Shown here piece after piece: positions 1 through 64,000 of a stretch of DNA of 64,000 nt. This DNA is from Ferrimonas kyonanensis DSM 18153. GTDB lineage: Bacteria > Pseudomonadota > Gammaproteobacteria > Enterobacterales > Shewanellaceae. Made by a program: the position numbers and the translations under genes. The notes under the pieces were generated by a model. The model was not told where the DNA came from, ran no database searches, and worked only from the letters and a program-made list of their open reading frames with translations. The DNA lies in assembly GCF_000425405.1 (NCBI RefSeq), contig NZ_AUDJ01000016.1, positions 1 to 64,000 on the forward strand. Direction: 5' to 3'. Within the stretch, counting starts at the first letter, position 1, and each line of letters begins with the position of its first letter.

Positions 1-522
1 GATGGCGACCACTAACCCTGCCGCCCGCACAACTCTCCAACCGTGTCGCCCTTGCGAACGCGAGGGGCCAGTGTCTTTGGTTTGAGTACGGTGAATAAAA
101 GCCGCTGGGTACCCGCGTGCGCGGGCACGACGGAAGGATGGTTAGGGTACGTTCACAACGACTAGCACCGATCTTTGCCGATACCTTAATCACTGCCCGT
201 TTACTACCAACCCTGCCAATAGCACCGTCGCTCATTGCGAACGCGAGGGGCCAGTGTCTTTGGTTGTGGTTGGGTGCAATGAAAAGCCACTGGATTCTCG
301 CCTGCGCAAGAATGACGAAAGGCAAAGCCGCTGGGTACCCACTTACGCTGCTGCATGGCGACTGGATTCTTTACTGCTTCACTGCTTAGCACTTCGAATC
401 GGCGCAATACCAACGCTATGGTCTGGCGATTGATTCAGATTCAATGACGCTCAATTCACTGCTGCATGCATTATAAATACTGCTTTACTCCCAAATGAAT
501 CTCAGTTAAAAATGTACTCCTT
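1..522. repeat. Non-coding region with degenerate direct repeat and REP-like stem-loops
   Basis: No convincing gene lies here; the open frames are short and lack ribosome sites. A 31-base block is identical at 52-82 and 235-265, 183 bases apart. Each copy is followed after a diverged spacer by a stem-loop motif: positions 101-134, with the palindrome cccgcgtgcgcggg at 112-125, and positions 285-318, around attctcgcctgcgcaagaat. A third partial copy repeats gccgctgggtaccc (101-114) at 327-340. The motif resembles the dispersed 'ATTCCCGCNTGCGCGGGAAT' type of REP element found in many proteobacteria. Whether it is dispersed in this genome cannot be seen from one window. Confidence 0.6.
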
Positions 523-1629
523 ATGGTGAGTTTTTGTGCAACGGATCACGTTAGAGAGGGCGAAGAAGGTAAAGCGATTGAGCGCTTTATCTGCTCGCAC
601 CCGACTCTCTATGGCGACCAACTTTATCCTGCTTTTGATCTGCGATTGCTGCATCAATACATTGAGCAGCAGCTTGGCTGTGCTTGGGCACAGCGGCTGC
701 TGGATGCCATTGGTATTACCGCGACCGAGCTGTCTGTACGTCAATTTGTGCTGGCATGGCAAGTACTTAAAGCCATGGCGTTGGCCAGTGAATGGTTGCC
801 GGGTTCGTTGGCAGGTTTTCATTTTGGCGCCACCTTTCGACCTGAGCATCTGCAGGGATTGCAGCGGCCTTTAGCGGGCTGTGAGACCTTGGGGCAAGTG
901 TATGAGTTGGTACGCAGTAACCCTAACCTGGTGGGCAGCTTTACTGACAACATCGAGACTCTGTCGGCTCGAGTGATGGAAGTCAGATCGGTGAATGTCA
1001 GCAACATCGATACTGACACCATGACCTTTTTGTTTCAGCAGGGGCTGAGTTCGATGCTGAGTGTGGCTCGAATGCTGACGAATCGCCCTATCCCGCTGCT
1101 TGGAGTCTTTATGGGATGCCCCGGCCCGAGTCGTGCCGAGCACCTGGCCCTGGAGCGCGCTCTGGGGTGTCGCATCGAGTTCGGGGCCGATTTTTTCGGC
1201 TGGCGCCTGGACACCGCAATTTTGAGTTACCCCATTACCTGGCATCCCTCCGCCAGGGGGTTGGCCAGTGATGAGGTGGCCGACGATGAAACCGACTCGT
1301 TGATCAATGACATTCTGGAACTGTTGCTGCCTTGCAACTACGGATTTCCAACGCTGGAGCAGGTGGCCGAAGCGCTGCAGTTGTCGAGCCGGACATTGAG
1401 GCGTCGCCTGTCTGCCATTGGTACCTCCTACCAGAAGATACTCAATCAGGTTCGCTGCCAGTTGGCCATTGATCGATTTCAGGCCGGAGAGCGCTGCATC
1501 GATACCATTGCCGAACAGTTGGGCTTTAATGAAACCTGTAACTTCCGCCATGCCTTTAAGCGCTGGACCGGTAAGGCGCCCGGCGAGTTTATGACCGGGC
1601 TGCCAGTTCATCGCACAACCCTCTCCTGA
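523..1629 (+). CDS. AraC-family transcriptional regulator with N-terminal arabinose-binding-like domain
   Basis: A 368-residue cytoplasmic regulator. Residues about 20-210 have the character of the long N-terminal effector domain of OruR/ArgR-type AraC proteins. Residues about 270-360 hold the AraC DNA-binding domain with two helix-turn-helices: TLEQVAEALQLSSRTLRRRL, then a second one around IAEQLGFNETCNFRHAFKRW, which is the typical family signature. The ATG at 523 has only a weak ribosome site, so the start is not firm. It converges on the diheme lipoprotein gene, with three bases between the stop codons. It may control the lipoprotein pair, but only proximity supports this. The effector is unknown. 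Confidence 0.85.
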   Translation: MVSFCATDHVREGEEGKAIERFICSHPTLYGDQLYPAFDLRLLHQYIEQQLGCAWAQRLLDAIGITATELSVRQFVLAWQVLKAMALASEWLPGSLAGFHFGATFRPEHLQGLQRPLAGCETLGQVYELVRSNPNLVGSFTDNIETLSARVMEVRSVNVSNIDTDTMTFLFQQGLSSMLSVARMLTNRPIPLLGVFMGCPGPSRAEHLALERALGCRIEFGADFFGWRLDTAILSYPITWHPSARGLASDEVADDETDSLINDILELLLPCNYGFPTLEQVAEALQLSSRTLRRRLSAIGTSYQKILNQVRCQLAIDRFQAGERCIDTIAEQLGFNETCNFRHAFKRWTGKAPGEFMTGLPVHRTTLS

Positions 1630-1632
1630 CGT

Positions 1633-2784
1633 TTATCCGCAACTGCCCAATGACGCTGGCAGGCTGTCTATCCATTGTCGAATCAGGGCTATCGCCTCGG
1701 TATGAGCCAGGCTTCGACCCACCATCGGCATTTTGTCTTTAGGCTCGGTTAGTTCCATTCGGTAAGGCAGGATGGAGTCCAGGCCATTGCCTGGCAGCAG
1801 ATCGTAGTCCAACCCTCGGGGACCACCGTCCCAGCCTGGTGGCTGTTTGCAGATGCCATAACTGCTCTGGGTGTGATCCTCATAAAATCCCAGCCTCAGT
1901 CCTGAAATGCTGGCGTGGCCTTGCTTCTGATGGCAGTGGGCACAGTTGATGTCCAGATAGCCTTTGACTCTCTGAGTCAGGTCGGCGTTGCTGTTCAGCA
2001 GAGCCGGTGCTCGCGCGATGGTATTGGCGGCTGGCAGGCCGGCAAGCAGTCCGCTTTGTTGCCAGCGCAGTAGCTGTGAGCTTTGCTGTTCAGGGACATT
2101 AAGTAGATGGGCTTTGAGTCCGATGGGGCTGATGCGACTGCTGCCGTCGTCATCAATGAGCTGGTGGCACAACTTGCATTCCACCCGGCTGGGAATTTGA
2201 TAGAGGAAATTCAGAGTCTGTTCATTGTGCGTCATGGTATGGGCCACGGCGGCGCCACTGCTGATCAGCCTGGCCTGGCCTTGCTGCCATTGATACGGCA
2301 GGGTGGTCCAGCCGGTGGCGCGGTGGATCAGCAGCCGGGTTTCTACCAGTACCTGGTTCTCGGCGCCGGTAAGACTGCTGTCAAAGGGCAGGGCGAAGGT
2401 CTTCACCAGTACGCTGCCGACAGGAAGATCGAAGGCGCTTTGAGGCTGGTATTGAATCTGCTGCCCCTGAGGCAGAAACAGAAACCGGTATTTAGAGGCG
2501 TAATCGGAGAACAGCTGTGTGGTCAACCGGTAAGCTTGCCCCGGGGGCGTCGGCGCCTGAGTCGGGATGGCAGAATCCACAAACAGGCCGTAGTCCTCAA
2601 GGTGAGGGCAATCGCTGTTCATCAGTGCTGGCCAATTGACGGTGCCAGCACTGCCTTGATCGCAGGGCGAGGCACTGACCGGCGGGTCTGGTTGTGGTGC
2701 TGGCGTTACGTCGGGGGCATTGCCGCTGCCACCACCACAACCCAGTAGTAGAGCAGCCAATAGGATACAGAATAGAAATGTCAT
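1633..2784 (-). CDS. Diheme c-type cytochrome lipoprotein (HNE_0200/TIGR03806-like)
   Basis: A 383-residue protein that starts with a lipoprotein signal peptide (lipobox LLGC near residue 16), so it is probably exported and membrane-anchored. Two c-heme motifs are visible, CKLCH near residue 203 and CAHCH near 281. A later KMP motif (DKMPMVG) could give the axial Met of the second heme. It is clearly paralogous to the C-terminal 340 residues of the upstream gene; stretches such as VGSVLVKTFALP and ETRLLIHRATGWT are shared exactly. From memory this matches the family that accompanies TIGR03805 beta-helix proteins. It is read 55 bases after the beta-helix fusion, probably in one operon. The electron donor and acceptor are unknown. 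Confidence 0.82.
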   Translation of the reverse strand: MTFLFCILLAALLLGCGGGSGNAPDVTPAPQPDPPVSASPCDQGSAGTVNWPALMNSDCPHLEDYGLFVDSAIPTQAPTPPGQAYRLTTQLFSDYASKYRFLFLPQGQQIQYQPQSAFDLPVGSVLVKTFALPFDSSLTGAENQVLVETRLLIHRATGWTTLPYQWQQGQARLISSGAAVAHTMTHNEQTLNFLYQIPSRVECKLCHQLIDDDGSSRISPIGLKAHLLNVPEQQSSQLLRWQQSGLLAGLPAANTIARAPALLNSNADLTQRVKGYLDINCAHCHQKQGHASISGLRLGFYEDHTQSSYGICKQPPGWDGGPRGLDYDLLPGNGLDSILPYRMELTEPKDKMPMVGRSLAHTEAIALIRQWIDSLPASLGSCG

Positions 2785-2808
2785 GGAGGCGATCCTGAGT
2801 GTGAAGGG

Positions 2809-2832
2809 GCGGAGCCGGGGGCCCGGCTCCGC
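2809..2832 (-). other. GC-rich intercistronic hairpin
   Basis: The 24-base sequence is a near-perfect palindrome (gcggagccgggg/gcccggctccgc) between the fusion gene and the diheme lipoprotein gene. No T-run follows on the minus strand, so it is more likely an mRNA-stabilising or attenuating hairpin than an intrinsic terminator. Confidence 0.5.
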
Positions 2833-2839
2833 ACAGAGG

Positions 2840-5470
2840 TTAATTACTGCAGTCGCGCTCCGGAAGGCGGCTGATCCACTCGTGGATCAGTGCCACGCCC
2901 TCCTGGTGAATCAAGGCCCGGCCAATCTCCGGCATGCGGTCACCAGGCTCATCGCTGTCCATGCGATAGTGAAGGATTGATTCCTCTGGTTTGCCGGGGA
3001 CCACGTCGTAGCCCAGGTTGCCGCCGCCATAGGCAATGGGTTGCTTACAGGTACCGTGTGAGTAGCCGTTGTCCTCGTCGTAGGCGCGCCAGTATTCCAA
3101 CTTCAGACCGGTGTTGGAGGCATTCCCCTCGGGGCGATGGCAGTGGGCGCAGTTGATGTCCAGATAGCCCTTAGCCAAGGCCATTACCTGGTCGTCACTC
3201 AGAGCAGACAACTGGTCACTCATGCTGTCATCGAAGGCGGGTACTGAGGTGATGCTACTCAGGTCATCCGGTACGCCGGACAGAATGCCATGGCTGACCC
3301 ACTTACTCAGTTGGTTGGCGTTGCCGTCGGCATAGGCATAGGTCTGATTGAGAAAGCGCGCCTTGGGGCCGATGGGGGCGAATTTGAATTGCCCCTGGTC
3401 GTTCTCAAGCTGGTGACATTGCTTACACTCGGCAATGTTGGGCACCTTGTAATTGAAGTTATGGCTTTCGCCATTGTGCACCAGGGTCTGAGCGGAGTTG
3501 TTGCCTGGCTTGGCCAGCACGGCATCGGTTTTATCGGCGTTCCAGACGAAAGGCAGGGCCGTCCAGCCGGTGGCGCGGTGGATCAGCAGGCGGGTCTCAA
3601 TCAGGGTTTCGTTGGCCAACCCTCGGATGCTGGTGTCCGCCGGCAGGGCAAAGGTCTTCACCAGTACCGAACCGACCGGGAACTCGAACGATTCCTGGGC
3701 ACTGAAACTGGCCTTTTCTCCTTCGGGGACAAAGACGTAACGATACTTGGAGGCGTAGTCGGTGAACAATGGGCTGTTGAGGTCGTAGGGTAATCCGGAA
3801 CCATTGGTGCTGCCGGCCGGGTTGGTGGCATCGGCAAACAGGTTGTACTCTGACAGCTGGCTGCAGTTGGCTCCCAACAGCGCGTCCCAGTTGACGTTGT
3901 CGGAGTCGGCAACACACAAACTCAGATCGCCGTCGCCCACCAGACCGCCATCGCCGTTGCCACTGTCGTCGTCGTCGGCAATGACGTTGCCACCGTCGCA
4001 GCCAGCGACATTGTCATCAATGCCACAGCCGAAGATCTCACCATTAAAGGTGACGGTGTGAACCGGCAAACTGGTTTGCTCACAGTTCATCAGGTTGGCC
4101 TGCTCCGCCTCGAACAATACAGCCGGGGCATTGGGGTTCTGGCCATCGTACAGCTGGCCATAACTGGCACCGGTGTTATTGGCGGCACAGACGTTGTCAC
4201 TGCCGTCGCTGGCGAAGGGAAGTTCGCCCAGGTTGTAGCCCTGTGGCCCGGCGGCGCCGCTGTTGGCCATGGCTTCACCGAGGCCATCGTAGAGGATGGC
4301 CGGGAAGGCGCCGTGATAACCCATGTAGGCGGCGATGATGTCGGTGATTAGGTAGCCATTGGGGTTGGCGCCGGCGTTGCTGATGGTGTTGTCATGCACA
4401 TAGGCATTGCGGGGCACGGCGCGCCAGCCGTCGGCAATGGGTTGGCCCGGTTGGCCGTAGTTCTGTACGAAGCTGTTGAGATCCGGTTCGGCGATGAAGA
4501 AGCTCGACAGGGTGATGGCCATGGTGTCGTGGTCGCTGATGTCGTTATTGAAGATCTCGACATCGTCGGTGGACAACACAATGATACCGGTCCCCGGTGG
4601 CACAATGTGTACCCCGGCCGGGTTGGCGCTGGCATTGGCAAAATTCTCGGTGTTGTTACGGTAGACTTTGTTGTTGAACACCCGCACGCTGGAGCCATAG
4701 TGCTGATTGCCGATCGGCAGATCAAACACCAGGATGCCGCCGGTGTTGTCGAAGGCCTCGTTGTTATAGACGTCGGCGTATTTGGAGTTTTCGATCTCGA
4801 TGCCGGCGACGTTCAGTTCGGCGATGTTGTTGCGCACAACGATGTACTCAGACTGGCCGACATAGATGCCGGCGTCGGCGCTGCCTCGAACGTAGGTGTC
4901 TTCAATCAGAATGTTGCGACATTCGACCGGGTAGAGGCCATAGGCACCATTGTCTGGCCCGACGTCGCCGTGCCAGATGGTGGCCAGGTCCCTGAGAATG
5001 ATGCCGTTGGTGTTCTTCAATTTGATGCCGTTGTTCTTGGCTTCGTTGACCGATAGATCGCTGATGGTGATGTCCAGGGCATTCTGCACAAACACGCCAT
5101 CACCGGAGTCGGCGTCGCTGAAGTCGAGAATGGTTTTATCGCGACCATAGCCCATGATGGTGACGTTCTTGGCAAAATTGCCATCGCCGTCGACATCGCC
5201 GTCAAATTGCAGGGTTGAGGTGATGCTGAACTCCCCCTCTGGTAGCACGATGACGCTGTCGCTGCTGGCGTTAATAAAGGCATTCTGAATGCGTTGAGTC
5301 AGATTCTCTCCGGCTTCAACAAACACCGCGCCTTCAGGAAACTCCGGCCCTGCAGGTGGATCCGGTTGCTCTACCACTACGGGGTCATCATCGCTGCCGC
5401 AGCCTCCCAATCCCATCATCAATGCTGTGGCCAGCATGGCCGGTTTCAGCCAAAGGTGCTTCTGCCCCAT
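2840..5470 (-). CDS. Beta-helix lipoprotein fused to diheme cytochrome c module
   Basis: An 876-residue exported lipoprotein (lipobox LGGC near residue 24). I chose ATG 5470 because GAGGAG sits 7 bases upstream; an ATG at 5539 would add an unlikely leader. Residues about 40-440 are a right-handed parallel beta-helix rich in N-N and D/N turns (for example VRNNIAELNVAGIEIENS), like TIGR03805 proteins. A Cys- and Asp/Gly-rich linker spans about 450-540. The C-terminal 330 residues repeat the neighbouring diheme lipoprotein, with CKQCH near 682, CAHCH near 774 and DRMPEIG near the end. As I recall the families, these two modules are usually separate adjacent genes, so the fusion is unusual. Beta-helices commonly bind or cut polysaccharides, but no catalytic residue is recognisable. 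The function is unknown. Confidence 0.85.
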   Translation of the reverse strand: MGQKHLWLKPAMLATALMMGLGGCGSDDDPVVVEQPDPPAGPEFPEGAVFVEAGENLTQRIQNAFINASSDSVIVLPEGEFSITSTLQFDGDVDGDGNFAKNVTIMGYGRDKTILDFSDADSGDGVFVQNALDITISDLSVNEAKNNGIKLKNTNGIILRDLATIWHGDVGPDNGAYGLYPVECRNILIEDTYVRGSADAGIYVGQSEYIVVRNNIAELNVAGIEIENSKYADVYNNEAFDNTGGILVFDLPIGNQHYGSSVRVFNNKVYRNNTENFANASANPAGVHIVPPGTGIIVLSTDDVEIFNNDISDHDTMAITLSSFFIAEPDLNSFVQNYGQPGQPIADGWRAVPRNAYVHDNTISNAGANPNGYLITDIIAAYMGYHGAFPAILYDGLGEAMANSGAAGPQGYNLGELPFASDGSDNVCAANNTGASYGQLYDGQNPNAPAVLFEAEQANLMNCEQTSLPVHTVTFNGEIFGCGIDDNVAGCDGGNVIADDDDSGNGDGGLVGDGDLSLCVADSDNVNWDALLGANCSQLSEYNLFADATNPAGSTNGSGLPYDLNSPLFTDYASKYRYVFVPEGEKASFSAQESFEFPVGSVLVKTFALPADTSIRGLANETLIETRLLIHRATGWTALPFVWNADKTDAVLAKPGNNSAQTLVHNGESHNFNYKVPNIAECKQCHQLENDQGQFKFAPIGPKARFLNQTYAYADGNANQLSKWVSHGILSGVPDDLSSITSVPAFDDSMSDQLSALSDDQVMALAKGYLDINCAHCHRPEGNASNTGLKLEYWRAYDEDNGYSHGTCKQPIAYGGGNLGYDVVPGKPEESILHYRMDSDEPGDRMPEIGRALIHQEGVALIHEWISRLPERDCSN

Positions 5471-5704
5471 CGTAACGCTCCTCATTGTTACATTGTTGTT
5501 ATGAGTAACTAGATTCGAACGTCCGTTTACCAAAGGCAATGTGCGATCTGGCCATCGATGACTCAGGCGGCCCTGAAACTGGGGAGATTTTTAGGCTGAA
5601 TTATTTCCTTAGGGAACACAAACTGTGGCGATTTAAGGTCTATTCGCAGGATTATCTTGCGGAGTTCGATCTTAACAACATTTGTCGGTGTCCTGATTTT
5701 TCTC

Positions 5705-7108
5705 TTAATCCCGATCGGTTTTGATCAGCCCACAGGCTTTGGCAACCGATTGGCGGCTGATTTTGAGGCCATACTGGGTTAGGTCGGATGGCCAGGAGAG
5801 GTAACGTCGGGGCCGCTTAAAACGAGCCAGTCTTGGTGCCAGGAAGTGCTCCAGCTCTGAGGCGGACGGCAGGGCTTCCCGGCACTGTAAGACGGCCACC
5901 GGAAGGCACCCAAACTCCGGGTTGGACTCGGGAAAGACCAGTGCGTCCTGAATCTCTGGATGTTGCTTCAGTGCTGCCTCAATCTCTTCTGGCTGCACGT
6001 TTTCACCACCGCAGATGAACATGTTATCGGCTCGGCCCAGGATCTCCAGTTGCCCCTGAGTCCAGCGGCCGCGATCTTTAGTGTGAAACCAGCCGTCGTC
6101 GTTAAACGGGGTCTGCAGTTGCCCCTGGTGGTAGTACCCCAGAAAACGGGTGGCGCCCCGAACCTCGATGATCCCCTCACGAAGCCGCAGCTGGCGCTGT
6201 GGCAGTAGCTGGCCGGACAGGCCTTGATCATTGGCCGGTCCGGTGGTGACCTGAGAGGCCATTTCGGTCAGTCCGTAGCTGGTGAAGGCCAGAACCGGGT
6301 GGGCATCGAGTTGGCTCAGCAGTGAGGCTGGCATTGGCCCGCCACCGAGCAGTAGCACTTTTAACCCGGCCATCAGCGAGCGGCAGTCGTCGGCGTTGAG
6401 CATTCTTGCCAGCTGAGTGGCCACCAGTGACAGGTGAGTCACCGGTTGCTCCCTGAGGGTGTCGAGTAAATCCCGCTGCCGCGGCAGTACCAGTGTGGCC
6501 CCGGCACTCAGGCAACGAAACACAATCGCCAGTCCGCCAATATGGAACATCGGCAGTGAGGCCAGCCAGCGGTCGCCCGCTTGCAAGGGGATGCACTGTG
6601 CCGATCCGGTTGCCGATGCCAGGTGGTTGGCCAGGGAATGCATGGCTGCCTTGGGGAATCCAGAAGAGCCCGAGGTCAGGATCAGGCTCACCGGTGCCTG
6701 ATCGTCGCTGAGCGGCGACGACTCTGGGGCGGTGATGGTGCCGGTGTCTGGCAGAGTCAGTGCGGACACCTTGCCAACCGGTTTTCCTTCAGTGGTCCAA
6801 ACGAATCGGGCATCGATCTGTTGCAGCAGTTGTTGCAGTTGTTGTTCTGGAAACCGGGGAGACAGGGGGGCAAATACGGCGCCCAGACGAATGCAGGCCA
6901 GTTGCAGCAGAATCAGGCTCAGGCTGGTGTTGTCGATGGCGGCTAGGTGGCTGCCACGGTTAACCCCCTGCGACTTGAGGCTGGCTTCGACCTGAGAGAC
7001 CCGTTGATGCAAGGTGCGGTAGTTGATGGCCGTACCGGCGTGATCAATGGCGATTCGGTCAGGGAAGCGGGCGGCACCGGTTGCCGCCAGGCAGGGGATT
7101 ATGGCCAT
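5705..7108 (-). CDS. menE: o-Succinylbenzoate-CoA ligase
   Basis: A 467-residue member of the ANL adenylate-forming superfamily. It activates o-succinylbenzoate to its CoA thioester in menaquinone synthesis. The AMP-binding P-loop LTSGSSGFPKAAMHS lies near residue 145, TSYGLTEMASQ is the A5 motif, and the C-terminal subdomain has GGENVQPEEIEAAL and the late Lys region (YGLKISRQSV). It is the last gene of menFDHCE, and its ATG overlaps the menC stop by ten bases, which implies translational coupling. Its length is close to that of E. coli MenE. Position and motifs make the assignment firm. Confidence 0.93.
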   Translation of the reverse strand: MAIIPCLAATGAARFPDRIAIDHAGTAINYRTLHQRVSQVEASLKSQGVNRGSHLAAIDNTSLSLILLQLACIRLGAVFAPLSPRFPEQQLQQLLQQIDARFVWTTEGKPVGKVSALTLPDTGTITAPESSPLSDDQAPVSLILTSGSSGFPKAAMHSLANHLASATGSAQCIPLQAGDRWLASLPMFHIGGLAIVFRCLSAGATLVLPRQRDLLDTLREQPVTHLSLVATQLARMLNADDCRSLMAGLKVLLLGGGPMPASLLSQLDAHPVLAFTSYGLTEMASQVTTGPANDQGLSGQLLPQRQLRLREGIIEVRGATRFLGYYHQGQLQTPFNDDGWFHTKDRGRWTQGQLEILGRADNMFICGGENVQPEEIEAALKQHPEIQDALVFPESNPEFGCLPVAVLQCREALPSASELEHFLAPRLARFKRPRRYLSWPSDLTQYGLKISRQSVAKACGLIKTDRD

Positions 7109-8046
7109 AGCGGCGTCAACTGTTGCAGAGACAGGCAGGGCGTGTCGGATCGCTGCGGTAGCAGCAGGTCCTGCTGCAGTGCGTCCAGGGTGTCGATGCC
7201 CGGGGCTTGCTCCGGGGTTAACTCAGCCGCCAGTTGACCGATGGCGGTCAGGCCGACGTTGGTTTCAAAACTGGAAGAGAGTGTGACTTGAACACCGTCC
7301 AGTTCCGCCTGTTCAACCAGCCGTTGCAGGGTGGCGATGTCGCCAATCAAGGTCGGTTTCAGTACCAGGGCTTTGACGCCGGCGATGAATTGGTAACGGT
7401 AATCCGGTTGCTGCGTGGTTTCATCCAGAGCCAGCGGCAGCCCGAATTGGCTCACCAGGCGCAGGTTGTCGTCGAGGCTGGCGGTGGGTTCCTCGATGTA
7501 ATCCACCCGATCCAACGGGATGGCGGCGATGAAGTCCTCGGCTTGCTCTCGGCTCCAGCGTTGGTTGGCGTCGAGACGGAAGCGGCAATTGGGGTTGGCC
7601 GCCAGCAATCGGTAGATCAGCCGGACCTCTTGCTCAACCGGGCGTCGAGCCACCTTCAGCTTGAGGGTGGCTGCGCCAGCGGCGGCGGCCACAATCTGCT
7701 CATCGTTGCCGGTGAGCAGCGGGTATGGGGAACTGACTCGCCTCGGACGGGGTTGCTGCAGCTGCCATAGGGCGCAACTGATGCCGAATCGAACCGATGC
7801 CAGTGTGGCGCCATCGTCCAGTACACCGCTTTGACACAGTGCCGGTAACAGCGCCAGCGTCTGCTGCTGGGCCTGCTCCAGGGTTTCGGTGGAAAATTGC
7901 GGCAAGGGGGCAATCTCACCCAGCCCGGTTCGGCCATCGGCTTGCAGTTGCAGGATCAGGCCTTCACGGCGATTCAGGGTCTGCCCTTTGAAGTCGATGG
8001 CAGAGTGGAACGGAATGGCGTAGCGATGCAAACTCGCGCTGATCAT
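7099..8046 (-). CDS. menC: o-Succinylbenzoate synthase
   Basis: A 315-residue enolase-superfamily enzyme that dehydrates SHCHC to o-succinylbenzoate. The barrel residues are visible in order: the catalytic Lys region LKLKVAR, the metal ligands in RLDANQRW, IEEPTAS and ALDETTQQ, and the second Lys in ALVLKPTLIGD. It lies 7 bases after menH and overlaps menE, as expected of an operon. The length is that of proteobacterial MenC (about 320). Confidence 0.93.
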   Translation of the reverse strand: MISASLHRYAIPFHSAIDFKGQTLNRREGLILQLQADGRTGLGEIAPLPQFSTETLEQAQQQTLALLPALCQSGVLDDGATLASVRFGISCALWQLQQPRPRRVSSPYPLLTGNDEQIVAAAAGAATLKLKVARRPVEQEVRLIYRLLAANPNCRFRLDANQRWSREQAEDFIAAIPLDRVDYIEEPTASLDDNLRLVSQFGLPLALDETTQQPDYRYQFIAGVKALVLKPTLIGDIATLQRLVEQAELDGVQVTLSSSFETNVGLTAIGQLAAELTPEQAPGIDTLDALQQDLLLPQRSDTPCLSLQQLTPLWP

Positions 8047-8053
8047 GGCGGTC

Positions 8054-8842
8054 CTAATGACGGTAACGGGTCAGGATGGTGTTAATTGTATCAAGAAAAG
8101 CGTCGTGGTTGGCGGCGTGGACATTGTGCCCGCCTGGCATGGGGTGCAGTTCGGTAATCCAGCCCTGTTGCAGCAACTGCTGCCCGAGGGAGAGGAATTT
8201 TGCATCCTGCTGGCCGCAGAGGTAGTGCACTGGCAACGACAGAGACGCCAGCAGTGGCCGAAGATCTTGCTGATGCCCCAGGCTGGTGCTCAGATAACAG
8301 GCGCCCAGGTTGGGGCCATGGTTATGGCTGCGGGCTTGAATCATGGTGGCTCGGGCGGAGGCGCTCAAGCTGGCGAATACCGGTTGTTGGTACCAGTGCG
8401 TGAGAAAGTCCTGGATGGGCGCCTGGGTCAGGCGGCGGTGCCAGTGGCCATCGGCCTGGAGTCGCTGCTGGCGCGCTTCGGTGCAGGCCAGCCCGGGGTG
8501 GGCGGACTCGAGTAGCAGGCTAAGCAGCTTCTGTGGGCAGTGCTGGGCCAGGTGCAGGGCAACCCGGCCTCCCAGAGAGTACCCCAGCAGATGGTAGCGA
8601 TGGACGCCGAGCCGGTTCAGACTGGCCTCGATGGCCCGACACAATGGCAGGAACCCGGGGACCTCGGTCAGGGCGCAGTCACGGCTGCGCCCGTGACCAG
8701 GCAGATCCAAGGTAATGCAGTAATAGTGCTGGGCCAGGTCGGCAATCAGTGGCAGCCAATCTTCTCCGCTGCCGAGGAAGCCGTGCAGCAACACCAGCGC
8801 CGGGTTATCGGGGCTACCGTGGCATTCAGTGTGCAGCTGCAT
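8054..8842 (-). CDS. menH: SHCHC synthase (alpha/beta hydrolase)
   Basis: A 262-residue alpha/beta hydrolase that eliminates pyruvate from SEPHCHC to give SHCHC. The oxyanion region LLHGFLGSGEDW is near the N terminus, the nucleophile elbow is GYSLGGR, the acidic residue lies in LCGQQDAKF and the histidine in PGGHNVH. Its start lies inside the end of menD (17-base overlap), so translation is coupled. The order menF-D-H is shared with E. coli. The similar hydrolase YfbB is the same enzyme. Confidence 0.92.
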   Translation of the reverse strand: MQLHTECHGSPDNPALVLLHGFLGSGEDWLPLIADLAQHYYCITLDLPGHGRSRDCALTEVPGFLPLCRAIEASLNRLGVHRYHLLGYSLGGRVALHLAQHCPQKLLSLLLESAHPGLACTEARQQRLQADGHWHRRLTQAPIQDFLTHWYQQPVFASLSASARATMIQARSHNHGPNLGACYLSTSLGHQQDLRPLLASLSLPVHYLCGQQDAKFLSLGQQLLQQGWITELHPMPGGHNVHAANHDAFLDTINTILTRYRH

Positions 8843-10544
8843 CTTGAACCTGAGTGGCCAGATCCATCAGCAGTTGCGCCGATTGTTCCGAAGGCAGCGT
8901 GAGTTCAATCAGGCTGGCGCCGGGGTGTTGCAGTGCCAGTCGCAGTGCCTTATCGAAGTGCTCGAGGCTGTCCGGATTGCTGTAGGGCAGGCCGAACTGG
9001 GTGGCTGCCCCCGCAAACTGCAGGCCGTGCCCCAGGCGATAGTAATCCCGACGCAGGGCGTCATTGGGGACAGGCAACAGATTGAAGATGCTGCCACCGT
9101 CGTTGTTGATGGCGATGATCACCATCGGGGTCGAGCAATCCCGGGCAACCGCCAATGAGTTGAGATCGTGCAGCAGCGACAGATCGCCGATGGCCAGAAC
9201 GGTCGGTTTGCCAGTACCACGACTGACGCCGACCGAGGTAGCCAACAGGCCATCAATGCCAGAAGCGCCTCGATTGGTGAACACCGGAGCACTGTCGGCT
9301 CGTGGGGCGGCCAGGGTGTCAAACAGCCGAACCGGCAGGCTGTTGCCGATGAACAGCTGCCCCTCTGGCGGCATGACCTGGCTCAGGTGACGTATGGCCG
9401 ACAGCTCGGTCAGTGGACCGCTCTGGTGCAGGCTGGCGATCAGAGAATCGATTCGGGCGTTGGTGTGCGACAATTGCGGACACCAGGGCGCCTGCGGGGT
9501 TTGCGGCCAGGGCTGATTGAGCAGTGACTGAAGGCTGCCCACAAACACCAGCTTGGGTTTGTGATTGGGATCCAGCCGCTGTGGGTGCGACAGCCAATGC
9601 CAATGTTGTCGCCACGGTTGAGCATCGATGAAGCTGAGCAGTCGCTTGGACAAGGTTCTGGCACCAACCACCAGCAGGTGGTCGGCTTCGGCCAGTTGCT
9701 GACGGCAATCGGGGCGGTGCAGCAGTTGATCGATGTGATGGATGACGCCAGGAGCCTGCCTTAGCTGCGACTGGCAATCTGCCAGCAGCGGCCACCCCAG
9801 CGTCTTCGACAGGGTCAACAGCAGTTGCGGATCCATCTCGGGCGCCAGGGTACCGGCTACGATCACCCCTTTACCCTTGGCAAAATCGCGGCATTGTTGT
9901 GGATTTGGCAACGCCTGTTGGCTCAAGTTGGCCAGTGGGCTCCAGGGGGCATCGTTTTGCAGCCACTGGCGAATCGGCGCCAGATAGTCACTGAAATCGC
10001 TGCGTTCGGCTTGCGGGTACAGGGGCTCCCGGAACATGCAGTTGACGTGGATGGGGCCATCACTGGTGCCGACAGCATGATCAAGCTGGCTCAGCAGAGC
10101 CTGAGGGCCGATGGCCAAGTCCGGGGTAGGCAGATCCACCCGGGTACAGTATTCGGCAAAAATGCCGGGCTGAATGATCGCCTGGTTGGCGCCGCAGCCG
10201 ATCAATTCTGGAGGTCGATCACCGGTCAGCAGGATCAGTGGCACCTTGGTTAGGCTGGCTTCGACAATGGCCGGGTACAGATTGGCCAGGGCGGTGCCTG
10301 AAGTGGTGATGACGGCCACCGGAGTCGCGCTGGATTTGGCCAGGCCCATGGCCATAAAGGCCAGGCCCCGCTCGTCGAAATGGGTGTGGCGGGTTAGCTT
10401 GGGGTGCTCGGCTGCGGCCAGCGTCAGGGGGGTGGAGCGTGACCCAGGGGCCAGGCAGATGTGTTGAACCCCAAGGCGATGCAACTCTTCCAGCAGCAGT
10501 TTCGACCACAGTAGGTTCAGGTCGGCGAGGGTATTGTTGTTCAT
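8826..10544 (-). CDS. menD: SEPHCHC synthase (ThDP-dependent)
   Basis: A 572-residue thiamine-diphosphate enzyme that adds succinic semialdehyde, derived from 2-oxoglutarate, to isochorismate. The N-terminal Pyr domain has CLAPGSRSTPLTLAA and the GTALANLYPAIVEA region. The C-terminal PP domain carries the GDxxxxHDLN cofactor motif (GDLSLLHDLNSL) and INNDGGSIF. The length fits the family (about 556-580). The ATG overlaps the menF stop (ATGA type). It is the second gene of the operon. Confidence 0.94.
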   Translation of the reverse strand: MNNNTLADLNLLWSKLLLEELHRLGVQHICLAPGSRSTPLTLAAAEHPKLTRHTHFDERGLAFMAMGLAKSSATPVAVITTSGTALANLYPAIVEASLTKVPLILLTGDRPPELIGCGANQAIIQPGIFAEYCTRVDLPTPDLAIGPQALLSQLDHAVGTSDGPIHVNCMFREPLYPQAERSDFSDYLAPIRQWLQNDAPWSPLANLSQQALPNPQQCRDFAKGKGVIVAGTLAPEMDPQLLLTLSKTLGWPLLADCQSQLRQAPGVIHHIDQLLHRPDCRQQLAEADHLLVVGARTLSKRLLSFIDAQPWRQHWHWLSHPQRLDPNHKPKLVFVGSLQSLLNQPWPQTPQAPWCPQLSHTNARIDSLIASLHQSGPLTELSAIRHLSQVMPPEGQLFIGNSLPVRLFDTLAAPRADSAPVFTNRGASGIDGLLATSVGVSRGTGKPTVLAIGDLSLLHDLNSLAVARDCSTPMVIIAINNDGGSIFNLLPVPNDALRRDYYRLGHGLQFAGAATQFGLPYSNPDSLEHFDKALRLALQHPGASLIELTLPSEQSAQLLMDLATQVQDAAAH

Positions 10545-11893
10545 AGGCCGTTTAAAATTCCCATAACGGTGGCCAGTTTATTTTCCAGTTCTTGCCATTC
10601 GGCACTGGGATCGGAATCGGCGACGATGCCGGCTCCGGCAAATAGGTTGATCTGGTTATCGATAAACAGGGCGCTGCGCAGCGCCACGGAAAACTCGCTA
10701 CCCAGACAGTTAAAGTAGCCGCAGGCACCGGCGTACCAGCCGCGGTTGAAGCCTTCACGCTGGCGAATGAAGGTCATGGCGTTTTCCCGCGGTAACCCTC
10801 CCACCGCCGGTGTGGGGTGCAGTGCCTGCAATAACTGCAGGTCGTTCACACCGGTTTTGACTTCCGCCTTGATCGTACGGTGCAGGTGTTGGATGTGGTT
10901 CAGTTTTAAAATGGAGGGGCTTTCCTCGGTGCCGACGTAATCGCACAGAGGTTGCAGTTGCTTCTCGATCAACACCCTGACCAGCTGATTTTCGTGTTGG
11001 TTCTTGTCATCGTCCAACAGTGCCTGAGCCAGGGCATCGTCCTCTTCCGGGGTAAAGCCTCGCACCGTGGTGCCGGCCAGAGCCTCGGTACTGAGCTCCT
11101 GCTGGCGCCGTTGGAACAGCCGCTCTGGTGAACAACTGATAAAAGTGGCGGTCGGCGTCAGCTGAAACCCGTACTGGTAACTGTTGGGGTTGAGTCGCTG
11201 CCAGGCGTGCAGGACGGTCCAGGGGTTGGGTTGGTGACTGAGCTGCAATTGGCTTTGCCGAGCCAATACCACCTTGGGGGTGTCGGCGATGAAGTCGGGT
11301 TCGGTGACCTGAGTCACCAACTCATGCCAGCGTGCTTCGCCGGGGGTGTCCTGGCGGGACAGGATGTGCCCCGGAGCCAGGGGCGGCAGTGGCTGAATGC
11401 GGCACAGGCGCTGCAGACAGTCGTTGGCGTCGCTGAGTTCGTCCAGCCAGCAGTCGGGTTCCCCCTTGAGGTTCAACAGCAACTGGGAGGATTGATCCGT
11501 TTGGCGAATTTCCAGCCGCGGCAGAACAAAGGTGGCCTGGCCAAAGGCGGACCACTCGGGCTGTTTGGTATCGAACGCCACCCCGCCATACCAGCGGACA
11601 CCAGACAGGTTGTGGCTGCAGGCGGTCTGATAGAACTGGCTCAGTTGCTGCTGAGGTTGTTCATCAATGCGAACGCATTGGCACTGGCCCAGTGCTGCTA
11701 CCTGTTCGCCCTGACTTCGTTGTCGCCAGTAGATTTGCGGCCACTGATTCTGGGCTGCCAACCAGGGCAGCAACAGGGTGGCGTCGATGGTTTCGGTTAT
11801 CTGAACAACGGCGTGTTCAGGCTGCACATGGGCAAGCTGAGCCAGCCGGGTCTGCATGCGACCGATGGCTGTCGGTAGTGATAGCTTCTCCAT
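10541..11893 (-). CDS. menF: Isochorismate synthase, menaquinone-specific
   Basis: A 450-residue chorismate-utilising enzyme that converts chorismate to isochorismate. The conserved C-terminal chorismate-binding fold shows ELSTEALAGTTVRG, HLHRTIKAEV, HPTPAVGGLPRENA and GWYAGACGYFNCLGSEFSVA. A menaquinone role rather than a siderophore role follows from its place as the first gene of menFDHCE. GGAG lies about 9 bases before the ATG. Expression probably starts in the 11894-12000 gap, where I see no clear operator. Confidence 0.93.
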   Translation of the reverse strand: MEKLSLPTAIGRMQTRLAQLAHVQPEHAVVQITETIDATLLLPWLAAQNQWPQIYWRQRSQGEQVAALGQCQCVRIDEQPQQQLSQFYQTACSHNLSGVRWYGGVAFDTKQPEWSAFGQATFVLPRLEIRQTDQSSQLLLNLKGEPDCWLDELSDANDCLQRLCRIQPLPPLAPGHILSRQDTPGEARWHELVTQVTEPDFIADTPKVVLARQSQLQLSHQPNPWTVLHAWQRLNPNSYQYGFQLTPTATFISCSPERLFQRRQQELSTEALAGTTVRGFTPEEDDALAQALLDDDKNQHENQLVRVLIEKQLQPLCDYVGTEESPSILKLNHIQHLHRTIKAEVKTGVNDLQLLQALHPTPAVGGLPRENAMTFIRQREGFNRGWYAGACGYFNCLGSEFSVALRSALFIDNQINLFAGAGIVADSDPSAEWQELENKLATVMGILNGL

Positions 11894-11998
11894 CGCAGGG
11901 ACTCCGAGGGCAAATGGGATTGGTTAACTTGCTGAAAGTAAGATTCGAAGCAGTTTGCTGTCAAGTATCAGCGCGCATTGCGTGATCCAGTCGGCTAA

Positions 11999-12442
11999 CT
12001 AATGATCAATTAGTATTGCAGCTCCAATAATGGATGCCAAGCTGGCTGATAAATCTTGTGCGCCTAATTTACCAAGAAACAGGAAGTTCCACACTATTTT
12101 GCACAGGGAGTAGACCGCCATTAGCACCAGACCGGAGCGAGTTTGCTGTTGCCAGAACAGCAGCAACAGAGAGGTGATTAAAGTGGTAATCAGCAGTAAC
12201 ACCAGGGTTTGACTGTTGCGACTCTGCTGCAGGAACAGTCGGCTTTCAAAGGCCATGACCTCCGGCAATCGGGTGCGGCGGTGCAGGTGCGGCTGCAGCA
12301 GGCCCAGATAGATAAGCAGTGAACAGGCAAACAGCACCATCAGCAGTGGGCGCTGCTGATGGGCACAGACACAGGCCAGCATCAACAGGCTTGGCCGTAA
12401 TACCAGGCACAGCAATGGGCAGGAGGTTTGTTTTTGGTTCAT
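11999..12442 (-). CDS. Small multi-pass membrane protein, unknown function
   Basis: About 147 residues if started at ATG 12442 (MNQKQTS...); an in-frame ATG at 12523 would add a Cys/Ser-rich leader that looks artefactual. Roughly four hydrophobic segments are separated by short charged loops (for example HLHRRTRLPEVMAFESRLF), which suggests an inner-membrane protein. I do not recognise the family. It lies between menF and glpK on the same strand, with wide gaps on both sides. It has no clear ribosome site, so the call is tentative. Confidence 0.5.
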   Translation of the reverse strand: MNQKQTSCPLLCLVLRPSLLMLACVCAHQQRPLLMVLFACSLLIYLGLLQPHLHRRTRLPEVMAFESRLFLQQSRNSQTLVLLLITTLITSLLLLFWQQQTRSGLVLMAVYSLCKIVWNFLFLGKLGAQDLSASLASIIGAAILIDH

Positions 12443-12594
12443 GGCTATAACAACAGCGGAACGGCAACAACAGGAGGATCTTGTTGTACTCCCTCTGCTG
12501 GCGGAGATCCCGTTTAGCGTCACTTTATTGGTAAAAAACGTGAGGTTAACAAGGGTTGTAACTGGGGGTTGTTGCCGAAGTAATCCGCTCGTTG

Positions 12595-12617
12595 CAGAAA
12601 AAACCGCCGCAAGGCGG
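12595..12617 (-). terminator. Rho-independent terminator of glpK
   Basis: Read on the minus strand, ccgcc-ttgc-ggcgg is followed by TTTTTTCTGC. It lies about 50 bases beyond the glpK stop. Confidence 0.8.
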
Positions 12618-12649
12618 CAATGTAACCAAATGGTGTCCTGGTTACATTG
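12618..12649. other. Perfect 11-bp inverted repeat between glpK and its terminator
   Basis: caatgtaacca (12618-12628) and tggttacattg (12639-12649) pair perfectly over a 10-base loop. The element directly abuts the glpK terminator, giving a tandem hairpin in the 3' UTR. It probably protects the transcript end. Confidence 0.6.
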
Positions 12650-12667
12650 CGGTTGCGAGTTGAACGG

Positions 12668-14167
<1,500 letters not shown>

Positions 14168-14265
14168 AATTCAATGGCTTAATTGATGATTTATCCATAG
14201 TAGCCAGCTGGTCTCAAGAGTGCCAGAGTTCGACCGAAGCTCGCCACCCGGTAGGCTGATGCCTA

Positions 14266-14294
14266 AACCGGATCACCGAGTTCGGGATCCGGTT
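14266..14294. other. 9-bp inverted repeat in the glpK upstream gap
   Basis: aaccggatc (14266-14274) and gatccggtt (14286-14294) form perfect arms around an 11-base loop, between the divergent glpK and the small gene at 14371. It could be an operator or a hairpin; I cannot assign a factor. Confidence 0.4.
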
Positions 14295-14370
14295 CGGTTG
14301 TCGATACGTAGGACTGCAGACAGGCTGGGTAACGGCCTGCCAACCATGTTCCTCATCGGGGGAGAGCGTG

Positions 14371-14628
14371 ATGCGCAACAGTCTTAATTGTCGCACCCTG
14401 CTGAGGGTGCACCAGCGAGTGGTGGATCGAGGGCAGTGGAGTGACGGTCGCTACGGCTATCTGGGGCTGTGGGCCTGGAGCGACTTTGATGGCTACACGG
14501 CATTTCTGGGGAATGACGATGTGACCCTGAGCGTGTTTTTTCACAACCGCTATCAGTTTGATTACTCAGATTCGGCGGCCTTGGCGCAGTTTCTGGCGGC
14601 GGTGGAGCGGGTGGCGGAATTACAATGA
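14371..14628 (+). CDS. Small DUF3081-like protein
   Basis: An 85-residue protein without membrane segments. Its pattern GLWAWSDFDGYTAFLGNDDVTL...FFHNRYQFDY fits what I remember of the DUF3081 family in Vibrio and Shewanella. A purine-rich ribosome site (gggggagag) stands about 7 bases before ATG 14371, which favours this start over the GTG three bases earlier. The function is unknown. It is transcribed divergently from glpK. Confidence 0.68.
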   Translation: MRNSLNCRTLLRVHQRVVDRGQWSDGRYGYLGLWAWSDFDGYTAFLGNDDVTLSVFFHNRYQFDYSDSAALAQFLAAVERVAELQ

Positions 14629-14805
14629 GGCTCAAGGCATTGCTGCCCCGGGCTCAGGGGCTGGCGGAGGCAGATCCCAGCGTCAGCAGCTGCCAATGTG
14701 AAATAAAAATGAAGCAACTTCATAACGGATAATTTACTGATCTGTATCAAGCAAACTGCCGTCGGAGCGGAGCAGAATGGAGTTAACCACAAGGAGGAAT
14801 GCGTG

Positions 14806-15054
14806 ATGATAATCCAAGACCATAGCCTGGTTAACGAGTTTCCCGCCCACGTTGAGTTGATCCAGGAGCTCAATCTGTCAGACGACAATTTCCATCAGCT
14901 TTATAACCAGTACCACGAACTCGATCGCGAAGTCCGGCGCATCGAAGAGGGGCTGGAAAACACCACCGACGAAGTGCTTGAAGGGATGAAGCTGAAGCGT
15001 CTGAACCTGAAAGATCAGTTATTTGAGAGGCTGAAACAGGCCCAAGCCGTCTAA
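14806..15054 (+). CDS. YdcH-like DUF465 small protein
   Basis: An 82-residue charged helical protein with heptad character, NFHQLYNQYHELDREVRRIE followed by LKLKRLNLKDQLFERLK-like spacing. This is the usual form of the YdcH/DUF465 family. A strong AAGGAGG at 14791-14797 serves ATG 14806 (8-base spacing) or the adjacent GTG 14803. The molecular role of the family is not established. It is a stand-alone gene. Confidence 0.8.
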   Translation: MIIQDHSLVNEFPAHVELIQELNLSDDNFHQLYNQYHELDREVRRIEEGLENTTDEVLEGMKLKRLNLKDQLFERLKQAQAV

Positions 15055-15113
15055 AGAGTCCATCGTTGTTGCAGGGCAGGCTGAGGCTCAGCCTGCTTTG
15101 TGTGTCAGCGGGT

Positions 15114-15323
15114 TCACTCCTCCAGAGTAAAGCCGACCTTCAGAGTGACCTGCCAATAGGCCACCTTGCCATTCTCTACCTGTCCCCGCATCTCGGTTAC
15201 TTCAAACCAGCGCAGATTGGCGATGGTCTGATGGGCCCGGGCAATGGCGTTGTTGATGGCGTCTTGCATGCTTTCCGATGAGGAGCCCACCAGCTCCAGC
15301 TTCTTGTAGGTATGGTTAGACAT
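15114..15323 (-). CDS. Dodecin family protein
   Basis: A 69-residue protein. The pattern [25 protein letters not shown], then [18 protein letters not shown] and [10 protein letters not shown], is that of dodecins, small beta-alpha-beta-beta proteins that assemble as dodecamers and bind flavin; the Trp at about 39 fits the flavin-stacking residue. GGAGAG lies just upstream of ATG 15323, so the longer in-frame extension to 15707 is rejected. It may buffer FMN or riboflavin. Confidence 0.88.
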
Positions 15324-15439
15324 AGAAGGCTCTCCGAGATCAGGAAAACTGAGTATAGGCAAGGAGAGGCGAACTTGTGCTTTGCTGTCGTTGTCCATAG
15401 GATTCAGGAAGACAACCAGTAACGGGAAACTGAAAATCG

Positions 15440-15775
15440 ATGGGACGATTTCTGTTTGTGATGGCGCTGATAACCGGCGTGTTGGGGTTTGCGGTGTACC
15501 AATTGGGCGCCGGAGGTCGATTGGCGGCGGAGTTAAATCGGTCTCACGATGCCGAGGTGATTCTGTACAGTGCCAGTTGGTGTTCCGCCTGCGCCGCAAC
15601 CCGCCAGTTTCTGACTCAGTCTGGTCAGCCGTTTGTTGAGCTGGACATGGAGGATGATCCGGCGGCGGCGCGTGAATTTGCTCAATTCGGCGGCCACGGC
15701 ATTCCACTGGTGCTGGTGAAAGGCAGTGTCGTTCGCGGTCACCAGCCTGCCGAGTTAACTCGGTTGTTGCGTTGA
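15440..15775 (+). CDS. Membrane-anchored glutaredoxin-like protein
   Basis: A 111-residue protein. One hydrophobic segment (about residues 4-22) is followed by a glutaredoxin fold with the redox motif [15 protein letters not shown], then [11 protein letters not shown], where the Pro precedes the beta-strand as in the thioredoxin fold. The anchor suggests a domain at the membrane face, in the periplasm or cytoplasm depending on orientation. It is divergent from dodecin and convergent with the thioredoxin-like gene at 15829. The client is unknown. Confidence 0.78.
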
Positions 15776-15828
15776 TGGCGGGGGCGCAGGGTTGCGAACC
15801 TGGCCAATAACCGGCGTCGGCAGGTCGG

Positions 15829-16338
15829 TTACTGCTGTAACCCCGCCAACTCGGGTTTTGCTGTACTGCTTAATAAAGGAATCAGTTGCTCAGGCGTGGT
15901 TAATCCCCTGAAATAACGAAGATAATGACCCTGCTTGTCGGCAACCAGCAGAATCGGGGTGGCGGGAATGCCACCCATCTCCCGCTCCAGGGCCCTTGAT
16001 GCCTGATAGGCTGGTAACGAGACGCCGAGATCAAACAGCGCCCGCTTCAATGCCAATCGGTTGCCGTGAACCCCCAGCATCACCGGGATGAAGCTGTTGT
16101 GTTGTTGCTGTTGCAGTTTGTCCAGAATTCGGGCTTGTTTGATGCACCAGCTGCAGTCTGGTTCGAAGAACATCATCACCACTGGCTGGCCAGCCAGGTG
16201 AGTGAGATCGGTTACCTCGCCGGAGCGCAGATTCCGGTGTTCAAACTCCAGCAGTTGTGGAGCTTCACTGCTGGCGGTGGCCAGTGCCGGGAGTAACCCC
16301 AGCACGGCCACCAACCAGAGACGCCAGAGGGTCAGCAT
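15829..16338 (-). CDS. Periplasmic thioredoxin-like protein coupled to TonB receptor
   Basis: A 169-residue protein with a signal peptide ending near ALATASS, then a TlpA/AhpC-type fold. The redox centre is PDCSWCIKQ near residue 62, and the cis-Pro loop is [10 protein letters not shown]. Its ATG overlaps the stop of the TonB receptor (ATGA), so the two are translated together. This points to a role with the receptor, perhaps keeping cysteines reduced in the periplasm, but that is inference. Confidence 0.82.
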
Positions 16339-18533
16339 CAGAAGGTGGCTTTCAGGCCAATGTAGGCTTCACGGCCGCGCAGCGGACCGTAGATGTAGCC
16401 CACGTCATAGCCGCCTTCGCGTCGGCCCTGAGCGTCGGGTTCACCGGCATCGTAGAACAGTGGCGTGTCTTCATCACCGGCCTGGGTGTAGTCAAACAGG
16501 TTGGCGACGCCCACGTAGGCGGAGAAGGTTTCGTTGATCTCGTAGCTGGCACGCAGGTTCATGGTGAAGTAGTCGGGTGCGTCAGTGCTCTTCTTGGAGC
16601 TGTCAACGACAAAGCCGTTGCCGTCTACCTGGTTGTAACCTTCGTAGCCATATTCGCTCAAGTCACGGCTGCCAACCCAAACGACGTCGGCGTACAGCTC
16701 CCAGCTGGCGATGTCCCAATCCATGCTCACGGTAACCCGTTCTTCGATGGGGGCAATGGCGTAGGAGGACTTGAAGGTATCGTCGTAATTGAAGTGTTCG
16801 GCGGTCAGGTTCACCGTCAGGTCGTGGGTGATCTGGTAACCCATGGCGATGTCGGTGGTGATGACGGTGGCGTCTTCGTCCAGCTGAGTCAGCTTAGGCA
16901 CACCCTCGTCGGTCTCGTCCAGGGCCGCCAGGTTCTCTACTTCGGTCCAGGCGATGGAGCCGGTGGCGGTGAAGTGCTCACCTTCAAAGCTCAGGGCGTA
17001 GTTGGCGGAGTTGGAGCGCTCCAGGGAGTCGACGTCAATGACGAAGCCTAGGGTGCCATCCAGAATACCGTGGTCGGTTTCGAAGAAGGACAGCGGCGCG
17101 CGGTAGCCGCGGCCGGCAGACAGGCGAGAGGTCCACTGATCGTTGTGGCGCAGGCGCATGTCCACGCGAGGCGACAGGATAGACTCGTCAATTTCAGTGC
17201 CAGGCTTCTTAGGATCGATGAAATCCGCTTCGACCTGGTCGTAACGCAGGGCAATGTTCACTTCCAAGTCGTCGCTGGCCTGCCAGGTATCCTGCAGGTA
17301 CACGCCCATTACGTCGTAATCGAAGGAGTCAGAGGTGTACTTTTTATTGGCGCTGCCGGAGCGGGAGTGAGAGCGCATCTCTTCGGTACGCAAATCGGCA
17401 CCGAAAGTCAGCAGATGATCATCGTTAAGCACGTAGTTGAAACGGGCATCGAAGAAGTACATGGTGTCTTCGGCGTAGTAGTCGAAGCCTTCGTAGAAGG
17501 AGTCCTGCTCATGGTCGGCGTAGCTGGCCGACAGCGTCATGTTCAGGTCGTCGTTCATGTCGTGCAGCCAGCTCAGTGACGCTTCGTTGCGCTTGGTCTC
17601 GATCCACTCGGTGGTTTCCCAGGCTTTGCCGATGAAGTCTTCACGCACGTCGCCGTTGTTAAACAGCTGGCCGGTTTCGGAGGGAGCGTCATCAAAGGCG
17701 GCAATAATAGCCCCTTTGCTGTCAAAACGACCATCGGCGTAGGTCTCGCCCAGCATCGGGCCGCCGAAGATGTCGGAGTAGATGTTGGATACCCGCAACA
17801 CGATGTTGTCGTGGTCACCGATGTCGTGGGAGATGCGAGCGCTGATGCTGCGGTTCTCCTGGGACGGCGCTTCGTTAACCTTGTTGTTGTCTTCGTCGAC
17901 CTGATCGCGATCGTCATACTGAGCAATCAAGGTGGCGCGAGTCATGCCATCTTCGCTGACGCCATAACCGACGAAGCTGAACTTCTGGTAGCCCTCTTCG
18001 CCCACGGACAGATCCAGCTCGGCACCGTTTTCAATTGGTTCGGCGGTGATGACGTTGATGGTGCCGCCGATGGCCTCAGGGGCGATTAGGGAGGCGCCGG
18101 CGCCGCGGGCCACTTCGATGCGGGAGACACCCGACGTCGGAATGGCATCGACGGCGTAGAAACCGGAGATCATAGTGTGAACCGGCAGGCCGTCCACCAG
18201 GATGGTGGTATGTTCACCTTTCATGCCATTCATCATGATGCGCTTGACGCCGCACATGGAGCATTCGGCTGAGACTTTGACGCCAGGGGAGTTGTCGATC
18301 GCTTCGGTCAGGTTAACCGCGTTTTTGCTTTCGATCAGGTCGGAACCGATCACTTCGGTCTTCTGGATGGTATTGGCCAGAGTACCCGCCTGCTCAAGAC
18401 GTTGGCGAACGCCCATGACTTCGATGCGTTCTACACCTTCGGTCTGAGTTTGTTTCGCTGATTCATCCTGGGCATGGGCCCCGATGGGGGCCAGCATCGC
18501 AATGATCAGGCTGGCTATTTGGGTCTTTTTCAC
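16338..18533 (-). CDS. TonB-dependent outer-membrane receptor
   Basis: A 731-residue receptor. I chose GTG 18533, which begins a signal peptide (VKKTQIASLIIAMLAPIGAHA) and has aaagga upstream; an in-frame extension to 18821 lacks a ribosome site. The TonB box region may be VERIEVMG. The plug follows, with CSMCGVKRIMMNGMKGEH instead of the usual plug sequence, then ILVDGLPVHT, GAGASLIAPEAIGGTINVIT and a 22-strand-type barrel ending in Phe (GLKATF). The CxxC with neighbouring Met and His residues could form a disulfide or bind metal. The Fur-box-like site upstream suggests iron control. The ligand is unknown; an iron chelate or another metal complex is likely. Confidence 0.88.
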   Translation of the reverse strand: MKKTQIASLIIAMLAPIGAHAQDESAKQTQTEGVERIEVMGVRQRLEQAGTLANTIQKTEVIGSDLIESKNAVNLTEAIDNSPGVKVSAECSMCGVKRIMMNGMKGEHTTILVDGLPVHTMISGFYAVDAIPTSGVSRIEVARGAGASLIAPEAIGGTINVITAEPIENGAELDLSVGEEGYQKFSFVGYGVSEDGMTRATLIAQYDDRDQVDEDNNKVNEAPSQENRSISARISHDIGDHDNIVLRVSNIYSDIFGGPMLGETYADGRFDSKGAIIAAFDDAPSETGQLFNNGDVREDFIGKAWETTEWIETKRNEASLSWLHDMNDDLNMTLSASYADHEQDSFYEGFDYYAEDTMYFFDARFNYVLNDDHLLTFGADLRTEEMRSHSRSGSANKKYTSDSFDYDVMGVYLQDTWQASDDLEVNIALRYDQVEADFIDPKKPGTEIDESILSPRVDMRLRHNDQWTSRLSAGRGYRAPLSFFETDHGILDGTLGFVIDVDSLERSNSANYALSFEGEHFTATGSIAWTEVENLAALDETDEGVPKLTQLDEDATVITTDIAMGYQITHDLTVNLTAEHFNYDDTFKSSYAIAPIEERVTVSMDWDIASWELYADVVWVGSRDLSEYGYEGYNQVDGNGFVVDSSKKSTDAPDYFTMNLRASYEINETFSAYVGVANLFDYTQAGDEDTPLFYDAGEPDAQGRREGGYDVGYIYGPLRGREAYIGLKATF

Positions 18534-18595
18534 AACGGCAGTCCTTTCTATATCCGGTACTGGAAGAGGTTTGTTGCGGAGATGGTATTGGAAGT

Positions 18596-18614
18596 GAGAA
18601 TGGTTGTCATTACC
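18596..18614 (-). promoter_or_regulatory. Fur-box-like site before the TonB receptor
   Basis: gagaatggttgtcattacc matches 14 of 19 bases of the classic Fur consensus (GATAATGATAATCATTATC). It lies about 63-81 bases before the chosen receptor start, a sensible place for iron repression. Confidence 0.55.
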
Positions 18615-18935
18615 AAATAAGGGGATTTGGTAACTTTGGGGCAACAACTTTTTGGGGCTGTGAAACAAATCACAATCGAACCGATTGTAATAAATCTTGT
18701 TCAGTCTGGCTGAATCCACCGGTAGAACGGGCTTTGGTGTTGATTGGCTTTCGAAAAGGCGAACTGCGGATGTTATCTGGTTGTGGCCGAGTGTGTGGCA
18801 ACGAGATTCCGTCATTGCCATTTCGGTACGAGTTAGACTGCGTGGTTGTATACATCTGGTTACAACTGTGACGTTTTGGTTGTGTTTTTTATGATCCGGC
18901 GCCCATTTTCTACCTTAATGGTAAGAGTTGCAGTT

Positions 18936-18954
18936 GATAATGATTGTTATTTGA
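18936..18954. promoter_or_regulatory. Second, weaker Fur-box-like site
   Basis: gataatgattgttatttga matches 13 of 19 Fur consensus bases, with the left nine exact. It lies about 400 bases upstream of the receptor, with no gene next to it, so its relevance is doubtful. Confidence 0.3.
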
Positions 18955-19300
18955 GGTTGTGTGGTTTAGCTTTTTTCTGTCGATGGCGTCATTGCCATCG
19001 GCTCGGAACCCTCTCCCGAGCGGGGATTTACGATCTGCCTGGTTGTGATGTCTCTTATCTCTTTGGTGGACTGCCTGCTGCCATAGAGATACTCGTTGCG
19101 TTGGAATTGATTGTCTCTCTTTCACATTTGCCTGTTTGTTGAAAGAAGGCGCAGCGAGGAGGGAGAGTGTTCCACTTCCATAGCGGTCATTGGTCCCAAA
19201 CGCCCGCTTGATTGCCTAATTCCCCTGTCGCTGGCAACAGGATCTCCGGTTAGCGGCCACGGTGTTCGAGGCCGCTGACGTCGAGCGTCGAGTCAGGGAT

Positions 19301-20920
19301 TCAGTTGGCGCCATTCCAGCCATACTCTTTGAGCTTGCGATACAGGGTGGCTTTGCCGATGCTGAGAATCTTCATCGCCTGGGCCTTGTTGCCCTTGCAG
19401 GCACGGACGACCGACAGAATGTACTCCCGCTCCATCTCCTCCAGGCTAAGGGCGTGGGCGGCGATTCGCTGAGGAAGGTTGGTGGGGGCGTTCAGCGACG
19501 CCGGCAGATCCTCGATGGTGATCTCCCGTCCGTGGCACAAGGCGGTGCAATACTCCACCACATTTTGCATTTCACGAATGTTACCGGGCCAGGAGTGTCC
19601 TTCGAGTATTCGGGCCACCTTGTTGGAAAAACCACGAATATTGCGCCCCATGTGACGATTCTTGCTTTCCAGAATGGATCGGGCCAGCGGCAATATGTCC
19701 TCCTGGCGTTGGCGTAGGCTGGGAATCTTGAGTTCGACCACACACAGTCGGTAATACAGATCGGCCCGAAACCGACCCTGTGCCACCTCTTGCTCCAGGT
19801 TGCGATTGGTGGCGCAGATGATGCGTACGTCCACTTTTCGGCAGTGGTTTTCTCCGACCCGGCGCACCTCCTGCTCCTGCAGGGTTCGCAGCAATTTTAA
19901 CTGCATGGCGGCGGAGATTTCGCCGATTTCATCCAGAAACAGGGTGCCGTTGTCCGCCTCCTCAAACAGCCCGGCCCGGTCGCGGTCGGCGCCGGTGAAC
20001 GCCCCCCGTTTATGGCCGAACAGTTCGCTCTCCAGCAGGGTTTCGGTCAGGGCGCCGCAGTTGATGGCCACGAAGGGTTGGGAGGAGCGGTTGGAGCGTT
20101 CGTGGATAAAGCGGGAGAGGCGTTCTTTGCCGACGCCGCTCTCGCCGGAGACCACCACCGAGGAGTCCACTTTGGCGACTCGGGCGGCAAGCTGGATCAG
20201 CCTGGTCATTTCCCGGTTCTGGGTGATAAAGCCTTCCACGGTCTGTTGCTGATAGGCCTTACCTTGCCGGCTGGCCTTGAGGGCTTTTTGGGTTAACTCC
20301 AGTCGTTTGGTGAGTTCCTTTAGCAAGGAGTCGGAGGAGGCCATGGAAAAAAAGGGTTTGTGGGGCTCCAACTCCTCCCCCCAGTCCTCTTTGAATTTTC
20401 CGATGACCCGGCAATACGGGTCGCCCTTGCCTATGCACATGTCCTCGATGAAGTAGACCTCGCGGTTGTGCTTCCAGGACTCAAAGCCGCTGGCAAAGCC
20501 GGTTAGTGTCCAGCAGACGGGATCGTCGGACTCACCGATACTCAACTGGTGCTGCTCCGCTTCGTAGGAGTTGTGCCAATGCACTTCCAGCAGGGTGTTG
20601 GTGCTGCCGCTTCGCGGCTTGAAGGCAAAGGTTTTGGTGATGCCAAACAGCATATGCAGGTGAGAGCCGCTTTGTGGATCGAGATAGACCTCGGGGAACT
20701 CGCTGCTGAGAATCTGACCGGTGCGCCAGCCATGGGCGTAGCCAAAACGGGTCAGGATGCAACGGGCGACAAAGGTGCCAAACTGATCGATCAACTCTTT
20801 GCGTAATAACCCTAAAGCAACGGCATCAAGCAATACCATTCTCTGGTCCTTGAATTTAATCAGCCCCTCATCAGGGAGAAAGTCAAGGAACTCTCTTGGG
20901 TTAATTTCACTGTTCAGCAT
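19301..20920 (-). CDS. Sigma-54-dependent activator with XylR-N/V4R sensor domain
   Basis: A 539-residue enhancer-binding protein. Residues about 10-190 form an XylR-N plus V4R sensor (for example CWTLTGFASGFESW and EDMCIGKGDPYCRVIG), the type that binds small, often aromatic, effectors in XylR/DmpR. The AAA+ core follows: Walker A SGESGVGKERL, the sigma-54 contact loop GAFTGA (FGHKRGAFTGADRDR), Walker B GTLFLDEIGE and the arginine region LYYRLCVVEL. A Fis-type helix-turn-helix closes it (NKAQAMKILSIGKATLYRKL). It is divergent from the flavoprotein gene, and a concentric palindrome and a sigma-54 promoter lie between the two. It therefore very likely switches on that reductase in response to its substrate. 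Confidence 0.92.
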   Translation of the reverse strand: MLNSEINPREFLDFLPDEGLIKFKDQRMVLLDAVALGLLRKELIDQFGTFVARCILTRFGYAHGWRTGQILSSEFPEVYLDPQSGSHLHMLFGITKTFAFKPRSGSTNTLLEVHWHNSYEAEQHQLSIGESDDPVCWTLTGFASGFESWKHNREVYFIEDMCIGKGDPYCRVIGKFKEDWGEELEPHKPFFSMASSDSLLKELTKRLELTQKALKASRQGKAYQQQTVEGFITQNREMTRLIQLAARVAKVDSSVVVSGESGVGKERLSRFIHERSNRSSQPFVAINCGALTETLLESELFGHKRGAFTGADRDRAGLFEEADNGTLFLDEIGEISAAMQLKLLRTLQEQEVRRVGENHCRKVDVRIICATNRNLEQEVAQGRFRADLYYRLCVVELKIPSLRQRQEDILPLARSILESKNRHMGRNIRGFSNKVARILEGHSWPGNIREMQNVVEYCTALCHGREITIEDLPASLNAPTNLPQRIAAHALSLEEMEREYILSVVRACKGNKAQAMKILSIGKATLYRKLKEYGWNGAN

Positions 20921-20949
20921 AAATGCGGCCCTTTTTATTCCTTATAAAG

Positions 20950-20985
20950 GGTTCCAAAATGAAACCCTGGTTTCTGTCTGGAACC
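20950..20985. promoter_or_regulatory. Concentric palindrome, probable enhancer for the V4R activator
   Basis: Outer arms ggttcca (20950-20956) and tggaacc (20979-20985) and the inner perfect palindrome gaaaccctggtttc (20961-20974) share the same centre, 20967.5. The centre is about 97 bases upstream of the predicted start site of the sigma-54 promoter, the usual distance for an activator site. Confidence 0.65.
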
Positions 20986-21037
20986 GACGCAGATCACCAT
21001 TGTTAACCAAACCCTTTAATAACAATGCTTTACGTTT

Positions 21038-21053
21038 TGGCATGAAGAGTGCA
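21038..21053 (+). promoter_or_regulatory. Sigma-54 promoter of the flavoprotein/cytochrome operon
   Basis: tggcatgaagagtgca matches TGGCACG-N4-TTGCA with two mismatches and has the required GG-N10-GC spacing. Transcription would begin near 21064. Confidence 0.68.
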
Positions 21054-21231
21054 ATAAGTGGTTTATCGTTGGTGAGATACGCTCGTCGACGCAGAATTCT
21101 TATTTAATCTGTGAATTAATTAATAGGGCTTAGCGCCATGCAATTAATAAATGCAGACTGAAAAAGGATAACAAAAATAAAACTCTTCGGTGTGATGAAT
21201 ATCGTTATGTCGAGATGATGAGGATTATATT

Positions 21232-22767
21232 GTGAGAAATATGAAGAGACTCTCAGTTCTGGTGGCGGCCACCCTGTTCAGTGCTGGCGGCTGGGCCGCA
21301 GATATTGTCAAAGACGTTGATGTTGTCGTCGTGGGCTCAGGTGCCAGTGGCATGGCAGCCGCCGTAGAAGCTCAGGAAGCGGGCCTGAAGACGGTGTTGC
21401 TGGAGAAGATGCCGACCATTGGCGGCTCTGCCTTGTACATCGAGGGCACCTTTGCCGTCGAGACCGATCATCAGAAATCGATGTACATCGGTCTGGATAA
21501 AGATTGGGCCTATAAGAACCACATGGAGTTCAACCATGGCTTTATTAATGGTCCTTTGATCCGCAAGTGGATCAATAACTCGGCGAATTCCATCAAATGG
21601 ATGGAAGACCATGGCGTGACTTTCCACGATGTGCGCACCTTGTTTGAGGATGGCTATCGTACCTGGCACATTTTTAAGGACGGTAAGGGTGTCGAGTTTG
21701 TCAATCAGATGGCCAAGTCGTTCAAACAGCACGGCGGCACCATTCTGACTGAAACTCCGGGTACCGAGATCATCTACGAAGACGGTAAAGTCACCGGCAT
21801 CATGGCCGAAGATGCAGAGGGTGAGACCTACCAGTTTAATACTCAGGGTGGGGTGATTGTGGCCGCAGGCGGCTTTATCAACAACCCGGAGTATCTGAAG
21901 AAATACGGCATTCGCTCCGACTACCTGATTGTGGGTCCTAAGACCGGTCGTGATGGTGACAGTCTGCCGTGGTACGACAAGGTGGGCGCGCGTCTGGAGG
22001 GGATGGGAACCCACCTGGCGATCGGTGCCTGGTTGTCTGGTAAAGATCCAAACACCCAACTGAGCCAACCGGAGCACACCACAGTTTACTCGCAACTGGC
22101 GTCGTTGCTGCGTCAGCCCTACATGTGGGTGGCCAATGACGGTAAGCGCTTCATCGACGAGTCGCAGGCACCGCTGTGGATGAACACTGACCCTGCGGTA
22201 GAGCGGGTTGGTGGGTCTTACTTCGCCGTCTTCGATGACACCCTCAAGGATTACATGATCAATGAGGGTATCGATGTGTCTCACTCCGACTGGGTTCGCG
22301 TTGGTCACAAGCTGGACCTGCTTGAAGAGGGGCTCGAGGTCGGCCAGGAGGAGGGGTACGTGTATGTTTCCAACACCATCGAAGGCCTGGCCAAGAAGAT
22401 GGGGGTGGATCCGGTCGCCCTCAAGAAGACTGTCGAAGACAACAACCGTTACGCGGTTAATGGTCTGGACGAGGAGTTCCCCAAAGACCGTAAGTACGTC
22501 CGCTCCATCAGCAAGCCGCCTTACTTTGCCGTGAAAGGCGACAACGCCACCTTGATTACCCTCGGTGGCCCCTCGACCAACACCGACATGCAGATTCTGC
22601 GGGAAAAGGATCTGAAACCGGTTGAGGGCATGTATGTGGTGGGCTGTGAAGTGGGTGGCATCTACGGTGACTCCTACAACCTGACCCTGGAGGGGATGGC
22701 CAGCTCCTTTGCCATTAACTCCGGCCGGTTTGCTTCTCAGCACATTGCCAAGAAGCTCGGTAAGTAA
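21232..22767 (+). CDS. Periplasmic FAD-dependent reductase, flavocytochrome c flavin subunit type
   Basis: A 511-residue exported flavoprotein. GTG 21232 has agga 7 bases upstream; ATG 21241 is the alternative. The signal peptide ends near GGWAA. The FAD-binding motif is VVVVGSGASGMAAAVEA, followed by EKMPTIGGSALYI, GVIVAAGGF and a second FAD contact region YVVGCEVGGIYGDSYNL at the C terminus. The fold is that of the fumarate reductase/urocanate reductase/ketosteroid dehydrogenase group. No heme motif is present; the tetraheme cytochrome is the next gene, so this looks like a split flavocytochrome. GKRFIDES matches the active-site Arg segment of the family. The usual HxxGG and GxNRLGGNA signatures of fumarate reductase are replaced by TLGG and GDSYNL. 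Fumarate is therefore doubtful as substrate; an unsaturated or aromatic compound is more likely. Confidence 0.88.
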   Translation: MRNMKRLSVLVAATLFSAGGWAADIVKDVDVVVVGSGASGMAAAVEAQEAGLKTVLLEKMPTIGGSALYIEGTFAVETDHQKSMYIGLDKDWAYKNHMEFNHGFINGPLIRKWINNSANSIKWMEDHGVTFHDVRTLFEDGYRTWHIFKDGKGVEFVNQMAKSFKQHGGTILTETPGTEIIYEDGKVTGIMAEDAEGETYQFNTQGGVIVAAGGFINNPEYLKKYGIRSDYLIVGPKTGRDGDSLPWYDKVGARLEGMGTHLAIGAWLSGKDPNTQLSQPEHTTVYSQLASLLRQPYMWVANDGKRFIDESQAPLWMNTDPAVERVGGSYFAVFDDTLKDYMINEGIDVSHSDWVRVGHKLDLLEEGLEVGQEEGYVYVSNTIEGLAKKMGVDPVALKKTVEDNNRYAVNGLDEEFPKDRKYVRSISKPPYFAVKGDNATLITLGGPSTNTDMQILREKDLKPVEGMYVVGCEVGGIYGDSYNLTLEGMASSFAINSGRFASQHIAKKLGK

Positions 22768-22832
22768 GCATGGAGTCGGGACCGGCGGGCTTTGCCGCCG
22801 GTCTTGTTGATTCATTTTTCGAAGGTCTATTC

Positions 22833-23171
22833 ATGAAAACGTTTTCTCTGACTCTGCTGGCCGTTGCCGGTTTGATGTTCTCTTTCCTGGGGATGGCCTC
22901 GGAGCATCTGGCCGAACGACACGCCGGTTTTGGAATTGATTGTGTCGATTGCCACCTGACCGAGGTGCCCACCAAACGCGCCAAGAGTAAGGCGTGCAAG
23001 GGGTGCCATGGTGACAAGGTTGACGTACCGCTGTTCCAGGCCGAGGAGCGCAGCGTCGATTTCCACGAATCCCCCCATGGCAGTGTGCGTTGTACCAAGT
23101 GCCATCTGGCGCACCAGCAGCCGGTGATGTACTGCAACGAGTGTCATGCGTTTGAAAAGGCCGTTCCTTAA
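22833..23171 (+). CDS. Periplasmic tetraheme cytochrome c
   Basis: A 112-residue protein with a signal peptide (residues 1-22) and four c-heme motifs in order: CVDCH, CKGCH, CTKCH and CNECH. Extra histidines (for example ERHAGFG, FHESPHGS, AHQQ) can provide the second axial ligands. This is the small tetraheme type found as the N-terminal domain of Shewanella flavocytochrome c3, here as a separate subunit. ATG 22833 has gaagg upstream. It follows the flavoprotein by 65 bases and most likely passes electrons from the membrane quinol dehydrogenase (CymA-like) to it. Confidence 0.92.
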   Translation: MKTFSLTLLAVAGLMFSFLGMASEHLAERHAGFGIDCVDCHLTEVPTKRAKSKACKGCHGDKVDVPLFQAEERSVDFHESPHGSVRCTKCHLAHQQPVMYCNECHAFEKAVP

Positions 23172-23209
23172 GGCCAGCCTTACGGGTCTGTTACGTCGCC
23201 TCAGACATG

Positions 23210-23238
23210 AAAAAAGCCGCTCTGTTGAGCGGCTTTTT
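23210..23238. terminator. Bidirectional rho-independent terminator
   Basis: gccgct-ctgttg-agcggc is flanked by an A-run (23210-23215) and a T-run (23234-23238). It serves both the tetraheme cytochrome gene and the convergent glutathione reductase gene. Confidence 0.85.
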
Positions 23239-23257
23239 ACTGTCTTCCTTGGGCGTT

Positions 23258-24613
23258 TTAGCGCATGGTCACAAACTCTTCGGCGCTGGTAGGGTGCAGG
23301 GCCACGGTGTTGTCGAAGTCCGCTTTGGTGGCGCCCATCTTGATGGCCACCGCAAAGCCCTGCAGGATCTCATCCATGCCGAAGCCGATGCCGTGCAGGC
23401 CGACAATTTTCTGTTCGGGGCCGGCGCACACCAGCTTCATCTGTGTCTGCTGGCGGTGGGCGGTGACCGCGGTGTACATGGCGGCAAAGCCGGAGGTGTA
23501 CACCTGAACGTTGTCTTCGCCGTACTGCTCTACCGCCTGAGGCTCGGTCAGGCCAATGGTGCCGATGGCCGGATGACTGAAGACCACGGTGGGTACCAGC
23601 GAGTAGTCCATCTTGGCGTTGGGTTGATTGCCAAACAGCCGTTCCGACAGTTGTCGACCCGCCTTTACCGCCACCGGTGTCAGCTCGATGCCCCCCTCCA
23701 TGATGTCGCCGACGGTGTAGATGCCGTCGACGTTGGTGTTCTGGTACTCATCCACCGGAATGAACCCGCGGTCATTCACCTTGACGCCAGAGGCTTCGAT
23801 GTTGATGACGTCGGTGGCCGGTTCACGGCCGATGGCCCAGATCAGGGTGTCGACGTTGAGGCTGTTGCCATTTTCCAGTTTCAGGGTCAGGCTGCCATCG
23901 GCCTCTTTCACCACCTCTGACGGAATGGAGTGGGTATGCAGCGTTGGCCCTTCTTGTGCCATCAGATCCACCAGGGTCTGGGTGATCAGGGGATCAAAGT
24001 TGCGCAATGGGGCGTGTTTACGCACCAGTAGATGGGTGTCGCTGCCCAGGGCATGCAGCACCCCTGCCAGCTCCACTGCGATGTAGCCGGCGCCGACCAC
24101 CGCCACCCGCTTGGGTTGCTCGGTCAGGGCGAAGAAGCCATTGGAATCGATGCCGTGCTCGGCACCGGCAATCGCCGGAATGGTGGGGCGGCCACCGGTG
24201 GCGATCAGAATGTGAGGGGCGGTGTAGTGCTCGCCGTTGACTTCGATGGTGCGGCTGTCGACAAACTTGCCAAAACCGTTCACCAGGGTGACGCCATTGG
24301 CGTCCAGGCCTCGGTTATAGCCACCGTGAATGCGTTCGATGTAGGCTTCACGGCTGGCCACCAGCTTGCTCCAGTCGAATCGGTTCACGGTCAGATCGAA
24401 GCCGTAGTCGGCACCGTACAGGTTGACCGCCTCCGCTACCTGAGCCCCAAACCACATCACCTTTTTCGGCACACAACCGACGTTCACGCAGGTGCCGCCC
24501 AGGTGCTTGGCCTCGATCAGCAGCACCTTGGCTCCGCGCATGGCGGCCCGGTTGGCTGATGCGATGCCGCCGCTGCCGGCACCAAGAACGATGTAGTCAA
24601 ATTGCTGAGCCAT
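23258..24613 (-). CDS. gor: Glutathione reductase
   Basis: A 451-residue FAD- and NADPH-dependent disulfide reductase that regenerates glutathione. The FAD motif is [16 protein letters not shown], the redox disulfide is [16 protein letters not shown], the NADPH motif is [16 protein letters not shown] and the C-terminal catalytic His lies in [11 protein letters not shown]. The length equals that of E. coli Gor (450). In E. coli, gor lies near prlC and rsmJ; here prlC (29227) and rsmJ (33183) follow after intervening gene blocks. Confidence 0.95.
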
Positions 24614-24764
24614 GGGAGTGATCCTTTACTGGTTAGGCCGGTTATTACCGGCATAGATGGGTCTATGTTGTACCGTTAACTGGGGTTCACCTCAACCAAA
24701 AACAAGGGATTGAGGCAATCGGTTTCGGCGGTAAGGCCCGGCGGCCTTACCGCCGCTTGCCGGG

Positions 24765-25547
24765 CTAACCGCAGCAGCCGCTGTCGCCACAGTTGCTGGA
24801 TTTGGGCTCGCAACTGGCCAGGATGTCGCGGCATTGCTGCTGGCCGCAGCACTCATCCAGGGTGTCGGCCTGGCACTGGCAGGGCTGGCAGTGGCGCTGA
24901 ATCCTGCCCAGTACCGTCTGTTCTGACAGGTAGTAAGCACTGAATTTCTCAAGGAAATCGTCGGCAACGCTGCGCTGGCCCAAGCCGGTGTCCATCAATG
25001 CCTGTTGCCAGGCCTGGGTTTTGGGGTAACCGGCGACAAAGTCGTAACCGGTGTGCTGTTTGATGATCCAGGCCCGGTGCAGCACCGGTAACCAGGCCAG
25101 ATCGACCATGCTGAGGCTGTCACTGTTGAAGTAGCGTTGGCCTCCCAGCACCGTTTCCACCTTGGCAAAGGCGCTGGCCAGCTTGACGCTGTGCTGCTTG
25201 AGGGTGTCGCCATCCTTGCTGCCCATGGTCGGGCACTGAACCAGGTATTGTTTACTGCCGAGGTAACTCCAGGCTCGGTTGTGGGCGACCTGCACCGGAC
25301 TCAAACCGGGCTGCAGTGGGGGATAGGCGTCTTCCAGATATTCGGCGATGGCATCGGACTCGAACAGCACCTCGCCGGTGTCGATTTGCAGCAGCGGCAC
25401 CTGGCCATTTGGGGAGATGTCGAGAAACCACTGGGGCTTGTCGTTGAGTTGAATGTACTCCACCTCATAGGGCAGGCTTTTGGCTTCCAGCAGGGCGGTA
25501 ATGCGTTGAACGAAGGGACAAATGGTAAAACTGATGACTTTAAGCAT
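24765..25547 (-). CDS. Glutathione S-transferase-like protein with cysteine-rich C-terminal tail
   Basis: A 260-residue protein. Residues 1-80 form a GST N-terminal thioredoxin fold (SFTICPFVQRITALLE, then PNGQVPLLQID and ESDAIAEYLED), with Cys-10 in a CPF motif like omega-class and thiol-type GSTs. Residues about 85-215 are the helical domain. The last 45 residues carry ten cysteines (CQPCQCQ, ECCGQQQC, CEPKSSNCGDSGCCG), which is unusual for a GST and looks like a metal-binding tail. It follows the SigZ-like sigma factor on the same strand, about 90 bases downstream, so it may be part of its regulon. The substrate is unknown. Confidence 0.82.
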   Translation of the reverse strand: MLKVISFTICPFVQRITALLEAKSLPYEVEYIQLNDKPQWFLDISPNGQVPLLQIDTGEVLFESDAIAEYLEDAYPPLQPGLSPVQVAHNRAWSYLGSKQYLVQCPTMGSKDGDTLKQHSVKLASAFAKVETVLGGQRYFNSDSLSMVDLAWLPVLHRAWIIKQHTGYDFVAGYPKTQAWQQALMDTGLGQRSVADDFLEKFSAYYLSEQTVLGRIQRHCQPCQCQADTLDECCGQQQCRDILASCEPKSSNCGDSGCCG

Positions 25548-25635
25548 GGGGCCTCTCTTGTCAGTGACGCCCGGGGTTGTCCCCGGGTTACGGTGTCAAA
25601 GACGCGGGCGGCCGCAAAAGGACGCAGATTTATTT

Positions 25636-26172
25636 TTAGCAGCCCCGGCAATCGGGATCCTTGGGGTGGTAATCGAGGACGCCACCCCGGCCCACTTCGA
25701 TGTCGCAGCAGGCGGTCAGGCGCTGACGCAGTTGCTGTCGCCCTCGTTGTACCCGGCTTTTGGCACCGGACAGGGTCAACCCCAAGTGGTCGGCAATCTG
25801 TTGCTGACTGAGCTCTTGCAGTTCGGCCAGTTGCAGCGGCACCCGGTAGCGTTGGGGCAGTTCATCGATGAGCGGCACCAGGCACTGGGCCAGTTCACGG
25901 TGTGCTTGCTCGGCGACATCGGCCTGAGGGGCCGCCAGGTCGTCGGGCAGTTCGTTGTGGCTGTGGCGCTGGCGGTGGTGATCCATGATGGCATTGTGGG
26001 CGATGCGGTACAGCCAGCCATTGAGGCTGGCGTTGTCGCGAAGCTGATGCAGGTGGGTGTGGGCCTTGAGGTAGACCTCCTGCAAAATGTCATCGATGGC
26101 GGCAGGGGAGTCAACACGCTTGCCGATGTAGCCGCGCAGTCGGTCTTTGTGGGTTTGCCAGTGATTCAGCAT
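25636..26172 (-). CDS. sigZ: ECF-type sigma factor, SigZ-like
   Basis: A 178-residue sigma-70 family factor. I took ATG 26172 (MLNHWQTHKDRL) as the start, since the longer frame to 26241 adds a basic leader. Region 2 shows IDDILQEVYLKAHTHL and GWLYRIAHNAIMDHHR; region 4 shows LSQQQIADHLGLTLSGAKSRVQRGRQ. The C-terminal cysteine motif TACCDIE...CRGC is typical of the SigZ subfamily and may sense thiol or metal state. No anti-sigma gene is adjacent. The cysteine-rich GST follows it. Confidence 0.88.
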   Translation of the reverse strand: MLNHWQTHKDRLRGYIGKRVDSPAAIDDILQEVYLKAHTHLHQLRDNASLNGWLYRIAHNAIMDHHRQRHSHNELPDDLAAPQADVAEQAHRELAQCLVPLIDELPQRYRVPLQLAELQELSQQQIADHLGLTLSGAKSRVQRGRQQLRQRLTACCDIEVGRGGVLDYHPKDPDCRGC

Positions 26173-26282
26173 CAAGCGGTTCTCTCGGGTTGTTCGGGGT
26201 GTGAATAGCTCCTTGACGGGCCGGGGCAGAAAAAGACGCAAAATTTGATGAAACCAGTATAGCGTTGCCCGATGGCGGCGCC

Positions 26283-26304
26283 AATAAAGGCGCCCGTAGG
26301 CGCC
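26283..26304 (-). terminator. Rho-independent terminator of the HupE operon
   Basis: On the minus strand ggcgcc-tacg-ggcgcc is followed by TTTATT. It lies about 20 bases beyond the stop of the anchor protein gene. Confidence 0.7.
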
Positions 26305-26321
26305 TGTAGCTTCTGCGAAGA

Positions 26322-26858
26322 TCAGCCTTTGATGACGTAATTGCCCTTGAGGGTCAGGGAAACCTGTACCGGCTTGCCAGAGCGGTTTTTCCAGTACCAG
26401 CCATGGGAGCCGGTGAACGGGGTCGTCAGCGATCCCTTCATGTTGCTGGAGGTGGTAATGGCAAAGCTCTCGAAGTAACCGCTGGTATCGCCTTCAGGCT
26501 CGCCATGAAAATCGAAATACAGTGGCGTGCCGTCGGTGTGCCATTCGTATTCCAGCTGAGCGTATTGGTCCATCAGCAGTTTGTACTCCAGCCCCTTACC
26601 GGCGGGAATGGTAATGGTGATCGTATCCTTACGCTGTTGGCGGGTCGGCGGGGCCTGGTCAAGGGGGATCGTGGCCGGGGCTTGGGCGGCTTCGGCCAGC
26701 GCCGTCAGCCCTAGAGCCTTGCCGGCACCGGTGGGATCAATGTTGTACTCCGCCGGCAGGATGCAGGTCAGCAGCAGTACGGCCGCCAGCAAAGCCGCGG
26801 CGACGCAGGCCTTGAACAGGGTAGCGGTGGAGTGCACCGGTGGTGTGAATTGGGTCAT
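26322..26858 (-). CDS. Transmembrane anchor protein, HupE-associated
   Basis: A 178-residue protein. One membrane segment (about residues 15-36, CVAAALLAAVLLLTCIL) is followed by a mostly beta periplasmic domain with a repeated aromatic pattern (EYEWHTDGTPLYFDFHGEPE and GSHGWYWKNRSG). From memory it matches proteins called 'transmembrane anchor protein' that neighbour HupE/UreJ-type genes. The gap to the HupE gene upstream is only 24 bases. It may be an accessory to metal transport, but its role is not known. Confidence 0.68.
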   Translation of the reverse strand: MTQFTPPVHSTATLFKACVAAALLAAVLLLTCILPAEYNIDPTGAGKALGLTALAEAAQAPATIPLDQAPPTRQQRKDTITITIPAGKGLEYKLLMDQYAQLEYEWHTDGTPLYFDFHGEPEGDTSGYFESFAITTSSNMKGSLTTPFTGSHGWYWKNRSGKPVQVSLTLKGNYVIKG

Positions 26859-26882
26859 GTGGAATCCTTATTGTTATTGGTT

Positions 26883-27572
26883 TTAGTTGCTGAAATAGCC
26901 GGTCAGTTGAAAGCCCATCAGCATCAGACCGCCGCTCATCAGCAGGGTGTTGGTGATGGTGGCGAAGTTCAGGTAGCTGGAGTGGCGGCGCCAGGCGCTC
27001 ATCATGATCAGCACCACCGTCAGGGCCAGGAACTGGCCGATCTCGACGCCGACGTTGAAGGCCAGAATGTTGGCCACCAGGCCGTCGTCCGGCAGGTTGA
27101 ACTCCTGAATCTTGGTGGCCAGGCCGAAGCCATGGAACAGACCGAAAATCATCACGGCCGCCTTGGTGTTGGGCTGGTAGCCCAGCAGACGTTGAAAGCC
27201 GCCAAGGTTGTCGAAGCCCTTGTAGACGATGGACAGGGCGATGATGGCATCCACCAGATAGGCGTTAACGTGAATGTCTGCCAACACGCCGTACAGCAGG
27301 GTGATGCTGTGTCCCAGAGTGAATAAGCTGACGTACAGCAACACGTCCTTGGCGCGGAACAGAAAGAAAATCACCCCGACCAGAAACAACAGGTGATCGT
27401 AGCCGGTCAGCATGTGTTTGGCGCCGATGTACAGGTAGGGGAGAATGGAAACCCCTTGATTAACAGTGAGAAACTGGCGGGTGTCGTCGTCGACACCGTG
27501 GGCCAGCAGTGAGAATGACGCCAAGGCGCCCAGGATCAGTACCAGGGCGTTCAGCCATGGAGTTAGCCTCAT
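26883..27572 (-). CDS. HupE/UreJ family membrane protein
   Basis: A 229-residue inner-membrane protein with a signal-like first segment and about six further membrane segments. The family signatures are the metal-site motifs YIGAKHMLTGYDHLLFL and SLFTLGHSITL, and later IFGLFHGFGLA. HupE and UreJ proteins carry nickel or related divalent metals for hydrogenase and urease. No hydrogenase or urease gene is visible here, so the metal may be Ni, Co or Zn. It is the middle gene of an operon with the His-rich protein and the anchor protein. Confidence 0.85.
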   Translation of the reverse strand: MRLTPWLNALVLILGALASFSLLAHGVDDDTRQFLTVNQGVSILPYLYIGAKHMLTGYDHLLFLVGVIFFLFRAKDVLLYVSLFTLGHSITLLYGVLADIHVNAYLVDAIIALSIVYKGFDNLGGFQRLLGYQPNTKAAVMIFGLFHGFGLATKIQEFNLPDDGLVANILAFNVGVEIGQFLALTVVLIMMSAWRRHSSYLNFATITNTLLMSGGLMLMGFQLTGYFSN

Positions 27573-27643
27573 AAGTGCATTCCTTTTAGAAGCTGTAGAT
27601 GGTTATCGGTGCGAACCGATACAAAAAAGAGGGATCAGGGCGC

Positions 27644-28051
27644 TTAGGCGTTGGGAGGCGGAATCGGCGGCGCGTAGCGACGGCTGAGGTAGCTGAGCCG
27701 AGTCGCCGTCACGGCATCGGTAGATAGGGCCAGGTTGTGCATGGCCAGGTCAACCGGAGGGTGACAGGGGGTGTGGGAGTGGCTGTCGTGATGATGTTCC
27801 GAGGCTTCGGCACCACCGGCAAGCTGAGGCAGGTCGACGTCATCGTGATGGGTGTGGTTGCTGTGGCTGTGATGAACCTGAACCCCAAGCGGGTGCTGCT
27901 CAGCCGGGAATTGCACCGACATCGACCAGCAACTGGCGAACAATTGACACACAAAGACCACCAGCATCAGGGCCGGTGTCAACTTCGAGTGCGCCTGGCG
28001 CGATGAAGTCGGAGTGGGTATCACTTTGGAAATCCCGTTGCGTTTGGTCAT
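27644..28051 (-). CDS. His-rich exported protein, first gene of the HupE operon
   Basis: A 135-residue protein with one hydrophobic segment (about residues 27-43) and then a stretch of roughly 37 residues containing 12 histidines (HHSHSNHTHHDD, EHHHDSHSHTPCH), a likely metal-binding segment. It leads a three-gene minus-strand run with HupE and the anchor protein. It is probably a periplasmic metal-capture or regulatory protein. I do not recognise a named family, and the start codon is uncertain because the ribosome site is weak. Confidence 0.65.
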   Translation of the reverse strand: MTKRNGISKVIPTPTSSRQAHSKLTPALMLVVFVCQLFASCWSMSVQFPAEQHPLGVQVHHSHSNHTHHDDVDLPQLAGGAEASEHHHDSHSHTPCHPPVDLAMHNLALSTDAVTATRLSYLSRRYAPPIPPPNA

Positions 28052-28250
28052 TATTCACACCACAAGTGGCGGCATTAAAGCAGATGCGTGAGTGGGCGTC
28101 CAGCCGTGGTTGACTGAAAGTAAGGCGTGTTTATTGTTTTCAGGAACTGGAGTTCAGACAGCGGTGGTGCAACCAGAAAATCGCTTTTTAGAGACTGGTG
28201 CGATCGAAGTCGTGGTGCATTAGCCGGGAGGCGCCGCGCGTAGTAAACAG

Positions 28251-28273
28251 AAAAAAGGGAGCCGTTGGCTCCC
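28251..28273 (-). terminator. Rho-independent terminator of the outer-membrane protein gene
   Basis: On the minus strand, gggagcc pairs with ggctccc around a three-base loop and is followed by six T. Confidence 0.8.
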
Positions 28274-28292
28274 TCGTTGCAAGGCGCTGAAA

Positions 28293-28985
28293 TCAGAACG
28301 CGGCGGTGAAGTGAATACCACCCCAGGTGTGGCCGTCGTCGTTACCGACATCCAGTTCCACATCCTTATCGGCTTTCTGGTGTTCAACAACGGCGCTGAT
28401 GGCCCAGGTGTCGTTCAGCTGGTAAGCCAGGGTGGCGCCAACAGCGGTGTGGTTGGCACCGTCGTGCTCCGGGCTGGCATAGCCATAGTCCAGACCCATA
28501 ATCACATAAGGGCTAAAGGTCAGGGTTTCGGTAACAGCGAAATCACGCTGAATGCCCACTTCCACGAAGCTGCCTTCGGCCTCGGTGCTGTAGACATAGG
28601 TGACAAAGGGTTCAAACCACTCCAGTCCGCCGTAGGCGATGCCGGCGCCCCATTCGTTGTCGCTTTCGTCGTCTTCAAAGAACTCCAGACGGGTGTAGCT
28701 GGCGGACAAGCTGAAGTCGCCCAGCTCGAAACCGTACTCGATGCCGACGTTGAGTTCGTCGTAATCGACACTGGAGTCGGCGGCGTAGCCGTATGCCGCA
28801 GAGAGGGTGATGCCGTTGTCAAAGGCGGCGGCGCCGTTGGCCCAGTAGATGCCGCCTTTATCCAGGTTGTCACGACCCTCGGAGATGTACTTCGAGTCGT
28901 AGCCGAGGTCAACTTCGTACTCTGCGGCCAACACCGATGTGCTCGCCAGCGCCAGCAGAATGCCGGTGGTTAGAATTGATTTCAT
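28293..28985 (-). CDS. Outer-membrane beta-barrel protein, TorF-like
   Basis: A 230-residue protein with a signal peptide (ATSVLA type, cleaved near residue 21). It then has alternating amphipathic strands with acidic loops, ending in a C-terminal aromatic residue (GGIHFTAAF), as outer-membrane barrels do. The opening DLGYDSKYISEGRDNL is reminiscent of TorF-type putative porins. It is a single-gene unit with its own terminator and an inverted repeat just upstream. The substrate is unknown. Confidence 0.75.
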   Translation of the reverse strand: MKSILTTGILLALASTSVLAAEYEVDLGYDSKYISEGRDNLDKGGIYWANGAAAFDNGITLSAAYGYAADSSVDYDELNVGIEYGFELGDFSLSASYTRLEFFEDDESDNEWGAGIAYGGLEWFEPFVTYVYSTEAEGSFVEVGIQRDFAVTETLTFSPYVIMGLDYGYASPEHDGANHTAVGATLAYQLNDTWAISAVVEHQKADKDVELDVGNDDGHTWGGIHFTAAF

Positions 28986-29013
28986 TGTACTTTGCCTGTT
29001 TGTTTGCCTGTAA

Positions 29014-29035
29014 ACTTGTAAGTTGCACTACAAGT
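29014..29035. promoter_or_regulatory. Inverted repeat upstream of the outer-membrane protein gene
   Basis: acttgta (29014-29020) and tacaagt (29029-29035) are perfect arms over an 8-base spacer. The element lies 29-50 bases before the ATG at 28985. It is a candidate operator; the factor is unknown. Confidence 0.45.
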
Positions 29036-29226
29036 GAGAATTAATTGTATTCGTAATAAACCCGAGCATCTGTGAATGAAATCCCGAATTATTTTGAGAA
29101 TCACTCCAATATCAGGATCAAGGTCACGAACAGCAGTTTTGCCCTGGTTGTATTCCGGGAATTGATCCCCATCTCTTAGGGAGCGCACTACCCTTTGTAC
29201 AGGGTGATTTTTGACAAGGAGCTTGC

Positions 29227-31269
29227 ATGACCAATCCGCTACTCAACACCGTCGACCTGCCACAATTCTCCGCCATCAAGCCGGAGCACGTTCAGGGTGC
29301 GGTGGAACAGGCACTGGCTGCGTGCCGGGATAAAGTTGAACAGGTGGTGGCAGCAGGCGCCCCCTATACCTGGGCCTCGCTGGTTGAGGCACTGGATGAA
29401 AGCGACGATCACCTGGGTAAGATCTGGTCTCCGGTGAGCCACATGAACTCGGTGGTTAGCAATGATGAACTGCGGGCAGCCCACGACGCCTGCCTGCCGG
29501 CGCTGTCCGAGTACGGCACCTGGGTAGGTCAGCATAAGGGCTTGTATCAGGCCTATAAGTCACTGAAAGCCGGTGATGAGTACGCCACCTTGACGCTGGC
29601 GCAGAAGAAGGTGATCGATAATGCCCTGCGTGACTTCGAGCTGTCCGGAATCGGTCTGGATGACGACAAGCAGAAACGCTTCGGTGACATTCGCATGCGC
29701 CTGTCCGAACTGTCCAGCCAGTACGCCAACCATGTGCTGGACGCGACCAATGCCTGGTCAAAGCAGGTGGATCAAGTTGAGGCGCTGGCCGGGTTGCCAG
29801 ACAGTGCCATTGCCGCTGCCCGGCAGACGGCAGAGCAGCGCGGTCAATCCGGGTACCTGCTGACGCTGGAGTACCCCTCTTACCTGGCGGTAATGACCTA
29901 CGCCGACGATGCTCAGCTGCGCCAGGAGGTGTACACCGCCTTCTGTACCCGGGCATCGGACACCGGCCCCAATGCTGGCGAGTTCGACAACAGTCCGCTG
30001 ATGGCCGAGATGCTGCAACTGAAGCACGAACTGGCTCAGCTGCTGGGTTTTGACAGTTATGCGGAGATGTCATTGGCCACCAAGATGGCGGAAGCGCCGA
30101 CTCAGGTGGTGTCTTTCCTCAATGAACTGGCGCTGCGTTCGCGCCCGCAGGCGCAACAAGAGCTGAAGCAGCTGACCGCCTATGCCCGTGAGCATCATGG
30201 CGTCGAAGCGCTGAACTCCTGGGATATCGGTTACTTTGCCGAGAAACAGAAGCAGCACCTGTACAGCATCTCCGATGAGCAGCTGCGCCCCTACTTCCCG
30301 CAGGATCAAGTGTTGAGTGGCCTGTTTACCACGGTAGAAAAGCTATTTGGCGTTCGGGTTTCTGAGGTCGAGGGGGTCGACAGCTGGCACCCGGACGTGC
30401 GCTTTTTCGATATTCACGACGCCCAGGGCGAGTTGCGCGGCAGTTTCTATCTGGATCTGTTTGCCCGCCAGCACAAGCGTGGTGGTGCCTGGATGGACGA
30501 TTGCCGCGGTCGTCGGCAACTGCCTGGCGGCGGCCTGCAGAGCCCGGTGGCCTACCTGACTTGCAACTTCAATGGCCCGGTGGGCGACAAACCGGCGCTG
30601 TTTACTCACGATGAGGTGGTGACCCTGTTCCATGAATTTGGTCATGGCATTCATCATATGCTGACCAAGGTCGATGCCAGCAGCGTCGCCGGCATCAATG
30701 GGGTGCCCTGGGATGCGGTGGAGTTGCCGAGCCAGTTCCTGGAAAACTGGTGCTGGCAGGAGCAGGCGCTGGCGTTTATCTCTGGTCATTACCAATCCGG
30801 TGAGTCGCTGCCCAAGGCGATGCTGGATAAGATGTTGGCGGCCAAGAACTACCAGAGTGCCATGATGATGGTGCGTCAACTGGAGTTCTCTCTGTTCGAT
30901 TTCCGTATGCACCTGGAGTACGACCCGCGACAAGGTGAGCGGATTCAGCAAACCCTGGATGAGGTGCGTCAGCAGGTGTCGGTGATCAAGGCGCCGGAGT
31001 TTAATCGCTTCCAGCATGGCTTCAGTCACATCTTTGCCGGTGGCTATGCCGCCGGTTACTACAGTTACAAGTGGGCAGAGGTGCTGTCGGCGGATGCTTT
31101 TGGTCGTTTCGAGGAGGAGGGCATCTTCAGTGCCGAAGTGGGAGCCGACTTCCTGAACTGCATCCTGGAGCGGGGAGGCAGTGAAGAACCGATGGCGTTG
31201 TTTACCCGTTTCCGCGGCCGGGAGCCGCAGATTGATGCGTTGTTACGCCACAGCGGCATCGCCGCCTGA
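29227..31269 (+). CDS. prlC: Oligopeptidase A
   Basis: A 680-residue M3-family zinc metallopeptidase of the cytoplasm that degrades signal peptides and short oligopeptides. The zinc motif FHEFGHGIHHM is at about residue 469, with the third ligand Glu in ELPSQFLENW. Its length equals that of E. coli PrlC (680), and AAGGAG precedes the ATG. In E. coli it neighbours rsmJ and gor, which agrees with the genes found here. Confidence 0.95.
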   Translation: MTNPLLNTVDLPQFSAIKPEHVQGAVEQALAACRDKVEQVVAAGAPYTWASLVEALDESDDHLGKIWSPVSHMNSVVSNDELRAAHDACLPALSEYGTWVGQHKGLYQAYKSLKAGDEYATLTLAQKKVIDNALRDFELSGIGLDDDKQKRFGDIRMRLSELSSQYANHVLDATNAWSKQVDQVEALAGLPDSAIAAARQTAEQRGQSGYLLTLEYPSYLAVMTYADDAQLRQEVYTAFCTRASDTGPNAGEFDNSPLMAEMLQLKHELAQLLGFDSYAEMSLATKMAEAPTQVVSFLNELALRSRPQAQQELKQLTAYAREHHGVEALNSWDIGYFAEKQKQHLYSISDEQLRPYFPQDQVLSGLFTTVEKLFGVRVSEVEGVDSWHPDVRFFDIHDAQGELRGSFYLDLFARQHKRGGAWMDDCRGRRQLPGGGLQSPVAYLTCNFNGPVGDKPALFTHDEVVTLFHEFGHGIHHMLTKVDASSVAGINGVPWDAVELPSQFLENWCWQEQALAFISGHYQSGESLPKAMLDKMLAAKNYQSAMMMVRQLEFSLFDFRMHLEYDPRQGERIQQTLDEVRQQVSVIKAPEFNRFQHGFSHIFAGGYAAGYYSYKWAEVLSADAFGRFEEEGIFSAEVGADFLNCILERGGSEEPMALFTRFRGREPQIDALLRHSGIAA

Positions 31270-31289
31270 TACCAATCGATTCACGCTAA

Positions 31290-31320
31290 GGGGCCCATTC
31301 GGGCCCCTGTTTGTTTGTAG
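31290..31320 (+). terminator. Rho-independent terminator of prlC
   Basis: ggggccc-attc-gggcccc is followed by a T-rich tail (tgtttgtttg), 20 bases after the stop. Confidence 0.75.
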
Positions 31321-31322
31321 GC

Positions 31323-31940
31323 TCAAAACAGAAACCGGGTTTCCAGAATCAGGTTGTCGGAGGCATCGGTGCGCTCACCGCGCAGATTGAACGCCACCTG
31401 AGACACCGGGTAGAACACCATGCCAATGCTGGCGACGTTCCAGCTGTGATCAAACTGGTCGCCCAGTTGATAGCGCAGCTCCAGGTCCAGTCGCTCTGCC
31501 AGATTGCCCCGGGCCTGAACGGCAACCACCGGATCGATGGAAAAGGACTCCTGCTCCTGATGGCGCCATTGGGCGATGCTGGTGCCGATGCCCGCCAGAA
31601 AATCCCAGTTGTCGGTGTGGTGCAGGCGGTAATCCAGCCGCCCCTGAAATCGATTGATCCTGGCCTCGGTCATTGGCTGGCCTCCCTCCTGCTGCCAGTT
31701 CATGTCGGCATTGAGATCCAGCAGCCAGGTTTCGCTGAGTTGGGTCAGTGCGCCGGCGGCCAGTTGCAAGCCGGATTGGTCGGTGGCGTGAATTCTGGCC
31801 AGTGAGGCGTGGGCGTAGTTGTAGTTCACCGGGGTCAGGTAGTCGTCAAACCAACCGTCCAGCCACTGGCACAGATCCCCACACACGCTCCAGGCGCTGA
31901 AGGAGAGCAGGGACAGGTGCAACAGGGTGATTCGGATCAC
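31323..31940 (-). CDS. Outer-membrane barrel-like protein, unknown function
   Basis: About 205 residues from GTG 31940, which has GGAG 9 bases upstream and opens a signal peptide (IRITLLHLSLLSFSAWSVCG). The rest is alternating strands ending in RFLF, a typical barrel terminus. A longer frame to 32003 lacks a ribosome site. It converges on prlC. I do not recognise its family. Confidence 0.6.
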   Translation of the reverse strand: MIRITLLHLSLLSFSAWSVCGDLCQWLDGWFDDYLTPVNYNYAHASLARIHATDQSGLQLAAGALTQLSETWLLDLNADMNWQQEGGQPMTEARINRFQGRLDYRLHHTDNWDFLAGIGTSIAQWRHQEQESFSIDPVVAVQARGNLAERLDLELRYQLGDQFDHSWNVASIGMVFYPVSQVAFNLRGERTDASDNLILETRFLF

Positions 31941-32330
31941 GCGCAATACTCCAATGAATGTGACCCATTGATTAACCGATATCGGCCGGGGATAACAGAA
32001 CATTTACATGGCGGTTGAAGGATGTTCGATCCTGGTCAAATTTTTACCACCCCGATTCAAGAAAGTCGCTGCCGGCGCCGCTGTAGCCCGGATGGTGCCA
32101 ATTTGATCACTTGTTTTTCTGAGTCACTGGTGGCAGGGCTGAAGGTGCACCTTGAATGATATTTTGACCTACATCATTTTTCACCGATAAAGTTTCGCAA
32201 CCCTTTGTTTACTAATGGAATTGCTTCTGTAAGTGTGATCTATAACTCGGAAGGGGTAACTAAATTCTGGTTATATATCCGCATCGTGCCGGGAGAGCGC
32301 CGTGCTCTGGCAAACAGGAGTAAAAGGACG
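31941..32330. other. Intergenic region upstream of the TetR regulator
   Basis: The 390 bases between the divergent barrel gene and the TetR gene hold no supported gene. The 32150-32280 part is AT-rich and probably carries promoters. I see no clear operator. Confidence 0.4.
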
Positions 32331-33047
32331 ATGAGTAAATCTGATTTATACAAGGTTAGGGAAACCCGCATTCTGTTGGCTGCCCTGAACACTGCGAGCA
32401 GCAAAGGGGCTCTGGACTTTCGTATGGCCGATGTTGCTCGTGCCGCCGAATGCTCTGTCGGTACCCTCTACGGTCACTTCATCAGCAAAGAAGACATGAT
32501 GGCGGCCTTGGTGCAGGTAGGTCTGGGTCGTCGCAGCGAGTTTGCCAAGAAGGTGAACGCCATTGAGCTGTCTGGTCTGGAGCGCTTTGTCAGCCTGTTG
32601 GTGCTGGAGCAGCAACGTCTGGCCCATGATGACATCCTGGCTCAGCTGGAGTTGCTGGTGTGCTACAGCGACTTGTGGCGCCGCGCCGCCGATAAGCGTG
32701 TGGCCGCACTCAGAGATGCCTCTGAAGAGTTCGATCAGCAACTGGACGCCGCCCTGGTTGAGGCCGATGGCGAAGGCTTCCGGATCAGCGATGAACAGCG
32801 TGCCCGCCTGATTGCCCGTGGCCGCGCCGCGGTGCTGGGCGCACAACTGCAGACTTCCCGCCAGACTCTGGTTCCTTGCGGGGTAATGACCAATGACGGT
32901 GAATTCTATAACGTCCTGGCCGACATCGTGCGCTGTGCCAACGGTCCAGCCCTGGAAGGCAGCGAATGGTTGCAGAAGTGTCAGGGTGCGCTTGAGTTGG
33001 GTCGCGAACTGATCGAGCAGCCGGTGTTCGGACTCGACGCCGCCTAA
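32331..33047 (+). CDS. TetR-family transcriptional regulator
   Basis: A 238-residue regulator. The N-terminal helix-turn-helix reads FRMADVARAAECSVGTLYGHFISKE-like (residues about 30-55), the TetR signature with the Tyr-x-His-Phe turn. The C-terminal domain is helical and unrecognised. I chose ATG 32331, preceded by caggagtaaaagga; a frame open to 32205 gives an unlikely leader. No obvious target lies beside it; rsmJ follows but is a housekeeping gene. Confidence 0.85.
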   Translation: MSKSDLYKVRETRILLAALNTASSKGALDFRMADVARAAECSVGTLYGHFISKEDMMAALVQVGLGRRSEFAKKVNAIELSGLERFVSLLVLEQQRLAHDDILAQLELLVCYSDLWRRAADKRVAALRDASEEFDQQLDAALVEADGEGFRISDEQRARLIARGRAAVLGAQLQTSRQTLVPCGVMTNDGEFYNVLADIVRCANGPALEGSEWLQKCQGALELGRELIEQPVFGLDAA

Positions 33048-33182
33048 TACGGTTGTGACCACATAGGGTTGCAGCTTGGGCCCCGGGGAGACGCTCCCCG
33101 GGGCCCAATTGTATCACCGCCATTGGCCTTGGCTTCCCCGGCCTTGGTATACTCCGCCCCTAGCTTAGTCGCCGGGTGGCCC

Positions 33183-33944
33183 ATGTTTCCGATTTTCCTT
33201 GATTTTGACTCCGCTCCTGATTCCTTGCTGCAGGAGGTGGCAAACCGCTGGCAATTGCAGTCGGATCCTGATTCCCCTTTCTCCCTTGGCTATGAGTCGG
33301 GTGCGCTGTGTCTGCGACTGAGGGCGCAGCCCAAGATGGGCGCCATTTGTGTGGATTTGGTACAGGGCGCCAGTGCTCACCGGCGCAAGTTCGGCGGCGG
33401 CCGAGGTCAGGCCATTGCCAAGGCCGTGGGTCTGAAAAGTGGCGTGACCCCCGTCGTGGTGGACGGTACCGCTGGCCTGGGGCGGGACAGTTTTGTGCTG
33501 GCCAGCCTCGGCTGCCGGGTGATCATGGTAGAACGTCACCCTGTGGTGGCGGCGCTGTTGGAAGATGGCCTGCGCCGGGCTCGGGCCGATGCGGAAATTG
33601 GGGCCTGGGTCAGCGAACGCTTGTCCCTGGCTCCGGGCAACAGCATCGACGCCTTGGCGGACATCGAGGAGGATGTGGATGTGGTGTACCTGGACCCGAT
33701 GTACCCGCACCGGGCCAAGTCAGCGCTGGTGAAAAAGGAGATGCGGGTGTTCCAGCAGTTGGTGGGCAGCGATGAGGATGCCGACGACCTGTTGACGCCA
33801 GCGTTGTCGCTGGCCGCAAAGCGGGTGGTGGTCAAGCGGCCGGATTACGCCGAGCCACTGAATGGTGTGGCTGCCACCATGGCCATAGAGACCAAGAAAA
33901 ACCGCTTCGATGTGTACGTCAAGGCGGCCATGACCCAGGGCTAG
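33183..33944 (+). CDS. rsmJ: 16S rRNA (guanine1516-N2)-methyltransferase
   Basis: A 253-residue methyltransferase that modifies G1516 of 16S rRNA. The SAM-binding motif is [20 protein letters not shown], then EVERHP-like [13 protein letters not shown] and the catalytic-type [12 protein letters not shown]. The family's [17 protein letters not shown] is also present. I took ATG 33183, which gives the family length. Its stop overlaps that of the tiny Arg-rich gene on the other strand by three bases. Confidence 0.93.
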
Positions 33945-34090
33945 CGAGGACTGGTGGGTAGCTTATCGTACTGGCGTCGCCCCAGTGCGCGGCGTCGATC
34001 GGTACTGGCGTCCGCATCCCGGGGTTCCGCCCGGCGATCGCCGTTCTGGCGTCGATCCTGCTGGCGCCGCTCCTGCATAGGGGATGACAT
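33941..34090 (-). CDS. Very small Arg-rich protein (putative)
   Basis: A 49-residue, highly basic frame with repeated RRxxDRR units ([18 protein letters not shown]), probably disordered. A good GGAGG lies 6 bases before ATG 34090, which supports translation. It converges on rsmJ with overlapping stop codons. No family is recognised. Nucleic-acid binding would suit its composition, but that is a guess. Confidence 0.42.
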
Positions 34091-34171
34091 ACTGACCTCC
34101 ACGGTGAAGCCTGCCTGTCTAGCATTTATAGTCGTTTTTGTGCCTTTGTGAAGTTTCCAGCGGAGATTTAC

Positions 34172-34603
34172 ATGTCCTGTCCTGATTTGATTTACCAGCC
34201 GCTCGAGGTGGAAGCACTGCCGTTGGCGGATCGGTTTTATCGCAGTCAGGGAGGGAAAGACCGCTGCCGGCGCCATGATCGAGTGTGGGTGGCCCGTCGG
34301 CAGGGGCGGATGGTGGCCGTGGCGCGCCGGGTACCGCTGGAGTCGCACTGGGTGCTGCGGGGCGTGCTGGTGGAAGAGGCCGAACGTCGTCAGGGGGTGG
34401 CCACCGAACTGCTGCGTCGTCTGCTCATGGAGAGTGAAACGCCCGTGTGGTGCTTCGCCCTGCTGCACCTCAAGTCTTTCTATCTCAATCTGGGTTTTCA
34501 ATGCCCGGAGACGGCAACAGAACCGATGCCGACGGCCATTGCCGGGGCTCTGGCCGCTTACCGCCGCAGTCAGCCAGGGTTGTTGGGCTTCCTTCGGCCC
34601 TGA
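34172..34603 (+). CDS. GNAT-family acetyltransferase
   Basis: A 143-residue protein with the GNAT acetyl-CoA segment VLRGVLVEEAERRQGVATELLRRLL (motif A, Q/RxxGxG/A type), followed by LKSFYLNLGFQ, the motif B tyrosine region. ATG 34172 has a cggaga ribosome site, so I prefer it to the GTG at 34148. The substrate is unknown. Confidence 0.75.
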   Translation: MSCPDLIYQPLEVEALPLADRFYRSQGGKDRCRRHDRVWVARRQGRMVAVARRVPLESHWVLRGVLVEEAERRQGVATELLRRLLMESETPVWCFALLHLKSFYLNLGFQCPETATEPMPTAIAGALAAYRRSQPGLLGFLRP

Positions 34604-34785
34604 GCAGCGCTGCGTCGATGGCATAGTGTCTTTGATGCTGTTTTTGTTGGCTTTTTTATTTCTCTTGGGCAGCTTGGTTTTAAAACACCGGAATGAGTCG
34701 GTTGTTAGCACGCGAAATATCTAAGAGTTTCTATACTTACCAATAACTTGACCAGGATGGTCGCTCGCTGACTCAGGGATGATGG

Positions 34786-36441
34786 ATGTTCAACTCGCGC
34801 GTATTCCTTTATTTTCCTATGGCCGCCATGATCGCCATGATGTCGGTCGCCCTGCTGATGGTCTCGCTGTTGTATGAGCATCGGTTGCATCGCCATTCCG
34901 AAGCGCGCCTGCACCATCTGGCGCAGCTGGGGGTCAGCATGGTTCGGCATCATCAGCAGCGACCGGAAGAGTCGCTGGACGGTTTGCTGGCTCAGGTGAT
35001 AGACCGCTCCGGCAGCCGAATGCTGGTGCTGGATTCCCAAGGAAACATCCTGGCCGACTCCCAAGGGCAGGCGGAGGACCTCGGTGGCCGTTTCAGCCTT
35101 GAAGAGCGTCAACGCCTCGCTCAGGGAGCCGAACTGGAGGGAGGGGGGCGCTATCGGTTTGACCCGCAGCGTCAGCAACGGCTGCATTATGTGACCGCCC
35201 GCGTCGACTCCGGAGATTCGGCGGGGTCGGTAGTACTGGTGTCTGAGCCTTCTGCCCGTCTGGATAACCTGGTGCTGATGTTGCGCTTCTGGGTGCTGTT
35301 GGTATGGGCCGGCTGCCTGGTGGCCATTGCGCTGACCAGCATCGTCTTTGGTCGCTGGATGCGGCGTCAGACCGCCGCCGAAACCGAGACTCTGGAGGTG
35401 ACCGTGGTGGCGAGAACCCGGGAGCTGACCATGCTGCAGCGCCTGGGGAGCCTGATGTCCGCCTGTACCTCCGTCAGCGGCGCCTGCCATGTGCTGGAGC
35501 CCATCGCCAGCCAGTTGTTGCCGGGCACGTCCGGGGCCATCGCCCTACTGAAGGTGCCCAAAGGCAAACTGGAGTTGGTGGCCAGTTGGGGAGGGCCCTG
35601 GGGAGGGCGGGATCGATTCAGTGCCGATGAGTGCTGGGCGTTGCTCAAGGGGCACGCCCATCTCAGTCGGGAGGAGGGGCTGGAGATTCACTGTGAACAT
35701 TACCGTGACGACCGCAGTTGCCAACTGTGCATTCCTTTGTTGGCCCAAGGAGAAGCCCTGGGGGTGTTACAACTGTCGTTTCTGGACGAGGCATTGATGC
35801 TGGACAGTCGACCCATGGCCGAGTCGTTGGCAGAGCAGGTGGGATTGGCGCTGGCCAATATCCGTCTGCGTGACAATCTGCGTCAGCAGGCGATTCGGGA
35901 TCCGCTTACCGGCCTGTTCAATCGTCGCCATATGATCGAGTTTTTGGAAAATCAGTTGGCGTTGAGTGCCCGCCAGCATGCGCCATTGTCGATATTGATG
36001 CTGGATATCGATCACTTTAAGCGTTTTAACGACACTTTTGGCCACGATGCCGGCGATTTTGTCATCAAATTGGTGGCGGAAGAGATCGGCAACCAGGTGC
36101 GAAAGTCGGATCTGGTGTGCCGCTATGGCGGTGAAGAACTGGTGGTGATATGCCCGGATACCGAAGTGATGGGGGCCCAGGAGTTGGCGAGGAAGATCAT
36201 CGCGGCGGTAGCGGCCATGGAGTACAACCACGCCGGCCAGTCGTTGGGGCAGGTTACGCTCTCGGCTGGCGTCAGTTGCACTCAGGGAGCCAAGATGACC
36301 ATAGAGGCACTGATGAAAGACGCCGACGATGCGCTGTACAAAGCCAAACAGGGCGGTCGCAACCGGGTCGAATTGGCCACGGGACTCGAGGCATCGCTGC
36401 CAGCGGCGGCGCTGAAGCGTGAAACCACTGAACCAGGTTGA
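34786..36441 (+). CDS. Membrane diguanylate cyclase with GAF domain
   Basis: A 551-residue protein. A first membrane segment (about residues 6-28), a periplasmic sensor of about 130 residues and a second membrane segment (about 163-187) are followed by a GAF-type domain (about 210-365) and a C-terminal GGDEF domain. The catalytic motif GGEEL is near residue 448, with RKSD five residues upstream, so the inhibitory c-di-GMP site is also present. It should make c-di-GMP in answer to a periplasmic and a cytoplasmic signal. It is a single gene, followed 40 bases later by ferritin. Confidence 0.92.
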   Translation: MFNSRVFLYFPMAAMIAMMSVALLMVSLLYEHRLHRHSEARLHHLAQLGVSMVRHHQQRPEESLDGLLAQVIDRSGSRMLVLDSQGNILADSQGQAEDLGGRFSLEERQRLAQGAELEGGGRYRFDPQRQQRLHYVTARVDSGDSAGSVVLVSEPSARLDNLVLMLRFWVLLVWAGCLVAIALTSIVFGRWMRRQTAAETETLEVTVVARTRELTMLQRLGSLMSACTSVSGACHVLEPIASQLLPGTSGAIALLKVPKGKLELVASWGGPWGGRDRFSADECWALLKGHAHLSREEGLEIHCEHYRDDRSCQLCIPLLAQGEALGVLQLSFLDEALMLDSRPMAESLAEQVGLALANIRLRDNLRQQAIRDPLTGLFNRRHMIEFLENQLALSARQHAPLSILMLDIDHFKRFNDTFGHDAGDFVIKLVAEEIGNQVRKSDLVCRYGGEELVVICPDTEVMGAQELARKIIAAVAAMEYNHAGQSLGQVTLSAGVSCTQGAKMTIEALMKDADDALYKAKQGGRNRVELATGLEASLPAAALKRETTEPG

Positions 36442-36481
36442 TATTTGGGTCGTAACCCTCAACAATGAGGGCCAGTAACCT

Positions 36482-37039
36482 ATGACCAACCGGAGTGTGG
36501 CTACCATGCTGTCTAGTGCGATGATCGACAAGCTTAATGAGCAGATTAACCTGGAGTTTTTCTCCTCCAACCTGTATCTGCAGATGAGCGCCTGGTGTGA
36601 AGACAAGGGATTTGAGGGGGCGGCGGAGTTTATGCGTGCCCATGCCGACGAAGAGATGCAGCACATGCGTCGCCTGTTTACCTACGTCAGCGAGGCGGGT
36701 GGCATGCCGATGATCGGCCAGATCGAGGCCCCGGACCATGCGTTTGAGACCCTGAGTCAGCTGTTCGCCAAAACTTACGAGCATGAGCAACTGGTGACGC
36801 GCAAGATCAATGAGTTGGCCCATACCGCCTTCAGTAATCAGGACTACTCCACCTTCAACTTCCTGCAGTGGTATGTGGCCGAACAGCATGAAGAGGAGAA
36901 GCTGTTCAAGTCGGTTCTGGATAAGTTGCAGCTGGTGGGTGACAGCGGCCAGGGCCTGTATATGGTCGACAAGGAGTTGGCTTTGCTGGCTCAGTCGGAA
37001 GGCGACAGCGTCATGACGGCCACTGCCGAAGGCGCCTGA
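36482..37039 (+). CDS. ftnA: Non-heme ferritin
   Basis: A 185-residue four-helix iron-storage protein. The ferroxidase residues are visible in [16 protein letters not shown], the [13 protein letters not shown] helix and [14 protein letters not shown]. It resembles E. coli FtnA; E. coli starts at the equivalent of the internal ATG 36506 ([13 protein letters not shown]), so the first eight residues may not be translated. The MFS symporter follows 40 bases later. No Fur site is evident. Confidence 0.9.
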
Positions 37040-37079
37040 TACGCGGCGATCACAGACATTTCTCCCAGACTGTGGTGCA

Positions 37080-38447
37080 ATGGCGGCACTTGCATTTAAC
37101 GTCGCCGCCTCTATGCCCCAGTCTGTCCCTACTCGGGTGCTGATCCTCTTCGGGTTAGTGAACCTGCCTTTATCGATGATCATGTCGCCGACGGCGGCCA
37201 TTTTGCCGAATTTCTATATCGAGTTCAGTGCCGTCACCCTGGGTGCCATGGCCACGGTGACCTTGGTGACCCGGTTTTTTGATGGCATCACCGATCCGCT
37301 GATTGGCTTGGTGGCGGACCGATTTGGCAGTCGCAAGCCGCTGATGATGGTCGGGGCGCTGCTGTCGGCGTTGGCGGTGTGGCAGCTGTTTACCCCTGCT
37401 GCTGACAGTGGCATCGGCTACCTGATGAGCTGGTATCTGTTGCTGGCCCTTGGCTGGACGCTGGTGGAGATCCCCCACAGCGCCATCTCGGCAGAACTCA
37501 GCCACGATTATCAACAGCGCAATCGTATCTCGTTGTGGCGCCAAATATTGGGCTTTGCCGGCGGGGTGCTGTTTATGGCTTTCCCGCTGTTGCTGGGACG
37601 TGGTCGGAGTTTTGATCCGGAAGTGATGCGGATGCTGGCCGGGTTTGTGGCGGTGTCGCTGCCGCTGCTGGTGTTGCTGATGAACTGGCGACTGACGATA
37701 CCACCGCAGCCTCATTGCCGCCGCGTCCGGTTGTGGGATCTGCCGGCCATGCTGGTGACCTTGCCTTACCTGAAGCACCTGCTGCTGACCCAGATTCTGT
37801 TTGGACTGGCCACCGGTGCGGTGTCCGGGCTGTTTGTTCTTTACGCCAGTCAGTATCTGGAATTGGGGGATGCCATTCCCAAAATTGCGTTGCCCATGAC
37901 TCTGGCCATGGCCCTGAGCATGCCGCTGTGGCTGCTGGTGTTACGTCGAATGGACAAACACAAGCTGTGGGCGGTGTCGGCACTGGGGATGATCGGGGTG
38001 CTGTTGCTGATCATTCGCATTGAGCCCGGACCGCAGGCGCTGACGGCCATGATAATGGCCATGACCGCCTTCGGGTCTTTGGTGGGATTGTCGGCGCTGG
38101 TGCTGCCGTCGATGCTTGGCGATCTGGTGGACGTGGACATTGTTTATAACGGCAAGGCAAGAGCCGGAATTCTGTTTGCTTTTCAGGCATTAATTCTCAA
38201 AATCAACCAAGGCGTCGGTGGTGCCATCGGTATGTTTATTCCCGCCTGGTTTGGTTTTAACGCCGAGCAGGCACTCAGTGCCGAAGCGATTAAAGGGCTG
38301 AAGCTGGGATTTGCCGGTTGGCCTTGTCTGTTGTTGTTGCCGATGGTCTTGTTGGCGTGGCGTTATCCCTTGGATCGCCGCGCCCATGCTAAACTGGCTT
38401 CCCGAATTGCCGAGGGTGGCATATCGGTGTCTGACGAGCAGAGGTAA
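37080..38447 (+). CDS. MFS transporter of the sugar/cation symporter type
   Basis: A 455-residue membrane protein with about 12 membrane segments. The MFS signature between segments 2 and 3 is GLVADRFGSRKPLMMVG, with FDGITDPLIG just before it, the glycoside/pentoside/hexuronide (GPH, MelB-like) pattern. Its substrate cannot be deduced. The start is uncertain because no good ribosome site precedes ATG 37080 or 37113. The next gene begins 2 bases after its stop, so they are cotranscribed. Confidence 0.82.
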   Translation: MAALAFNVAASMPQSVPTRVLILFGLVNLPLSMIMSPTAAILPNFYIEFSAVTLGAMATVTLVTRFFDGITDPLIGLVADRFGSRKPLMMVGALLSALAVWQLFTPAADSGIGYLMSWYLLLALGWTLVEIPHSAISAELSHDYQQRNRISLWRQILGFAGGVLFMAFPLLLGRGRSFDPEVMRMLAGFVAVSLPLLVLLMNWRLTIPPQPHCRRVRLWDLPAMLVTLPYLKHLLLTQILFGLATGAVSGLFVLYASQYLELGDAIPKIALPMTLAMALSMPLWLLVLRRMDKHKLWAVSALGMIGVLLLIIRIEPGPQALTAMIMAMTAFGSLVGLSALVLPSMLGDLVDVDIVYNGKARAGILFAFQALILKINQGVGGAIGMFIPAWFGFNAEQALSAEAIKGLKLGFAGWPCLLLLPMVLLAWRYPLDRRAHAKLASRIAEGGISVSDEQR

Positions 38448-38449
38448 GG

Positions 38450-39904
38450 GTGGCAATAAACGATTTGGAACTGGCAAGGCGGCTGGATGCCGGTTTGGTC
38501 GATGATTACCGTCTGGCACGCAGTTACTGCCTGGATGTGCCCACCTTTGCCTTGATCCACTTGCGCAGCGTGGCCCATAAATTGGTCGACTTGCTGGCCG
38601 GTGCCGTCGACATCAAGTTTAAAAGTAAAAATCTCTACGATCGCATCGAGGTGTTGAATCGGGCCAAGGCCATCGATGTGCGCCTGGCCCGGCAGATTCA
38701 CAAGCTGCGCTCTGAGGGTAACAAGGGCGCCCACCCCGAAAAGTACCGCCTGTCTCAGGAGCAGTTGGTGACCCTGGCACAGAAGGCGGTGGAGATCGCC
38801 GCCAACCTGATGGACGGCTGCTTTGCCACCATTAAGGGCCAACAGCCGCCGGAGTGGCAGTTTGAAGCGCTGGATCAGGTGGCGGGGCGGGAGCTGTGTT
38901 ATCGCGCCGTCATGGAGGGGGATCATCAGGCCCAATACCTGGTGGGGATCTCTCTGAAGGCCAAGGGGCTGATGCAGCGGGAGCGGGAGTTGTCCTTTGC
39001 CATCGCCAACGACAGTGCCGATATCAATCTGGATGCCTCGGCGTCGTTGCTGAAGCAGGCCAGTTACTGGTTTGCCCAGGCCTGTGATCACCATGATGGC
39101 GCTCGGTTTGAACATGGCGTAGCGCTGATCCACGGCCATGGCGATCGTCAGGATCGGGAAGCCGGTGAGGAACTGGTGAAGCAAGCGGCCGATGCCGGTT
39201 TGGCACAGGCCCAGGCGTTGCTGGGGTATTTCTATCTCTCCAGTAGCACCGCCTTTGAGCAAAACCTGGTGTTGGCAGAGCGCTACCTGTTGCTGGCGGC
39301 GGAGCAGGATCAGGCCGAAGCCATGGCCAACCTTGGGGTGTTGTACCATCAGGGCGTCGACGGTGTGGCCGATACCGAAAAGGCCGAACTCTATACCGCC
39401 CAGGCGGCCCGTACCGGCTACCCGGTGGCGCAGTATCATCTGGCCTTGATGTTGATGGATAAGGAAGAAGCGGAGACCGAGCAGGCGATGCAGTGGTTGC
39501 AGCAAGCCGCCGAGCAGCGCTATCCCGATGCCATGGCCGACCTGGCTCGAGTGCTGTTGGACGGCGACCAGCTGCCTCAGGACCCGGCCCGTGCCAGCCA
39601 CCTGTACCGTGAGGCGATTCGTTATGCCGGCCTGCCCAGGGCGATGTTTGAGTTGAGTCTGGCCATCTTCGACAACGAGGTGCCCGATGCCGATCTGGTG
39701 GAGGGGGCGACCCTGTTGCAGGCGGCCTACCATTACGCCGAATCCGGCAGCGATCTGCACCAGGCCATCGAGGCGTTGTCGCCGCAACTGGTGGCCGCCA
39801 TCGAGGCGGAGTGCCGCCAGGCAACCAGCGAACAAACGCCGTTATTGAGCCTGATTTTGCAGCGTTTTGATCCTCAGAGGCTGCCGAAACCATTTCGGCG
39901 CTGA
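38450..39904 (+). CDS. DUF4145-like/Sel1-repeat protein
   Basis: A 484-residue cytoplasmic protein. Residues about 15-120 look like the HEPN-type DUF4145 domain (for example IHLRSVAHKLVDLLAG, and a GNKGAHPEKY turn). Residues about 180-450 consist of Sel1-like repeats such as AEAMANLGVLYHQGVDGVADTEKA, which usually carry protein-protein contacts. GTG 38450 has gaggtaagg before it. It is joined to the MFS symporter gene as an operon. The function is unknown. Confidence 0.78.
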   Translation: MAINDLELARRLDAGLVDDYRLARSYCLDVPTFALIHLRSVAHKLVDLLAGAVDIKFKSKNLYDRIEVLNRAKAIDVRLARQIHKLRSEGNKGAHPEKYRLSQEQLVTLAQKAVEIAANLMDGCFATIKGQQPPEWQFEALDQVAGRELCYRAVMEGDHQAQYLVGISLKAKGLMQRERELSFAIANDSADINLDASASLLKQASYWFAQACDHHDGARFEHGVALIHGHGDRQDREAGEELVKQAADAGLAQAQALLGYFYLSSSTAFEQNLVLAERYLLLAAEQDQAEAMANLGVLYHQGVDGVADTEKAELYTAQAARTGYPVAQYHLALMLMDKEEAETEQAMQWLQQAAEQRYPDAMADLARVLLDGDQLPQDPARASHLYREAIRYAGLPRAMFELSLAIFDNEVPDADLVEGATLLQAAYHYAESGSDLHQAIEALSPQLVAAIEAECRQATSEQTPLLSLILQRFDPQRLPKPFRR

Positions 39905-40152
39905 CCTGGATCACCCTCGTCATCGTTGGCCTCGTCGGAACTTGAACGGCGTTTAAGGCTCTACTTCAGCAACAACTCGTCACTCCCGACGCATTCTTAA
40001 GGGCCGCCGCGGTTGGCGTCGGTCCAAGTGACGCTATTGTCGCGGTAGGCTTTGAAACAATTTGATGAGATTGCGAGGCGTTTATTCTTTGCTCTGCCAG
40101 CCGGTGGCTGGCATGATGTTTTGTTAATTTTTCAGTAACAAGGAGCGGTCTG

Positions 40153-41490
40153 GTGAAACAGTTACTCACCCCGGCTTTGGCTCTGACCCTGACCTTGACC
40201 TTGATGCCGGCATTGGCGCAGGCATCGGAACCGTCAGACGTGCAGAGCTTTACCCTGGATAACGGCATGAAGATTCTGGTGTTGGAGGATCACGCCATTC
40301 CCAATGCCAACATGTACCTGTTCTGGAAGGTGGGGTCGCGCAACGAAGTGCCCGGCATCACCGGCCTGTCACACTTCTTTGAACACATGATGTTCAACGG
40401 CTCCAAAAACTACGGTCCTAAGATGTTCGACCGCACCATGGAGGCCGCCGGGGGCGCCAACAACGCCTACACCACCGAAAACGTCACCGTGTACACCGAC
40501 TGGTTCCCGGCCGATGCCATCGAGACCATCTTCAAGTTGGAATCGGATCGCATCGCTCATCTGAACATCGATGCCAAGATGGTCGAAAGTGAGCGTAATG
40601 TGGTGGCGTCGGAGCGCACCACCGGGCTGGAAAACTCCAATTGGCGTGCACTGCAGGAAGAGGTCAAGGCGACGGCGTTTCGGGCTCACCCTTACAGCTG
40701 GAGCGTGATTGGTCATGAGTCCGACATCTACGCCTGGACTCTGGATGACCTGAAGCAGTACCACAAGACTTACTACGCTCCCAACAATGCCGTGGTGGTG
40801 ATCGCCGGTGCGGTGGAGTTCGAGCAGGTCAAGGCGCTGTCCGAGCACTACTTCGGTACCATTCCTGCCCAGACCCCTCCGGCCAAGGTGCGGACCGTCG
40901 AGCCGGAGCAGAAAGGGGAACGACGGGTGTACGTCCGTAAGGAGTCGGTGACCAGCCCCAACCTGATGTTTGCCTATCACGTTCCCGAAACTCAGCACCA
41001 GGACAGCTACGCCCTGGACGTGCTGATGTCGCTGCTGATCGACGGCAACAGCGCTCGTCTCAACAAGGCGCTGGTGGACGAACAGCAGTTGGCCCTGGGC
41101 ATCGACGGTTACGTCCCTGAGAGTTTCGACCCGAACCTGCTGTACCTGTTTGCGGTGGCCAAACCCGGTGTTACCGCGGCCACTCTGGAACAGGCGATGA
41201 TCACCGAGATCAACAAGGTGGCCGCCGACGGCGTGACTCAGGATGAACTGGATAAGATTAAAAACGCCAAGCTGATGGGATTCTACGACACCCTGGAAAC
41301 CATCAATGGCCGTGCTAACACCTTGGGCACTTACGAGCTGTTCCAGGGGGACTGGCGCAAGATGTACAGCGCTCCGGAGGCCTACGCCAAGGTCACCCGT
41401 GAAGATGTGCAGCGGGTTGCCCGCACCTACCTGAAGAAATCCAATCGCACCGTGGGTGTGCTGGCCGCCGAAGAGGACAACGATCAATGA
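40153..41490 (+). CDS. M16-family zinc metalloprotease, catalytic subunit
   Basis: A 445-residue exported protease with a signal peptide (about residues 1-24). The inverted zinc motif HxxEH is HFFEH at about residue 74, with the downstream glutamate in ESERNVVASER. GTG 40153 has aaggag upstream. The second subunit gene overlaps the end of this one. It probably digests small peptides in the periplasm, like processing-peptidase-type M16 enzymes. Confidence 0.92.
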   Translation: MKQLLTPALALTLTLTLMPALAQASEPSDVQSFTLDNGMKILVLEDHAIPNANMYLFWKVGSRNEVPGITGLSHFFEHMMFNGSKNYGPKMFDRTMEAAGGANNAYTTENVTVYTDWFPADAIETIFKLESDRIAHLNIDAKMVESERNVVASERTTGLENSNWRALQEEVKATAFRAHPYSWSVIGHESDIYAWTLDDLKQYHKTYYAPNNAVVVIAGAVEFEQVKALSEHYFGTIPAQTPPAKVRTVEPEQKGERRVYVRKESVTSPNLMFAYHVPETQHQDSYALDVLMSLLIDGNSARLNKALVDEQQLALGIDGYVPESFDPNLLYLFAVAKPGVTAATLEQAMITEINKVAADGVTQDELDKIKNAKLMGFYDTLETINGRANTLGTYELFQGDWRKMYSAPEAYAKVTREDVQRVARTYLKKSNRTVGVLAAEEDNDQ

Positions 41491-42935
41491 GAGCCCTGAC
41501 CCTGTCATTGGCCGCCATGATGCTGGCGGCCTGCAGCCAGACGACCCCGAAAACCGACGTCGTGGCTGCCCCTGAAACCAACGCGCCGGTGTTCAAAGCG
41601 GTGGAGACTAAAGCCTTTACCCTGCCGGCGTATGAGACCGTGACCCTGAAGAACGGCCTAACCCTGCAGTTGATGGAGAAGCGCAATGTGCCGCTGATCA
41701 CCGCCTCGGCCACCGTCCGTGCCGGTGCGGTGAATGACAGCGTGCCTGGACTGGCCACCATGACCGTGGATGGCTTACTGCTGGGCACCGAACGGCGCAG
41801 CAAGCAACAGTTGGAGGCCCTGGTTGACAGCCTGGGGGCCAGCCTGAGCACCGCTGCCGGTAAAGAGGGCAGCAGCGTGTCGATGCGTTTCATGAGCAAA
41901 GACGCCGATGTGATGCTGCCGCTGTTGGCGGAGCTGTTGCGCAAGCCCAGTTTCCCCGAAGACGAGGTCGACAAGGCCAAGGTTCGCTACGCAGCGCAGT
42001 TGGCGCAACAAAAGGAGAGCCCTCGCCAGGTGATTGGCTTCTATTTTGACAGCCTGCTGTATGGGGAGCACCCCTACGCCAATGCCACCGTCGGTGAGTC
42101 TGATGCGGTGTCTGGCATGGATAACTATGACCTGAAAATTTTCCACGGCAGCTGGTACCAGCCGCAGAACATGGCCATTACCCTGGTGGGGGATTTCGAT
42201 GCCACTCAGATGAAGCAGCGACTGGAAGGGCTGTTTGATGACTGGCGCGGTGCTAACACGCCGGCTAAGCCACAGCTGGCCAAACAACTGCCGAACCCGA
42301 AGGCGGCCTCGGTATTGCTGGTGGATAAGCCGGATGCCATCGAGACCACCTTTATCATTGGTGGCCCGGGCGTCTCCCGCGATGATCCGGACTACGTGGC
42401 CCTGCAGGTGCTCAACACCATCCTCGGTGGCCGCTTCACCTCCTGGCTGAATGACGAGTTGCGGGTCAACGCCGGACTGACCTACGGTGCCCGCTCCCGC
42501 TTTAACACCTATTCTGCCGGTGGCAGCTTCCAGATCAGCACCTTTACCGCCACCAAGAACACCCAGGCGGCGGTGGATCTGGCGCTGAAGACCTACGCCC
42601 GCCTGTGGCAGCAAGGCGTGGATCAAGCCACCCTGGATTCCGCCAAAGCGTACGTAAAGGGGCAGTTTCCGCCTAAGTACGAGACCTCGTCTCAGCTGGC
42701 GGGACTGCTGGGACAGATGTACCTGTATGGCTTTGGTCCGGAGTTCATCAATGAGTTCCAGAATCAGGTCGACAGCCTGACGCTGGAACGCACCCAGGCG
42801 TTGATCGCCAGGGCCTTCCCTCACGACAATCTGCAGTTGGTGATGATCGGTAAGGCCGACGACATCCGCTCTTTGGCGGCAGAATACGGGCCGGTGCGTG
42901 AAGTGGCCATGGCCGCTGACGGCTTCCGCTTTTAA
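41487..42935 (+). CDS. M16-family lipoprotein, non-catalytic subunit
   Basis: A 482-residue lipoprotein (lipobox LAAC near residue 16). It has the M16 fold (TLKNGLTLQLMEKRNVPL) but the HxxEH motif is replaced in GLATMTVDGLLLGT, so it should be the inactive partner. The C-terminal half retains GPGVSRDDPDYVALQVLNTI and the YGARSRF segment. It overlaps the catalytic gene by four bases, and the two products probably form a heterodimer. Confidence 0.92.
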   Translation: MRALTLSLAAMMLAACSQTTPKTDVVAAPETNAPVFKAVETKAFTLPAYETVTLKNGLTLQLMEKRNVPLITASATVRAGAVNDSVPGLATMTVDGLLLGTERRSKQQLEALVDSLGASLSTAAGKEGSSVSMRFMSKDADVMLPLLAELLRKPSFPEDEVDKAKVRYAAQLAQQKESPRQVIGFYFDSLLYGEHPYANATVGESDAVSGMDNYDLKIFHGSWYQPQNMAITLVGDFDATQMKQRLEGLFDDWRGANTPAKPQLAKQLPNPKAASVLLVDKPDAIETTFIIGGPGVSRDDPDYVALQVLNTILGGRFTSWLNDELRVNAGLTYGARSRFNTYSAGGSFQISTFTATKNTQAAVDLALKTYARLWQQGVDQATLDSAKAYVKGQFPPKYETSSQLAGLLGQMYLYGFGPEFINEFQNQVDSLTLERTQALIARAFPHDNLQLVMIGKADDIRSLAAEYGPVREVAMAADGFRF

Positions 42936-42955
42936 GCGCAGCGGTACCACAGAAA

Positions 42956-42982
42956 ACGGAGCCCTTGGGCTCCGTTTTTTTT
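42956..42982. terminator. Bidirectional rho-independent terminator
   Basis: cggagccc pairs with gggctccg around a two-base loop, with an A-run before and a T-run after. It lies between the convergent M16 operon and P1 peptidase gene. Confidence 0.82.
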
Positions 42983-42984
42983 GA

Positions 42985-44019
42985 TTACCGGGTCAGGTCG
43001 GACGCGGCGGGCAGGCCGCCGGCGGCGGTGGCGGCCTTAACCGCGCGGTGAATCGCCTGCTCCACCACTTCGGCGGCAATGACGCCCACTGCGTTGATGT
43101 TGCTGACCTCTATCTCGCCGGTGCCGGCGGCAAACAGGGTGTCACCGTCGTACATGGAGTGGACCGGGCGAATCGCCCGGGCATAGCCGTCGTGGCCCAT
43201 CTGGGCCAGCTTCAGTGCCTGGGATTTGGTCAGCTTGGCGTTGGTGACAATGGCACCGATGGTGGTGTTGCGGCCGGCGAAGCCTTCGCCGTTGGCACCG
43301 GCCAGGATCAGGTCGGTGCCGGACACAAACCGCTGACCGTCTTCGCTGCGGGTGCCGGCGACCACGGTATTGCCGTTGACCACGTCCCCCCAGGCATTCA
43401 CCGCCACCACTGCGCCGACGACCAGGCCGTTGTCCAGAGTCAGGCTGTAGCTGCCGATGCCGCTTTTGGTGGCCCGGCCCATGCCGGCAATCTTGCCGAC
43501 GCTGGCGCCGGTGCCGGCGCCGACGTTGCCCTCTTCAAGGCCCTGACGTTTAGCGCTGGCGGCAGCCCGGTAGCCCATGTCGGCATCGGGGCGACGCTTA
43601 GGATCCCCCAGTGCCAGATCGAACAGTACTGCGCCAGTAACGATGGGAACGTAGGCGACACCGGTATCGAAGCCGATCTTTTGCTCCTCCAGGTAGCGGG
43701 CGACGCCGCTCATGCTGTCCAGGCCGAAGGCGCTGCCCCCGGACAGGACAATGGCATGCACTTTATCCACCAGGTTCTCCGGCTTGAGCAGATCGGTTTC
43801 CCGAGTGCCCGGGGCGGCCCCGCGCACATCGACCCCGGCGGTGGCGCCGCCATCGAAGCGCAGCACGGTCACGCCGGTAAGCCCCTGTGGGTCTGCGGCC
43901 TGGCCGATGGCCAGCCCCTTGATGTTAAACAGTGAGTCGGTGTGGTAGTCGGCCATGGCCGGTCCTCCGAGCAAGGCGCACAGCGCCGCAATGATCCATC
44001 GGGACATGCTGGAATCCAA
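42985..44019 (-). CDS. P1-family (DmpA/NylC-type) peptidase, exported
   Basis: A 344-residue protein with a signal peptide (cleaved near AMADYH). The S58/P1 fold signatures are GVTVLRFDGGATAGVDVRG, HAIVLSGGSAFGLD and GNVGAGTGASVGK. The self-cleavage site is in RNTTIGAIVTNA (about residue 251), where the Thr after Asn would become the N-terminal nucleophile. It likely acts as an aminopeptidase or amidase. It converges with the M16 operon. Confidence 0.88.
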   Translation of the reverse strand: MDSSMSRWIIAALCALLGGPAMADYHTDSLFNIKGLAIGQAADPQGLTGVTVLRFDGGATAGVDVRGAAPGTRETDLLKPENLVDKVHAIVLSGGSAFGLDSMSGVARYLEEQKIGFDTGVAYVPIVTGAVLFDLALGDPKRRPDADMGYRAAASAKRQGLEEGNVGAGTGASVGKIAGMGRATKSGIGSYSLTLDNGLVVGAVVAVNAWGDVVNGNTVVAGTRSEDGQRFVSGTDLILAGANGEGFAGRNTTIGAIVTNAKLTKSQALKLAQMGHDGYARAIRPVHSMYDGDTLFAAGTGEIEVSNINAVGVIAAEVVEQAIHRAVKAATAAGGLPAASDLTR

Positions 44020-44084
44020 GTGAGAATGATCGGGTGTGCATTGAGCTTATCAGATTCCACCCGGGTTGACCGTGAACCGCCACC

Positions 44085-44113
44085 AAAACAAAAAAAGGCG
44101 CTCAAAGAGCGCC
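44085..44113 (-). terminator. Rho-independent terminator of the EF-G-like gene
   Basis: On the minus strand ggcgctc pairs with gagcgcc and is followed by a T-run (the A-run 44091-44096 on the plus strand). Confidence 0.8.
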
Positions 44114-44131
44114 TTAGTTGTTGATTGCCCC

Positions 44132-46159
44132 TTAGTGCATCAGGGATTCCTGCACATTGGGTGGGGCCACTTCGTAGCGACTGAAGGTCATGGAGTACTG
44201 GCCTTCGCCTCCGGTCATCGCCTTGAGCCGGGTGGCGTAGTCGTCCAGTGCCGCCAGCGGCGCTTCGACGTTGATGTCGACGCTGCTGTTGTCCAGCGCC
44301 TCGGTGCCACAGACCATGGCTCGATGGGCGCTGAGATCGCCGGTGATGTCTCCCATCTTGTCCTGGGGCACCTGAACGTGCATGTCCACCAGGGGTTCGA
44401 GGATCACCGGACTGGCCTTGGAGACCGCTTCCAGAAACGCTTTCTTACCGGCGGCCACAAAGGCGATCTCCTTGGAGTCGACCGCATGATGTTTGCCGTC
44501 CAGCACCACCACCTTGATGTCCTGCATCGGGAAGCTGGCCAGGAAACCCTGAGCCATGGCCTCCTTGACGCCCTTCTCGATGGCCGGAATGAACTGGCCC
44601 GGAATGGCGCCGCCGACCACCTGGCTTTCAAACTGGAAGCCTTCGCCGCGGCCCAGAGGTTCGATGCGCAGGTGCACCTCACCGAACTGGCCAGCGCCGC
44701 CGGTCTGCTTCTTGTGCCGGTGCATCGCTTCCGCCGCAGTGGTAATGGTCTCTTTGTAGGCCACCGAAGGTTTGGCGGTTTCCATGTCGACGTTGAACAC
44801 CTCGTTGGCTTTCTCCAGGGCGATCTGTACGTGCAGGTCGCCTAGGCCCTGGAGTACGGTTTCGTTCTGGTTTTCCTGGTGTTCAATGTGCAGGCTGGGA
44901 TCTTCCGCCACCAGTTTGTGCAGTACCTCGGCGATTTTTTGTTCATCACCGCGGCGCTTGGGCTTCACCGCCAGGCCGAAGATGGGTTGAGGCAGGTCCA
45001 GCTTCGGCAGGTGGTAGTGGTCCTCGTCATGGCTGTCATGAAGAATGGCGTCTACCTCCAGGCCGTCGATCTTGGCCAGGGCGAAGATGTCGCCGGGGAT
45101 GGCGTGCTTCAACTCCAGTTGCTTACTCCCCTGCAGCTTAAACAGGTGGCTGACCTTGAATGGCTTGCGGCCATCGCCAATCAGCAGGCGCATACCGGTG
45201 TTGATGCTGCCCTGATGCAGACGGACGACCCCCATCTTGCCGACGAAGGGGTCTATGCCTACCCGGAATACATGGGCCAGCACATGATCCTCTGGGTTTT
45301 GGCTAATGGTGACCGGTTGTTCCTGTTCGCCCCAGCCTTTGAGGAACTGGGGTGGGGTCGCCTCCAATGGGTTGGGCATCACTTCGACCAGGACTTTCAG
45401 CAGTGCCGACAGGCCGATGTCTTGCTCGGCACTGGTAAAGCAGATGGGCACTAGGTGGCCCTGGCGCAGGGCGGTTTCCAGCGGGGCGTGCAGTTGCTCC
45501 GGACTCAGGGATTCTCCCTGTTCCAGATACAGCTCCATCAGGGCTTCGTCCTCTTCCAGTACGGTATCGATGAGCTCGTCATGGACGCTGGTGACGTCAC
45601 TGAATAGGGTCTGGGCGCTACTGTCGGGTGCAAAGTAGCAATCGGCGACGGCGCTGCCGTCGGCCAGCGGCAGGTTGACTGGCAGGCAGCCATGGCCAAA
45701 CCGGGTTTGAATCTGTTCCACCAGGGCTTCCAGCCCGGACAGGTGATCGTCGATGTGGTTGATCACCACCACGATGGCTTTGCCCTGCTCTCGAGCGTGT
45801 TCGAAGGCGCGCTGGGTGACGGCTTCGATGCCACGATCTGCATGCACCACCAGCAGCACCGATTCGACCGCCGGCAACGGCAGCAGCGCCCGGCCAAAGA
45901 AGTCGGCCAGTCCGGGAGTGTCGATGAGGTTGATGTGGTGATCGTGGTAATCGAAGGAGAGGAATGAAGGTTCCAGGCTGTGGTGATGGGCTTGTTCTTG
46001 GGCAGTAAAATCGGCGTGATTGGTGCCCTTGTCGACCCTGCCGCGGTTATTGATGGCATGGGCCCGGTACAACAGGGCTTCGATGAGGGTGGATTTCCCG
46101 CTTCCGGTGTGGCCCATCAGGGCCAGGTTCCTTATCTGCGCGGTACGATACTCAGGCAT
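44132..46159 (-). CDS. Elongation factor G-like GTPase (FusA2 type)
   Basis: A 675-residue translation-factor-type GTPase. I chose ATG 46159, which has AAGGAGG upstream. The G1 motif is GHTGSGKST and G3 is DTPGLADF, where EF-G has DTPGHVDF: the catalytic His is replaced by Leu. G4 is NHID rather than NKxD. The C-terminal domains (GGAGQFGEVHLRIEPL, and PVVILEPLVDMHV-like SPVILEPLVDMHVQV) resemble EF-G domains IV and V. It is shorter than canonical EF-G (about 700). It is probably a paralogue with a regulatory or ribosome-related role rather than the housekeeping elongation factor. Confidence 0.88.
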   Translation of the reverse strand: MPEYRTAQIRNLALMGHTGSGKSTLIEALLYRAHAINNRGRVDKGTNHADFTAQEQAHHHSLEPSFLSFDYHDHHINLIDTPGLADFFGRALLPLPAVESVLLVVHADRGIEAVTQRAFEHAREQGKAIVVVINHIDDHLSGLEALVEQIQTRFGHGCLPVNLPLADGSAVADCYFAPDSSAQTLFSDVTSVHDELIDTVLEEDEALMELYLEQGESLSPEQLHAPLETALRQGHLVPICFTSAEQDIGLSALLKVLVEVMPNPLEATPPQFLKGWGEQEQPVTISQNPEDHVLAHVFRVGIDPFVGKMGVVRLHQGSINTGMRLLIGDGRKPFKVSHLFKLQGSKQLELKHAIPGDIFALAKIDGLEVDAILHDSHDEDHYHLPKLDLPQPIFGLAVKPKRRGDEQKIAEVLHKLVAEDPSLHIEHQENQNETVLQGLGDLHVQIALEKANEVFNVDMETAKPSVAYKETITTAAEAMHRHKKQTGGAGQFGEVHLRIEPLGRGEGFQFESQVVGGAIPGQFIPAIEKGVKEAMAQGFLASFPMQDIKVVVLDGKHHAVDSKEIAFVAAGKKAFLEAVSKASPVILEPLVDMHVQVPQDKMGDITGDLSAHRAMVCGTEALDNSSVDINVEAPLAALDDYATRLKAMTGGEGQYSMTFSRYEVAPPNVQESLMH

Positions 46160-46358
46160 AGTCGCCTCCTTTATCTTTGTTGAATCCGGCAGTCCATTCC
46201 GAGTATAGGTAGCAAACTGGAGGTAATTATTGACCAAGGTCACGCTTTTTGCGGTCAAGAATTGTTCGGAATAACCCGCCCTGAAGGCAGCCAAACGAAG
46301 GAGGAAACGCTGAATTCATTTTCACACTCAGAGCTTGGTTCTGAGTCGAGCGTTTGAG

Positions 46359-47261
46359 TCAACGCTCCCAGGGCGGCGGGTTATGCCCGATAGTCTGTTG
46401 TAAAAATTCAATAAATACCCGGGTCTTGGCGGGCTGGCCGTGACGCCCCGGACTCAGGGCGTAGACGTTATGGCGCGGCAGTGGGTGATCGGGCATCAGG
46501 GCGACAAGTCGACCGGCCTTGAGCGAGTCGGCGACGATAAAGGTGGGCATCTGGGCGATGCCGACACCGGCCAACAGGGCGTCCAGCAGGACGTCGGAGC
46601 TGTTGGCGCGGAAGTTGCCGCTCGGCTGAACTCGATGGCTGCCCAGTTGCCAGTGGCTGCCGCCGAGGAAGTAGCTGTAGTGCAGGCAGTTGTGGTGTTG
46701 GAGCTGGGCGGGATGAGTCGGGATACCGGCGAGGTCCAGGTAGGCCGGGCTGGCGCACAGCACCGATTGGCAGGGGGCCAGACGCGTCGCGACCTGGGGG
46801 GAGTCCGGCAGATGGCCAATGCGAATGGCCACATCGATGCCCTCCTGCACCAGATCGATCATGCGGTCGTCCAGCATCAGGTCGATGCCGACGTCTGGAT
46901 AGCGCTGAAGGAACTGCGGCAATAATGGGCTGATGTAGCGACGGCCAAACACCATGGGCAGGCTTAGACTCAGGGTGCCCTGTGGGTGGCTGAGGCGCTG
47001 TTGCAGCCTGGCCTGGCTATGCTGCATCAGTTGCCAGGCACGATGGGCGTCCCGGTAATACTCGTCACCGGCTTCGGTGAGGCTGAAGCTGCGAGTGGTG
47101 CGTTGCAGCAGTTGCACCCCTAACTGCTGCTCCAGTGCGTTGATGCGTTTACTGACCGCCGACGGTGTCAGGCCCAGGCGGGTGGCCGCGGCCGAAAAGC
47201 TGCCGCTTTCCACCACGGCCACCAGCACCGGCAGGCTGGCAAAGGGATCTCGATTTGGCAT
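46359..47261 (-). CDS. LysR-family transcriptional regulator
   Basis: A 300-residue regulator. The N-terminal helix-turn-helix is SFSAAATRLGLTPSAVSKRI, followed by the LEQQLGVQLLQRTTRSFSLTEAG linker; the C-terminal part is the effector-binding domain. It is divergent from yjjG, with about 100 bases between. LysR proteins often regulate the divergent gene, but yjjG is a housekeeping gene, so the target is unclear. Confidence 0.88.
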   Translation of the reverse strand: MPNRDPFASLPVLVAVVESGSFSAAATRLGLTPSAVSKRINALEQQLGVQLLQRTTRSFSLTEAGDEYYRDAHRAWQLMQHSQARLQQRLSHPQGTLSLSLPMVFGRRYISPLLPQFLQRYPDVGIDLMLDDRMIDLVQEGIDVAIRIGHLPDSPQVATRLAPCQSVLCASPAYLDLAGIPTHPAQLQHHNCLHYSYFLGGSHWQLGSHRVQPSGNFRANSSDVLLDALLAGVGIAQMPTFIVADSLKAGRLVALMPDHPLPRHNVYALSPGRHGQPAKTRVFIEFLQQTIGHNPPPWER

Positions 47262-47358
47262 TTATTCCCTATGGGACATGCAGAATTTCCTAAAGTGTGA
47301 TTATAACGCCGCGAACGCTTGTGTAGAGTAGGGCCAGCACATTTTAAGGAGCACGATT

Positions 47359-48033
47359 TTGAACTACGACTGGATTCTGTTTGATGCCGACGACACCCTG
47401 TTTCATTTCGATGACTTTGCCGGCCTGCAGCTGCTGTTTGCTCGCCGCGGCTGTGACTTCGACCGGCAGCATTATCTGGAGTATCAGCAGCGCAACCGCC
47501 CGTTGTGGGTGGCGTATCAGAATGGCGAGATCGGAGCCCGGGAGTTGCAGCAGAGCCGGTTTGAACCCTGGACCAGCAAGCTGGCCTTGTCGGCGGCGGA
47601 GATCAATGCGGCGTTCCTGAAGGCGATGGCCGAGGTGTGTCAGCCGTTGCCCGGGGCAAGAACCTTGCTGACGGCGCTGCACCGTCAGGCACAGTTGGGC
47701 ATCATCACCAATGGCTTTACCGATCTGCAGCAGGCGCGATTGAAGAATACCGAGCTGGAGGGGCTGTTTTCGCTATTGGTGATCTCGGAGCAGGTGGGGG
47801 TGGCCAAACCGGATCCTCGCATCTTCGATCATGCCAAGTCGCTGATGGCAAACCCGGCGGCACAACGGGTGCTGATGGTGGGGGACAACCCTCATTCCGA
47901 CATTATCGGTGGTCAGCGAGCCGGATTTGATACCTGCTGGCTGAATCAACACGGCCGCCCCTGCCCGGATGGCATTGTGCCGGACTTTCAAGTGCGCAGC
48001 CTGCCTGAGCTGCAGGCGCTGTTGCTGGCCTGA
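47359..48033 (+). CDS. yjjG: Pyrimidine 5'-nucleotidase YjjG
   Basis: A 224-residue HAD-family phosphatase that removes phosphate from pyrimidine nucleotides, including abnormal ones. The nucleophile motif is WILFDADDTLFHF; motif II is IITNGFTDLQQARL; motif III/IV is VGVAKPDPRIFD and VLMVGDNPHSDIIGG. It resembles E. coli YjjG over the whole length. The start is TTG 47359, served by taaggag 7 bases upstream. Confidence 0.92.
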   Translation: MNYDWILFDADDTLFHFDDFAGLQLLFARRGCDFDRQHYLEYQQRNRPLWVAYQNGEIGARELQQSRFEPWTSKLALSAAEINAAFLKAMAEVCQPLPGARTLLTALHRQAQLGIITNGFTDLQQARLKNTELEGLFSLLVISEQVGVAKPDPRIFDHAKSLMANPAAQRVLMVGDNPHSDIIGGQRAGFDTCWLNQHGRPCPDGIVPDFQVRSLPELQALLLA

Positions 48034-48036
48034 GCC

Positions 48037-48501
48037 TTACACTGCCCCGGCAAACCCTTGCTGGCGCCAGGCTTCATAGCTGACGATGGCGACGGTGTTG
48101 GACAGGTTGAGGCTGCGGCTGCTGCCGAGCATGGGGACCCGAATTCGCTGGGATTCGGGAATGGCATCGCGAACCGGTTGAGGCAGGCCACGGGTTTCGG
48201 GGCCAAACAGCAGCACGTCGCCGGGTTGGTAGCTTGGCTCGGTGTGAGGGCGGCTGCCCTTGGTGGTTAACGCGAACAGGCGTCGCCCGGCCATGGCCTG
48301 CAAAAACGCGTCATAATCGGGGTAGCGGCTCACTCGGGTCAGATCGCCGTAATCCAGCCCGGCTCGACGCAGTTTCTTCTCTTCCAGATCAAATCCCAGT
48401 GGCTCAATCAGGTGCAGTCGGCAGCCGTTGTTGGCACACAGGCGGATGATGTTGCCGGTGTTGGGGGCGATTTCGGGTTCGTACAAGGCGATTTCAAACA
48501 T
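48037..48501 (-). CDS. trmL: tRNA (cytidine/uridine-34-2'-O)-methyltransferase
   Basis: A 154-residue SPOUT methyltransferase that modifies the wobble base of tRNA-Leu. The signatures are [33 protein letters not shown] and [23 protein letters not shown], the SAM knot. ATG 48501 gives the family length. It converges on yjjG with a three-base gap and lies downstream of cpxA. Confidence 0.94.
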
Positions 48502-48582
48502 GGGGTGTGCCGGTTGCGTTAGGAAGGCGGAATGGTGACACAGCCAACCCGGCCGCCGCAAGCGCGGTGGCCGGCTGGTTGT

Positions 48583-50010
48583 TCAGGCGGCGGGCAGGTT
48601 CAGGGTGACCTTCAGTCCTCCCTGTTGGCCCAGAGAGGCGGCCACGCTGCCGTGATGGGCGGTGGCGGCGGCCTGAACGATGGCCAGTCCCAGTCCCCAG
48701 CCACCGGATTGACGATCCCGGGCCTCAGAGACGCGATGGAAAGGTTTGAAGATCGCCTCCAGCTGTGCCGGCGGCACGCCGGGCCCATCGTCTTCGACGC
48801 TGATCAGCACGCGCTGTTGCCGCTGTTCGGTGGTCAGGGTGATGCGGTGCTCACCGTAGCGGATGGCATTGCGCAGCAGGTTTTCCACTGCTCGGCACAG
48901 CAGGGTGTCGTTGCCCACCAGGGTCAAGCCATCGGCCAACTGGGTGTGCACCTGTTTGCCTTGCTGTTCCGCTTCGAAGCGGGCGCCGTCTATCACTGCA
49001 TCCAGCAGACTGTCCAGGGCAAACCGCTGCCGATGTTCGCTGCCTTGATTGGTCAACCGCGACAGCTGCAGCAGCTCCTGAATCATCATCTCCATCTGGT
49101 CCGCCTGCTGGCCCAGACGCATCAGTTCATTGCTGTCTTGGCCTTTCTTGCGGGCCAGGGCCAGGGCCAGCTGGATGCGGGTCAAAGGGGTGCGAAGCTC
49201 GTGGGAGATGTCGGAGATCAGCCGCTGCTGCTCTCGCACCTGAGTGCTGAGGGAGCTGGCCATGGCATCGAAGCTCTTGGCCAGTTGGCCGACCTCGTCG
49301 CGACGATTGAGAATGTGGCGATCGACCCGAGCATCGAGATCGCCTTCGGCCAGTTGCTGTGCGGTGCGTTTGAGGGCGTTCAGCGGTTTGCCGAAGTGCC
49401 AGGCGACAAAGCCGAAGATGATGCCCGAGGCCAGCGCCATGGCCAGGATCAATACCAACGGGTTGTCCTGCAGATAGAACAGCCAGGAGCGTGGGTGGGA
49501 TTTGCGCATCTCCACCAACAGCAGGTAGGGCTCACCCTTGAGGGTCAGGGGCTGAGGGCCAAACACCACCGCACTGCGGGAACGCACCGACAACTGCTGC
49601 TGCAGGTTCTCGCTTTCCAGCAGGAATTTTCGGACCGGCTTGGGCAGTCGCTGCTGGTGTCGGCCCAGGACGCCGCCCTGGGGAGTGACGATGTGAAACC
49701 GGAACCGATCGTCTTTCAGCGGCCCGTCTCTGAATTCGGGGCGCTGCATCATTCCTGGCGGTGGTCGGCGATCCGGGTGTCGTAACCGGTCAACGAAGCG
49801 ATCCACGTCCTGAATCGGTAACCGTTCAATGCGCCGGGCGGACTTGGTCAGCATCTCCTGTTGCCAGGTTTGCAGTGGCTGACGGTCGTCCAGTTGCTGG
49901 AATTTGGGCAGCAGAATGACGGCGCCGACGATCACCAGAGAGGTGAGCCAGAACGCCAACAGCAGCTTGATGAACAGCCGGTTTGGCAAACCCGCCCCTA
50001 CTCGAGCCAT
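48583..50010 (-). CDS. cpxA: Envelope-stress sensor kinase CpxA
   Basis: A 475-residue inner-membrane histidine kinase. It has an N-terminal membrane segment (about residues 10-32), a periplasmic sensor, a second membrane segment (about 180-205), HAMP, then the H box ISDISHELRTPLTRIQLAL, the N box NLLRNAIRYGEH, and G boxes DDGPGVP and GWGLGLAIVQAAA. Its ATG overlaps the end of cpxR by 13 bases. The pairing with cpxP and a CpxR box nearby confirms the assignment. Confidence 0.92.
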   Translation of the reverse strand: MARVGAGLPNRLFIKLLLAFWLTSLVIVGAVILLPKFQQLDDRQPLQTWQQEMLTKSARRIERLPIQDVDRFVDRLRHPDRRPPPGMMQRPEFRDGPLKDDRFRFHIVTPQGGVLGRHQQRLPKPVRKFLLESENLQQQLSVRSRSAVVFGPQPLTLKGEPYLLLVEMRKSHPRSWLFYLQDNPLVLILAMALASGIIFGFVAWHFGKPLNALKRTAQQLAEGDLDARVDRHILNRRDEVGQLAKSFDAMASSLSTQVREQQRLISDISHELRTPLTRIQLALALARKKGQDSNELMRLGQQADQMEMMIQELLQLSRLTNQGSEHRQRFALDSLLDAVIDGARFEAEQQGKQVHTQLADGLTLVGNDTLLCRAVENLLRNAIRYGEHRITLTTEQRQQRVLISVEDDGPGVPPAQLEAIFKPFHRVSEARDRQSGGWGLGLAIVQAAATAHHGSVAASLGQQGGLKVTLNLPAA

Positions 50011-50678
50011 ATGTAGCCTTTGCCGCGGACGGTTTTCACCCGCGGGCGACCGTCGCTACGCTCTGGCAGTTTGCGGCGCAGGTTGGAGAGGTGCATGTCC
50101 AGGCTGCGATCAAAAGGCATCAGCTTTTTGTTCAGAACCGTCACACTGAGCTCCTCTTTGGAGACGATCTGCCCGGTCTGGCTAAGCAACGCATGCAGCA
50201 GGGAAAATTCGGTGGAGGTCAGGGTTATGGACTCTTGTTGGTGCCATACCTCCTGACGTCCGGGGAACAGGGTCAGATCCCCGGCATTGAGTTGATCGGT
50301 CTGAGGGTCGGTTTTGTCGTGGGTGCGGCGCAAAATGGCCTTGATGCGAGCCACCAATTCGCGGTCGTTAAACGGCTTGGGCAGGTAGTCGTCGGCACCG
50401 ATTTCCAGTCCGACCACTCGGTCGATGTCATCGCCTCGGGCAGTGAGCATTAATACCGGCAGTTGACTGTGCTGACGCAGGGATTTGAGTACCTCGAAGC
50501 CATTCATTTCTGGCAGCATGACGTCCAGCAACAGCAGGTCAAACTCCTGTTTCAGAGCCAGCTCCAGCCCTTCGCGGCCATTCTGGCTGCTGGTCAGCTC
50601 AAAGCCTTCCATCTGCAGCAATTCTGTCAGTAACTCACACAGATCCAGGTCATCTTCGACCAGCAGAATCTTACCCAT
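49998..50678 (-). CDS. cpxR: Response regulator CpxR
   Basis: A 226-residue OmpR-type regulator. The phospho-acceptor Asp is in LLLLDVMLPEMNGFEVL, the conserved Lys in YLPKPFNDRELVARI, and the C-terminal winged helix has SLDMHLSNLRRKLP and VKTVRGKGYIWLE. It is the first gene of cpxRA. The gene is divergent from cpxP and shares the control region with the CpxR box. Confidence 0.94.
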   Translation of the reverse strand: MGKILLVEDDLDLCELLTELLQMEGFELTSSQNGREGLELALKQEFDLLLLDVMLPEMNGFEVLKSLRQHSQLPVLMLTARGDDIDRVVGLEIGADDYLPKPFNDRELVARIKAILRRTHDKTDPQTDQLNAGDLTLFPGRQEVWHQQESITLTSTEFSLLHALLSQTGQIVSKEELSVTVLNKKLMPFDRSLDMHLSNLRRKLPERSDGRPRVKTVRGKGYIWLE

Positions 50679-50742
50679 TGTTGCCCTCCTATACCTTCTA
50701 TAGGCTAAGCCTAACTCGTGTCGCGGGGCTTACTTGCCTTAC

Positions 50743-50757
50743 TTTACACAGTTTTAC
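50743..50757 (-). promoter_or_regulatory. CpxR box
   Basis: On the minus strand GTAAA-actgt-GTAAA matches the consensus GTAAA-N5-GTAAA exactly. It is about 83 bases before the cpxP ATG and 65 bases before the cpxR ATG, so it can serve both. Confidence 0.85.
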
Positions 50758-50839
50758 GCAGTGATGCAGTTGCCTAACATTGCAGCGGATATTCTGGATA
50801 CGTCGATTACATCTACCTCAGTCCAGAAAGGAACCGATT

Positions 50840-51334
50840 ATGAAAACTGCAAAACGCGTTGTCCTCGCCTCCGTTGCCGCCGTTGCTCTGGCTGCTACCG
50901 CAGTGGCGGGTGTCGCCGCTCAGGACAAAAACTACGGTGGGGGTTACTACGATGGCCACCACAAACAAGGCAAGCACGACCGCGGCGGTCGTGGCCACGA
51001 CATTCGCAAGATGCTGCGCTCTCTGGATCTCAGTGACGAGCAGAAACAACAGGTGCGCGACATCATGACTCAGGCTCGTGATAACCGGGTCAAGCCGGAC
51101 ATCGAAGCCGTGAAGCTGCAGATGGAGAAGCGCCAGCAATTGCTGGAGAGCCCGGAGTTTAATTCTGAGCTGGCCAATGAGCTGATTCAGTACCGCCAGA
51201 CTCGCATGGCCGAGCGTCAGTTGCAGCAGATGCAGACGCATCACAAGATCTATCAGATTCTGACGGCGGAGCAGAAGCAGAAGCTGGCGGATCGCAAGGC
51301 ACAGAAGATGGAACGGATGTTGGATAAGTTCTGA
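50840..51334 (+). CDS. cpxP: Periplasmic stress protein of the CpxP/Spy family
   Basis: A 164-residue exported protein with a signal peptide (cleaved near AGVAAQ). The two LTxxQ-type motifs are LDLSDEQKQQVRDIM and ILTAEQKQKLADRK, in a helical body of the CpxP/Spy fold. In E. coli it dampens CpxA and acts as a chaperone. A Gly/His/Lys-rich segment follows the signal peptide. ATG 50840 has aaaggaa upstream, and the gene lies directly behind a CpxR box. Confidence 0.85.
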   Translation: MKTAKRVVLASVAAVALAATAVAGVAAQDKNYGGGYYDGHHKQGKHDRGGRGHDIRKMLRSLDLSDEQKQQVRDIMTQARDNRVKPDIEAVKLQMEKRQQLLESPEFNSELANELIQYRQTRMAERQLQQMQTHHKIYQILTAEQKQKLADRKAQKMERMLDKF

Positions 51335-51356
51335 TTTTTGCACTCTCTCTGTATGA

Positions 51357-51379
51357 CGGGGCCCTTGGCCCCGTTTTTT
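51357..51379 (+). terminator. Rho-independent terminator of cpxP
   Basis: cggggcc-ctt-ggccccg is followed by six T, 23 bases after the stop. Confidence 0.85.
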
Positions 51380-51443
51380 GATCCGCCATGGCGCGGGTAG
51401 CTGATACAATTGCGACAGTTTTGAATTCAGCAAGGGCAAAGCA

Positions 51444-52343
51444 ATGCCAACTCCTGTTCGTTCCGAGTATCAGTTCTGGGTGACCTGGGCCAGTCGTGCG
51501 TCGGTGGCCACCGCCAGCGTTCTGATCATCGCCAAGTTGGTGGCCTGGTTTTACTCGGGTTCCGCCAGCATGCTGGCTTCGTTGACCGACTCCCTGATGG
51601 ATGCGGCGGCGTCGCTGATCAACCTGATGGCGCTGCGGCTGGCGATTCAACCGGCGGATGACAATCATCGCTTCGGCCACGGTAAGGCCGAGCCGTTGGC
51701 GACGCTGGCCCAGGCTGGCTTTATCCTTGGCTCCAGCTTTCTGCTGGTGTTCCATGGGGTGGACCGCATTCTTAAGCCGGCCGCGCTGTCACATTCCGGT
51801 ATCGGTATCGGCGTGTCGGTGTTTGCAATCGCGTTGACTCTGGCACTGCTGTATGTGCAGCGCCATGCGGTCAAGGTTACCGGCTCCACCGCCATTGCCG
51901 CCGATGCCCTGCACTACCGCTCAGACCTGCTGCTGAACCTGGCGGTGTTGATCGCCCTGGTGCTGGCGTCGAAAGGATTCTGGTGGGCGGACGGGGTGTT
52001 CTCGGTGCTGATCGCTCTCTATATCGGCTACGGGGCCATCACTCTGGGGTACGAGGCGGTACAACTGCTGCTGGATCGTGAAGCTGAGCCGGAGGTGCGC
52101 CAGCAGGTTGAACGGCTGACACTGGAGGACCCGCGGGTGTTGGGACTGCACGATCTGCGCACCCGCCGCTCTGGCCATGTGCTGTTCGTGCAGCTGCACA
52201 TCGAACTGGAGAGCGACATCTCATTGCGGGATGCCCACGACATTGCCGACGCGGTGGAGCGGCGCATTCGCACCGCCCTGCCGGACAGCGACGTGATCGT
52301 GCACCAGGACCCGCAAAGCGTGGTGGTCGCCGAGCCTGGCTAG
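51444..52343 (+). CDS. fieF: Cation efflux protein FieF
   Basis: A 299-residue cation-diffusion-facilitator protein that exports Fe2+, Zn2+ and other divalent metals. It has about six membrane segments and the metal sites LASLTDSLMDAAASLIN (two Asp) and ADALHYRSDLLLN (His and Asp), as in E. coli FieF. The C-terminal cytoplasmic domain includes GLHDLRTRRSGHVLFVQLH. Its stop overlaps that of ntrC. Confidence 0.94.
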   Translation: MPTPVRSEYQFWVTWASRASVATASVLIIAKLVAWFYSGSASMLASLTDSLMDAAASLINLMALRLAIQPADDNHRFGHGKAEPLATLAQAGFILGSSFLLVFHGVDRILKPAALSHSGIGIGVSVFAIALTLALLYVQRHAVKVTGSTAIAADALHYRSDLLLNLAVLIALVLASKGFWWADGVFSVLIALYIGYGAITLGYEAVQLLLDREAEPEVRQQVERLTLEDPRVLGLHDLRTRRSGHVLFVQLHIELESDISLRDAHDIADAVERRIRTALPDSDVIVHQDPQSVVVAEPG

Positions 52344-53734
52344 AGACCCAGCTCTTTGATCTTGCGGGTCAGGGTGTTGCGGCCCCAGCCGAGCAGCTTG
52401 GCCGCCTCCTGTTTGTGACCGCGGCTGTGGTGCAGGGCGGTTTCCAGCATGATCTTCTCAAATTGAGGCAGTGCCGTTGCCAGCAGCTCCTGCTGGCCCT
52501 GCCTCAGGGCATCCTCAGCCCAGGATGCCAACCCAGATTGCCAGTCTCCCGGCTGACGAGGGGGCTCCTGCCCGCTGCCTGTTTGCAGTTCTGGCGGCAG
52601 GTCCGCGGGCAGGATCTCCTGACCCGAAGCCATGACGGTCATCCAGCGACAGCAGTTTTCCAACTGGCGTACATTGCCCGGCCATTCCAGAGTCACCAGC
52701 TTTTTCACCGTATCGGGGTGCAGCCGTTTGGCGTCCACGCCCAGCTCCTTGGCGGCGCGGTTGAGGAAGTGGCGGGTCAGAGCCGGAATGTCTTCGCTGC
52801 GGTCCTTGAGGGCCGGCAGGTGCACGCGGATGACGTTAAGGCGGTGGAACAGATCCTCACGAAATTCACCGTCGGCGACGCGGCTCTCCAGGTTTTGGTG
52901 GGTGGCGGCGATGATGCGCACGTCCACCTTGACCGGCTGATGGCCGCCGACCCGATAGAACTGACCGTCGGCCAGCACCCGCAGCAACCGGGTCTGCACG
53001 TCCAATGGCATGTCGCCGATCTCATCCAGAAACAGGGTGCCGCCGTCCGCTTGTTCGAAGCGGCCCTGGCGGACACCGGCGGCGCCGGTAAAGGCGCCTT
53101 TTTCATGGCCAAACAGCTCCGATTCAATCAGGTCTTTGGGAATGGCGGCCATGTTGAGGGCGATAAAGGTCTCGCTGGCGCGGGGGCTGTGTTTGTGCAG
53201 CGCATGCGCCACCAGCTCTTTACCGGTACCGGACTGGCCGTTGATCAGCACGCTGATGGTGGAGCGGGACAGCCGCCCGATGGCGCGGAACACTTCCTGC
53301 ATCGCGGGCGCTTCGCCGATGATCTCTGGCACCGGAATGGCCGCTTCGCGGCGGGGCTTGGTCTGAGTTGCCGACTGCTCCAACGCCCGTTGAACCAAGG
53401 CCACGGCCTCGTCGATATCGAACGGCTTCGGCAGGTATTCAAAGGCGCCGGCCTGGTAGGCGCCGACGGCACTGTCCAGGTCCGAGTGGGCGGTCATGAT
53501 GATCACCGGCAACTGCGGGTAGTGCTGTTGCACCCGCTCCAACAGCGTCAGGCCGTCGGTGCCCGGCATGCGGATGTCGCTGATGATGGCGTCCGGTTGT
53601 TGATCCGCCAGTGCCTGCCACAGTGACTCGGCGCTGGCAAAGCTGGCGCTGCTGATCCCTTCGGCCTGCATGGCCCGCTCCAGAACCCATCGAATGGAGC
53701 TGTCGTCGTCCAGTATCCATACTCGCTCGTTCAT
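52340..53734 (-). CDS. ntrC: Nitrogen regulator NtrC
   Basis: A 464-residue sigma-54 activator. The receiver domain carries the phospho-Asp in PDAIISDIRMPGTDGL; the AAA+ core has Walker A NGQSGTGKELVAHAL, the GAFTGA loop and Walker B GGTLFLDEIGDM; the C-terminal Fis helix-turn-helix is QEAAKLLGWGRNTLTRKI. It overlaps ntrB by four bases and ends tail-to-tail with fieF. It activates glnA at the sites below. Confidence 0.96.
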   Translation of the reverse strand: MNERVWILDDDSSIRWVLERAMQAEGISSASFASAESLWQALADQQPDAIISDIRMPGTDGLTLLERVQQHYPQLPVIIMTAHSDLDSAVGAYQAGAFEYLPKPFDIDEAVALVQRALEQSATQTKPRREAAIPVPEIIGEAPAMQEVFRAIGRLSRSTISVLINGQSGTGKELVAHALHKHSPRASETFIALNMAAIPKDLIESELFGHEKGAFTGAAGVRQGRFEQADGGTLFLDEIGDMPLDVQTRLLRVLADGQFYRVGGHQPVKVDVRIIAATHQNLESRVADGEFREDLFHRLNVIRVHLPALKDRSEDIPALTRHFLNRAAKELGVDAKRLHPDTVKKLVTLEWPGNVRQLENCCRWMTVMASGQEILPADLPPELQTGSGQEPPRQPGDWQSGLASWAEDALRQGQQELLATALPQFEKIMLETALHHSRGHKQEAAKLLGWGRNTLTRKIKELGL

Positions 53735-54786
53735 TGGCTCTCCTTAGTGGTCATCAGTGGCAGCATCAGGGTAAAGGCGGTGTGGCCGGGCCAGCTGTCG
53801 ACATCGATGCGGCCCTGGTGCTGGGCGACGGCGTTCTGGGCGATGGACAGTCCCAACCCGGATCCATCGGCCTTGCCGGTTACCATCGGGTAGAACAGGG
53901 TATCTTTGAGCTTGTCGTCGATCCCGGGACCGTTGTCGATGATGCTGACCATGACCGCCATGCGATGGCGTTTTCCGGCAATGGTCACCTGACTGCAGGT
54001 GCGGGTCTTGAGGGTGATGGTGCCCCGTCCCTCCATGGCTTGGGCGGCATTGCGGACGATGTTCAGCACCGCCTGCTGCAGCAGATCCCGCTCCATGTCG
54101 AAGTCGGGAATCGACGGGTCGTAATCCCGGACAAACACCAGAGTGTCGGGAAACTCCAGGGCACAGAGTTGGCTGACTTGCTCGAGCACCCGGTGAATGT
54201 TGGCCACCACCCTGGGGCCGGGTTTCTGCGGCCCGAGCAGTCTGTCCACCAGCATTCTTAAACGATCCGCTTGCTCAATAATGATGCCGGTAAACTCCTT
54301 CTGACCCGGTTCGGTCAGTTGTCGCTCCAGCAGTTGGGCCGCACCCCGCAGGCCGCCGAGGGGGTTTTTAATCTCATGGGCCAGTCCCCGCACCAGCAAT
54401 TGTGCCGCATGGTGCTGGGCGTATTGGTGCAGTTCCTGGCTGATGCGTTGCTGTTGATCGATGACTCTGAGCTCCAGCAATCCCTGACCGTCCTGCATCG
54501 GAGTTAGGAACAGGTCCACCGTGTGGTGTTGACCGTCGAGGGTGATCAGGCTCATGGCGTAGAAAGCGGACCCCTGATGGCTGGCCAGGCTGTGTTGCAG
54601 TTGCGCCGGTTCCAGACCGATGCGTGAGACGCAATCGGTCAGACGGATCTCGGTCAGGCGTCGACGGCTGAGGCCAAACAGTTGCTCGCAGGCCTGATTG
54701 GCCAACTGCACCATCAGTTGGTTGTCCACCACCATGACGGCGGCAGTCAGGTGATTTAACAAGCGGGTTTCCTCAATCGGTGCCAT
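53731..54786 (-). CDS. ntrB: Nitrogen sensor kinase NtrB
   Basis: A 351-residue soluble histidine kinase/phosphatase. The N-terminal PAS domain (residues about 10-120) is followed by the H box GLAHEIKNPLGGLRGAAQLL and the N/G boxes (NIVRNAAQAM, DNGPGID, GSGLGLSIAQNAV). It modifies NtrC under PII control. It leads the ntrBC unit with perfect NtrC sites upstream and overlaps ntrC. Confidence 0.95.
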   Translation of the reverse strand: MAPIEETRLLNHLTAAVMVVDNQLMVQLANQACEQLFGLSRRRLTEIRLTDCVSRIGLEPAQLQHSLASHQGSAFYAMSLITLDGQHHTVDLFLTPMQDGQGLLELRVIDQQQRISQELHQYAQHHAAQLLVRGLAHEIKNPLGGLRGAAQLLERQLTEPGQKEFTGIIIEQADRLRMLVDRLLGPQKPGPRVVANIHRVLEQVSQLCALEFPDTLVFVRDYDPSIPDFDMERDLLQQAVLNIVRNAAQAMEGRGTITLKTRTCSQVTIAGKRHRMAVMVSIIDNGPGIDDKLKDTLFYPMVTGKADGSGLGLSIAQNAVAQHQGRIDVDSWPGHTAFTLMLPLMTTKESQ

Positions 54787-54830
54787 TGGGGTGGGTACTC
54801 CTGTGGTGACGGCTATCCCTAAGATACCAC

Positions 54831-54847
54831 TGCACCAATTTGGTGCA
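54831..54847. promoter_or_regulatory. Perfect NtrC-binding site upstream of ntrB
   Basis: TGCACC-AATTT-GGTGCA is an exact palindrome fitting GCACY-N5-RGTGC. It lies 45-61 bases before the ntrB ATG and suggests autoregulation. Confidence 0.82.
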
Positions 54848-54865
54848 ACACCGGTGTGGTGGTGT

Positions 54866-54880
54866 GCACTTCATTGGTGA
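54866..54880. promoter_or_regulatory. Second NtrC site upstream of ntrB
   Basis: GCACT-TCATT-GGTGA matches GCACY-N5-RGTGC with one mismatch. Its centre is 34 bases from the first site. Confidence 0.6.
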
Positions 54881-54933
54881 TGCGCAACAAAAATGGGCTG
54901 TCGTGGCCGAATTCCGACCCGGTGGGGAAACAC

Positions 54934-54949
54934 TGCAAGTTGTTTGCCA
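54934..54949 (-). promoter_or_regulatory. Sigma-54-like promoter before ntrB
   Basis: On the minus strand TGGCAAA-CAAC-TTGCA differs from TGGCACR-N4-TTGCW at one position. Transcription would begin near 54922, leaving both NtrC sites downstream of the start. Confidence 0.55.
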
Positions 54950-54961
54950 CAATGCGTGGAG

Positions 54962-55480
54962 TCAGGTGCCTTTGCGCTGTGACTGCAGCACCGACTGGCG
55001 GTGCAGGTGAACGGTAATGGCGTCGCTGCTGCCCAATAACTGCCCCTGGTCGTCGATGGCTTGCAACTGCAGTTGATGGCTGCCGCGATCGACGTTGTCC
55101 AGGGTCATCGCCTTGCCGTTCATCGGTTGAGCCTGACCGTCCAACAGCAGCAGCAGGCGATGATTCCGGGCCAGGGCCGGGGTTACGGTGGCTTTGACGG
55201 TGATGCGGCCGCGGTTGTCGCGTAAGGTGGCATCTGCCGTCGGGGTCAGCAGGGTTAATTGGTAATGGGGTGCCGCATCCTCGGCCTGAGGATCGGAACC
55301 CGCGGGCAAGGTCATGGGGCGAATGCGCACCTGGCTATCGGCTGTCGGTTGCAAGCGGTCGGCTCGGGCTTTGGCTGGGGCCGTGTCGCTGTAATGAACC
55401 ACGCCGTTGGCGTCCACCCAGCGGTAGACGGTGCCCTGGGCCAAGCCGCTGATCAGCAGCAGTAGTAACAGAATCCACAT
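54962..55480 (-). CDS. DUF4124-domain protein
   Basis: A 172-residue exported protein (signal peptide ending near LAQG). The DUF4124 pattern follows: VYRWVDANGVVHYSDTAPAKA. A later beta-rich segment (about residues 75-160) resembles an Ig-like domain. DUF4124 genes often neighbour glnA/ntrB in gammaproteobacteria. Its function is unknown. It lies between glnA and ntrB on the same strand. Confidence 0.85.
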   Translation of the reverse strand: MWILLLLLLISGLAQGTVYRWVDANGVVHYSDTAPAKARADRLQPTADSQVRIRPMTLPAGSDPQAEDAAPHYQLTLLTPTADATLRDNRGRITVKATVTPALARNHRLLLLLDGQAQPMNGKAMTLDNVDRGSHQLQLQAIDDQGQLLGSSDAITVHLHRQSVLQSQRKGT

Positions 55481-55524
55481 CCCTGGGCTCCTGATGGCGT
55501 ACGTAGTCAGAGTGTAGCAGCCAC

Positions 55525-55549
55525 AAAAAAGCCCACCAGAACGGTGGGC
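55525..55549 (-). terminator. Rho-independent terminator of glnA
   Basis: On the minus strand gcccacc pairs with ggtgggc and is followed by six T. It separates glnA from the DUF4124 gene. Confidence 0.85.
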
Positions 55550-55574
55550 TTAAAATGCTGGTTTGTTTTTATTT

Positions 55575-56984
55575 TTAGCAGCTGTAGTACATGTCGAACT
55601 CAACAGGGTGAGTGGTCATGTTCAGGCGTTCAACCTCAGCACGTTTCAGCTCGATGTAGGAATCGATGTAATCGTCAGAGAACACGCCGCCGGCGGTGAG
55701 GAACTCACGATCCGCATCCAGGCAATCCAGGGCTTGTTCAAAGGAGGCAGCAACAGTTGGGATCTCTGCGGCTTCCTCGGCTGGCAGGTCGTACAGGTCT
55801 TTGTCCATCGCTTCACCAGGATGGATCTTGTTTTTAATTCCGTCCAGGCCGGCCATCAGCATGCTGGCAAAGGCCAGGTACGGGTTGGCGGTTGGATCCG
55901 GGAAGCGCACTTCGATGCGGCGCGCTTTCGGGCTGGGTACCACTGGAATCCGGATGGAGGCCGAGCGGTTACGGGCGGAGTAGGCCAGCATAACCGGGGC
56001 TTCGAAACCGGGAACCAGTCGCTTGTAAGAGTTGGTAGACGCGTTGGCAAAGGCGTTAATAGCACGGGCGTGCTTGATGATACCACCGATGTAGTACAGG
56101 GCAGTTTCGGACAGGCCGCCGTACTTGTCGCCGGCAAACAGGTTCTCGCCGTTCTTCATCAGCGACTGGTGGCAGTGCATGCCGGAACCGTTGTCGCCGA
56201 CAACCGGCTTAGGCATGAAGGTTGCGGTCTTGCCGTAGGCGTGGGCCACGTTGTGAACCACGTACTTGTAGATCTGAATTTCATCTGCCTTTTCAACGAT
56301 GCTGTTGAACAGGGTGGCGATTTCGTTCTGGCCGGCGGTAGCCACTTCGTGGTGGTGTGCTTCGACGGTCAGGCCCATCTCTTCCATCACCAGACACATG
56401 GCGGAACGCAGATCCTGCGAGGAATCCACCGGAGCCACTGGGAAGTAGCCACCCTTGACGCCAGGACGGTGACCCATGTTACCGCCTTCGAAGTGCTTGT
56501 CGGAGTTCCAGCTGGCTTCTTCGGCATCGATTTGGTACATGGAACCGGCCATGTCGGTCTTGAATTTGACGTCGTCAAACAGGAAGAACTCCGGCTCTGG
56601 ACCAAAGAACACTTCGTCGGCAAAGCCGGCGCTGCGCATGTAGCCTTCGGCGCGCTTGGCGATGGAACGCGGGTCGCGGTCGTAGCCCTGCATGGTGGTC
56701 GGCTCGATGATGTCGCAACGCAGGTTCAGGGTGGACTCTTCGGTAAATGGGTCGAGTACGGCGGTGGCCGCATCCGGCATCAGCACCATGTCGGACTCGT
56801 TAATGCCTTTCCAACCGGCGATGGAGGAGCCGTCGAACATCTTGCCTTCTTCAAAGAAGTCGCCGTCAATCTGGTGGCTGGGCAGGGAGACGTGTTGCTC
56901 TTTACCTTTGGTATCGGTGAAGCGCAGGTCGACAAACTTCACATCGTTTTCTTTAATTAGTTCTAATACGTGTTCGACAGACAT
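55575..56984 (-). CDS. glnA: Glutamine synthetase type I
   Basis: A 469-residue enzyme, the same length as in E. coli, joining ammonia to glutamate with ATP. I took ATG 56984 ([10 protein letters not shown]), with GGAGG upstream. Signatures are the [13 protein letters not shown] region, [11 protein letters not shown] (metal/ATP site) and [19 protein letters not shown]. The adenylylation Tyr is in [11 protein letters not shown]. It is controlled from an NtrC-dependent sigma-54 promoter. Confidence 0.97.
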
Positions 56985-57036
56985 CCTGTTTACCTCCAAA
57001 TGGCGTGTACGGCCCTAAATGCTCTGCCACAGCCTA

Positions 57037-57053
57037 TGCTAAAGCTGTGCCAA
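57037..57053 (-). promoter_or_regulatory. Sigma-54 promoter of glnA
   Basis: On the minus strand TTGGCACAGCTTTAGCA closely matches the E. coli glnAp2 type (TGGCAC-N5-TTGC, one mismatch). It is about 55-70 bases before the glnA ATG. Confidence 0.85.
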
Positions 57054-57116
57054 AGTATTAAGTTATTGATGTGTAGGGTTTTTGGTGAAGGAGTGTAGCG
57101 AGCGGGATACCAAATT

Positions 57117-57131
57117 GCACCATAATGGTGC
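57117..57131. promoter_or_regulatory. NtrC site upstream of glnA
   Basis: GCACC-ATAAT-GGTGC is a perfect match to GCACY-N5-RGTGC, about 100 bases upstream of the predicted start. A weak second candidate is at 57139-57153, and GGTGC-AAT-GCACC at 57149-57161 has inverted half-sites. Confidence 0.8.
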
Positions 57132-57281
57132 GTGGGTTGCTTAATTTTGGTGCAATGCACCGAGAGTAACGCAGCGACTTCCATGGCTTCTGCTCGTTGG
57201 TGAAAAAAAGCACTATCCTGTTGCTGTCCGAAAGAGTAGAATAGCCGCCCTTTTGATGCAACCATGGAGCCAGGCAGAATC

Positions 57282-59102
57282 GTGCTGGACAAACTAAGAA
57301 ATATTGCGATTATCGCGCACGTTGACCACGGCAAGACCACCTTGGTGGACAAACTGCTGCAGCAGTCCGGAACTTTAGAGAGCCGTACTGATTTCGACGA
57401 ACGCGTGATGGACTCCAACGATCTGGAGAAAGAGCGCGGTATTACCATTCTGGCTAAGAACACTGCCATCAAATGGAACGATTACCGCATCAACATTGTG
57501 GACACCCCAGGACACGCCGACTTCGGTGGTGAAGTGGAGCGTGTAATGTCTATGGTCGACAGCGTACTGCTGTTGGTGGACGCCCAAGAGGGTCCGATGC
57601 CACAGACCCGCTTCGTAACCCAGAAAGCCTTTGCTCAGGGTTTGAAGCCAATTGTTGTGATTAACAAAATTGACAAGCCGGGTGCTCGTCCTGACTGGGT
57701 AATGGACCAGGTATTTGACCTGTTCGACAACCTGGGCGCGACCGATGAGCAACTGGATTTCCAGGTGGTGTACGCCTCCGCACTGAACGGTTGGGCTTCT
57801 CACGATGCCGAGACTCAGGGCGAAGACATGACCGCCATCTTCGAGACCATCGTTGACCAGGTGTCGGCCCCTGCCGGCGACCCGGATGGTTCTTTCCAGA
57901 TGCAGATCTCTCAGCTGGACTACAACTCCTACGTTGGCGTGATCGGCGTTGGCCGAGTGAGCCGCGGTAAAGTGAAGCTGAACCAGCAGGTCACCATTCA
58001 GTGCGCCAACGGCAATGTCCGTAATGGAAAAGTGGGCCAGGTACTGGGGTACCTGGGTCTGGAGCGTCACGATGTGGAAGAGGCGCAAGCCGGTGACATC
58101 ATTGCGGTTTCCGGTCTGGGTGAGCTGAAGATCTCCGACACCATCTGCTGCCCGAACGAAGTGGAAGGCCTGCCGGCGCTGTCTGTGGATGAGCCAACCG
58201 TTACCATGACCTTCCAGGTAAACACCTCACCATTCTGTGGTCAGGAAGGTAAGTACGTGACCTCACGGAACATCCTGGAGCGCCTGGAACAGGAACTGGT
58301 TCACAACGTGGCCCTGCGTGTTGAGCAGACCGATGATCCGGACAAGTTCCGCGTTTCTGGCCGTGGTGAACTGCACCTGGGTGTTCTGATCGAGAACATG
58401 CGTCGTGAAGGCTACGAGATGGCCGTGTCCCGTCCGGAAGTGATTCTGCGTACCGTCGACGGTGTGTTGGAAGAACCCTACGAGACCGTTACCGTTGACG
58501 TCGAAGAGGAACACCAGGGCGGTGTGATGGAGAAGCTGGGCGTACGTAAAGCCGAGCTGACCGACATGGCACCGGACGGCAAAGGCCGCATCCGTATGGA
58601 CTTCATCATGCCATCCCGTGGCCTGATTGGTTTCCAGACCGAGTTCATGACCCTGACCTCGGGTACTGGTCTGATCTATCACACCTTCTTCAAGTACGGC
58701 CCTCACAAGGGTGGCGAAATCGGCCAGCGCAACAATGGCGTATTGATCGCCAACGCGACCGGTAAAGCCCTGACCAACGCCCTGTTTAACCTGCAGGAAC
58801 GTGGCCGCCTGATGATTGGACACGGTGTGGAAGTGTACGAAGGCATGATCATCGGTATTCACAGCCGTGATAACGACCTGACGGTAAACGCCCTGAAAGG
58901 CAAGCAGCTGACCAACGTTCGTGCTTCCGGTACTGACGACGCTCAGGTGCTGACTCCGCCAATCGTGATGACCCTGGAGCAGGCGCTGGAATTCATCGAC
59001 AACGATGAGCTGGTGGAAGTGACTCCTGAGAGCATCCGCATTCGTAAGAAGCTGCTGACCGAATCCGATCGTAAGCGCGCGTCCCGCGAAGCGAAAAAAT
59101 AA
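57282..59102 (+). CDS. typA: Ribosome-associated GTPase TypA/BipA
   Basis: A 606-residue translational GTPase for ribosome assembly and stress growth. The P-loop is [10 protein letters not shown]3 is DTPGHADF, and G4 is NKID. The C-terminal domain has the family's [14 protein letters not shown] prefer GTG 57282 ([13 protein letters not shown]), matching the usual N terminus; ATG 57264 would add six residues. It is divergent from glnA, as in E. coli. Confidence 0.96.
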
Positions 59103-59123
59103 GTCGCCATTGCCGACAAAAAA

Positions 59124-59151
59124 AGAGCCGCTCTGCGGCTCTTTTTTTTTT
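59124..59151 (+). terminator. Strong rho-independent terminator of typA
   Basis: agagccgc-tct-gcggctct is followed by a run of nine or more T, and preceded by A, so it could act in both directions for the convergent polyferredoxin gene. Confidence 0.88.
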
Positions 59152-59219
59152 GTCTTAATGCCAAGGGTGGTGGTCGACCCGAAGTGAGTGGCGATGTCAG
59201 CGAGGGCGGCCGCCTGGGG

Positions 59220-60455
59220 CTAATCGGCGACCGGCAGTACCGACAGTTGATCCAGCTTCGGCAGTATCGCCTGTCGAAGCTGTTCTGAGGATTCGCTCTG
59301 CCAGTAGCCGCCCAGGTAGCTGAACAGCGGAATCACAGTGACGAAAAACAGCAGGATAAGCAGGATCATTGACGGCTTCAGCGGCCAACGATGTCCTGGC
59401 AGAGACAGGGTCAGGGCGTCTTTCTTCGGGCAAGCCTGGGCACAGCGATGGCAGGCGTGGCAATCATCGACGCTGACGGTTTCCAACTGATGTACCGGAA
59501 TGTTGGAGGGGCATGCCTGCTGGCACTTGCGGCAGTCCTTGTCGTCACACTCTCGCAGGCACAGGGCCGGGTTGCGGCGAATCTTGAATGGACTCAGCAT
59601 CGACAACAGCCCCATCAGGGCGCCGTAGGGGCAGAAATAGCGGCAGAAGGCGTTGCGCTTAATGGTGGACAGCGTCAGTACCGCCGCCAGCAGTGCCAGG
59701 CCGATCAGAGAGGGATTGGTGAATCGCTGCCACATCGACAGATCCGCCATCAGGTGGCGTTCGCTGTTGAGGTAGTCTTCCAGGCCTGAGGAGGGGATCT
59801 CCATCACCAGGCACAGCAGCCAGATCAGCAGGCCGTATTTGGTCATCTTCAGGCTGCTGTCGAGCCAGGAGGGAAGCTGGTGATCTTTCTTCCAGTAGGG
59901 GTTGAGGCGTTCATACAGCACCTCGGAAAAGAACCCCACCGAACAGACCCAGCTGCAAAATGCCCGCTTGGTGATCAAGGCGGAGCCCAACAACGCCAGA
60001 AACAGCACCAGGGCGGCCGGGTGCTGGTGGTCGATGATGCCCTGCTCTATCCAGGCGCGCAGGGAGACCCCGGCGGTGATGGGCAGGTAGACATCCACCA
60101 CGCTGGGGCGGGTCATCCACAGGCTGCCGGCGTGCATCTGCATGGCGTACAGGGCGTATTGTACCGCCACTATCACCATGGCGATGGCGAAGCCATTTTG
60201 GGTTAACTGCCGCAACTGGTCGAAGCGATCCATGGTGCGGGACGGCAGCCGACTGGGCAACAGCCAGCGCCCGGCGGTGACGGTCAGCAGGAAACAGAAG
60301 GAGGCCAGTACCAGCAGGATATCGTGGGCCATCAGCAATCCCAGCCCTGCGGTGACCGCAGCACTTATCACCCCGAGGCTACGGCTCAGGGAGACCACAA
60401 TGCCCAAGGCGACCGTGAAGCCGGTGAGCAAGATTAAGGATTCGAAGATGGACAT
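59220..60455 (-). CDS. Membrane polyferredoxin (NapH/YccM-type)
   Basis: A 411-residue protein with about seven membrane segments. Iron-sulfur motifs are CSWVCSVGFFSE and CRYFCPYGALMG in the membrane part, and CLRECDDKDCRKCQQACP and CHACHRCAQACPKK near the C terminus, giving two 4Fe-4S clusters. Similar proteins pass electrons across the membrane from quinol. The partner is not visible. Confidence 0.85.
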   Translation of the reverse strand: MSIFESLILLTGFTVALGIVVSLSRSLGVISAAVTAGLGLLMAHDILLVLASFCFLLTVTAGRWLLPSRLPSRTMDRFDQLRQLTQNGFAIAMVIVAVQYALYAMQMHAGSLWMTRPSVVDVYLPITAGVSLRAWIEQGIIDHQHPAALVLFLALLGSALITKRAFCSWVCSVGFFSEVLYERLNPYWKKDHQLPSWLDSSLKMTKYGLLIWLLCLVMEIPSSGLEDYLNSERHLMADLSMWQRFTNPSLIGLALLAAVLTLSTIKRNAFCRYFCPYGALMGLLSMLSPFKIRRNPALCLRECDDKDCRKCQQACPSNIPVHQLETVSVDDCHACHRCAQACPKKDALTLSLPGHRWPLKPSMILLILLFFVTVIPLFSYLGGYWQSESSEQLRQAILPKLDQLSVLPVAD

Positions 60456-60569
60456 GGACCAGCCAAACAGTTTCAGATGGTCGCCAGTATCTCAGCCTAC
60501 GGCCCCCTTGGCAGTGGCAGCGTTGTGGTTTTTAGACCCACTTAACAATTTGGATTGGAAACCAAATCT

Positions 60570-61202
60570 TTATTGCCCGAGGGTCTTAATAAATTGATCG
60601 GATTCGGCAATGGCTTTATTCATCTCGGTTATAAGAGACTGGACTTCGCCCTTGAGATCGCTGAACTCGCTGCCGATGGCGTTGACCGCATTGGCATTGA
60701 GGTTGTGCTTCAGGTACAGCTCGTTGTCTTTGAGGCGGGCCAGAACCGGTTCCATTTTCTGCTCGGCGCGGCGCATGCTCTTGAGCATGCTGGCGTATTG
60801 CCGTTTGGTGGCCGACAGGCGCTTTTCACTGTCGCGCCGCAGTTTGGCGGACTGGTACTGCTCCAGCTCCTGCTGCCACTCATCAAACATCGCCTCGGCG
60901 ACGTCATCGATGCTGTCGATGCGGTCACGGACATCGTTGGCGGCCTTTTCCGAGGCCTGATATTCATCGCGGACAGTGTCGTAGACGTCTTCGAGGTCGC
61001 CGCCGTCAAAATCCACCAGTGTCTGCAGTTGCTCCAGGGCCGAACTGAACTGTTGCTGTGCCTCCTGTTGGCTCTCCTGGGCCGATTCCACCCGATCGGT
61101 AAGAATCTCCCGTTTGTGATAGCCCACTTGTTCGGCGGCGGCGTAGTATGCCGACTGGCAACCGCCGAGCATCAGGGCGGCGATCAGAATCCAATACTTC
61201 AT
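60570..61202 (-). CDS. DUF2959 lipoprotein
   Basis: A 210-residue lipoprotein (lipobox LGGC near residue 15) followed by a long charged coiled-coil-like helix, the DUF2959 pattern (SAYYAAAEQVGYHKREILTD and EFSDLKGEVQSLI). Its function is unknown. It is read just after the 71-residue membrane protein (9 bases apart), so the two form an operon. Confidence 0.85.
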   Translation of the reverse strand: MKYWILIAALMLGGCQSAYYAAAEQVGYHKREILTDRVESAQESQQEAQQQFSSALEQLQTLVDFDGGDLEDVYDTVRDEYQASEKAANDVRDRIDSIDDVAEAMFDEWQQELEQYQSAKLRRDSEKRLSATKRQYASMLKSMRRAEQKMEPVLARLKDNELYLKHNLNANAVNAIGSEFSDLKGEVQSLITEMNKAIAESDQFIKTLGQ

Positions 61203-61211
61203 AGTGGTCCC

Positions 61212-61427
61212 TTATCGGTATTTGGCGGCATCAATGATGCACCACAGGTGGAGAATGGCGCCGAGTATGGCCGGCACGATCAGGAAATAGAAAAAGTACC
61301 CTGTACTGACAAACACAAAGAACAGCAACGCGGCGAGCACTCGCCCCTGTACCAGCTGTCCCAGTCCGGGAATAAAAAAGCTGCAAATGGCGGCGATGAC
61401 GTTACCGGCGGACCCCTGTCCGGACAT
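61212..61427 (-). CDS. Small membrane protein, TM2-like
   Basis: A 71-residue protein with two hydrophobic segments and the motif FFIPGLGQLVQGR, then WCIIDAAKYR, similar to TM2- or Pmp3-like small membrane proteins. It is the first gene of a two-gene operon with the DUF2959 lipoprotein. Function unknown. Confidence 0.7.
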   Translation of the reverse strand: MSGQGSAGNVIAAICSFFIPGLGQLVQGRVLAALLFFVFVSTGYFFYFLIVPAILGAILHLWCIIDAAKYR

Positions 61428-61546
61428 GCGAACCTCCTTGGTTACCCTGCATACACTGAGCTCCGGGACCGAGTTTGCCCGGAAGTTGAGACAGTTATGT
61501 TAACACCGACCCGAGGTTCGGCAACACCATGGCGATGGCACTCGAC

Positions 61547-62419
61547 TCAGCCCCGGTGTCGGCTCATCAGGTTGAACAGCGCCCCCAACAGAATCAAGCC
61601 ACCGCCGACCAGGGTCCACAGCGCCGGAATTTCGGCAAACACCAGCCAGCCAAGCAGGATGGAAAACAGGATCTGTACGTAGGAGTAGGCCACGACCTTG
61701 TTGGCGGCCTCACCCTGCAACGCCTTGGTCAGCCCGACCTGCCCAACCTGGGTGAACACCCCAACCAGCAGCAGCAATCCTAGGGTCGGCAGGTCCGGCA
61801 TCACCAGTTGATCCCCCAGTAGCAGCAGCGACACCGGCAGGGCCACCAGTGGGAAGTAGAGGATGATCACCGAGCTGTCCTCTTTGCCACTGAGTTTTTT
61901 TACCAGAATGTAGGCCACGGCGCTGCCGCAGGCGCCAAGCAGGGCGGCAACGACGCTGAACCAAGGCAGGGCCTGATCCGCAGAAGACAGGCCCGGCACC
62001 AGCATGGCGCTCAGTCCGCTCAGAGACAGCAGGATGCAGATCAAGGTGAACCGGTGCACCCGTTCGCCCAGAAAGTACCAGGCCAGCATCGCGGTAAAGA
62101 CCGGATGCAGGTACTGCAGCAGGGTGGCCTCTGCCAGCGGCAGGGTGGTGACCGCGTAATAGACGCACATCAGTGCCAGGGTACCGACCAGACCCCGGGC
62201 CAGTAACAGCCCTCGGTGGCGGCCCAGCGGTGCCAATCCCTTGCTGCGAATATCCAGGTAGCTGAGGATCAGTGACACCAAGGCTCGGGCGGCGACAATC
62301 TCCAACACCGGAATGTCGCGGGCGCTGGTCAGCTTGACGCAGACGGTCATCAGGGCAAATCCCAGGGCCGACAACAGGGCATAGTAGAGGCTGGGGAGTG
62401 GTGGGGTGCGGGTCGGCAT
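61547..62419 (-). CDS. EamA-family (DMT) transporter
   Basis: A 290-residue membrane protein with about ten membrane segments in two EamA repeats (for example EATLLQYLHPVFTAMLAW and VVAYSYVQILFSILLGWLVF). ATG 62419 is preferred over the longer frame to 62632, which has a basic leader. The substrate is unknown; amino acids or drugs are typical. It is divergent from yihY. Confidence 0.82.
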   Translation of the reverse strand: MPTRTPPLPSLYYALLSALGFALMTVCVKLTSARDIPVLEIVAARALVSLILSYLDIRSKGLAPLGRHRGLLLARGLVGTLALMCVYYAVTTLPLAEATLLQYLHPVFTAMLAWYFLGERVHRFTLICILLSLSGLSAMLVPGLSSADQALPWFSVVAALLGACGSAVAYILVKKLSGKEDSSVIILYFPLVALPVSLLLLGDQLVMPDLPTLGLLLLVGVFTQVGQVGLTKALQGEAANKVVAYSYVQILFSILLGWLVFAEIPALWTLVGGGLILLGALFNLMSRHRG

Positions 62420-62596
62420 GGTGATGTCGAAACTTGGGGGGCTGGCTATCCGTGGCCGCCATAGTGGCGGTCGACCCGGTAGGGAGTCAAGGGCGGGGGT
62501 GACAGTAAACCGGGGGCCGGTGGAATCAAATAGGGTAAATTGTTCTTTTCTATGCCATGTTATGATCAGAGTGACGTAAGGTTGCACAGGTTTACT

Positions 62597-63472
62597 ATGA
62601 ACATCATGACTCGGGCTCGACTGCAGTGGCAACGGTTTCCCTGGCGTCGCATTCCCGCCTATTTTCGATTTTTGCTTCGGCGTAGCGTCGATAACCGCCT
62701 GCAGGTTACCTCGGGGTACCTGGCCTACATGACCTTGTTGTCGCTGGTGCCGCTGATGGCGGTGGTGCTGTCGATCTTCTCTGCGTTTCCGGCCTTCAAA
62801 GGGGTGAAGCAGCAGGTGGAGCAGTTTGTGTACAGCAACTTCGTGCCCACTGCCGGCGGTGTGGTGCAGCAGTATCTGGCGGAGTTTGTCGACAACGCGT
62901 CGCGAATGACCGCCGTGGGGGTGGTGTTCCTGGCGGTGGTGGCGCTGGCGCTGATCTCGGCCATCGATAAGGCCTTGAATCAGATCTGGCGAATTCGGCA
63001 GCGCCGGCGCTGGGTGTACTCCTTCTCCATGTACTGGATGATTCTGACCCTGGGCCCTATCCTGATAGGCGCCAGTATCGTCATGACCTCTTACCTGGTG
63101 TCATTGAAGCTGTTTTCCGACGTTGGCCTGTCTGGTGTGGTGCCGTTCTTCGTGGCGAAGTTGCCATTTTTGTTGTCGGTGCTGGCGTTTGTGATGATGT
63201 ATGCACTGGTTCCCAATACCCAGGTCCGGTTTCACCATGCCCTCAGCGGTGCGGTGGTGGCGGCGCTGTTGTTTGAGGCGGGTAAGCGGGGCTTTGCCTG
63301 GTACATCACCACCTTTCCGTCTTATGAGGCGATTTATGGGGCGCTGGCCGTGATCCCGATACTCTTTGTCTGGGTGTACCTGTCCTGGATGATCCTTCTG
63401 GTGGGGGCGGAAGTGACTGCGTCTCTGCCGGAGTTCTTTGCCGTAACTGAAAAACATAAGGAATTGACATGA
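62597..63472 (+). CDS. yihY: YihY/BrkB-family inner-membrane protein
   Basis: A 291-residue protein with about six membrane segments and the family patterns [34 protein letters not shown] and [20 protein letters not shown]. Long considered a tRNase BN, the family is now best called an envelope protein of unknown role. It overlaps the next gene (ATGATG). Confidence 0.9.
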
Positions 63473-63999
63473 TGAAACATTGGATGATCGCCGCCGTGCT
63501 GGTTGTGATGACCGGCTGTGCCAGTACCGGAAACGACCCGGTGACCGTCGATATGAGCGGCATGACCAACGAACAGGCCACGGACCATCTGATTGAGGCC
63601 CTGAAGTCGGAGTCTTACCAGGTGAAGCGCGCCAGTGCCGGTCGTGCATTGGTGGATTACGACGGCAGCCATTTCCTGCTGCAGCCGAAGCTGATTCCCA
63701 ACGGCTTGGACCGAGTGGTGATCACCAAGTACTACGCCCTGCACCCGGATTTGGCCCAGACCCCGGAGTTACTGCTGATCATCGGCAAGTTGAATCAGCA
63801 ACTGGACTTTGCCAAGTTTGTGGTGCGCGATGAAGGCAAGGCCATCGAAGTGCGCGGCGCCGCAACCTTTGTGGATAGGATCAGCGTGCTGGAGCTGACT
63901 CGCTTCATGGATTGGACCAATCAGGGTCTGGCGCTGTTGAAGCAGCAGTTCCCCCAGGCGCAGCCCATGGCCAAAGAGGTTCGGCTCAATACCCTCTGA
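63472..63999 (+). CDS. Small lipoprotein downstream of yihY
   Basis: A 175-residue lipoprotein (lipobox MTGC near residue 15) with a mixed alpha/beta body. It begins with ATG 63472, overlapping the yihY stop, so translation is coupled. No family is recognised. It ends one base before the window end. Confidence 0.75.
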   Translation: MKHWMIAAVLVVMTGCASTGNDPVTVDMSGMTNEQATDHLIEALKSESYQVKRASAGRALVDYDGSHFLLQPKLIPNGLDRVVITKYYALHPDLAQTPELLLIIGKLNQQLDFAKFVVRDEGKAIEVRGAATFVDRISVLELTRFMDWTNQGLALLKQQFPQAQPMAKEVRLNTL

Positions 64000-64000
64000 G

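Follow-up and report, generated by a model that had tools for sequence, protein, structure and literature searches.

Why would a regulator of the kind that senses phenol stand beside a periplasmic reductase? This question is raised by a locus (19301-23171) of the marine bacterium Ferrimonas kyonanensis DSM 18153, located in the window, a stretch of 64,000 nucleotides from contig NZ_AUDJ01000016.1. A sequence-only reading had described the locus as a XylR_N/V4R sigma-54 activator whose gene diverges from those of an exported FAD reductase and of a tetraheme cytochrome, and both the domains and the translations bear this out. The best explanation, to which a probability of about 0.6 is given, is that a phenolic-responsive one-component switch governs a respiratory reductase, the ligand class, the induction, the DNA contacts, the electron route and the substrate being its proposed parts.

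The activator and its ligand pocket

The activator (539 aa; 19301..20920, minus strand) carries XylR_N (residues 9-97), V4R (115-174), AAA+ (232-397) and HTH_8 (492-533) domains. The V4R match, at 29.3 bits, lies just below the 31-bit cut-off, and the GAFTGA motif claimed for the AAA+ domain is present in the translation. The protein thereby has the XylR/DmpR-type set of XylR_N, V4R, a sigma-54 AAA+ domain with GAFTGA and a Fis-type HTH. Against the NCBIfam model MobR (NF041906), it scores 367.5 bits, under the curated cut-off of 999.

When the sensor domain (20399..20896, minus strand) is aligned to MopR, H89 and W115 fall on H106 and W134, the phenol anchor, and C136, E159, C162 and C170 fall on the zinc ligands C155, E178, C181 and C189. 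These roles in MopR-type sensors are described in excerpts of PMC7264223 and PMC10715001. Thus, the His+Trp anchor and the Zn(Cys3Glu) site of the XylR/DmpR type are found in the activator, and both are kept in 8/8 orthologous regulators. The pocket positions besides the anchor are mostly unlike MopR, which counts against a phenolic ligand. Another trait of the XylR/DmpR type, an aromatic-catabolic operon beside the regulator, is absent here, the neighbours being the reductase and the cytochrome. The proposal is that this one-component sensor works in the cytoplasm and would bind a phenolic compound in its V4R pocket.

Tandem dyads and a sigma-54 promoter

The intergenic region had been read as containing one concentric palindrome centred at 20967.5. 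Its inverted arms (20950-20966 and 20969-20985) are real, with 82% (14/17) of positions complementary, and 14 complementary pairs were reached by only 1/300 dinucleotide shuffles of the region. A better reading of the arms, however, is a tandem pair of dyads (GGTTCC-N5-GAAACC, then GGTTTC-N5-GGAACC), and the single palindrome was replaced by these. Predicted upstream activating dyad 1 (GGTTCC-AAAAT-GAAACC; 20950..20966) is whole in the three Ferrimonas only and degenerate in Shewanella, where half of it is kept. Predicted dyad 2 (GGTTTC-TGTCT-GGAACC; 20969..20985) has, in F. sediminum, A and T in place of its outer G and C; this paired change, though a single event, fits a dyad of its own.

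The centre of dyad 2 lies 61 bp upstream of the T of a predicted -24/-12 sigma-54 promoter, TGGCATGAAGAGTGCA (21038..21053, plus strand). This GG-N10-GC site stands just where it had been placed, and the distance of about 97 bases from the palindrome centre to the predicted start follows from its position. The assignment draws on the pattern, on conservation and on the presence of rpoN, a single copy in the genome. Sigma-70 promoters numbered 0 in 19000-23400, as against 2.2 expected from shuffles.

The pattern GGTTYC-N5-GRAACC has just two matches in the whole genome, both at the locus, while its reversed control has one. As the pattern was composed after the sequence had been seen, conservation in other species serves as the independent test. 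Dyad 2, the promoter and a spacing of 61-64 bp were found in all eight orthologous loci (3 Ferrimonas, 5 Shewanella; the sequence alignments took in seven of the eight). It was on such conservation across the two genera that the sequence-only reading had staked its claim, and the claim passed this check for dyad 2 and, in Shewanella, in part for dyad 1. Sigma-54/V4R control of the flavoprotein-cytochrome pair is thus supported by comparison. Without mismatches, the tandem dyads occur in 3/152 family genomes, always at the locus. With up to two mismatches, they occur in 16/152, including all eight that have the locus, and there at the locus; they also match elsewhere in 8 genomes, and since the backward control pattern occurs in 30/152, it is only the place of such matches, and not their presence, that is informative. 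In the proposed mechanism, the ligand-bound activator would oligomerise on the dyads (20950-20985), and, with about 60-80 bp of DNA looped out, would make sigma-54 RNA polymerase open the promoter, leading to synthesis of the exported reductase and its tetraheme electron donor.

The reductase, its partner and its likely substrate class

The exported FAD-binding reductase (511 aa; 21232..22767, plus strand) has a FAD_binding_2 domain at residues 30-482 and, by eye, a Sec-type signal peptide at roughly 1-23. After its gene come a perfect 9-bp hairpin in the sequence (22780..22803, plus strand) and the gene of a periplasmic tetraheme cytochrome c (112 aa; 22833..23171, plus strand; PF14537, four CXXCH), whose likely start is the ATG at 22833, not 22770. 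Three NapC/NirT-type matches are present in the genome. Electrons derived from quinol may pass through a membrane donor of the CymA/NapC kind to the cytochrome, and from there to the periplasmic reductase, which would reduce an unsaturated, probably phenolic acceptor, bound otherwise than fumarate.

The name 'flavocytochrome c-type' holds for the fold and the electron partner only, because the reductase scores 183 bits against TIGR01813 (curated cut-off 285.45) and lacks the fumarate-reductase motifs. Arg402, HH(504/505) and Arg544 are the active-site residues of flavocytochrome c fumarate reductase, and mutants of Arg402 and His505 are named in the titles of structures matched by fold. In the reductase, none of this active-site set is found: Pro314 takes the place of the catalytic Arg402 of flavocytochrome c3, and neither the HHTMGG nor the RLG motif occurs. 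A fumarate-type enzyme was rejected on these grounds. The counterpart of H365 of flavocytochrome c3 was placed without certainty. The predicted model is nearest in fold to urocanate reductase (6t86, TMq 0.79) and flavocytochrome c3, as would suit a fumarate- or urocanate-like carboxylate reductase with a V4R regulator beside it by chance. With pLDDT below 50 at 313-318 and 480-486, the model cannot settle whether the active site is of that type; given the residues listed above, such an enzyme is highly improbable.

The closest NCBIfam model is VprA (NF053717), at 305.4 bits with a cut-off of 600. Relatives under other regulators score higher (L021 371, L022 355 and L024 336 bits), so the match is no pointer to vinylphenol in particular, which stays unproven as the specific substrate. 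The reductase was found in 1/369 genomes of a class sample (E 1e-85), its own; no relatives of it were found in viral contigs.

Could the enzyme instead detoxify reactive aromatics or quinones, or balance redox state, rather than conserve energy as a terminal reductase? Phenolics can be toxic, and glutathione reductase and GST-like genes lie downstream in the window. The description of the system as 'self-contained' is right for the regulator, reductase and cytochrome only; in all four named Shewanella, an MFS transporter and one further gene come next (an outer-membrane protein by Pfam in L029, the sole Shewanella locus so checked). The transporter resembles efflux models, with scores under their thresholds. 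Neither in the window genome nor in F. sediminum was a transporter or porin gene seen next to the locus, which tells against the best explanation. On the side against detoxification, no gor or gst match occurs in the four named Shewanella loci, and the tetraheme cytochrome, expected of a quinol-linked chain, is kept in 8/8 orthologous loci. A detoxifying role is therefore considered quite unlikely.

The pairing in Shewanellaceae and its known relatives

XylR_N has 33 matches in 152 Shewanellaceae genomes. A flavoprotein lies within 7 kb in 30/33 and a tetraheme cytochrome in 29/33, which again supports the claimed control, although common descent makes these loci non-independent. The three without a nearby flavoprotein are all at contig edges; one, L179, is beside a partial reductive dehalogenase. 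Under a stricter pattern, a -24/-12 site is found upstream of 29/30 such operons, as against 1/122 control genes, 0/30 reversed and 1/30 on the opposite strand. Outside the family, there were nine XylR_N matches, and 0/5 inspected loci had a flavoprotein-cytochrome neighbourhood. The activator was found in at least 2/398 genomes of a phylum sample (E 1e-105), its own and one congener, among the matches listed; with up to three candidates scored per genome, spread outside Shewanellaceae is weakly tested.

The sensor may also answer a phenolic cue that signals plant or algal material, while the enzyme reduces a different compound. The phenol anchor is kept while the substrate class of the enzyme is not fixed, and flavoproteins 31-38% identical to the reductase adjoin other regulators (GntR type or PAS-kinase/LuxR pairs, by eye). 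Such uncoupling is unlikely, as pocket and enzyme covary: without correction for descent, the anchor His accompanies 14/18 non-fumarate-type enzymes and 0/10 fumarate-type ones. Against the best explanation, most other family regulators have lost the anchor, including 4/18 paired with non-fumarate-type enzymes.

The recurrence of the pairing with different enzymes suggests a family of sensor-controlled respiratory systems for aromatic and related compounds. More tentatively, Shewanellaceae may have recruited the phenol-sensor sigma-54 class as one-component substrate sensors for swappable anaerobic terminal reductases (several flavoprotein kinds, and reductive dehalogenases in two loci), pocket and active site changing together; pocket residues could then predict the electron acceptor. 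Many periplasmic flavoprotein reductases have no assigned substrate. Here, each adjoins a sensor whose class is well understood in structure, and a ligand screen on a simple reporter could therefore reveal the substrate. If phenolics are electron acceptors in marine sediments, a little-explored link would join plant, algal and halogenated aromatics to anaerobic respiration.

Among the open-access titles and abstract openings listed as matches, none describes a reductase of this kind as controlled by V4R or sigma-54. The DmpR/MopR/PoxR/XylR activators of phenol and toluene pathways share XylR_N and V4R, the His+Trp anchor, Zn(Cys3Glu), the sigma-54 AAA+ domain and a palindromic UAS before a -24/-12 site. 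The three such regulators inspected (L142-L144) are about 35% identical to the activator and group apart from it, together with L112 (98/100). The activator differs in its UAS sequence and in adjoining a reductase and a cytochrome instead of an aromatic-degrading operon. PheR, EtpR and PcrS of Aromatoleum aromaticum, according to excerpts of PMC10715001, sense phenol, p-ethylphenol and p-cresol anaerobically through V4R and act with sigma-54, their targets being anaerobic degradation pathways. Flavocytochrome c3 and urocanate reductase share the FAD_binding_2 fold and a tetraheme donor with the reductase, whose heme and flavin, in contrast, are on separate chains. VprA, in excerpts of PMC10295242, acts on phenolic substrates under the LysR-type VprR; the present enzyme differs in its signal peptide and its cytochrome partner.

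Tandem dyads upstream of the reductase

The activator gene (19301-20920, minus strand) and the reductase gene (21232-22767, plus strand) are separated by a region of 311 bp, and the tetraheme cytochrome gene lies 3' of the reductase. The 36-bp palindrome in this region is built of two 17-bp dyads, GGTTYC-N5-GRAACC, placed 19 bp apart (20950-20966 and 20969-20985). This motif has only two matches in the 4.93 Mb genome, both of them these dyads; its backward control has one. The two dyads and the TGGCA-N7-TGC promoter (21038-21053 in the window) are conserved in F. sediminum and F. futtsuensis, where the intervening DNA is diverged; the outermost pair of dyad 2 is altered in F. sediminum. S. canadensis, S. 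atlantica and two more Shewanella, with flavoproteins 76-77% and regulators 61-62% identical to those of the window, carry dyad 2 as a perfect GTTCC-N5-GGAAC and retain the left half alone of dyad 1. A fifth Shewanella with the locus is genome G838. The sequence-only reading had named conservation of the palindrome across Ferrimonas and Shewanella as a check; conservation holds for dyad 2, whose centre lies 61-64 bp from the promoter T in all eight orthologous loci, and only by half for dyad 1 in Shewanella.

The tandem motif occurs without mismatches in 3 of the 152 Shewanellaceae genomes, always at the orthologous locus. With up to two mismatches it is found in 16, namely the eight carriers, at the locus, and eight others elsewhere, seven of which share nearly one sequence; the backward control matches 30 genomes at this threshold, none of them a carrier. 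Sigma-54 control acting through the dyads is, from such comparisons, well supported.

It was also observed that the 5' untranslated stretch at 21161-21231 is near-identical in the three Ferrimonas, with the DNA farther upstream diverged, and holds a 7-codon reading frame from the ATG at 21195. On the other side, the activator and a glutaredoxin-like gene are separated by genes for a TonB-dependent receptor and a thioredoxin-like protein (15829-18821); neither has a match at the corresponding position in F. sediminum or F. futtsuensis.

Pairing of sensor and reductase in Shewanellaceae

The XylR_N domain (PF06505) gives 33 matches in 23 of the 152 genomes, and the neighbourhoods of all were inspected. 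Of the 33 loci, 30 have a flavoprotein within 7 kb and 29 a four-heme cytochrome, L187 being the sole one of the 30 to lack the latter. Two loci without a flavoprotein stop at contig edges (L169 and L178, the latter with an aldehyde dehydrogenase nearby); the third, L179, starts next to a reductive dehalogenase that is only partial (28 bits, against a cut-off of 24). The flavoprotein genes of L185 and L187, both V4R-linked ones in genome G797, are apparently broken, with full-length regulators. An outer-membrane protein (DcaP/porin or Phenol_MetA_deg) was found near all eight Pfam-checked operons.

A -24/-12 site is present within 450 bp of the first gene in 29 of the 30 operons, the exception being L139. 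The stricter pattern was seen before 1 of the 122 remaining genes at these loci, in 0 of 30 reversed sequences and on 1 of 30 opposite strands; the looser one gave 2, 1 and 2, respectively. Dyads that share the 6-N5-6 layout but have other half-sites were noted as well: TGAGAA-N5-TTCTCA precedes the flavoprotein at L133, L177 and L180, its centre 81-91 bp upstream of the -24 T, and L136 has TGTTTC-N5-GAAACA, 94 bp upstream of it.

The host genome holds one XylR_N protein, one rpoN, three NapC/NirT-type matches and several distant flavoprotein relatives; a close orthologue of the flavoprotein is present in 3 of 14 genus genomes. Outside Shewanellaceae but within its order, none of five inspected loci (of nine matches) had a reductase/cytochrome neighbourhood, and three were, by eye, phenol-catabolic.

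Sensor pocket and enzyme type

In alignment with MopR, PoxR and CapR/DmpR, the window activator retains all four zinc ligands, and its His89 and Trp115 occupy the positions of MopR His106 and Trp134, described as the anchor of the phenol hydroxyl in PMC7264223 and PMC10715001. According to the work on DmpR, Tyr replaces the anchor His in XylR. The ligand is likely a phenolic. It is probably not plain phenol, because the remaining pocket positions are mostly unlike MopR (Ser86, Thr95, Thr97, Val113, Phe142, Phe146, Glu147, Phe157 and Val172) and the counterpart of MopR F99 could not be assigned.

The reductase best matches VprA among NCBIfam models (305 bits, under the 600 cut-off); the flavocytochrome c model scores 183, under 285. 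Its AlphaFold model (mean pLDDT 83, alignment of 18) is similar to urocanate reductase and flavocytochrome c3. Profile alignment puts Pro314 in the column of the catalytic Arg402 of the latter, a column identified via the Arg402Tyr mutant structure 1jrz; HHTMGG is replaced by LITLGG, and RLGG by YGDSYNL.

In 28 pairs the regulator is accompanied by an intact flavoprotein; because of shared descent, the counts that follow overstate independence. Ten of these flavoproteins carry the fumarate-type His-His/Arg motifs (L133, L134, L135, L137, L141, L177, L180, L183, L184 and L186), and in their regulators His106 is Cys or Ser and Trp134 is Phe. The other 18 are paired with His+Trp regulators in 11 cases (eight in the window group, three in the L168 group), His+Met/Ile in three (L138, L181, L182) and neither anchor residue in four (L136, L139, L140, L188). 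In the regulator tree, midpoint-rooted and with long branches flagged (L112 and others), the window group forms one clade (100/99) neighbouring a group with dehalogenase loci (94/96, not starred); L112 and L142-L144 are separate (98/100). Within a single regulator clade (100/100), flavoproteins of the fumarate type are interspersed with those of one other kind, so that enzymes seem to have been exchanged.

At three further loci (L022, L023, L024), tetraheme cytochrome and Phenol_MetA_deg genes accompany flavoproteins 32-34% identical to the window reductase. Divergent from them, as judged by eye, are a PAS sensor kinase and a response regulator of the LuxR type; here a two-component system apparently governs this same type of enzyme.

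Dehalogenase loci and known systems

Locus L138 has an additional, longer reductive dehalogenase (108 bits). Its row (L138:8319-15327; genome G001, same genus) comprises a V4R activator, a Tat-type flavoprotein, a tetraheme cytochrome, a Phenol_MetA_deg protein and the dehalogenase, and is a candidate cluster for halophenol respiration. A 102-aa protein without a Pfam match, by eye a possible membrane anchor, follows. The L179 activator, adjoining the partial dehalogenase, is sister to that of L138.

V4R/sigma-54 control of such a reductase is undescribed as far as the titles and abstract starts of the open-access literature searched show. A paper on Desulfoluna (PMC7031245), in which the term V4R is absent, mentions sigma-54 regulators in reductive dehalogenase clusters.
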